Of a stretch of 35,777 nucleotides of DNA, positions 1 to 35,777 are shown one piece after another. The stretch comes from an uncultured Desulfobulbaceae bacterium (GTDB lineage Bacteria > Desulfobacterota > Desulfobulbia > Desulfobulbales > Desulfocapsaceae): assembly GCA_903887485.1 (NCBI GenBank), contig CAISPV010000078.1, positions 1 through 35,777 of the forward strand, written 5' to 3'. The position numbers and the translations under genes are program-made. The notes beneath the pieces are model-generated. The model searched no databases. It saw nothing but the letters and a program-made list of their open reading frames with translations, and was not told where the DNA came from. How positions within the stretch are numbered: the first letter of the stretch is position 1; each line of letters starts with the position of its first letter.

Positions 1-280
1 GAATCTCATCAAAAAAAAGAAGCGTCTGACCGGGTATGATTCGACCAGTTGTCAATTCCAGAAGGTTCAGTATCGATTGAGGCTCAAGATTCTCAGCGAA
101 ATGAGGGTGAAGATCGCGACGTTTTTCCAGATCTATTTTGACAAAACTATTAAATTGTTTTGCCAGAACATTCTCAACAAGCCATGTTTTTCCAACCTGG
201 CGCGCCCCACGAATTATCAATGGCTTACGACGTGGCGAATCTTTCCAGCCTGCAATCTGTTTTTCAGCCAATCGTTGCAT
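1..280 (-). CDS. AAA-family ATPase (DUF4143-type), N-terminal part, cut by window edge
   Basis: Reading the minus strand from an ATG at 280 gives 93 codons that stay open to the left edge, so the gene continues outside the window. The protein starts MQRLAEKQIAGWK and has a clear Walker A motif (GARQVGKT, residues about 25-32) and a Walker B-like LLFFDEI just before the edge. This layout, with a short basic lead-in, IRGARQVGKT and about 60 residues later FFDEI, is typical of the ATP-binding proteins that carry a C-terminal DUF4143 domain. These are common accessory ATPases of unknown cellular role, sometimes toxin-antitoxin-like. An AAGGG lies upstream of the ATG. The C-terminal domain is not visible, so the family assignment rests only on the N-terminal P-loop region. 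Confidence 0.8.
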   Translation of the reverse strand, partial: MQRLAEKQIAGWKDSPRRKPLIIRGARQVGKTWLVENVLAKQFNSFVKIDLEKRRDLHPHFAENLEPQSILNLLELTTGRIIPGQTLLFFDEI

Positions 281-442
281 GCAATATTTTCCCTTATTTC
301 AGACGTGTTAGTACAGAGTGTACGTCAAGCTACAACTGTATACTACTTCCACGAAATATAAAAAGTCAAGTGTGTTTAGACTATTTTAACGTCATAAGTC
401 GATGGTATTTGTCTTATTTAGAGAACATATTTAGTTAGAATT
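281..442. other. short intergenic stretch between ATPase start and small ORF
   Basis: About 160 AT-rich bases separate the start of the ATPase gene from the end of the IHF-like operon on the same strand. It probably holds the ATPase promoter, but I see no convincing -35/-10 pair or operator. A short imperfect inverted repeat (TTTCAG at 441-446 with CTGAAA at 459-464) lies at the end of the preceding small ORF. It lacks a T tract and is a poor terminator candidate. Confidence 0.3.
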
Positions 443-541
443 TCAGTCATGCTGTTGGCTGAAACTCCAAACTCCAGTCATATCCATTATCTCGGCCTGA
501 AAATTCTCATCTTCATAAATCTCTATTGGTGAAATGGTCAT
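443..541 (-). CDS. possible small ORF (32 aa) downstream of the IHF-beta-like gene
   Basis: An ATG at 541 directly follows the stop codon of the IHF-beta-like gene (TAA then ATG). It opens 32 codons (MTISPIEIYEDENF to FSQQHD) ending in TGA at 443-445. The peptide is acidic and matches nothing I recognise. Tight spacing would permit translational coupling with the upstream gene. It could equally be a chance ORF or the remnant of a longer gene. No separate ribosome binding site is apparent. Confidence 0.25.
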   Translation of the reverse strand: MTISPIEIYEDENFQAEIMDMTGVWSFSQQHD

Positions 542-826
542 TTATCTTTTTCCAGCATTCACAGCTTCCATCAAATCTTTCCCCACTTTGAAAAATGGAA
601 GCTTCTTAGCCCCAACCTCTACTTCTTTGCCTGTTTTTGGATTTCTGCCAGTATAAGAGTCATAATGCCGGATCGTAAAACTCCCAAAGCCTCGGATCTC
701 GATATTCTCACCGTTGGCCAGTGCATTCGTCATAGAATCAAGGATCGTGCTGATGATATCCGTTGTTTCACTGGTTGAGAGATTCAGTTCTTTGGATAAT
801 GCTTCTGTCAATTCTGATTTGTTCAT
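542..826 (-). CDS. HU/IHF-family DNA-binding protein, IHF-beta-like
   Basis: This is a small DNABII nucleoid protein of 94 residues from the chosen start. Members bind as dimers and bend DNA through a beta-ribbon arm. From the start MNKSELTEAL the protein shows the family body, the RGFGSF turn, and the arm sequence TGRNPKTGKEVEV with the intercalating proline. It ends PFFKVGKDLMEAVN. The RGFGSF/TGRNPKTG pattern is closer to IHF subunit beta than to plain HU. The frame stays open upstream to a TTG at 844 that overlaps the stop of the preceding gene. I chose the internal ATG at 826 because family members begin there, although its ribosome binding site is weak. It probably forms a heterodimer with the product of the adjacent IHF-alpha-like gene. 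Confidence 0.85.
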   Translation of the reverse strand: MNKSELTEALSKELNLSTSETTDIISTILDSMTNALANGENIEIRGFGSFTIRHYDSYTGRNPKTGKEVEVGAKKLPFFKVGKDLMEAVNAGKR

Positions 827-840
827 GTTTCTGCACACCA

Positions 841-1125
841 TCAATTATTTATTTTGTCACGCAGGATTCCTGAGGGTTTAAAGGTGATCACTCGTCGTGC
901 ATCAAGAGTCAGGTCGTCTCCAGTTTGAGGATTGCGGCCTCTTCTTGAGTTTTTGTCTTTTACGTTAAACTTTCCAAAACCACTCAGGAGAAGATCGGAG
1001 CCATTGATGAGGGAATTTTTTGAGATCCGCAGAAAAGCCTCTATTGCCTCTGCTGCTTGGGTCTTACTGAGAGTGGGGTGGGTTTTATAAATCTGTTGAA
1101 CTAATTCTGCTTTTGTAAGTGTCAT
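841..1125 (-). CDS. HU/IHF-family DNA-binding protein, IHF-alpha-like
   Basis: A DNABII protein of 94 residues beginning MTLTKAELVQQIY, which resembles the IHF subunit alpha N-terminus. It contains the LSGFGKFNVKDKN turn and the arm RGRNPQTGDDL, followed by ARRVITFKPS, all alpha-subunit-like. The open frame extends to 1254, but the ATG at 1125 is preceded by GGAG with six bases of spacing and gives a normal family length, so the longer form is rejected. The gene precedes the IHF-beta-like gene on the same strand, with at most a few bases between the open frames. The two subunits are therefore probably made from one message. In most bacteria the IHF genes lie apart (near pheT and rpsA), which makes a tandem pair suggestive of an accessory copy. 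Confidence 0.87.
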   Translation of the reverse strand: MTLTKAELVQQIYKTHPTLSKTQAAEAIEAFLRISKNSLINGSDLLLSGFGKFNVKDKNSRRGRNPQTGDDLTLDARRVITFKPSGILRDKINN

Positions 1126-1131
1126 GTCGTT

Positions 1132-1135
1132 CTCC
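1132..1135 (-). promoter_or_regulatory. ribosome binding site fixing the IHF-alpha-like start
   Basis: On the minus strand GGAG lies six bases before the ATG at 1125. It decides against the longer open frame that begins at 1254. Confidence 0.6.
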
Positions 1136-1398
1136 GCTAATAATAAAAAAACAAGCTTGTTGAGGTTAATAAAATATCTTTTTATCAGGATACCAGCTAC
1201 TTTCATTGAATTTTGCGATAATGTGTCGTGGGGGATGTTTCTTGTTTTAACCATAGGATATATTGCAAATATTTGATAATAATTAAAAATAACTTTAATC
1301 TTGTATCACGATTCTAAAATAGAATGAAGAAGAAATTATAACGGCTTGTTTTTCTTCTAATGCAGACTCACCTGTACTCAAAAAAGAGAGGACGGATA

Positions 1399-1715
1399 AT
1401 GCGACAAACGACTTTGAGCAACCAAACGGGATGGATAATTTCTGCGGCAACGATGGTATTCTGCTTGGCAGTGGGAACCCTATCTTCTCAGGCAGCAGAT
1501 AGGGTTGTAGTCGTTCCTATGGGGAATCACGGGGCTCCGATAGCCAAAACTGGTCAGACGACGTTATAAATGCCTGGTGACGATGGGGCTTTGCAAAAAG
1601 GTGTTAGTGTGTCGAGCCGATTTAAAGACAATGGCAATGGCACAGTGACAGATGGCCTCACGGGGTTGATCTGGCTTAAAGTGCAGTAAACGTGGAGCTA
1701 CAATGGCAAGAATGC
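1399..1715 (+). pseudogene. broken secreted DUF1566 (Lcl C-terminal domain) protein gene
   Basis: An ATG at 1399, preceded by GAGAGGA, starts a peptide with a classical signal sequence: hydrophobic ISAATMVFCLAVGTL, then SSQAAD with a likely cut after SQA. The mature part reads KTGQTT, typical of DUF1566 proteins. An in-frame TAA at 1567-1569 stops it. In the same frame the homology resumes: PGDDGALQKGV, RFKDNGNGTVTDG, LTGLIWLK. A second in-frame TAA follows at 1690-1692. After about 1715 no DUF1566 sequence remains and the permease begins. Intact family members run well beyond this point, so this is a 5' remnant with two nonsense codons. The role of these cell-surface proteins is poorly defined. 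The 56-residue secreted peptide before the first stop could still be made. Confidence 0.6.
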
Positions 1716-3082
1716 GCTTATCTTATGGTATGTTGAGAACATCGCTGGGTGTGTTTCGACGTCACTTGATGAGGTCGTTGTTGACCTGTTTGGGAATCGT
1801 TATAGGTGTCGCCGCCGTTATTGTAATGATGGAGATTGGACAAGGATCATCATACATGATTCAACAAACCATTGCGACGCTGGGTGCCAATGTCGTGCAA
1901 ATCGACCCTAGCGATGCCGTTAAGGCGGGTGTAAGCACGGGGAGCGGCGGCCAAGTCACCCTTACCATAGCTGACTGTGAGGCGATCCGGCGGGAATGCA
2001 GTGCGGTCCGCTGGGCGGCTCCCAGTGTAGACTGTCGGCAACAATTGATCTACGAACACAGCAACTGGTCACCCATGAACATACTGGGCTCAACCCAGGA
2101 TTTCCTGGAGATTCGTAACTGGACAAATCTGACTGACGGGGAGCCGTTTACAGACATGGACGTTCGCAGTGAGGCTAAGGTATGCTTGATAGGCCAGACT
2201 ATTGTCCGAGAGTTGTTCGGGGCCGAGTCTCCGGTTGGCAGGCAGATCCGTATTGGTAATATCAGAATGACAGTGATTGGCGTCCTCAGTACCAAAGGGA
2301 TGAGCATGATGGGTAGGGATCAGGACGATTATGTCATAGCCCCATGGACGACGGTCAAACACCGATTATCCGGCATCAGGCAGGCAACGACACCCGATGC
2401 AACACCATCGTCCGTCGATCAGATAAATACCCTGAGCCAGCTCTACCCAAGCCAGCATGTACAGTTTTATCCACAGCAATCTGCCGTGCAGGCAGAGGAC
2501 CATCCTCAAATGGTACGGTTTGAAGACCTTGACGATATATGGGTATCCGCAACCTCTCAGCAAGAAGTTCCACTGGCCATCAGCCAGATCACAAGCCTGC
2601 TGCGCGATCGACACCAACTTCGAGCCAATGATCCCGACGACTTCAGGATCCGGGATCTTACTGAAATTTCCAAAACCTTGGGTTCAACCCAAAAGGTGAT
2701 GACCCATCTGCTGTTGTGTGTTGCATTGATCTCACTGGTAGTTGGCGGGGTCGGCATTATGAATATCATGCTGGCTTCGGTTACTGAGCGGACAAGGGAA
2801 ATAGGGCTACGGATGGCGGTAGGTGCACGGGCGAAAGACATTCTTCAACAATTCCTGACTGAAGCGGTGATCCTCTGCCTGTTAGGCGGCATCGTCGGAA
2901 TCTTGCTGGGCCGAGGTGTTTCGCTGGCAGTGATGACGTTTTTGCACTGGCGCACCATACCGTCTCTGTCAACGATTGTCACAGCCTTTGCCGTCTCTGC
3001 GAGTGTTGGGATTATCTTCGGTTATTACCCGGCATGGAGAGCATCACGATTGGACCCGATTGAGGCCTTGCGCTACGAGTAA
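1703..3082 (+). CDS. MacB/FtsX-type ABC transporter permease (no ATPase partner nearby)
   Basis: A 459-residue permease of the MacB/LolC/FtsX superfamily, which usually works with an ATPase and an adaptor in mechanotransmission or export at the inner membrane. One helix is predicted at about 24-44 (LGIVIGVAAVIVMMEIG). A large periplasmic core spans about 45-330. Three C-terminal helices lie between about 335 and 440, with the conserved VGGVGIMNIMLASVTERTREIGLR block, where the coupling motif TREIGLR follows helix 2. It ends in the typical WRASRLDPIEALRYE. The start at 1703 has GGAG five bases upstream, and an ATG at 1712 is an alternative. The N-terminus overlaps the DUF1566 remnant, suggesting a recombination junction just upstream. 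No ABC ATPase or membrane-fusion gene is present in this window. Confidence 0.88.
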   Translation: MARMRLSYGMLRTSLGVFRRHLMRSLLTCLGIVIGVAAVIVMMEIGQGSSYMIQQTIATLGANVVQIDPSDAVKAGVSTGSGGQVTLTIADCEAIRRECSAVRWAAPSVDCRQQLIYEHSNWSPMNILGSTQDFLEIRNWTNLTDGEPFTDMDVRSEAKVCLIGQTIVRELFGAESPVGRQIRIGNIRMTVIGVLSTKGMSMMGRDQDDYVIAPWTTVKHRLSGIRQATTPDATPSSVDQINTLSQLYPSQHVQFYPQQSAVQAEDHPQMVRFEDLDDIWVSATSQQEVPLAISQITSLLRDRHQLRANDPDDFRIRDLTEISKTLGSTQKVMTHLLLCVALISLVVGGVGIMNIMLASVTERTREIGLRMAVGARAKDILQQFLTEAVILCLLGGIVGILLGRGVSLAVMTFLHWRTIPSLSTIVTAFAVSASVGIIFGYYPAWRASRLDPIEALRYE

Positions 3083-3176
3083 TAGCCAGGCCGAAACCCC
3101 ATTAATCTTCAGCAGTTCTTCCTGGTCAGCATAACCCTGTAAAATTGAACGCCATGAACTCTTTCTATCGGCTCTC

Positions 3177-3506
3177 TTATTTCTTCTTCACCATTGGCTT
3201 GTCGGTCTTGCAGCCACAACCAGCCTTCTCTTTAACACAGACTGAATCTTTCAACGTTTTGCCAACTTTGAATCTCACGACCTTCTTCTCGGCAACCTTC
3301 ATCTCTTTGCCGGTCTGAGGATTTCTGAAATTTCGAGATGCCCTTGTAGTTACTGAGAAGGAACCAAAGCCAACGAGGGTAATGCTCTCATCGTTTGCCA
3401 GTGTTTTAACAATGACATCCAACACTGACTTCAGGGTTTTCTCTGCTGCAACCTTGGTGATGTTCGCTGATTCGGCAACTTTGCTGATGAGTTCCAACTT
3501 GTTCAT
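3177..3506 (-). CDS. HU-family DNA-binding protein with Cys/Lys-containing C-terminal tail
   Basis: This third DNABII protein of the window is 109 residues, about 15-20 longer than ordinary HU. Residues 1-90 are a standard HU fold: MNKLELISKVAES, VGFGSFSVT, and the arm FRNPQTGKEMKV, then VRFKVGKTLKDSV. Beyond it is a tail with four cysteines (two as CGC) and lysines, ending PMVKKK. The ATG at 3506 has AGGA at a suitable distance, and the start agrees with the family. HU shapes the nucleoid. The cysteine/lysine tail could add metal binding, redox response or extra DNA contact, but that is inference. The gene stands alone between convergent and same-strand neighbours. No clear terminator is visible after it. 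Confidence 0.9.
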   Translation of the reverse strand: MNKLELISKVAESANITKVAAEKTLKSVLDVIVKTLANDESITLVGFGSFSVTTRASRNFRNPQTGKEMKVAEKKVVRFKVGKTLKDSVCVKEKAGCGCKTDKPMVKKK

Positions 3507-3582
3507 AATTTTTTTCCTGTTGATTTTATTGTGATGTAAGGTCGATGGCCATCATAATGATAATATTTTGAACCACGACACT

Positions 3583-3894
3583 TCACGTTTCATTCATTGT
3601 AGAAATCTCCACATATACAGGACAAAAGCAGAGAAATAATTCTTTCATGCCTTGACCTTGACATGTAATATCATAATGATACGAACAATTTTCTAAACAA
3701 TAGGACTTTTTCTTCACAACTATTCCATCGCCCCTTTTTTTACCAATAGCGATACATTGAGGAAAAATCGCACACGAGAATAAACAGCCGTGTCTATGGA
3801 GGCATTGTTTTGTATTTTCAATAATTTCTTCAGGAATTTCATAAATCATTTCTATTGCTCGCTGACAAAACTTTCCGAATATCGTGAATTCCAT
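3583..3894 (-). CDS. small cysteine-rich protein of unknown function
   Basis: A 103-residue protein that I do not recognise. It has ten cysteines (at about 10, 31, 37, 41, 47, 66, 70, 78, 89 and 91), with spacings such as C-x5-C-x3-C-x5-C and C-x3-C-x7-C. These would suit an Fe-S cluster, zinc site or disulfide-bonded fold. There is no signal peptide or membrane helix. The ATG at 3894 is preceded by a strong GGGAGG ribosome binding site about five bases away, which supports real translation. It lies upstream of the HU gene on the same strand (76 bases apart), so the two may be co-transcribed. Function remains unknown. Confidence 0.6.
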   Translation of the reverse strand: MEFTIFGKFCQRAIEMIYEIPEEIIENTKQCLHRHGCLFSCAIFPQCIAIGKKRGDGIVVKKKSYCLENCSYHYDITCQGQGMKELFLCFCPVYVEISTMNET

Positions 3895-3988
3895 TCCTGC
3901 CTCCCGACAGAGTTGGACTCCGTTATTTGCTTGCGTAAAAAAACATCATAAAATCATGCAAATATTGATCCATGATATGTGAAATAGC

Positions 3989-4010
3989 ACAATGAACTGT
4001 GATTCATTGT
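3989..4010. promoter_or_regulatory. perfect 8-bp inverted repeat, possible operator
   Basis: ACAATGAA and TTCATTGT flank a six-base spacer (CTGTGA) in the divergent intergenic region. The arms are perfect and there is no following T tract, so a dimeric regulator site is more likely than a terminator. The binding protein is unknown. Confidence 0.35.
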
Positions 4011-4330
4011 CCAAATCAATATGTTATGTGTATTTTCATAAAAAGAAGACAGGCAATGAGGGCTGTGGCCACTGGGTGAAATGGCTGATTGTATGATTAA
4101 TTGGGTATTTTAACGCAGGGGGGAAAGATGGGGGGTGAGGAATGGGTAGAACTCATAATAAAAAATGAAGTTATGAAATCAAGCAGGAACTATAAATACT
4201 TGCCCCCCTTACTATCCCCTTGTTGATTTATTAAACAAATTGGATGATGATGATCTTAGTTAACTTCTTTTAAGGTCAAGATGTACGGAGATTTTTATTG
4301 ATTGCAGAGCAGTTTTTATGTCGTCTATTC

Positions 4331-4335
4331 AGGAG
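4331..4335 (+). promoter_or_regulatory. ribosome binding site deciding the start of hybrid kinase 1
   Basis: AGGAG lies six bases before the ATG at 4342. The upstream in-frame ATG at 4318 has no comparable site, so 4342 is preferred. Confidence 0.55.
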
Positions 4336-4341
4336 ACAACA

Positions 4342-7300
4342 ATGACCACCTCACCATCCACCGACACCATCATACCCAACAGATACAGCATCCCCATTTT
4401 CCTGGCCCTGATTGCTGCCGGTCTGGCGGGTAACTATTTCAATTTTCAGATCTTCCTTAATATCAGTTTTCTCTTTGGCGGCATTTTCGCCATGCTGACG
4501 CTGCAGTTCTTCGGGCTTGGCCCTGGCATTCTCGCTGCCGCCATGATCTCCAGCTATACCTACATCCTTTGGAATAACCCATACGGTATCATCATGATGA
4601 TTGCCGAGGTGGCGGTTGTCGGCTGGCTGATAGGGCGTCGCAAGATGGGGATGGTACTGGCCGACACACTCTACTGGCTCATCATCGGCATGCCGCTGGT
4701 CTATTTCTTCTACCATGTCGTCATGCATAGTTCTTTCAGTAGTACCTCTATTGTCATAACCAAACAGGCGGTGAACGGCATCGCCAATGCGCTCGTCGCC
4801 CGGCTGATCTTTACCGGCTTTGCACTCCGGTCGCGCTCATCGCTCATCTCATACCGCGAGATTATCTATAACCTGCTGACCTTTTTCGTGTTATGTCCGG
4901 CGCTGATCATGCTGGCAGTTGACGGCAGAAACGATTTTAACGAAACCGATAGCCAGATGCGGACAACACTGATTGAGGTAAACCGTCATATAACTGATAG
5001 ACTGGAAACATGGGTGGTGAACAGAAAAACTACCATTGTCAATCTGGCTGAGATGGCTGCTTCGCAAACCCCCCAGCAAATGCAACCCTATCTGGAGCTG
5101 ATAAAAAAGTCGGATGTCAATTTTCTGAGGATCGGACTGATAGACAGAGAAGCGATAACCACCGCCTTCTACCCGTTGGTCAACGAACAGGGAAAAAGCA
5201 ACATCGGCCTAAACTTCGCGGATCACCCTTTTATCCCGATGCTCAAACAGACACTCAAGCCAATGCTTTCGGATGTACACATGGGCATGGTTGACACCTC
5301 CAAACCGATTGTCGTGATACTTGCACCGGTAGTCATTAGTGGAGAATACGGTGGCTTCATAGCCGGCGCCCTGAACCTGGAGCAGATTCGGGAGTTCCTT
5401 GTCAAGAATATAAAAGCAAATGACGTGCGCTACACCCTGGTGGATAAAAACGGCAATGTCATTATGACCAACCGCACCGATCAAACCGCCATGAAACCAT
5501 TTGTGCGCGGTGAAGGGACGCTTAACCATCTTGATGAAGAAATCAATCAGTGGACGCCGACGCTACCGCCTGATACCCCGCTCGTAGAAAGGTGGAAAAA
5601 ATCGTTCTATATCGCGGAAACAGCTATCGGCAACACGGCAGGATGGAAACTGGTTCTGGAGCAGCCGGTGGCGCCCTTTCAGAAAACGTTCAACGACAAC
5701 TATACCAAGGAGTTGATCCTGCTGTTCCTGATTTTGTTCGTGGCACTGGCACTGGCTGAATTATTGAGTCGCCGGATTGTTGTCACCCTGGAAAAGTTGC
5801 AGCAGGTAACCCATGACTTTCCGGTCAGGCTGGCAACGGGCGGCAAAGAAATTCCCTGGCCTGAATGTGGCATTAAAGAGGCAAATCACCTGATCAATAA
5901 TTTCAGAACAATGGGGGATTCGCTGTCTGAGCAGTTTAATGAGGTCAAGAAGATCAACGAAGAGCTGGAACAGCGGGTGGATGAGCGTACCAACCAGCTA
6001 TCCAAAGCTCTACATAATCTCAATATTATTATGGAAAATACCCAAATCGGAATTTTCAAGACCATTGATAGGAGGCCGGTCTGGTTTAACCAAAAGATAG
6101 AGGAGATGTTTCAGTATTCAAAAGAAGAGATGATGTCGCAGACGACCAGAATATTCTACCCTTCAGATGAGGCATACAAAAAACTTGGTCAGGAGGCATA
6201 TCCGGCCCTGGCTCAGGGGCTGGTATTTGAGACAAATCAGGAATTGACAAGAAAGGATGGTGCTCGCATCCAGGTCAGATACGTTGGCAAGGCCGTGGAT
6301 CCGCAAGATATGTCCAAGGGCACGATCTGGCTGCTCGAGGACGTCACCGAGAGATTCAAGGCAGCTGAGAAAATAAAAATTCTTGCCAGCCTAATTGATA
6401 TCGCGCCTGTCTTAATTACCGTCCATGATCTGGATGGTAATTTTCTCTATGCCAACCAGACGGCCTTCGATCTGCATGGCTATTCAAAGGAAGAATTCCT
6501 GGCCCTCAATGTCCAAGAAGTTGATGTCCCCGAGAGCGCGCGACTGTTTGCCTCGCGGATACAGCAACTTTTAGAAAATAAAACATTATTCTTTGATGTC
6601 AGCCACTACCGAAAAGACGGTACCATCATCCCGCTCATGGCCTCTGCAAGATTGTCGGAATGGGACGGAGAGAAGGTGGTTTTCTCTGTTTGCTCTGACA
6701 TCACTGAGCGCAAGCAGGCTGAAGAAAAAATCAAGGAGCAGCAGGATTTTCTACAAAAAGCCCTGGACGCCCTGACCCACCCCTTCTATATCATCGACGC
6801 CAATGACTATACCATCAAACTGTCCAACAAGGCCTCTCATTTCGGCGAATATCGGGAGGGGACAAAATGTTTCCAGTTAACCCACAACCGTTCCGAACCC
6901 TGTGGTGGTGATGACCATCCCTGTTCCCTTCTTGAGGTCAAAAGAACAAAACAGCCGGTAATTATTGAGCATATTCACACCGATCAAAACTGGAAGAAAA
7001 GAAATGTCGAGATTCATGCCTATCCAGTTTTTGACAGCAACGGCAACCTCACTGAGATTATTGAATATAGCCTCGATATCACTGAACGCAAACGAGAAGA
7101 GGAAGAACGGCGCCGCCTGGTAACCGCCATCGAACAAGGTGTGGATAGCGTTGTCATCACTGATAGAGACGGCATAATTCAATATGTCAACCCCAGTTTT
7201 GAGAAGATCTCAGGTTACACCCAAGATGAAGTGATCGGCAAAAACCTGAGAATTTCACAAAGTGGCAACTATGACGCCCTGTTTTCCCAGGAAATATTGA

Positions 7301-8625
7301 TGATACTGGCCAGTGGCAAGGCATGGCAGGGGCACCTGATTAACAAGAAAAAAGACGGCACATTGCTTGAGGAAGAAGTCTCGATCACCCCGGTACTGAA
7401 TGAAGCCGGAGAGGTTGTCAATTATGTGGCGGTAAAACGTGATGTGACAGAACAGATAAAGCTTGAGGAACAACTCAGACAATCACAGAAGATGGCGGCC
7501 ATCGGCACCCTTGCCGGCGGTATTGCCCATGATTTCAACAATATCCTGTCAGCAATCCTCGGTTACTCTGAACTGGCAAAAAAGACACTGCCACCAGGAT
7601 CGGCGGCGATAAAGGATATCGATCAGATCATAACTTCCGGGGAAAGGGCTGCCGCCCTTGTTCAGCAGATTCTTAACATCAGCCGCAAGACAGAACAGAA
7701 GCTGCAACCACTGCAACCGCATCTGATCGTGCAGGAGGTCTTGCAGATGCTACGCTCCACCCTGCCAACCACTGTTGAGATCCAGACCGATCTTGATCCT
7801 GCCAGCGGAACAATCATGGCTGACAAGACCAAGCTCCATCAGGTTGTCATGAACCTTTGCACCAACGCATTCCAGGCTTTGAAGGATGGAAATGGGACCT
7901 TGCGGGTCACGCTTTCTCGTCAGGGAATGACAGCGAAAGATGGAGAGAAAGACAAGGGATCTCCAGCTCCTTTTATTATCCTCTCTGTCAGCGATACAGG
8001 TCAGGGCATGGATCCGGAAACAGTATCCCATATCTTTGATCCCTACTTCACTACCAAAGGACAGGGAAGTACAAAGGGAACCGGGCTCGGCCTGGCTATG
8101 GTTCATGGAATCATTGAGGGATATAACGGTTTTATCGAGGTGGAGAGTGAGCCAGGGCATGGTTCTACGTTCCGTGTCTTTATTCCGGCCGTGGAAGAAA
8201 ACACCGCGACTCTGGAAAAATCAGAAAAAGAGAAACCCTTGCCCGTTGGCATTGGCACTGAGCGGATTCTCGTCGTTGATGACGAGCCCCTGCTGGTCCG
8301 CATAAATACGAGAATCCTTGAAGATTATGGCTACACGGTCACCGGGGTCACAGATAGCCTGGAGGCCCTGGAAAAAGTGCGGGCCGATTCAAAGCAGTTT
8401 GACCTGATCATCACCGATCAGACCATGCCGGGACTTACTGGTTCTGAACTGGCCAAGGCCGTACTGGAGATCACCCCGCTCATGCCGATCATCATCTGCA
8501 CCGGACACAGTGAGGTTACCTCAGCAGAAGAATCCCTGGCCATGGGAATCAAGAAATATCTCTACAAACCGGTACAGGGAGACGAGCTTGTCAGGACAGT
8601 CAGGATGGTATTGGATGAACTGTAG
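4342..8625 (+). CDS. hybrid histidine kinase 1: multi-TM + Cache-like sensor, 4 PAS, HisKA, HATPase, REC
   Basis: A 1427-residue membrane hybrid kinase. Residues about 15-200 form a MASE-like block of roughly six or seven hydrophobic helices. A periplasmic Cache-like sensor lies at about 205-455, closed by a helix near 456-474. After a coiled coil (EELEQRVDERTNQL) come four PAS domains at about 562-680, 685-800, 805-922 and 930-1045, most ending in the DITER linker. PAS3 has cysteines C843, C854 and C861. HisKA has AHDFNN (H1063, NtrB-like type). The ATPase domain has its N box near 1171 (NLCTNA), then DTGQGM and GTGLGL. The C-terminal receiver has phospho-acceptor D1359 (TDQTMPG). A separate output regulator is not obvious, so phosphate may pass to another receiver. 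The start at 4342 is chosen for its AGGAG; 4318 is the alternative. Confidence 0.93.
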   Translation: MTTSPSTDTIIPNRYSIPIFLALIAAGLAGNYFNFQIFLNISFLFGGIFAMLTLQFFGLGPGILAAAMISSYTYILWNNPYGIIMMIAEVAVVGWLIGRRKMGMVLADTLYWLIIGMPLVYFFYHVVMHSSFSSTSIVITKQAVNGIANALVARLIFTGFALRSRSSLISYREIIYNLLTFFVLCPALIMLAVDGRNDFNETDSQMRTTLIEVNRHITDRLETWVVNRKTTIVNLAEMAASQTPQQMQPYLELIKKSDVNFLRIGLIDREAITTAFYPLVNEQGKSNIGLNFADHPFIPMLKQTLKPMLSDVHMGMVDTSKPIVVILAPVVISGEYGGFIAGALNLEQIREFLVKNIKANDVRYTLVDKNGNVIMTNRTDQTAMKPFVRGEGTLNHLDEEINQWTPTLPPDTPLVERWKKSFYIAETAIGNTAGWKLVLEQPVAPFQKTFNDNYTKELILLFLILFVALALAELLSRRIVVTLEKLQQVTHDFPVRLATGGKEIPWPECGIKEANHLINNFRTMGDSLSEQFNEVKKINEELEQRVDERTNQLSKALHNLNIIMENTQIGIFKTIDRRPVWFNQKIEEMFQYSKEEMMSQTTRIFYPSDEAYKKLGQEAYPALAQGLVFETNQELTRKDGARIQVRYVGKAVDPQDMSKGTIWLLEDVTERFKAAEKIKILASLIDIAPVLITVHDLDGNFLYANQTAFDLHGYSKEEFLALNVQEVDVPESARLFASRIQQLLENKTLFFDVSHYRKDGTIIPLMASARLSEWDGEKVVFSVCSDITERKQAEEKIKEQQDFLQKALDALTHPFYIIDANDYTIKLSNKASHFGEYREGTKCFQLTHNRSEPCGGDDHPCSLLEVKRTKQPVIIEHIHTDQNWKKRNVEIHAYPVFDSNGNLTEIIEYSLDITERKREEEERRRLVTAIEQGVDSVVITDRDGIIQYVNPSFEKISGYTQDEVIGKNLRISQSGNYDALFSQEILMILASGKAWQGHLINKKKDGTLLEEEVSITPVLNEAGEVVNYVAVKRDVTEQIKLEEQLRQSQKMAAIGTLAGGIAHDFNNILSAILGYSELAKKTLPPGSAAIKDIDQIITSGERAAALVQQILNISRKTEQKLQPLQPHLIVQEVLQMLRSTLPTTVEIQTDLDPASGTIMADKTKLHQVVMNLCTNAFQALKDGNGTLRVTLSRQGMTAKDGEKDKGSPAPFIILSVSDTGQGMDPETVSHIFDPYFTTKGQGSTKGTGLGLAMVHGIIEGYNGFIEVESEPGHGSTFRVFIPAVEENTATLEKSEKEKPLPVGIGTERILVVDDEPLLVRINTRILEDYGYTVTGVTDSLEALEKVRADSKQFDLIITDQTMPGLTGSELAKAVLEITPLMPIIICTGHSEVTSAEESLAMGIKKYLYKPVQGDELVRTVRMVLDEL

Positions 8626-8649
8626 TGGTTCAGACACGACCTAACACTG

Positions 8650-8776
8650 AGGCTCTTGCAGGTAAGCGAGCCAGCGAGACTCCGAAATAACCAATATATC
8701 ATTCCCGAGTGCTTTTATCGGGAATCCATGGTTGTCAATTCAGCCTGTTATGAATTCCAGCCTGCGCGGGAATGAC
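8650..8776. repeat. composite hairpin repeat, copy 1
   Basis: This stretch downstream of hybrid kinase 1 matches 22513-22680 over its length: GGCTCTTGCAGGTAAGCGAG, then GCGAGACTCCGAAAT, then the stem-loop ATTCCCGAGTGCTTTT with TCGGGAAT, then a second stem ending GCGGGAATGAC. It is a shorter version, lacking one internal stem-loop unit of about 41 bases that copy 2 has. Hairpins of the ATTCCCG/CGGGAAT kind are dispersed extragenic repeats in many bacteria. The remaining bases up to 8908 hold nothing else that I can identify. Confidence 0.8.
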
Positions 8777-8908
8777 TGTTTTTGGATTTAATTCGTCATT
8801 TTGCAAAAGGCTCAACTACCAGTTTTTTTCAATATCAGGAAAACGCAAAATCAGGGACTGATCTTGGCATGGCCTCTGACAAAATGACCAGAGAACAGAG
8901 AGGGGAAA

Positions 8909-11900
8909 ATGGAGAAGAATAACATTTCTGATGTGTCGGATACCGTCGGGAAAGGCTTAACAAAGGCCATAGAACGACTCGGCGTACACAATCATCTCTG
9001 CCTCATATATGAGACACGGGAAGAGCAGTTTGCCGCAGTGGTTCCCTTCATGAAGATCGGGTTGGAGCGAGGCGAAAAGTGCGTTTATATTGTTGACGAC
9101 AATACTGCGGAAGCGGTCATCAGCGAAATGAAGAGATCGGGCATAGACGTGCAGGCCATGATCCAGTCCGGCAAACTGGCCATATTGAGCAAACAGGATG
9201 CCTATCTGAAGCCGGGATACTTTGACCCCGACTGGATGATCGGCTTTCTGCAACACGCCACGGATGAGGCGAAGGCTGAGGGTTTTTCCGCCTTACGCGT
9301 AACCGGCGAGATGACGTGGATGCTGGGCGGCGATCCCGGCACGGAACGCCTGCTGGAGTATGAAGCGAAGTTAAATTATTTTCTTCCTCAAAACGACGCG
9401 CTTGCAATCTGCCAGTATAACCGCAGCCGGTTTTCACCGGAGGTCATCAAGGGCGTTATAGCCACGCATCCACTTGTCATATACGGAGGCATGGCCTGCA
9501 GGAACTTCTATTACGTCCAGCCTGACGATTTTCTGGACGCAAAACAACCCGACAAAGAGATAGACAGACTGTTGACCAACATCAGGGACAACGCAGAGAT
9601 CGAGAATGCCTTGCTTCAGAGCGAAGAGAGGTATCAATCGATCATCGAGAGCCAGACGGAACTGATCTGCCGCTATCTGCCGGATGGACGGCTCTCCTTT
9701 GTGAACGAGGTCTACGCCCGGTACTATGGCAGAGAGCGCCATGAGATCTTGCATACAAACTTCATTTCGCACCTCCCGGAACCAGACCTCACACTGGTTC
9801 TCGATCGCATCAAAGAAATCACGCCGGATGCGCCGACTACGGAATTCGAGCACAGGGTGATCATGCCCGACGGCGCAGTCCGCTGGCAGCATTGGATCCA
9901 TCGGGGCATATTTTCTTCCACCGCAGAGCTCATAGAACACCAGGCCGTGGGCCGCGATATCACCGAACGCAAACAGGCGGATGAACATTTACGTATCCTC
10001 GTCGAGCTTATTGATATAGCTCCGGCATCAATTACCATCCATGACCCTGAGGGTAACTATCTCTACGTCAACCAGACAGCCTGTGACCTTCATGGCTATT
10101 CGCGGGAGGAGTTACTCGCTCTGAATGTCCATGATCTTGATATTCCTGAGGACGAACGACTCTTTGCTCACCGGATAAAACAGATCGTTGAAAACGGCGC
10201 GGCATCCTTTGACATTAACCATTACCGGAAAGACCGTTCAATCCTGCCGCTTCAGCTCTTGGCGAAAAGAACGAAATGGGGTGAGAAAATGGTGATTCTC
10301 AGCGTTTGCTCTGACATCACCGAGCGCAAGCAGGCGGAGGCACTCATTAAAAAGGAGCATGAAAATTTTCTCTTGATATTCGCAGCAGCCCCTATAGGTC
10401 TCTTGCTCCTTGATGAAAACACAGTGATTACAGAGGCAAATAAGACGGTTGCCAATCTGGTGCTTCGTGAGCCGGCTGAGGTGATTGGCAAGCGCGGTGG
10501 CGGCGGTCTTGGATGTATCCATAGCCAAGAAGACCCAAGAGGATGCGGATTTGGCAGCGCCTGTCCTTTCTGCCCGTTACGCAATGGGATTGAGAATGTG
10601 CTGGAGAGTGGGCAGAGCATTTACGGAGCCGAGATCAACCCCACCTTGCTCATTAACGGCACTCCCCAACAACGATGGTTGAGCGTAAACGCTGAACCCA
10701 TTGAGATAAATGGCAAACAGCATGTTGTTGTAGCAATTGATGACATCACCGAGCGCAGGCGCAACGAAACGCAGGCACAACAGTTGGGCCATTTATTAAA
10801 AAGCTCGTTCAACGAGATTTACCTGTTCGATGCCCACACCCTGCATTTTCTGCAAACAAGCGAAGGCGCGCAGAAGAATCTGGGCTATTCGGCTGACGAA
10901 CTGTCACAACTCACTCCCCTGGATCTGAAACTCGAGTTCACCCGTGAGCGTTTCGAAGAACTGCTGGTTCCGCTTCGCAGTGGAGAAAAACAAACGCTTT
11001 TTTTTGAGACCATTCATCGCCGCAAGGACGGAACGACGTATCCGATAAATATTCGCCTGCAGCTCATGCAGTCTGACGTACCAATGTTTGTTGCCATTAT
11101 TCAGGACATCACCGAGCGCAAACAGGCTGAGGCGCAACTCATAAAAGCCAAAGAAGAATGGGAGCATACCTTTGATGCTATAGCTGACATCATCACCATC
11201 CAGGACAAAGATATGCGTATCGTTCGGGCCAATAAGGCGGCCCATGATTTTTTCCAGGCAAAGTACGGAGAGCTGAATGGCAAAACCTGTTATGAAATCT
11301 TTACCGGCAATGCAAAACCCTGCCCAGGTTGTCCTTTGCTTGAGACCCTCCACGACATAACCCAACATTCTGCAATAATGAAACACGATAATTTGGGAAA
11401 AATCTTCCATGTGTCATCCACCTTCATCCCTACTGATAATGGAGACATCCAATATCTCGTCCATATTGCCAAAGATGTTACCGAACAGAAGCGACTGGAG
11501 GAAGAGCTTTTCCAGTCCCATAAGATGGAGGCCATCGGCACCATGGCCGGTGGTATTGCCCATGATTTCAACAATATGCTTGCTGTCATTGTCGGCTTCT
11601 CTGAACTTGCAAGAAAGGATATCAAAAAGGATAGCCAGGCTGCCAGCGATATTGATGAGGTCTTGCGGGCAGCAAAAAGGGCAGCAGGGGTTGTCAGCCA
11701 GATTTTGACGTTCAGCCGGAAGGGGCCGCATAAGCGCGAGAAGATGCAGCCCTATCTTATCGTTAAGGAGGCCATGAGTTTGATGAGGGCATCCTTGCCA
11801 ACCACCCTGGAACTGCAAGAAGATATTGATACCAAAAGTGGGTTTGTTCTGGCTGATCCAACCCAGATTCACCAAATTATTATCAACCTCTTAACCAATG

Positions 11901-12652
11901 CTCTTCATGCCACCAAAGAGGAAACAGGTTTGGTAAAAGTTACCCTGGGACGGAAGGAATTAGATGCTGACGATGTCTTGGGGCATCCAGGGGTGTCACC
12001 CGGCCCGTTTGTTGAGCTTGCTGTAAGTGACACCGGTTTCGGTATGGATCAGCAAACGATGGAACGAATATTTGAGCCCTACTTCACCACAAAAGAGGTA
12101 GGGAAGGGATCAGGCCTGGGCCTTTCCGTCGTTCTTGGCATCGTCGAGAACTGCGGAGGTATGATCACGGTCGAAAGTGAGCTCGGAAAAGGCACCACCT
12201 TTCATCTCTACTTTCCGGCAATAGTTGAAGAAGCCAGGAAGTCTGAAGAGGCAGAAGAAGAAGAAAAACCATTGCCCACCGGCACAGAGCGAATCCTGAT
12301 TGTTGACGATGAAGAGACAATTGTTGCCCTGTACCAGGCTGTCCTTTCGCGTTGTGGCTATACTGTTACCAATAAGACAAGCAGTGCAGAGGCCCTTGCA
12401 GTCTTCAAGGATGATCCCCAGGGATTTGATGTTCTCGTAACCGATCAGACCATGCCCGTTATGTCCGGGGCGAGACTTGCCCGGGAGGTACTGAGTATCC
12501 GGCCTGATCTGCCGATTATTCTCTGTACCGGCTACAGCGCAATCCTTTCGGAGGTGGAAGCGATGAAAATCGGAATCAAGAGATATCTTCTCAAACCGGT
12601 AGAACCAAAGGAGCTGGTAAGTACCATACGAAGTGTGTTGGATGAAAAATAG
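8909..12652 (+). CDS. hybrid histidine kinase 2: MEDS sensor, 5 PAS, HisKA, HATPase, REC
   Basis: A 1247-residue soluble hybrid kinase with no membrane helix. Residues about 26-210 form a MEDS domain (the sensory domain first described in DcmR): HNHLCLIYE, then GLERGEKCVYIVDD, RVTGEMTWML, and CQYNRSRF. Five PAS domains follow at about 236-355, 362-480, 484-618, 620-742 and 748-866. PAS3 carries four cysteines (C-x9-C-x5-C-x2-C), and PAS5 has C-x10-C-x2-C, ending CPL. HisKA has AHDFNN with H885. The ATPase domain has NLLTNA, DTGFGM and GSGLGL. The receiver at about 1130-1246 has D1179 (TDQTMP). AGGGGAAA just before the ATG fixes the start. It is in line with kinase 1, about 280 bases downstream, separated by the repeat. 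The cysteine sites suggest metal or redox sensing in the cytoplasm, but the ligand is unknown. Confidence 0.93.
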   Translation: MEKNNISDVSDTVGKGLTKAIERLGVHNHLCLIYETREEQFAAVVPFMKIGLERGEKCVYIVDDNTAEAVISEMKRSGIDVQAMIQSGKLAILSKQDAYLKPGYFDPDWMIGFLQHATDEAKAEGFSALRVTGEMTWMLGGDPGTERLLEYEAKLNYFLPQNDALAICQYNRSRFSPEVIKGVIATHPLVIYGGMACRNFYYVQPDDFLDAKQPDKEIDRLLTNIRDNAEIENALLQSEERYQSIIESQTELICRYLPDGRLSFVNEVYARYYGRERHEILHTNFISHLPEPDLTLVLDRIKEITPDAPTTEFEHRVIMPDGAVRWQHWIHRGIFSSTAELIEHQAVGRDITERKQADEHLRILVELIDIAPASITIHDPEGNYLYVNQTACDLHGYSREELLALNVHDLDIPEDERLFAHRIKQIVENGAASFDINHYRKDRSILPLQLLAKRTKWGEKMVILSVCSDITERKQAEALIKKEHENFLLIFAAAPIGLLLLDENTVITEANKTVANLVLREPAEVIGKRGGGGLGCIHSQEDPRGCGFGSACPFCPLRNGIENVLESGQSIYGAEINPTLLINGTPQQRWLSVNAEPIEINGKQHVVVAIDDITERRRNETQAQQLGHLLKSSFNEIYLFDAHTLHFLQTSEGAQKNLGYSADELSQLTPLDLKLEFTRERFEELLVPLRSGEKQTLFFETIHRRKDGTTYPINIRLQLMQSDVPMFVAIIQDITERKQAEAQLIKAKEEWEHTFDAIADIITIQDKDMRIVRANKAAHDFFQAKYGELNGKTCYEIFTGNAKPCPGCPLLETLHDITQHSAIMKHDNLGKIFHVSSTFIPTDNGDIQYLVHIAKDVTEQKRLEEELFQSHKMEAIGTMAGGIAHDFNNMLAVIVGFSELARKDIKKDSQAASDIDEVLRAAKRAAGVVSQILTFSRKGPHKREKMQPYLIVKEAMSLMRASLPTTLELQEDIDTKSGFVLADPTQIHQIIINLLTNALHATKEETGLVKVTLGRKELDADDVLGHPGVSPGPFVELAVSDTGFGMDQQTMERIFEPYFTTKEVGKGSGLGLSVVLGIVENCGGMITVESELGKGTTFHLYFPAIVEEARKSEEAEEEEKPLPTGTERILIVDDEETIVALYQAVLSRCGYTVTNKTSSAEALAVFKDDPQGFDVLVTDQTMPVMSGARLAREVLSIRPDLPIILCTGYSAILSEVEAMKIGIKRYLLKPVEPKELVSTIRSVLDEK

Positions 12653-12695
12653 CTATGGTGAATTAGTTGTAATCAGCTAAGTGCTTTTCTTTACG

Positions 12696-12752
12696 TGGTG
12701 TCGAAGGTCGGAATTGAACCGACATGGGATTACTCACGCGAGATTTTGAGTT
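12696..12752 (-). tRNA. truncated tRNA, 3' half only (probably tRNA-Leu remnant)
   Basis: On the minus strand this piece ends in the acceptor strand CTTCGAC, discriminator A, and CCA at 12698-12696. It contains a perfect T arm at 12723-12707 (GTCGG, loop TTCAATT, CCGAC). Upstream of this lie a long variable-arm-like stretch and CTCAAAA, which would be an anticodon loop with CAA, hence leucine. The 5' half is absent: no GTCGAAG partner for the acceptor strand, no D arm, and no anticodon-stem match. It is therefore not a functional tRNA. Such 3' halves are typical of att sites left by integrases that target tRNA genes. Confidence 0.55.
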
Positions 12753-12826
12753 AAATGCAAAAACTTAACCAGACATGACTGACAAATTATGAGATATCAT
12801 CCTCCAAACAAAGGTAGCAAGAACCC

Positions 12827-13888
12827 ATGAAAACCATAACCCCCAAAGCAACACTTTTAATCGTTGAAGATGACCCATTGGTGCGGCAGAGTATGGCCGT
12901 TTTTCTGGAGAACAGTGATTTTCATGTCCTCCAGGCCAGAAATGGCCAAGAAGGACTTGAACTCTATACCCAGAAAACTCCTGATCTCATGATCGTCGAT
13001 CTACAGATGCCGGAGATGAGCGGTATTGAATTACTGGCGGCCATCAAAAGCGATCTTCCTGTATTCCCGACCATCGTCGTCTCCGGCACAGGCTCCCGGG
13101 ACGATGTCATAGCAACCCTGAAGCTCGGGGCTTGGGATTATCTGACCAAACCCATTGAGGATCTGGCGGTCCTTGAGCACGCCGTGAACAAGGCCCTGGA
13201 AAAGGCCTGCCTGATCACGGAAAACAAACATTACCAGCTCCATCTGGAAGAAGAGGTCGACCAGCGAACTGCGGAACTGCAACGGCGGGAGCAGGAGCTG
13301 AAGATGACCTTGATCAGTATTGTGAATGTCGTGGCCTCCATGGTCGAAAAACGTGACCCTTATACGGCCGGCCACGAACGCAGGGTGACCTCTCTGGCCC
13401 TGGCCATTGCCCGAGAACTGGAACTGGATGAGCAACGCTATGAGGGATTAGGTCTGGCCGCCACCATCCACGATCTGGGCAAGGTAGCGATCCCCAGTGA
13501 GATCCTCTCCAAACCCGGCAAGCTCACCAACATTGAGTTCCAACTGATCAAGACCCACGCCCAGATAGGTTATGACATACTGACCGAGGGGACGGCTGAA
13601 TTCCCCTGGCCCATCAAGACCATTGTCCATCAGCATCATGAACGCATAGACGGCAGCGGTTATCCCCTTGGCCTCAGCGGCCAGGACCTGCTCATTGAAT
13701 CACGCATCCTGGCGGTTGCCGATGTGGTTGAGGCCATGGCCTCGCACCGGCCTTACCGGCCCTCTTTGGGCATTGAGGTGGCGCTTGCCGAAATTACCAG
13801 GGGCCAGGGCACCAGCTATGATACCGATGTGGTCACCGCCTGCCTCGCTCTTTTTGCCAACAAACGGTTTTCTCTCGAATCCTCATGA
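12827..13888 (+). CDS. response regulator with HD-GYP domain (c-di-GMP phosphodiesterase, RpfG-like)
   Basis: A 353-residue protein that probably degrades c-di-GMP when phosphorylated. The N-terminal receiver (about 8-122) has LLIVEDDP, phospho-acceptor D58 (IVDLQMPEMSG) and a conserved lysine in LTKP. A coiled coil at about 130-165 (EEEVDQRTAELQRREQEL) leads to an HD-GYP domain at about 170-345, with H215-D216 in IHDLGK, the downstream HHERIDGSGYP motif (G278-Y279-P280) and VADVVEAM. Metal ligands typical of active enzymes appear present. Its last four bases overlap the start of the next gene (ATGA), so the membrane kinase that follows is the likely cognate kinase. The start ATG has only a weak AAGGTAG-like site upstream. 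Confidence 0.92.
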   Translation: MKTITPKATLLIVEDDPLVRQSMAVFLENSDFHVLQARNGQEGLELYTQKTPDLMIVDLQMPEMSGIELLAAIKSDLPVFPTIVVSGTGSRDDVIATLKLGAWDYLTKPIEDLAVLEHAVNKALEKACLITENKHYQLHLEEEVDQRTAELQRREQELKMTLISIVNVVASMVEKRDPYTAGHERRVTSLALAIARELELDEQRYEGLGLAATIHDLGKVAIPSEILSKPGKLTNIEFQLIKTHAQIGYDILTEGTAEFPWPIKTIVHQHHERIDGSGYPLGLSGQDLLIESRILAVADVVEAMASHRPYRPSLGIEVALAEITRGQGTSYDTDVVTACLALFANKRFSLESS

Positions 13889-16527
13889 TCAAGAGATTAC
13901 CCGCTCCTTCCAACCTCAAGGCCAGCCAGTGGCGAAAGTTCATGGCCACTTTTCTGGCGTTTGTCTTTTCTTTGGCCTCTTGCCTCGGCATCCTCCTCTA
14001 CCTTCATGCCAAGGAAACCACAGATCACAATCTCGAACTGATCCTGCACGAACAGCAGATGCATATAAGCATGGCGAAAACCCTGCTCCACCGGGAACTG
14101 CATAACCTGTCAGCAAACTTTCTTGCGTTTACCAGCTCGCCTAGTATCCTTCACATTATTGTCAACCAGGATGACCAGATCAGATGGCAAAGGTTTAATG
14201 AAAGCCTCAGCAATTTTATCCAGAAAGGAGAGGGATATATCCAGGGCCAGGTTTTCGACAACAACGGCAGGGAGCTTGTCCGGGTGGAAAAGAGAGACAA
14301 TCAGGCAACGATCATTCCCCTCCAGGAACTGGAGAGCAAAGCAGCGGACGATTTTCTTGATGGCCTGCAATTGCAGGGCCGTGGCCAGGCAACTATCTCG
14401 CCCATAACCCTGGCCCGCGATAAAAAGGGCGAGCTAACGCGGCCATTCCGCCCCATATTCCGCATGGTCGCCCCCATCTTTGACCAGTACAATCAAAAAA
14501 TCGGAACCCTCCTCTTCGCCTTCCAAGGACAACCTCTCCTTGATCTCTTTAGCAAGGCAATGGTTCACCCGCATAACCCTGATGAACATTATACCAACAA
14601 CAACCCCCAGATACTGAACCATGAAGGGTATTGGCTGCTGGCCCCCGACAAGAAGGATGAATGGGGATTTGTCCGTGATCCGCAACGCCGTTTTGACCGG
14701 CGTTTCCCGGAGATCTGGAAGACCATGCGCGAGCAGGGACAGGGCCAGATCAAGACCGCGGACGGACTGTTCACCTTTGTGACCTTGCCCCTGGTAGCAG
14801 ACAAGGGAAGCGTAAGGGAAAGCGGCAGCGCCCAGCCCGCGGCCCTCAGCAAAGAAGTTCAACAGGAGGCATCCCCTTTTCTGATCCTGTTCAATCAGGT
14901 TTTCCCAGAGGAGCTGGCCCGCCTGAATAGCCAGACCCAGCGGACCCACCTCATCTTGTTTCTGATCGTCATACTGGCCTCACTGCCCCTGTTCTTGTGG
15001 CTAACCATGCTCCTGAGAAACAACCGGGAGAACAAAAAAAAGCTGCAAATCCAGGAACAACGTTTCCGCCTGCTCTATGAAAAGGCCCCGCTGCCGTACA
15101 TGTCTCTGGATCAGAGTGGACATGTGCTGAATATCAATCAGACCTGGATCGCGCTTCTGGGGCACACCAGAAACGAAGTGATTGGCCGATGGTTTGGTGA
15201 TTTTGTGGAGCCTCAGTCATTGGCCCATTTCCTGGGATCTTTTCCCCTGTTTACTGAGAAAGGTGAAATGGAGAGCTATGAAGTTGAGCTTGTCAGAAAA
15301 GACGGTTCCACGTTCCAGGCCTCCTTCAACTGTGAGCATACCCCCGGTGACCAGGAGCCCTTTTCCCAGACCCACTGTATCTTCACGGATATTACCGAAC
15401 TGCGGGCAGAGCAGCAACGAACGGAACACCTCAACATCCTGCTGCAGACCTTCATCGAAATCCATCGACTCATGGACCAAGAGAGAGAAAAACAGAGGCT
15501 GGTGCAGAAATGCTGTGAAATCCTGGTCGAAAGTCGCGGTTACTCCAGCACCTGGATCATCCTTCTTGATAAAGACGGGAAAATTGAGCTCCGCGCTGAA
15601 TCCGGCTTGCTCCACAACCTCGATCAGCTTGAACGGCAGATCAATCTGGGTAAACTACCGCCCTGCATCCTGGAATGCAGAGAGCGCCAAGGAATAGCGG
15701 TCATTGACACGCCCTTGCTCTTCTGCGATGAATGCCCCACAGCAGGTAACTATCCAAGAAAAGGGATCCTGTGCGCCCCCCTGACGTATAACTCCAGCGT
15801 CTATGGCTATCTGCACGTCTCACTCCCCCACAACTTCATCCAGGATCAGGAGGAAAAAAATCTGTTCGGGGAAATCGCCAAGGATATTAGTTATGCCCTC
15901 TTCAACCTGAACCAGCAACAGGAAAAGATCGAGGCGGAAACGTCCCTGCACCTGAACGAAGAGCGGCTGAGGGGTATCACCGATTCTGCCCAGGATGCCA
16001 TCCTGATGATGGACCCCCAGGGGGTTATCTCCTTCTGGAATCCGGCAAGCGAGAGAATCTTCGGATATCGCGCAGAGGAGGCCTTGGGGAAGGATCTGCA
16101 TACACTGCTGGCGCCCTCGCGCTATCATGCAGCACATCAGGCAGCCTTTCCGGAATTCTTACGGAGCGGTCACGGCAATGCCGTTGGCAAGACAATTGAA
16201 CTGCAGGCCCTGCGCAAAGATGGCCGGGAAATACCTGTCACCCTGTCGTTGTCGGCGATCTTCCAGGATGGAAGCTGGCAGGCGGTAGGGATACTGCGTG
16301 ACATGACTGACCGTAAGCTCATGGAAGAGCAGATGCTGCAATCGGAAAAGATGTCCACCATTGCCGGTCTGGCCGCGGGCGTCGCCCACGAGATCAACAC
16401 CCCGCTCTCCGCCATCCTCCAGTCCATCCAGGTCATCCGCCAGAGCCTTGACCCGGAACTTGCCAGAAATCAGGAGATTGCCGACCACTGTGGCCTTGAT
16501 CTCGCCAAGGTGCAGGACTATTTTTAA
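13885..16527 (+). CDS. membrane histidine kinase 3, N-terminal part up to in-frame stop (Cache-PAS-GAF-PAS-HisKA)
   Basis: An 880-codon reading frame that overlaps the HD-GYP regulator by four bases. It has a helix at about 18-42, a periplasmic Cache-like sensor at about 50-345, and a second helix at about 350-375 (LILFLIVILASLPLFLWL). Then come PAS (about 392-515), GAF (about 520-685, with a C-D-E-C pair), PAS (about 695-815), and HisKA helix 1 with AAGVAHEINTPL, phospho-acceptor H835. It then meets TAA at 16525-16527, after VQDYF. The same frame continues directly with KKEINFFMDGIRESA and the rest of a kinase, so either the gene carries a single nonsense change (T to A at 16525 would give AAA, lysine) or the kinase is made as two polypeptides. 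Alone, this part has no ATP-binding domain. Confidence 0.85.
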   Translation: MIKRLPAPSNLKASQWRKFMATFLAFVFSLASCLGILLYLHAKETTDHNLELILHEQQMHISMAKTLLHRELHNLSANFLAFTSSPSILHIIVNQDDQIRWQRFNESLSNFIQKGEGYIQGQVFDNNGRELVRVEKRDNQATIIPLQELESKAADDFLDGLQLQGRGQATISPITLARDKKGELTRPFRPIFRMVAPIFDQYNQKIGTLLFAFQGQPLLDLFSKAMVHPHNPDEHYTNNNPQILNHEGYWLLAPDKKDEWGFVRDPQRRFDRRFPEIWKTMREQGQGQIKTADGLFTFVTLPLVADKGSVRESGSAQPAALSKEVQQEASPFLILFNQVFPEELARLNSQTQRTHLILFLIVILASLPLFLWLTMLLRNNRENKKKLQIQEQRFRLLYEKAPLPYMSLDQSGHVLNINQTWIALLGHTRNEVIGRWFGDFVEPQSLAHFLGSFPLFTEKGEMESYEVELVRKDGSTFQASFNCEHTPGDQEPFSQTHCIFTDITELRAEQQRTEHLNILLQTFIEIHRLMDQEREKQRLVQKCCEILVESRGYSSTWIILLDKDGKIELRAESGLLHNLDQLERQINLGKLPPCILECRERQGIAVIDTPLLFCDECPTAGNYPRKGILCAPLTYNSSVYGYLHVSLPHNFIQDQEEKNLFGEIAKDISYALFNLNQQQEKIEAETSLHLNEERLRGITDSAQDAILMMDPQGVISFWNPASERIFGYRAEEALGKDLHTLLAPSRYHAAHQAAFPEFLRSGHGNAVGKTIELQALRKDGREIPVTLSLSAIFQDGSWQAVGILRDMTDRKLMEEQMLQSEKMSTIAGLAAGVAHEINTPLSAILQSIQVIRQSLDPELARNQEIADHCGLDLAKVQDYF

Positions 16528-16530
16528 AAA

Positions 16531-16536
16531 AAGGAG
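16531..16536 (+). promoter_or_regulatory. internal AAGGAG that could drive re-initiation after the kinase 3 stop
   Basis: A perfect AAGGAG begins four bases after the TAA, 12 bases before the ATG at 16549. The spacing is long for an efficient site, so re-initiation is possible but not strongly supported. Confidence 0.35.
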
Positions 16537-16548
16537 ATCAATTTTTTC

Positions 16549-17130
16549 ATGGATGGCATCCGGGAGTCGGCAATCAAGTCGGCAAAAATTATAAACAACC
16601 TGCTCCAGTTCAGCCGTCCGCAAAAGGTGGAATTCGCCCCGGCAGATCTGGCCGTGTTGCTCGACAAATCAGTGGAGCTGGCCAAAAATGATTACGTCCT
16701 GAAAAAAAATTGTGATATCCTCAATATAGAGATCAGCAGGGAATACACCCTGAACCTGCCTCCGGTCTCATGCGTGGCCATAGAGATCGAACAGGTGTTC
16801 ATCAACCTGCTGAAAAACGCAGCCCAGGCCATGAACGACCAGCCGGAGCCAAAGCCCAAATCCCGGATTATCCTGCGCACCCGGCAACAGGGTGAGATGA
16901 TCCGGGTGGAGATAGCAGATAATGGCCCCGGCATGGACGAGAAGACCAAGTGCCATATCTTCGATCCCTTCTTCACCACCAAAGATATCGGGGTGGGCAC
17001 CGGGCTTGGCCTGTCCGTTTCCTGGACCATCATTGTCACCAAACATGGGGGACAGTTGACCGTTCACTCGGAGCCTGGTCAGGGAACAACATTTATCATT
17101 GAACTGCCGCTCAACCATGAAAAACAGTAA
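16549..17130 (+). CDS. histidine kinase 3, C-terminal part (DHp helix 2 + HATPase)
   Basis: This 193-residue segment is the same frame as the preceding gene, resumed after its stop codon. It begins with DHp helix 2 (ESAIKSAKIINNLLQFSRP), then a HATPase domain with N box INLLKNAAQAM (about 85-95), G1 box DNGPGM (about 123) and G2 box GTGLGLS (about 150), and ends ELPLNHEKQ. It has no receiver domain, so phosphotransfer to the REC-HD-GYP protein upstream is likely. If translated on its own from 16549 it would have to associate with the N-terminal part to act. Otherwise it is the tail of a nonsense-inactivated kinase. Confidence 0.75.
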   Translation: MDGIRESAIKSAKIINNLLQFSRPQKVEFAPADLAVLLDKSVELAKNDYVLKKNCDILNIEISREYTLNLPPVSCVAIEIEQVFINLLKNAAQAMNDQPEPKPKSRIILRTRQQGEMIRVEIADNGPGMDEKTKCHIFDPFFTTKDIGVGTGLGLSVSWTIIVTKHGGQLTVHSEPGQGTTFIIELPLNHEKQ

Positions 17131-17160
17131 CTCAACACGGAAAGTTGAGTTTTGATGTTT
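17129..17160 (+). terminator. candidate Rho-independent terminator after kinase 3
   Basis: AACTCAAC (17129-17136) and GTTGAGTT (17144-17151) form a perfect 8-bp stem around a 7-base loop, followed by a T-rich tail. The stem begins at the kinase stop codon. It is AT-rich and so may be weak, but it would separate this unit from kinase 4. Confidence 0.45.
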
Positions 17161-17238
17161 GTCACCATAATCCTGGCAGGATTTTTACTCTCCCCGCCAA
17201 GTCCAAGGATTCAATTCGCTTTCTAGAAGGTGGTGCTC

Positions 17239-20200
17239 GTGAAGAAACAGATCGAACAGGACCTTTCCCTGCTCAAACGGTTTACCCTTGCCGCCACGGT
17301 TATCTGGACCATCATCCTCGCCTCTTCCCTCACCTGGAACGTCATCCGCGCCAGGCAGGACTCCCTGGAGATGGCCAAGACAATGGCACGGGCCTATTTC
17401 GACAAGGACATGGCGTTCCGACAGTGGGGCGCTTCCCACGGCGGCGTCTATGTGCCCATCGACGAACAGACCCCGCCGAACCCCTACCTGGCCCATATCC
17501 AGGAACGCGACATCACTTCCCCCTCCGGCAAAAAGCTAACCCTGATGAACCCGTTCTACATGCTGCGACAGATGACGAACCAATATGCCGACCTCTACGG
17601 CGTAAAGGGAAAGATCACCAGCCTCAAGGCGCTCAATCCGATCAACGAGCCGGACACTTGGGAGCGCAACGCCCTCAAGGCCTTCGAACAGGGAGCGAAG
17701 GAGGTTTCCGAGCTGACAAATCTGGATGGGCAGCCGTTTCTGCGGCTGATCCGGCCCATGATCACCCAGGATGGATGCCTGAAATGCCATGGCCACCAGG
17801 GGTATAAGGTGGGAGATGTGCGGGGCGGGGTGGGGATAGCGGTTCCTATGGGGCCTTACCTGGCGATATACAAGGACCAACGCCTCTCTTTATTTCTTAC
17901 CCACGGTCTGGTCTGGTTCCTGGGACTGGGGGTGCTCTTCTTGCTGGTCAACCGGGGGAAAGGCTTGCTCCTCTCCCTGGCGAAGCTATTCGAGGAAAAG
18001 GCGAAGAGTGAGGCAAGATTGAAGGACGCCGAGCATGTTGCGCAACTGGGACATTGGGAACTGGACCTGGCTACAGGCACCTTGTCCGGGTCAGACGGAA
18101 TCTTTCAAATCTTCAATGTTGCCCCTCAAGAATTTGCTCATTCTTGTGAAGATTTTTTGGATCTCGTCCATCCTGATGACCGTGAATTTTTAAAGAAAAC
18201 CTATTCCGAATCAGTAAAAAACAAAACCACGTATGATATTGTTCACCGGATTTTGCTCAAGGATGGAACGGTCAAGTATGTGAATGAAAGAGGTAAAACC
18301 TCTTACGATGAAAACGGCAACCCTTTACGTTCATTGGGGACTGTTCTTGATGTCACCGACCGCACACAGGCGGATGAACACGTACGTCTCCTTGTCGAGC
18401 TTGTCGATATAGCCCCGGCAGCAATTACCATCCACGACCCTGATGGTAATTATCTCTATGTCAACCAGACAGCCTGTGACCTTCATGGCTATTCGCGGGA
18501 GGAGTTACTCGCTTTGAATATCCATGACCTTGATATTCCTGAGGACCAACCGTTGATTGCATCCCGGATAAAACAGATCGTTGAAACCGGCACGGCATCC
18601 TTTGAGGTGAGCCACTACCGGAAAGACCGATCAATCCTGCCGCTTCAGCTCTTTACAAAAAGAGCTGAATGGGGTGAGAAAAAGGTGATTCTCAGCGTGG
18701 CCTCCGATATCACCGAGCACAAAAGAACTGAGCAAGCCTTAAGGGAAAAAGAGAACCGATATCGCACCCTGCTTGACCAGGCAACGGATGCTATCTTTGT
18801 CAGTGATATAAACGCCCACTTGATTGATGCCAACAGAAAGGCCTGTGAAGGCCTCGGCTATACCCGGGAAGAGCTGCTGGCACTAAGCCTTTCCGACGTT
18901 GATCCCAATTTTGAGACAGAACAGCACGCTCAGAAGCTTTGGGAAGGACTCTCTGCCGGCAAGACCTTGACGACAGAAAGCAGTCATCGGCGCAAGGACG
19001 GCTCACTCTTTCCTGTGGAAATTCATATCGGCAAGCTGGAGATAGGTGGCCAGCCAGCAATCCTTGGTATTGCCCGCGACATCAGTGAGCGCAAGCAGGC
19101 TGAGGAAGAAATCAAGGAGCATCAGGTCTTTCTGCAAAATGCTCTGGATGCCCTGACCCATCCCTTCTATATCATCGACGCCAATGACTATACCATCAAA
19201 CTGTCCAACAAGGCCTCTCATTTCGGCGAATATCGGGAGGGGACAACCTGTTTCCAGTTAACTCACGACCGGAGCGAACCCTGCGCAGGTGATGAACATC
19301 CCTGCTCTCTGAGAGAGATAAAAAAAACGAGGCAGCCGGTAGTTGTTGAACATATTCACACTGATCAAACCGGAAAGAAAACAAGTGTCGAGATCCATGC
19401 CTATCCGATCTTTGACAACCAGGGCAATCTCAGTCAGGTTATTGAATATTGCCTGGATATCAGTGAACGCAAACAGGGCCAGGAAGAACGGAGCCGTCTG
19501 GTAACCGCCATCGAACAAAGCATAGACAGCGTTGTCATTACTGATAAAAAGGGCATGATCCAGTATGTCAACCCCGGTTTTGAGCAGATCACCGGCTACA
19601 GCGAAGAGGAAGTGATTGGCAAGAACCCGAGAATTCTCCAAAGCGGCAAGCATGATGCCCTCTTTTACCAGGAGATGTGGAGGACGCTGACCAGTGGCAA
19701 AGCATGGCAGGGGCACCTGATTAACAAGAAAAAAGACGACACCCTGTTTGAGGAAGAAGTCTCGATCACCCCAGTCCTGAATGAAGTTGGCGAAATTATC
19801 AATTATGTGGCGGTAAAACGCGATGTAACAGGAGAGATGCGACTCGAGGAGCAGCTCAGGCAGGCCCAGAAGATGGAGGCCATCGGCACCCTGGCCGGCG
19901 GCATCGCCCATGACTTCAACAACATCCTGGCCCCCATTCTCGGGTACTCCGAGATGGCCATGGCCAGACTTTCCCCAAACGACCCTCTTGCTGCCGATCT
20001 GCAGCAAGTCATCACCGCTGCCGGACGAGCCAAGGGTCTGGTGCAGCAGATTCTCGCCTTCAGCCGCCAGGCCCCGCATGAGAGAAAGCCGTTTCAGCCA
20101 CATCTGGTGGTGAAAGAGGCACTCAAATTGCTCCGGGCCTCCCTGCCCTCCACCATTGAAATCCGCGAGGAGATTTCCCCGGATTGTGGCGCTATCATGG

Positions 20201-21006
20201 CCGATCCAACCCAGATTCACCAGATCCTCATGAATCTCTGCACCAACGCCTACCATGCCATGCGGTTAACCGGCGGCGTCATCGGGGTGAGGCTCTCAAA
20301 AATCACCATTGACGATGCCGGCAGGGTACCCAACACCGAACTTGCCCTGGGAAACTATGTATTACTCGAGGTTAGTGATACCGGTTGCGGCATGGAACAA
20401 AAAACGCTGGCCCATATCTTTGACCCCTACTTTACCACTAAGGACAAGGGGGAGGGCACCGGCCTCGGTCTTGCCGTGGTCCACGGTATTGTCAAAAGCT
20501 ATCAGGGACATATTACGGTGTACAGCGAGCCGGGCAAAGGGACTCGCTTTCATGTCTATCTGCCGAGGTTAGCCGAAGCCCCTTCTCTGGTTGAGGCTGA
20601 CCGCAACGAGACCATCCCTGCCGGCACGGAACGAGTGCTGGTGGTGGATGATGAGGCCGTGATCACCGCCATGCTTGAGACCATTCTCACCAGACTTGGC
20701 TATCAGGTGAGATCTTCCAGCAACAGCCTGGAGGCCTTGGCCCTTATTGAACAGGACCCCATGGCCTTTGACCTCCTGATTACCGACATGACCATGCCGC
20801 ATCTGACCGGCTTTGAACTCACGGCCAAGGCGCTGGCCATCCGCTCAGATCTGCCGGTCATCCTCTGTACCGGCTTCAGCGACCTGATCAACAAAGAACA
20901 GGCCCAGGCCCTGGGTATCCGAGTCTATCTGATGAAACCCGTTTCGGTGCGGGAGCTGGCCCTGGCGGTGCGGAAGGTGCTGGATGCAAAGAGGGAAATA
21001 TCGTGA
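17239..21006 (+). CDS. hybrid histidine kinase 4: haem DUF3365 sensor, 5 PAS, HisKA, HATPase, REC
   Basis: A 1255-residue membrane hybrid kinase. Between helices at about 14-34 and 215-237 is a periplasmic DUF3365 (Tll0287-like) domain with a c-type haem motif C180-L-K-C183-H184. The first part carries the family pattern FDKDMAFRQW and GGVYVP. Five PAS domains follow; PAS4 has C671, C682 and C689 with the same C-x10-C-x6-C spacing as in kinase 1. HisKA has AHDFNN with H891. The ATPase domain has NLCTNA, DTGCGM and GTGLGL. The receiver has D1183 (TDMTMP). The frame allows GTG starts at 17230, 17233 and 17239; I chose 17239 because AGAAGG is eight bases upstream. The sensor suggests detection of redox state or a gas ligand such as CO or NO, which is inference. 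PAS3-PAS5 DNA is nearly the same as in kinase 1. Confidence 0.92.
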   Translation: MKKQIEQDLSLLKRFTLAATVIWTIILASSLTWNVIRARQDSLEMAKTMARAYFDKDMAFRQWGASHGGVYVPIDEQTPPNPYLAHIQERDITSPSGKKLTLMNPFYMLRQMTNQYADLYGVKGKITSLKALNPINEPDTWERNALKAFEQGAKEVSELTNLDGQPFLRLIRPMITQDGCLKCHGHQGYKVGDVRGGVGIAVPMGPYLAIYKDQRLSLFLTHGLVWFLGLGVLFLLVNRGKGLLLSLAKLFEEKAKSEARLKDAEHVAQLGHWELDLATGTLSGSDGIFQIFNVAPQEFAHSCEDFLDLVHPDDREFLKKTYSESVKNKTTYDIVHRILLKDGTVKYVNERGKTSYDENGNPLRSLGTVLDVTDRTQADEHVRLLVELVDIAPAAITIHDPDGNYLYVNQTACDLHGYSREELLALNIHDLDIPEDQPLIASRIKQIVETGTASFEVSHYRKDRSILPLQLFTKRAEWGEKKVILSVASDITEHKRTEQALREKENRYRTLLDQATDAIFVSDINAHLIDANRKACEGLGYTREELLALSLSDVDPNFETEQHAQKLWEGLSAGKTLTTESSHRRKDGSLFPVEIHIGKLEIGGQPAILGIARDISERKQAEEEIKEHQVFLQNALDALTHPFYIIDANDYTIKLSNKASHFGEYREGTTCFQLTHDRSEPCAGDEHPCSLREIKKTRQPVVVEHIHTDQTGKKTSVEIHAYPIFDNQGNLSQVIEYCLDISERKQGQEERSRLVTAIEQSIDSVVITDKKGMIQYVNPGFEQITGYSEEEVIGKNPRILQSGKHDALFYQEMWRTLTSGKAWQGHLINKKKDDTLFEEEVSITPVLNEVGEIINYVAVKRDVTGEMRLEEQLRQAQKMEAIGTLAGGIAHDFNNILAPILGYSEMAMARLSPNDPLAADLQQVITAAGRAKGLVQQILAFSRQAPHERKPFQPHLVVKEALKLLRASLPSTIEIREEISPDCGAIMADPTQIHQILMNLCTNAYHAMRLTGGVIGVRLSKITIDDAGRVPNTELALGNYVLLEVSDTGCGMEQKTLAHIFDPYFTTKDKGEGTGLGLAVVHGIVKSYQGHITVYSEPGKGTRFHVYLPRLAEAPSLVEADRNETIPAGTERVLVVDDEAVITAMLETILTRLGYQVRSSSNSLEALALIEQDPMAFDLLITDMTMPHLTGFELTAKALAIRSDLPVILCTGFSDLINKEQAQALGIRVYLMKPVSVRELALAVRKVLDAKREIS

Positions 21007-21173
21007 TAGTATAAAATACTGGTTTAGAGTTTCCTCATTGCCACGTCATCATGTCAGGGGCGGGTGGATTTTAGCCACTATGTCAGAAAATTTTCTCCAT
21101 TTTTTAGATTTTATTTTCGATTACCGGTTTCAGGTATGAAGTCGCTGAAACTCCCGACTCAAAGAGAAACGGC

Positions 21174-22553
21174 ATGAAAATCGTTCGATCATTAACTCTC
21201 CATTATTTATATTTAACTGCAGGGGTATGGACGCTCATCATGTTTGGCTTGGCTGTGCATGAAACGCTTCATATGCACGAGGAAACAAAGGAACGGGCAA
21301 CAAATGAGGCCCGTATCAATTTTAAAAAAGATCAGGCTTTACGCCATTGGGTCGCATCCCATGGCGGCGTCTATGTCCCAGTCGATGCCCAGACACCACC
21401 TTCCAAGTATCTTTCCAATGAGCCGGAGAGAGATATCCAGACGCCGTCGGGGAGACACCTCACCCTGATGAACCCGGCCTATGTTGTCCGGCAGATGAGC
21501 GAGTTATATGCTGAACTTTATGGAATTGGGGGCCATATCACCAGCCTGAAACTGCTCCGGCCCGAAAACGCAGCAGATGATTGGGAAAAGAAAGCCTTAG
21601 AATCCCTTGCGCAAAAAGGTTCAGAAGTTAAAGAGTTTACGAATATTAAAGGAGAGCCATTCCTGCGTTTCATGCAACCGATGCTCATTACTCAGCCCTG
21701 TCTTAAGTGCCATGGCCATCAGGGGTATAAGGTGGGCGATATTCGGGGAGGCGTGAGTGTATCCATACCAATGGCTGAGTACCTGGCAAGAGAAGGTCAT
21801 GAACGTTTAACCCATCTGATAGCATATGTTTTACTGTGGTTTACTGGCCTGACTATTATTTGGCTGGGTGGTCGGAAGTTATTGTACAGTATGCAGGAAC
21901 GCGACCAGGCCCATGAAGAATTGTTGAAGTATAAACACTATCTTGAGGAAACAGTAGAGAGCCGTACTGTAGAATTGACCGCGGCGAACCAGAAATTAAA
22001 ATATCTTTCCCTTACCGATGGCCTGACCAATATTGCCAATCGTCGCTATTTTGATGAGTTGATCCATAAAGAATGGCAACGAGCTCTACGGAAAGCCAGT
22101 CCCATTGCCTTAATTATGGTCGATATTGATTATTTTAAATTATTTAATGATTCATATGGGCATCAAAGTGGTGATGAATGTCTCAAAAAAGTGGCCATGG
22201 CTCTGAATGTGGAAATGAAACGATCGGGTGATTTTGTGGCGAGGTATGGTGGGGAAGAATTTGCAGTAGTCTTGCCCGATACCGAGCTGGCAGGGGCCCT
22301 GGCTATTGCAGAGAACATGAGTAGAAATGTCGCGAACCTCCAGATTGAACATGCAGACTCAGATGTAAGTGATCATGTTACTATCAGTTTGGGGGTTACC
22401 TCGGTCATACCGGTGCAAAATTTAGACGTTGGCTGCCTCGTTCAGCAGGCAGATAAAGCCTTGTACGCTGCCAAAGAACAGGGGCGTAATCAGATACGGT
22501 TTTTCTCAAGTAAGGCTCTTGCAGGTAAGCGAGCCTGCGAGACTCCGAAATGA
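21174..22553 (+). CDS. diguanylate cyclase with periplasmic haem (DUF3365) sensor
   Basis: A 459-residue membrane protein that should make c-di-GMP. A helix at about 10-28 is followed by a DUF3365 domain with C176-L-K-C179-H180 for c-type haem, sharing FKKDQALRHW, GGVYVP, SGRHLTLMNP and HGHQGYKVGD with kinase 4 upstream. A second helix lies near 215-234, then a coiled coil and a GGDEF domain at about 281-445. The active loop is GGEEF (359-363), and RSGD five residues before it matches the product-inhibition I-site. The last 12 or so codons (KALAGKRACETPK) are not GGDEF sequence: they are encoded by the start of dispersed repeat copy 2, so the natural C-terminus seems to have been replaced. 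It stands 167 bases after kinase 4 on the same strand and may be its functional partner. Confidence 0.92.
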   Translation: MKIVRSLTLHYLYLTAGVWTLIMFGLAVHETLHMHEETKERATNEARINFKKDQALRHWVASHGGVYVPVDAQTPPSKYLSNEPERDIQTPSGRHLTLMNPAYVVRQMSELYAELYGIGGHITSLKLLRPENAADDWEKKALESLAQKGSEVKEFTNIKGEPFLRFMQPMLITQPCLKCHGHQGYKVGDIRGGVSVSIPMAEYLAREGHERLTHLIAYVLLWFTGLTIIWLGGRKLLYSMQERDQAHEELLKYKHYLEETVESRTVELTAANQKLKYLSLTDGLTNIANRRYFDELIHKEWQRALRKASPIALIMVDIDYFKLFNDSYGHQSGDECLKKVAMALNVEMKRSGDFVARYGGEEFAVVLPDTELAGALAIAENMSRNVANLQIEHADSDVSDHVTISLGVTSVIPVQNLDVGCLVQQADKALYAAKEQGRNQIRFFSSKALAGKRACETPK

Positions 22554-22680
22554 CCGATATGTCATTCCCGAGTGCTTTTGTCGGGAATCCAGCAAAGGCG
22601 CCGTCATTCCCGAGGTAGTTGTCGGGAATCCATTGTTGTAAATTCAACCTGTTATGGATTCCCGCCTACGCGGGAATGAC
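22513..22680. repeat. composite hairpin repeat, copy 2 (overlaps the end of the cyclase gene)
   Basis: This copy matches 8650-8776 and has one extra stem-loop unit. It contains GTCATTCCCGAGTGCTTTTG with TCGGGAATCC, a second ATTCCCGAGGTAGTTG with TCGGGAATCC, and a third stem ATTCCCGCCTACGCGGGAAT. The first 41 bases lie inside the coding sequence of the diguanylate cyclase and include its stop codon. The block fills most of the space before cooS and could act as an mRNA-stabilising or terminating structure between the two genes. Confidence 0.85.
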
Positions 22681-22782
22681 AAAAATGAGGACTGGAAGTA
22701 GAGATCAGAAATCCCGCATGAGTGTGTATGGGTTTGACTATTTAGGAAAATAATTACTAACCCCCACGAAAGGAGAATCATA

Positions 22783-24660
22783 ATGGCAACAACTAAAAAA
22801 ACCATCGAAGAGAAAACGATCTGGGATGATGCCCGGCAGATGCTGCGCAAGGCGGAACGAGACGGGGTTGAAACTGCCTGGGACCGCCTGGAACACCAGA
22901 CTCCTCACTGTACATTCTGCGAAAGCGGCCTTTCCTGCCGAAACTGCACCATGGGGCCTTGCCGAATCAGCAAGAAAGCCCCTCTGGGGGTCTGTGGCGC
23001 CGATGCCGATGTGATCGTGGCCCGCAACTTTGGCCGCTTTGTGGCCGGGGGCTCTGCCGGCCATTCCGATCATGGCCGTGACTGTATTGAGGCCCTGCAT
23101 GCCGTGGCCCACGGACTGACCAAGGATTATACCATCAAGGATGAAGCCAAGCTGTTCCGCATTGCCGGTGAGTTGGGAATTGCCACCGAAGGACGCCCAA
23201 TCCTTGATGTTGCCAAGGATCTCTGTGATGTCTTTTATGCCAATTACGGCAGCCTGCTGGAGGAGCTTTCTTTCTTATGCCGGGTTCCGGAAAAACGAAA
23301 GCAGATCTGGCGAAATCTTGGCATTACCCCCCGTGGCGTTGACCGTGAGATTGCCGAGATGATGCATCGCACCCATATGGGTTGTGATAACGATGCCGCC
23401 AACACCATGCTGCACAGTGCCCGCACCTGTCTGGCCGATGGCTGGGCCGGATCGATGATCGCCACCGAGATTTCCGATATTCTCTTCGGCACGCCCAGCC
23501 CCAGAAAGTCGAAAGTGAACCTTGGCGTTATCAAAGAGGATCAGGTCAACATCCTGGTGCATGGCCATAACCCCATTGTCTCCGAGAAAATTGTCGAAGC
23601 GGTCAACGACCCGGAACTCATCGCCCTGGCCAAGGCAAAAGGAGCTGCCGGCATCAACCTGGCCGGGCTTTGCTGTACCGGTAATGAGTTGATGATGCGC
23701 CAGGGCATTCCCCTTGCCGGCAACCACCTGATGACTGAGCTGGCCATCGTCACCGGCGCAGTCGAACTCATCGTCGTTGATTATCAGTGCATCATGCCGA
23801 GCATGGTCACGATTGGCAATTGCTACCATACCAAGATGGTCACCACCGCCGACAAGGCGAAATTTACCGGGGCCGAGCATGTAAAATTTGAGATGCACAA
23901 CGGGATGGCGCAGGCGCGCAAGGTTGTCCGCATGGCCATTGAGCGTTTTCCCTTACGCAATAAAGCGCGGGTTGAAATTCCCCAGGGACCGATTGACATG
24001 GTTACCGGTTTCTCCAACGAAACCCTCCTGGCAGCCATGGGCGGCACCCTGACGCCACTCATTGAGGCGATCAAGGCCGGGAAGGTCAGAGGCGCAGTGG
24101 CCATCGTCGGCTGCAACAACCCCAAGTACCAGCAGGATCACTGCAATGTCAACCTGGCCAAGGAGCTCATCAAAAAAGATATCCTGGTGCTGGTGACCGG
24201 TTGCATTACCAGCGCCACCGGCAAGGCCGGTCTTCTGGTGCCGGAGGCCATTGCGATGGCAGGGCCTGGTCTCAAGGAGATTTGTGGATCTTTAGGTATC
24301 CCGCCGGTCCTGCATATGGGCAGTTGTGTTGACAATGCGCGAATCCTGCAACTTGCCGCCCTCCTTGCCAATGAACTTGGGGTGGATATCTCCGACCTGC
24401 CTTTGGCCGGGTCATCCCCGGAATGGTATTCAGAGAAGGCCGCCGCTATTGGCTTGTACTGTGTTGCCTCCGGGATTTACACGCACCTCGGCCATCCTCC
24501 CAACATCACCGGCTCCGCAGTGGTGACCAACCTGGCCCTTGCAGGACTTGACGATCTGCTTGGCGCCTGCTTTGGTATTGAACCGGACCCATTCAAGGCT
24601 GCTGATCTCATTGATAAGCGGATCAGACAAAAACGCAAGGCCTTAGGACTTGGAGAATAA
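22783..24660 (+). CDS. cooS: anaerobic carbon monoxide dehydrogenase catalytic subunit
   Basis: A 625-residue Ni-Fe CO dehydrogenase, which interconverts CO and CO2 and passes electrons to a ferredoxin-type carrier. C-cluster ligands are all visible: His260/262 (HGHNP), C298 (LCCTGNE), C336 (DYQCIMP), C444 (GCNNPK), C474 (TGCITSATGKAG) and C515 (HMGSCVDNAR). The likely proton-relay residues H94/H97 and K552 are also present. B-cluster cysteines are C52, C55, C60 and C71 (GLSCRNCTMGPCRI). The bridging D-cluster site is C43-x2-C46, the short form known from Desulfovibrio vulgaris CODH with a [2Fe-2S] cluster, rather than C-x7-C. AGGAGA precedes the ATG. No cooF, cooC or acetyl-CoA synthase genes are nearby. 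No CooA-type palindrome (TGTC with GACA) is visible upstream. The next gene follows after three bases. Confidence 0.97.
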   Translation: MATTKKTIEEKTIWDDARQMLRKAERDGVETAWDRLEHQTPHCTFCESGLSCRNCTMGPCRISKKAPLGVCGADADVIVARNFGRFVAGGSAGHSDHGRDCIEALHAVAHGLTKDYTIKDEAKLFRIAGELGIATEGRPILDVAKDLCDVFYANYGSLLEELSFLCRVPEKRKQIWRNLGITPRGVDREIAEMMHRTHMGCDNDAANTMLHSARTCLADGWAGSMIATEISDILFGTPSPRKSKVNLGVIKEDQVNILVHGHNPIVSEKIVEAVNDPELIALAKAKGAAGINLAGLCCTGNELMMRQGIPLAGNHLMTELAIVTGAVELIVVDYQCIMPSMVTIGNCYHTKMVTTADKAKFTGAEHVKFEMHNGMAQARKVVRMAIERFPLRNKARVEIPQGPIDMVTGFSNETLLAAMGGTLTPLIEAIKAGKVRGAVAIVGCNNPKYQQDHCNVNLAKELIKKDILVLVTGCITSATGKAGLLVPEAIAMAGPGLKEICGSLGIPPVLHMGSCVDNARILQLAALLANELGVDISDLPLAGSSPEWYSEKAAAIGLYCVASGIYTHLGHPPNITGSAVVTNLALAGLDDLLGACFGIEPDPFKAADLIDKRIRQKRKALGLGE

Positions 24661-24663
24661 CTC

Positions 24664-25119
24664 ATGGAATCATTTGAGACGCTGGAGACATGCAGGAAAA
24701 TAGAAGAGAAATGCGCGGTCATCTACTGGGAATGCAGCAGGCTGTTCCCCGAGGCCACCGATCTGTTCAGAGATCTTGCCATTGAAGAGGAAAACCACGC
24801 GGTCATTCTGAAACTGGCCCGGACGTATGTGAAGTATGAGAAGCTGCATGTCTCGCCAATCGCCCTGGAGCATATACGGGAGGCTGAGCAAGCTGTTGAG
24901 GCCATGCTGGAGGCATTGAAATCAGGGGCCTTGGCCCTGAAACAAGCCCTGGAGATGTCCCTTGCCCTGGAACAGTCCACTGGTGAAAGTTATCTGCGAG
25001 ACATGATGACGGGAAATCCGGGGTCAGAGATCATCGCGAAGCTTCAGGAAATGCTTGCTGACGAAGGATCTCATATAGAAAGGATCCAGGCTTTTATTGA
25101 GAAACAAGGAGTGCGTTGA
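24664..25119 (+). CDS. ferritin-like / rubrerythrin-like diiron protein
   Basis: A 151-residue, all-helical protein. It has two E-x2-H type motifs: E42-x2-H45 (EEENHAVIL) and E134-x2-H137 (DEGSHIER). Glutamates at about 15 or 23 and 103 or 108 sit where the other two helices of a four-helix diiron bundle would place theirs. This is the ferritin-like fold without the C-terminal rubredoxin-type cysteines of full rubrerythrin. Likely roles are peroxide or oxygen detoxification or iron handling, which would protect the oxygen-sensitive CODH beside it. It starts three bases after the cooS stop and its stop overlaps the next open frame, so it is almost certainly co-transcribed and coupled. Confidence 0.8.
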   Translation: MESFETLETCRKIEEKCAVIYWECSRLFPEATDLFRDLAIEEENHAVILKLARTYVKYEKLHVSPIALEHIREAEQAVEAMLEALKSGALALKQALEMSLALEQSTGESYLRDMMTGNPGSEIIAKLQEMLADEGSHIERIQAFIEKQGVR

Positions 25120-25121
25120 CA

Positions 25122-28100
25122 ATGAATTGGAACCTGATGCCAGTCTTGGACCTGAAGATGGGCCTGAAATGGAAAACCATTCTCGGGCTGGGATTTCTTT
25201 TGACCGCAGCCCTTCTGCTCATGGGCGGGGTGATGCACTATCAGGGCATGCGGTTGGTCATCAATGAGCTGCTGGAAAAAACCGGGGGGAATATTGAAAA
25301 AGACACCCTGGAGATAGAGGAGTTTATAAAAAGCTCAAAGGATGACCTGATGGTCATGGCTAATACGCCGCCCATTTCGGGGCTCATCAGGGCCCGGGAC
25401 AATGGCGGGATAGACCCGCTGACCGGAGATAAGACTGAATACTGGAATGCCCGCATGGTCCAGATATTCAGCGCATTCCTGCGCTATCACCCTGAATATT
25501 ACCATCTTCGCTATCTTGACGAAAAAGGCAATGAGCTTGTCCGTGTTGAGCTGATAGGAAAGGAAATCAAGGTCACTCCGAAAGAAGAGCTCCAGAACAA
25601 GGCGCAATATCCTTATTTCACAGAGGCCATGAAGCTCAAGGAGAATGATGTCTATTATTCAGAGGTCAACCTGGACCGCGAACACGGCGTCATCTCAATA
25701 CCCCATGCCTCGACATTCAGGATCTCGACCCCGGTGTATGACGCCCAAAAAAGGGTGCGGGGGATTGTTGTCGTCAATATAGTTCCCGAGGCCATGTTCG
25801 CAAAGATCAAGACCGAGACTGGCGGGACCAGGAAATATCTCATCAACCAGGACGGCTATTTTCTTGTCCACCCGGACAAATCAAAGGAATTCGGTTTTGA
25901 CCTCGGCTTTGACTACAGGATCACGAAGGCGTTGCCTGAATTTGCGGAAGAAATGAAGGCGCAGGATTTCAACGTTAAATACCATGCAGCAGAAAACCAT
26001 ATAGACAGCTTCAAAAAGATATTCTTCGACTCTAAGAACAGGAACCGTTACTGGGCAGTAGTCCAACAAATTCCCGCAGCGCAGGCTTTTAAGAACATCT
26101 CCCGGGCCAGAAATATGATGTTTGTTGTCGGCTTTCTCATTATCGTTTCTTCGCTGATAATAATCACCTGGATTTTTACAAGAAGAATGGTAAGGCCGAT
26201 ACTGAAATTGGCTGCAGCCGTAACCAGAATTGAGCATGGCGACTTTGGCGCCAGGGTGCCGGAGGACGGGAGGAAGGACGAATTAGGATCGCTTGCCTTG
26301 TCGGCAAACAGGATGGCGGCCATTATTGAGAAAAACCTCAACGAACTCACCATTCTTAATAAAATCACGATCGCCGCGACTTCAACACTGTCTGTTCAGG
26401 TGATGTCTTATAGAGTACTTGATACCCTGCTCAATTCGGAATTATTCAACTTCGAGAAAAAGGCCGCGATTTTTCTGGCAGACGAAAAGACGCGCACGCT
26501 GAAGCTGGTGGCATCAAGAGGCTTCAGCAAAGAACATGAAGCGCTCGATGCCGTGGTCCCTTTCGGAGACTGCCTGTGCGGAATGGTGGCCGAAACCGGA
26601 GAACCGATAATCTCGGAAAGATGCTGCGATGATCCCCGGCACACGAGGAAATATCCCGGCATATCTTCGCACGGGCATATCATCCTCCCGCTGCAATCAG
26701 GCGAAACAGTGCTCGGGGTCCTTTCCCTCTATCTGCCGGCTGATACGAAAATAGCGCCTGAAGATATCAAGTTCTACCGACCCATTGCCCATGTGATCGC
26801 GGTCTCTCTCCAGAATGGCTTGCAGTTTGCGAGGATAGAGAAGCTCGAAAGTAAGCAGGGGCTGATCCTGAACTCGATGGGCGAGGGCCTCTATGAGCTG
26901 GACACCGAAGGCATCTGCACCTTCATCAACCCGACTGCGGCGCAGATGCTGGGCTATGAGAGTGGAGAACTCACCGGCGCCCTACTGCATGCCGTAACCC
27001 ATCACACCCGGCCTGACGGCTCCGCCTATCCGCTGGAAGAGTGCAGGATCTACGCCTCTTTCAAGAAAAATGCCGTGCAGCATGTCGATGATGAAGTGTT
27101 CTGGCGAAAAGACGGCTCCAGCTTTCCGGTGGAATATACCAGCACGCCGATCCTGGATGCAAACAGCGCTGCCATAGGCGCCGTGGTGGTGTTCTCGGAC
27201 ATCACCGAGAGGAAGCAGTTGGAAGAAGCAGTAAACGAAAACTATGAGCGTTATCTCTCGCTGTATGAGGGCATTGATGATGCGTTGTTCGTGCATGAAA
27301 TAAAAACAGATGGTACCGCCGGTAACTTTCTTGAGGTCAATATTATTGCCTGCCGACGTTTGGGATATTCGCGCGAGGAATTACTGGCAATGACCCCTGC
27401 GGATATAGATGCCCCGGAACCCGATACTGACCTGAACCCCGTTGTCGAACAGGTTATGACCGGCGAGAGTGTCACCTTTACTCAGATACACGTAACGAAA
27501 GACGGCAGACGCATACCGGTTGAAATCCGGTCACACATCTTTGAGCTGCATGGGCAAAGCGCGGTCTTATCATTGGCGAGGGACATCACTGAACGCAGGC
27601 AGCTGGAGGCTCGGGAGTACGCCCGAAGTCATATCCTGGAGGCTCTCACCTCTGGAAAATCACTTGCCTCGATTCTGGAACTCATCACTTACTCCATAGA
27701 AGCAGAGGATCCGGGAGCCCTCTGCTCGATTTTACTCATGGACAAAGAGGGAAAACATCTTCTGAATGGCGCCGCACCCAGCCTGCCGGATTTCTATAAC
27801 CAGGCCATCCATGGCCTTGAAATCGGCGACGGCATCGGGTCCTGCGGCACAGCGGCGTTTACCGGACAGCGTGTGATTGTGGAAGATGTACTTACCCATC
27901 CTTATTGGCTCAATTTCCGGGATCTGACCCAGAAGGCAGGCCTGAGGTCCTGCTGGTCAGAACCGATTATTTCCTCCGAGGGCCTGATCCTTGGCACCTT
28001 TGCCATCTACCATCGCGACCCTCGGGTAGCCGACAGCAAAGACATCGAACGTATCAGAGTTGCGGCTGATTTTGCCCGCCTGGCCATCGAACGCATTCGC

Positions 28101-30224
28101 GCAGACCAAATGCTGCGCGAACGTGAAACGCGCTACCGTTCGCTGGTTACGGCCTCCGCCCAGATCGTGTGGACGACCAATGCTCAGGGAGAGGTGGTTG
28201 ACGACCTCCCCACCTGGAGGGCTTATACCGGTCAGAGCCGGGAGGAGATCAAGGGCTGGGGTTGGTCAAACGCGGTGCATCCGGAGGACCGCGAGCGAAC
28301 AGCTGCAGCTTGGTCTCACGCGGTAGAAGAACAAACTCTCTATGACGTCGAATATCGTATACGGAAAAATGATGGGGCATACCGCCTTTTCGTCGTACGG
28401 GGCGTGCCGGTGCAGGAAGAAGACGGCACCATTCGTGAATGGGTCGGCACCTGCACGGACATCACCGAACGCAGGCGCTCGGAGCAAATTATGAGCACCC
28501 GCCTGCTCTTGAACGACTTTGCGCCGTCGCACTCCATTAACGAACTCCTCCAAAAGGCCCTCGACGAAATCGAACTGCTGACCGGCAGTCAGATTGGATT
28601 CTTCCATTTTATGAATGCCGATCAACACACCCTGTCCCTGCAAAGCTGGTCAACGGCTACGTTGCAGAGCATGTGCAAGGCGGAAGTCAAAGAACGTCAC
28701 TATGACATGGAGAAGGCCGGAGTCTGGGCGGATTGTGCTCGTCAACGCCGCCCTGTCATCCACAATGATTATGCAGCACTTCCTCATCGCAAGGGATTGC
28801 CTGACGGACATGCGCCTATCATCCGTGAAATGGCCGTTCCCGTTTTTAGGGGAGATTCCATAGTTGCGATCCTGGGAGTGGGGAATAAGCAACAGGACTA
28901 TGGCGCAGGTGATGTCGAGGCGGTATCATTGCTGGCTGATCTGACATATGACATCATCGAACGCAAGCACGCGCAAAAGGCAATTAAGGAGTATGCGGCG
29001 ACCCTTGAGGTTAAAGTCAATGAACGGACAAGTGAGCTTAAGAATGCAAAAGACCGGCTCTTTGCACAGAAGGAGAAACTGCGCGCCACCCTGGACAACA
29101 TGCTGGACTGCGTCATCACCATCAACGACCAGGGGGTTGTCCAGTCCGCCAACCTGGCCGTGCAAAAGGTGTTAGGCTACTCCTCGGAAGAACTCGTCGG
29201 CCACAACGTCGCCAAGCTCCCTCCCGAGCCCCACCGCAGCAATCATCATGAGTATATCGCCCGCTACCTGCGCACCAATGATCCGCACATCATCGGCATC
29301 GGCCGCGAGGTGGAAGGGCAACACAAGGACGGGCGGCTGATCCCCCTGGAACTGTCGATCAGTGAGTTTACCGTGCACGGGCAACGTTTCTTCACCGGCA
29401 TCCTGCGTGATATCAGCGAGCGGAAACGGTTCATCGTCGATCTGAATCAGGCCAAGGAGGCTGCAGAAGCTGCCAACCGGGCCAAGTCCGACTTTCTCGC
29501 CAACATGTCGCATGAGCTGAGGACCCCGCTGAACGCGATCATCGGCTTTTCCGATATTATGACAACCGGCCTGACCGGTCCTCTGACCGATGAGCAGGCC
29601 GATTTCCTGAATGATATCGGGAGCAGCGGCAAGCATCTGCTGACGCTCATCAACGACATCCTCGACCTTTCCAAGGTGGAGGCAGGGAAGATGGAGCTTG
29701 AAACAAGCGAATTCGAGGTGAAGGAGCTGATCGAGCGGTGCCTGGTGATGTTCAAGGAAAAGTCCCTGAAACATGGCATCCATGTCGAGTACACCGTTGA
29801 AGACTCTCTGGAGACCATTATTGCCGATGAGATGAAGCTGAAACAGGTTATCGTGAACCTGCTGAGCAACGCCTTTAAGTTTACGCCGGATGGGGGGAGT
29901 GTGCGTGTGGGTGCGAGAAGGGTTTTGAGTTTGGAGCCCACTCCCCTCAGTCCTTCCTTGTCAAGGGGGGATATGGAGGGTGATTTCGTCGAAATCAGCG
30001 TCGCCGACAACGGCCCAGGGATCAGTGAGGCGGACATTCCGAGGCTGTTTCAACCGTTTCAGCAGCTTGAAACGAAGTTGAACACCAAGAAACCAGGCAC
30101 CGGGCTCGGATTGAATCTCTGTAAAAAATTTGTTGAGCTGCATGGCGGCAGGATATGGATCGAGAGCGAGGTCGGGAAGGGGTGCAGGTTCCTCTTTGTG
30201 ATCCCGACATTGAAAAGTAGATAA
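25122..30224 (+). CDS. giant membrane histidine kinase 5: dCache, HAMP, 3 GAF, 4 PAS, HisKA, HATPase
   Basis: A 1700-residue kinase. It has a helix at about 18-38, a double-Cache periplasmic sensor at about 45-320, a second helix at about 330-352 and HAMP at about 353-406. GAF1 spans about 410-575 and has a CLCG/CCDD cysteine cluster. Then come PAS (580-705), PAS (710-830), GAF2 (835-1000), PAS_3-type (1005-1125), GAF3 (1130-1290) and PAS (1310-1440). HisKA has SHELRTPL with H1464, and HATPase has NLLSNAF, DNGPGI and GTGLGL. There is no receiver, unlike kinases 1, 2 and 4, but a stand-alone receiver follows 18 bases later. Residues about 1604-1621 (LEPTPLSPSLSRGDMEGD) are foreign to the ATPase fold and look like a repeat inserted in frame. 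The open frame reaches a TTG at 25116 overlapping the previous stop; I chose ATG 25122 with AAGGAG ten bases upstream. Confidence 0.92.
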   Translation: MNWNLMPVLDLKMGLKWKTILGLGFLLTAALLLMGGVMHYQGMRLVINELLEKTGGNIEKDTLEIEEFIKSSKDDLMVMANTPPISGLIRARDNGGIDPLTGDKTEYWNARMVQIFSAFLRYHPEYYHLRYLDEKGNELVRVELIGKEIKVTPKEELQNKAQYPYFTEAMKLKENDVYYSEVNLDREHGVISIPHASTFRISTPVYDAQKRVRGIVVVNIVPEAMFAKIKTETGGTRKYLINQDGYFLVHPDKSKEFGFDLGFDYRITKALPEFAEEMKAQDFNVKYHAAENHIDSFKKIFFDSKNRNRYWAVVQQIPAAQAFKNISRARNMMFVVGFLIIVSSLIIITWIFTRRMVRPILKLAAAVTRIEHGDFGARVPEDGRKDELGSLALSANRMAAIIEKNLNELTILNKITIAATSTLSVQVMSYRVLDTLLNSELFNFEKKAAIFLADEKTRTLKLVASRGFSKEHEALDAVVPFGDCLCGMVAETGEPIISERCCDDPRHTRKYPGISSHGHIILPLQSGETVLGVLSLYLPADTKIAPEDIKFYRPIAHVIAVSLQNGLQFARIEKLESKQGLILNSMGEGLYELDTEGICTFINPTAAQMLGYESGELTGALLHAVTHHTRPDGSAYPLEECRIYASFKKNAVQHVDDEVFWRKDGSSFPVEYTSTPILDANSAAIGAVVVFSDITERKQLEEAVNENYERYLSLYEGIDDALFVHEIKTDGTAGNFLEVNIIACRRLGYSREELLAMTPADIDAPEPDTDLNPVVEQVMTGESVTFTQIHVTKDGRRIPVEIRSHIFELHGQSAVLSLARDITERRQLEAREYARSHILEALTSGKSLASILELITYSIEAEDPGALCSILLMDKEGKHLLNGAAPSLPDFYNQAIHGLEIGDGIGSCGTAAFTGQRVIVEDVLTHPYWLNFRDLTQKAGLRSCWSEPIISSEGLILGTFAIYHRDPRVADSKDIERIRVAADFARLAIERIRADQMLRERETRYRSLVTASAQIVWTTNAQGEVVDDLPTWRAYTGQSREEIKGWGWSNAVHPEDRERTAAAWSHAVEEQTLYDVEYRIRKNDGAYRLFVVRGVPVQEEDGTIREWVGTCTDITERRRSEQIMSTRLLLNDFAPSHSINELLQKALDEIELLTGSQIGFFHFMNADQHTLSLQSWSTATLQSMCKAEVKERHYDMEKAGVWADCARQRRPVIHNDYAALPHRKGLPDGHAPIIREMAVPVFRGDSIVAILGVGNKQQDYGAGDVEAVSLLADLTYDIIERKHAQKAIKEYAATLEVKVNERTSELKNAKDRLFAQKEKLRATLDNMLDCVITINDQGVVQSANLAVQKVLGYSSEELVGHNVAKLPPEPHRSNHHEYIARYLRTNDPHIIGIGREVEGQHKDGRLIPLELSISEFTVHGQRFFTGILRDISERKRFIVDLNQAKEAAEAANRAKSDFLANMSHELRTPLNAIIGFSDIMTTGLTGPLTDEQADFLNDIGSSGKHLLTLINDILDLSKVEAGKMELETSEFEVKELIERCLVMFKEKSLKHGIHVEYTVEDSLETIIADEMKLKQVIVNLLSNAFKFTPDGGSVRVGARRVLSLEPTPLSPSLSRGDMEGDFVEISVADNGPGISEADIPRLFQPFQQLETKLNTKKPGTGLGLNLCKKFVELHGGRIWIESEVGKGCRFLFVIPTLKSR
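29931..29984 (+). repeat. small hairpin repeat inserted in frame within the kinase 5 ATPase domain
   Basis: Bases about 29931-29984 contain CCCCTCAGTCC, CCTTGTCAAGG and GGGGGGATATGGAGGG, the kind of C-tract/G-tract hairpin seen in intergenic repeats here (32.2-32.6 kb). They encode LEPTPLSPSLSRGDMEGD between the beta strands GSVRVGARRV and FVEISVADNG. Related kinases have only a short loop there. The reading frame is kept. Confidence 0.6.
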
Positions 30225-30242
30225 ATCAGGAAAGGAGCAGGT

Positions 30243-30620
30243 ATGGCGGAGACAATTCTTATCGTTGATGATAATGCAATGAATCGTAAACTGTTCAGAG
30301 TCCTGCTGGAGAAATCCGGCTACGAGGTCGTTGAGGCGGAAGACGGTAAGGAAGGGTTTGACTTGGCGAAGAAAGTCATCCCGTCCCTGATACTGATGGA
30401 CATCCAGATGCCCGGCATGGACGGCATAACCGCCTTGAAGGCCATTAGGGAAATGGATGCTACCAGGGAAATTCCCGTGATCGCCCTTACCTCATATGCC
30501 ATGCAGGGCGACCGGGAGCGCTTTTTGGCTGAAGGGTTTGTTGATTATATATCAAAGCCCATTGATGGCAAACTCTTCCTGGCAACCGTAAGGAACACCC
30601 TGGCGCAATATCACGGCTGA
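30243..30620 (+). CDS. single-domain response regulator (CheY/DivK-like receiver)
   Basis: A 125-residue stand-alone receiver. It has the acidic pair D9-D10 (ILIVDDN), phospho-acceptor D53 (LILMDIQMPGMDG), T83 (IALTSYAM) and K105 (ISKPID), so it should be phosphorylatable. It has no output domain. AAGGAG upstream of the ATG at 30243 is a strong ribosome binding site. It follows the receiver-less giant kinase by 18 bases and precedes the REC-HD-GYP gene, so it probably takes phosphate from kinase 5. It may act as a shuttle or sink, or by protein contact. Confidence 0.95.
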   Translation: MAETILIVDDNAMNRKLFRVLLEKSGYEVVEAEDGKEGFDLAKKVIPSLILMDIQMPGMDGITALKAIREMDATREIPVIALTSYAMQGDRERFLAEGFVDYISKPIDGKLFLATVRNTLAQYHG

Positions 30621-30678
30621 TGCCCAGGTATTCAGAAAAGATCATTTAACCGCACGAATCGGAGAGGACGGAAAAGAT

Positions 30679-32196
30679 ATGCATCCATATAAACAAAAAA
30701 TACTGTGCGTCGATGATGAACCGCTGAATTTGAAGGTACTTGACAAGCTGCTGGTCTCTCATGGTTACGAGGTGATCAAGGCAGAGGACGGTGAAGCGGC
30801 CCTGAAGACGATCGGGGAAAACAGCGTTGACCTCGTACTGCTCGACGTGATGATGCCGAGGCTCGACGGATTTGAGGTCTGCAGGAGGATCAAGGGGGAC
30901 GAACGGCTCCGCAACATTCCGGTCGTCATGATTACGGCGCTGTCGGCGAAGGAGGATCGGATCAAGGGTATCGAGGCGGGGGCCGAAGATTTCATCTCTA
31001 AACCGTTCGATCAGGGGGAGGTCCTTGCCCGGGTGAGAATGCTGCTCAAGATGAAGACCTTGAATGACCGTCTCAGTCACGCCTACGAAGAGATCAACAA
31101 TATAACGAACTTCGGCGAGGCAAGCATCCTCTCCTTTGATCCGTTGACGTTTACTTTTCTGGCGAAGGTGGATGCCATTGTCAACCAGATCATCCGGAAA
31201 AAAGCCGATGCGGTTGATAAACCACAATTAGTCATCGTTGGCGTGCCTGATGAGGGCCAGACGTGGCAATGGTACCAGTATGAATATGTGTTGAATACCC
31301 TGAACAGGACCCTTCTCACCGTTGATATCCAGCAGGGCCGGGGGAAAACAGGGAGCTCGAAGACCGCTTTTTACAACGAGAACGACCTTGATCAATCAGA
31401 AATCCAATCAGTTGTCAAAATGTTTGGGCCACTGCCGATAACGGTATCCAACATGACCTGCTACCTGAGTGAAGCGCTGCACATCTTTGCCGTGAATTAC
31501 GGCAGAGAGGTCACCCATTATGATGCCTCGGTATTGAAAAGCTTTGTGATGCAGAGCCTGTTCATGAAGTCCCTTTCCGGCCAGATACGCGAGACCGAAT
31601 CCGCCTTTGAATACACGGTCTACGCCCTGGCCAGGGCCTCTGAGGCCAACGACGAGGATACCGGCAATCACATCCTGCGGGTGGGTGAGTATTGCGCCCT
31701 CCTTGCCGGAAAACTCGGCTTGTCCGACAAGTTCAGCTCCACCATCAGAGTGCAGGCCTTGATGCACGATGTGGGGAAGATCCATATTCATCCGGATATC
31801 TTGAAAAAACCCGGCAAGCTCACCGACGAGGAATTTGCGCAGATGAGGAAACACCCGGTCTACGGCGCCAAGATCCTCGGCTCCCATCCGCGCCTTGCCA
31901 TGGCGGCGGAAATCGCCCTGTCGCACCACGAACGGTGGGACGGCGGCGGCTATCCGAAACGACTCGCCGGTGAACAGATTCCCATCGCCGGCCGGATCAC
32001 CAACCTTGCCGACCAGTACGATGCCCTGCGCAACGCCAGATGCTACAAGCCCGCCTTTGACCATGCAAAGGCCTACGATATCATCACCGTAGGCGACGGC
32101 AGGACCATGCCCAGCCATTTCGACCCGCAGGTGCTGGCGGTCTTTCAGGAAAATGGTGCGGAGTTTGAAGCCATCTACGAGCGGTTCAAGGGATGA
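30679..32196 (+). CDS. response regulator: REC - unassigned middle domain - HD-GYP phosphodiesterase
   Basis: A 505-residue protein. The receiver (about 5-120) has CVDDEP, D56 (LLDVMMPRLDG) and a lysine in ISKPF. Residues about 125-310 form a domain I cannot assign; it contains SFDPLTFTFLAKVDAI, LVIVGVPDEGQTWQWY and SNMTCYLSEALHIF. The HD-GYP domain at about 320-500 has H363-D364 (MHDVGK) and HHERWDGGGYP (G424-Y425-P426), so it is probably an active c-di-GMP phosphodiesterase. GGAGAGGA lies upstream of the ATG. It is 58 bases after the single receiver and is the last gene of the cooS unit. It gives that unit a c-di-GMP output that the giant kinase may control. Confidence 0.92.
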   Translation: MHPYKQKILCVDDEPLNLKVLDKLLVSHGYEVIKAEDGEAALKTIGENSVDLVLLDVMMPRLDGFEVCRRIKGDERLRNIPVVMITALSAKEDRIKGIEAGAEDFISKPFDQGEVLARVRMLLKMKTLNDRLSHAYEEINNITNFGEASILSFDPLTFTFLAKVDAIVNQIIRKKADAVDKPQLVIVGVPDEGQTWQWYQYEYVLNTLNRTLLTVDIQQGRGKTGSSKTAFYNENDLDQSEIQSVVKMFGPLPITVSNMTCYLSEALHIFAVNYGREVTHYDASVLKSFVMQSLFMKSLSGQIRETESAFEYTVYALARASEANDEDTGNHILRVGEYCALLAGKLGLSDKFSSTIRVQALMHDVGKIHIHPDILKKPGKLTDEEFAQMRKHPVYGAKILGSHPRLAMAAEIALSHHERWDGGGYPKRLAGEQIPIAGRITNLADQYDALRNARCYKPAFDHAKAYDIITVGDGRTMPSHFDPQVLAVFQENGAEFEAIYERFKG

Positions 32197-32630
32197 AGAC
32201 TGTTCCATCCTTGTCGCCCTTGGACAGGCTCAGGACTCAGGGCAAATGGGGAAGCAAAAAAGTCTTCTCCTCTTTGGAGGGGGAGGGGATAATATTGAGG
32301 TATGAAATCCCCTCCTCTGGCAAGGACAGCCCCTTCCCCCTTTTTTTTAGGGGGAAGGTTGGGATGGGGTTTTTTCCCCCAAGGCTGCCCCCCACCCTAA
32401 CTCCCCGAAAAGCACGGGGGGTTAGGGGACTTTCAGGAGGTGGCTCCCCCATTGAGGCGGAACTTATTGAAAACCTTCTCTCTTGCAGGGGGAAAGGTTA
32501 GGATAGGGGGAGCAGAGTTAGCGGCGTTGCCATAAGAAACCGCTGAATTGAGCTTCTCCCACCCCCCAGTCCCCTTCCCGTAATAGGGAGGGGGAGCTTA
32601 GCTTGTGATAACCAACGCCTGGAGGTTTTT
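32197..32630. repeat. 434-bp block of G/C-tract hairpins between regulator and cyclase genes
   Basis: No gene with coding character is present. Several perfect inverted repeats follow one another: GGAGGGGAT (32282-32290) with ATCCCCTCC (32307-32315); CCTTCCCCC (32332-32340) with GGGGGAAGG (32350-32358) around a T-rich loop; CCCTAAC (32395-32401) with GTTAGGG (32421-32427), with CCCCG/CGGGG inside; and C-tract/G-tract pairs near 32560-32595. They look like a nest of dispersed palindromic elements. They could end transcription from the cooS unit, though none has the usual form of stem plus T tract. Confidence 0.65.
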
Positions 32631-34946
32631 GTGCCCAGAAAAAACATATTTCGCTATCTCGTTCTTTTCCTCTGTGTCGAGGCGGTGCTTTCCGGCCTGC
32701 TCTCTTTTGGCAAGCAACAGGCCGAAGAGCGTTACATCGCCACCGTACTCGAACAACACCGGCGCCAATACGCCGCCATCCTGGAGTCCTTCAGTCGGCT
32801 GGCCCGTTTCGTGGCGGGCGAGACCTTTCTCCAGCCGGAGGCGGCGGCGATGTTCGCCGAGGCGGCACAAGATAAGGGGCCGGGCCGTGACCGTTTGCGC
32901 ACCCGGCTCTACACCCATCTTCTTTCCTCTTACAACAATATCACCCCTCAGGGGTTCCGGCAGGTCATTTACACCTTTGCCGATGGAATCTGTTTTTTGC
33001 GGATGCACACGCCCGAGCGTTATGATGACCAGATCTTCGCGGTCCGCCCCGCGCTGCGCCTGGCCCATACCGAGAAACGCTTCGTGCAGGGCTTTGAGCT
33101 GGGGAAGTGGTATCATGCCTTCCGCTATGTCTTTCCGGTGCAGCATAATGGGGAATATCAGGGAATCGTAGAGCTTGGCGTGCCCTTTTACGCGGTCAGT
33201 CAGGCCTTGCAACAGGTGTACGAGGAAGAATATTCCCTGATCCTCAAAAAAGAGGCTTTGGACAAGGTGCTCTTTACCGGCTCCGAACTCAACTACCAGG
33301 ACAGCCAGGTTGCTCAGGGATATCTCCAGGAAAAAGCCGATGTGGCGGCAAATGCCAGGCAGCATAAAGGGCATCTTTCCGAGGAGGTGCTGGTGGCGCT
33401 CAATGCCGAGATTCGATCAAGGATTGCCATGGATCTGGCAAGCGGCGAGGCTTTTGCCCGTGCTGTCCGGTCAGATGGCCAGGACTATCTGGTCACCTTT
33501 CTCTCCGTGTCCGACGTGGAGGGGCACAGGATAGGCTACATCATTGCCTACGGCAAGGAGCCGACCCTGGCCTCCATCCGGCATGGCTATCTCGTCGCCC
33601 AGCTCCTGACCACGGTGCTGCTCATCCTCCTGTTTGGACTGCACTGGCGGGCCACCAGGAAGATTACCGCCCAGCTCAACCTTCAGCTGCAGATCATGGA
33701 GGCCATCCCCCTCCCCATCTGCCTGAAAGACCTGGTCGGGGTTTTCACCAGCTGCAACCAGGCCTTTGCCGAGCTGTTCCGTCTGCCCCGAGAAAAGATC
33801 ATCGGCCGGCGCAGCGCCGACCTCATTGATCCACAGGCTGCCGCGCAGCACCAGGCCCTTGAGGAAAAGGTCATTGCCTCTGGAAAAAATCAGCAGGAAG
33901 AGTTGCGCCAGCCCTATTTGGACGGAACCAGTCGCGACCTGCTGGTGGTCAAGGCGCCGTTTATTGACGAGAAGGGCAGGATTGTCGGGGTCATCGGTTC
34001 CGCCGTTGACATCACCGAACAGAAACGAAGCGCGGCGGAGATCGAAAGGTCCCATGCCGAGCTGGACCAGATCTTCAACACCGCAGCCAACGGCATGTGG
34101 GTGGTTGATACCAACTTCACTGTATTGCGGGCCAATAAAACCTTTTATACGCTCACCGGTCTGAGCGAGCAGGAGGTGATCGGCCGGAAATGCCATGAGG
34201 TTTTCCCCGGCGCTTCCTGCGAGAGCGGCCAGTGCCCTCTTGCCTCCACCCTCCTGGCGCCGCGACGGATGGAGATCGAGTTGACCAAGGTGCTCCCCTC
34301 GGGCCGCAAGCTTGAGTGCGCCGTTACCTCCCACCCCCATTACGGCCCCAGTGGCGAGCTCCTCGGCATTATCGAGGATTTCAAGGATATCACCCGCTAC
34401 AAGGAGTTGGAGCAGCTTCTCCGGGAGACCGCTATTACCGATGAGCTGACCGGGCTGTTCAACCGCCGCGGGTTCCTGACCCTGGCCGAGAAGCAACTGG
34501 GCACCGCCCTGCGGACCGACCACGATATATTCTTGATCTTTGCCGACCTGGACAACATGAAAACGATCAACGATACCCTGGGTCATGAGACCGGGGATCT
34601 GGCCCTGGTCACCGCAGCCACGATCTTGCGGGCCACCTTCCGCCAGGCCGATGTCCTTGCCCGCCTGGGCGGCGATGAGTTTGCCGTCTTAGTCTCCTGC
34701 CAGCCTGGAACAGAGAGCGAACAGGTCATTCTCTCCAGGCTGGAGGAAAACATCGCTCAGGAAAACAAGGATAAGGAGCTGCCGTTTTCCATTGCCATCA
34801 GCTTTGGTGTGGCTCAGTTTGCACAGGATGAAACCCTGGAACAGGTCATGATCAGGGCCGATGAGCTGATGTACGAGAGCAAGAGCAGGAGAAAGGGGGG
34901 CGCTCGGAACAGCGGGCAAGTCCCCTCCCTGGCAGAGAAGGAGTAG
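32631..34946 (+). CDS. diguanylate cyclase with periplasmic sensor and two PAS domains
   Basis: A 771-residue membrane protein starting at GTG 32631, with GGAGG five bases upstream. A helix lies at about 6-24, then a Cache-like periplasmic sensor at about 30-310 (FADGICFLRMH, VELGVPF) and a second helix at about 320-340. PAS1 lies at about 350-465. PAS2 at about 480-595 has the cysteine pattern C-x8-C-x4-C, ending CPL, like the cysteine PAS domains of the kinases. The GGDEF domain at about 600-765 has the intact active loop GGDEF (680-684), and RQAD five residues earlier fits the I-site, so product inhibition is likely. It should make c-di-GMP and oppose the HD-GYP protein upstream. The hairpin block separates it from the cooS unit, so co-transcription is uncertain. 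Confidence 0.92.
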   Translation: MPRKNIFRYLVLFLCVEAVLSGLLSFGKQQAEERYIATVLEQHRRQYAAILESFSRLARFVAGETFLQPEAAAMFAEAAQDKGPGRDRLRTRLYTHLLSSYNNITPQGFRQVIYTFADGICFLRMHTPERYDDQIFAVRPALRLAHTEKRFVQGFELGKWYHAFRYVFPVQHNGEYQGIVELGVPFYAVSQALQQVYEEEYSLILKKEALDKVLFTGSELNYQDSQVAQGYLQEKADVAANARQHKGHLSEEVLVALNAEIRSRIAMDLASGEAFARAVRSDGQDYLVTFLSVSDVEGHRIGYIIAYGKEPTLASIRHGYLVAQLLTTVLLILLFGLHWRATRKITAQLNLQLQIMEAIPLPICLKDLVGVFTSCNQAFAELFRLPREKIIGRRSADLIDPQAAAQHQALEEKVIASGKNQQEELRQPYLDGTSRDLLVVKAPFIDEKGRIVGVIGSAVDITEQKRSAAEIERSHAELDQIFNTAANGMWVVDTNFTVLRANKTFYTLTGLSEQEVIGRKCHEVFPGASCESGQCPLASTLLAPRRMEIELTKVLPSGRKLECAVTSHPHYGPSGELLGIIEDFKDITRYKELEQLLRETAITDELTGLFNRRGFLTLAEKQLGTALRTDHDIFLIFADLDNMKTINDTLGHETGDLALVTAATILRATFRQADVLARLGGDEFAVLVSCQPGTESEQVILSRLEENIAQENKDKELPFSIAISFGVAQFAQDETLEQVMIRADELMYESKSRRKGGARNSGQVPSLAEKE

Positions 34947-35027
34947 GCTGGTGGACAACTCCTTTGCCCCTGCGGGAGAGAGACTTGCAACAACTTCTTG
35001 TATTGGTAAACCTTTCCCTCACCCCGC

Positions 35028-35054
35028 CCCTCTCCCAAAAGGAGAGGGAGTTTT
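35028..35054 (+). terminator. hairpin with T tract after the cyclase gene
   Basis: CCCTCTCC (35028-35035) and GGAGAGGG (35041-35048) form a perfect 8-bp stem with a short loop, followed by AGTTTT. This is a reasonable Rho-independent terminator for the cyclase gene about 80 bases upstream. It may also belong to the palindromic repeat family seen at 32.2-32.6 kb. Confidence 0.5.
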
Positions 35055-35058
35055 CTCC

Positions 35059-35077
35059 CTTCTCCCTGAGGGAGAAG
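35059..35077. repeat. second perfect hairpin next to the transposase gene
   Basis: CTTCTCCC and GGGAGAAG pair perfectly around a three-base loop, 15 bases from the transposase stop codon. Together with the preceding hairpin it forms a small palindromic cluster. It could be an insertion target or a bidirectional terminator. Confidence 0.5.
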
Positions 35078-35092
35078 CAACTGTGTTCAAAG

Positions 35093-35777
<685 letters not shown>

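Follow-up and report, generated by a model that had tools for sequence, protein, structure and literature searches.

The DNA analysed here, which we call the window, is the whole 35,777-nucleotide stretch at positions 1 to 35,777 of contig CAISPV010000078.1 (GenBank assembly GCA_903887485.1), from an uncultured Desulfobulbaceae bacterium whose draft genome comprises 3.19 Mb in 124 contigs and is 97.7% complete. On its forward strand, a gene for a response regulator with HD-type output (RR-HD; Response_reg and HD_5 in Pfam; 12827 to 13888) precedes the gene of its partner kinase, and the two overlap in an ATGA, the stop of the former sharing bases with the start of the latter (ATG 13885). The first part of the kinase (13885 to 16527, forward strand) encodes 880 amino acids, carries the Pfam domains HK_sensor_dom_bact, PAS, GAF, PAS and HisKA in this order, and ends at an in-frame TAA (16525 to 16527). 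The HisKA match (PF00512, residues 829-873) scores 26.9 bits, which is exactly the cut-off score. Its helix 1 contains the H-box AHEINTPL, with the phospho-accepting histidine expected of a sensor histidine kinase.

Beyond this TAA, the same frame is open again for 200 codons (16528-17127) up to a terminal TAA at 17128-17130. HATPase_c was found at residues 84-196 of this second part (90.1 bits), and what we take to be its N, G1, F and G2 motifs are intact by eye. Since HATPase_c lies downstream of the TAA, HisKA and HATPase_c do not share one chain, as they would in a sensor histidine kinase. A Shine-Dalgarno-like AAGGAG (16531 to 16536) and an ATG (16549) follow on the same strand; the latter would open a candidate second chain of 193 amino acids (16549 to 17130), comprising nearly all of DHp helix 2, according to the predicted structure, and HATPase_c. 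The open reading frames thus agree with the sequence-only reading, which had described an in-frame TAA in an otherwise open frame, with an AAGGAG and an ATG within 25 bases of the stop.

Contig C43 of the same genome holds an uninterrupted paralogue of the kinase (hereafter C43), whose DNA matches the focal copy at 90% over the final 1.2 kb and which has CAA at the codon in question. For a wider comparison, 58 genomes including its own were searched, and a threshold of E ≤ 1e-60 returned matches in 19 genomes (20 rows). Ten of the genus's other 16 genomes carry a close homologue covering the site (72-83% identical), one (G007) has a more distant partial homologue, and five gave no match at this threshold. 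The codon alignment at the site therefore holds 11 close homologues, namely C43 and the ten from other genomes of the genus, and their codons are CAA, CAG, GAA, GAA, GAA, GAA, GCA, GAA, CAA, GCC and CAG. None of the 11 has a stop there; the TAA is private to the focal copy. Of the other nine rows, one is the window itself; six are distant homologues, which have a residue at the stop position in a 17-sequence alignment; and two are unaligned at the site, one ending before it (L021, in G048) and one with no stop flagged in the search (L027, in G007). The stop flagged in G001, a TGA, marks the natural terminus of that gene.

Within the organism's own genome, a stop inside the match was found in the focal gene alone among 63 kinase-module matches, 59 of which start at profile position 58 or beyond, so that it was chiefly helix 2 and the ATPase part that this comparison covered. 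An order-wide search of 257 genomes, with ten candidates scored per genome, gave a match at E ≤ 1e-30 in 212 of them. Among the matches listed, to which these figures apply rather than to a full census, the ten other rows flagged for a stop were all gene ends, with the stop in the last 1-3 codons. A scan of the genome_contigs collection returned just seven distant loci, at 26-55% identity.

The sequence-only reading had weighed a fresh mutation or a sequencing error against a kinase made as two chains. It had asked for a comparison with relatives, and uninterrupted genes in all of them make up one half of what it named as telling against its view. The absence of the stop from all 11 close homologues favours the fresh mutation: as is typical of a young pseudogene, the disabling change is missing from the orthologues and from the paralogue alike.

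The alignment to C43 runs without gaps across the site, which indicates a substitution rather than a frameshift, as the earlier reading had held. In the immediate surroundings, 5 of the 9 bases at 16524-16532 differ from C43, and the stop is located in a T5-A7 run. These two features, together with the state of the genome as a draft of 124 contigs, could point to an artefact of sequencing or assembly that hides a sense codon; uniform shuffling gave P = 0.05 for such a cluster anywhere in the last 751 bases. We nevertheless consider an artefact quite unlikely. The differences are substitutions that leave the frame intact, unlike typical homopolymer errors, and several of the letters (TTT, AAA) are shared with relatives, so that the tract looks like inherited sequence. 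Furthermore, copies mixed during assembly would be expected to yield CAA, as in C43, and not TAA.

The gene is a mosaic. In a tree of the sensor part (residues 1-501; ten rows, G003 and G009 being excluded as they are without most of that part), the focal gene clusters with the G001 and G013 long forms (support 100/100). Like the focal gene, these long forms have an extra PAS segment and overlap with the RR-HD gene. An RR-HD gene also lies upstream of the kinase in C43 and in all ten relatives compared. In a tree of the catalytic part (residues 821-1081, 12 rows), the focal gene groups instead with C43, with moderate support (90/91). Corresponding dS values to C43 were 0.51, 0.29, 0.13 and 0.17 for residues 1-700, 701-820, 821-880 and 882-1081, respectively, while dS to G001 rose from 0.32 (residues 1-501) to 0.72 (882-1081), with a value of 0.26 over 821-880, a short and conserved segment. 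Gene conversion is the natural reading of the discordant trees and of the shift in dS along the gene, and the pattern suggests that the catalytic half was converted by the C43 paralogue (15398-17131 against L002 899-2632). Just upstream of the site, 102 bases (16381-16482) are identical between the two copies. The following 158 bases (16483-16640), in which the stop lies, hold 22 differences, 16 of which are A or T in the focal copy and G or C in C43. This patch may be a remnant of the gene's own older sequence.

Where the focal gene has its terminal TAA (17128-17130), the codon in C43 is CAA and the frame continues for another eight residues; several relatives also end near there, so this TAA is probably harmless. 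C43 (L028 / L036) has GAGLGL at what is presumably the G2 box, where the other rows of the 17-sequence alignment have GTG (15 of 16) or GPG (1 of 16).

The position of the break was examined on an AlphaFold2 model of the DHp-ATPase part of the C43 paralogue, built from the 17-sequence alignment (mean pLDDT 79.6, pTM 0.63). In the numbering of this model, the two long helices are predicted at residues 2-43 (helix 1) and 74-99 (helix 2), with two small ones between them (49-58 and 62-71). Block pLDDT is 82-87 for residues 41-80 and lower (53-71) up to residue 40, within helix 1. The stop maps to residue 70, where the second small helix ends, and the ATG at 16549 to residue 78, the fifth residue of helix 2. 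By this model, the break sits in an insertion that separates the two long helices, just ahead of helix 2, which bears out the earlier placement of the stop between the two DHp helices. Translation from the ATG would retain 22 of the 26 predicted residues of helix 2.

In our judgement, this locus is read most simply, and probably correctly, as a duplicated kinase with a young nonsense mutation. One of two RR-HD and kinase pairs in the genome would have gained a recent nonsense substitution between the DHp helices. Ribosomes would stop there and release an 880-residue chain with the sensors and the phospho-accepting histidine. Without helix 2 and the ATPase domain, this chain should be unable to autophosphorylate. 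Since dS to C43 is as low as 0.13-0.17 in residues 821-1081, a similar uninterrupted catalytic module exists in the cell, and the paralogue may make the loss tolerable. The remainder of the gene is undamaged, in line with a young change. Against this reading stand the second part, which appears to be without clear decay, a putative restart signal that is uncommon by chance, and a lysine codon in that signal that is private as well.

Selection on the second part was assessed from its divergence. After the stop, dN/dS between the focal copy and C43 is 0.32. With G004 and G008 as reference, the focal copy has 9 synonymous and 11 non-synonymous changes and C43 has 6 and 10, respectively, while 10 changes could not be polarised. 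The totals, 20 against 16, are no marked excess on the focal side, and nothing in these comparisons points clearly to decay of the second part. A young stop would leave such a picture, and so would, equally, a maintained second chain.

The absence of a marked excess thus also suits the other reading, in which the kinase would be made as two chains: translation would end at 16527 and restart 21 bases later at the ATG, aided by the AAGGAG. We hold such a restart to be possible, if rather unlikely. The sensors and the histidine-bearing helix 1 would then be on the first chain and helix 2 with the ATPase domain on the second, and both would assemble into a functional DHp bundle, an arrangement to which we likewise give a low probability. 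In its favour, the second frame is open with HATPase_c present, and the modelled break falls in the inserted inter-helix segment, with the ATG five residues into helix 2.

The restart signal itself argues both ways. The AAG (Lys) codon that makes the AAGGAG is private to the focal copy; 10 of the 11 close homologues have an arginine codon there (AGG, AGA, CGG or CGC), and one has AAT (Asn). The stop and this lysine codon, both private and one codon apart, could together constitute a plausible stop-and-restart. This pairing speaks most strongly in favour of two chains, yet it concerns one site in one genome, and the arrangement was found in none of the 11 close homologues. Moreover, the ATG is merely an ordinary methionine codon common to 9 of them. 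The spacing from AAGGAG to the ATG is 12 bases, which grades as poor or weak, against 7 and 5 bases at the window's two other starts with an AAGGAG; weaker Shine-Dalgarno cores at other starts in the window lie 1 to 20 bases from the start. An exact pattern for the 3′ end of the 16S rRNA gave no match in the draft genome.

How often such an arrangement would arise by chance was estimated from the 2666 codons in eleven genes of the window that a single substitution would turn into a stop, a test that was designed after the site had been seen. Under a strict definition (an in-frame ATG within 27 bases and a six-base Shine-Dalgarno core 3-14 bases upstream of it), 14 of the 2666 comparable codons (0.5%) qualified. 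Five-base cores gave 39 (1.5%) and four-base cores 96 (3.6%). The loosest definition, with four-base cores and with GTG and TTG allowed, gave 244 (9.2%).

A full-length kinase produced by stop-codon readthrough, or by slippage at the T5-A7 run, appears very improbable to us. In its favour, the frame is open on both sides of a stop that lies in a homopolymer run, but the TAA is not conserved. The region 16490-16600 folds no better than its shuffles (z = 0.17), so no RNA element for readthrough was detected there, and inspection of the sequence before the stop found no correctly phased canonical slippery heptamer. Slippage at the T5-A7 run was set aside on inspection, as the stop starts at the last T, ahead of most of the A's, and a second slip would have to compensate for the first.

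Separate kinase fragments that work together have precedents. In 1998, Park, Saha and Inouye reportedly reconstituted EnvZ from two domains, so that separate fragments of a HisKA kinase functioned in concert. That system is likewise one of separate fragments, but its cut is said to have been engineered between DHp and CA, leaving the helix pair whole. The mycobacterial pair Rv0600c/Rv0601c is a split kinase. CheA3/CheA4 of Rhodobacter sphaeroides is a split CheA, with P1 on one protein and P3-P4 on the other, and its function was shown in vitro (PMC3591291). If the two-chain reading holds, the locus resembles this system in carrying the phospho-accepting histidine and the ATPase domain on two proteins; it differs in that CheA3/CheA4 is of CheA type and cut between whole domains, whereas the present cut lies inside DHp and is known from sequence. 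Hik36-Hik43 of Synechocystis is similarly a kinase encoded by two genes, which are far apart, and their physical interaction was shown by two-hybrid assay. DIM, CA and REC lie on Hik43, while HPt, judging from a figure legend, is presumably part of Hik36 (PMC7656254). The division of both systems between whole domains, rather than within the helix pair, speaks against two chains here (PMC3591291, PMC7656254). In the open-licence literature searched, so far as its texts were available, we met no description of a natural break between the DHp helices.

Among its closest known likenesses is a nonsense-interrupted paralogue, or young pseudogene, of a sensor histidine kinase of PAS type, with a single private stop in an otherwise open gene and a close uninterrupted relative in the genome; the difference here is the Shine-Dalgarno-like motif and ATG directly after the stop and the second part without clear decay. 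If the stop is a plain nonsense mutation, the locus represents another duplicated sensor kinase lost after gene conversion and has limited general interest. Should both chains be made, the birth of a split kinase would have been caught very soon after the event, and a natural DHp four-helix bundle would be assembled from separately made helices, which bears on the evolution of split kinases. A natural kinase recently divided within its DHp helix pair, whose small reinitiated chain might also pair with the C43 module and couple two sensor pathways, is an unlikely extension of this idea.

The kinase lies in a region (4318-34946) dense in signalling genes, with four more large kinases, three response-regulator genes and two GGDEF proteins. 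Directly downstream, a hybrid kinase (17230-21006) and a GGDEF protein (21174-22553) are adjacent, and both start with a Tll0287-like sensor domain. A gene of the prismane/CO dehydrogenase family (22783-24660) is located amid these signalling genes.
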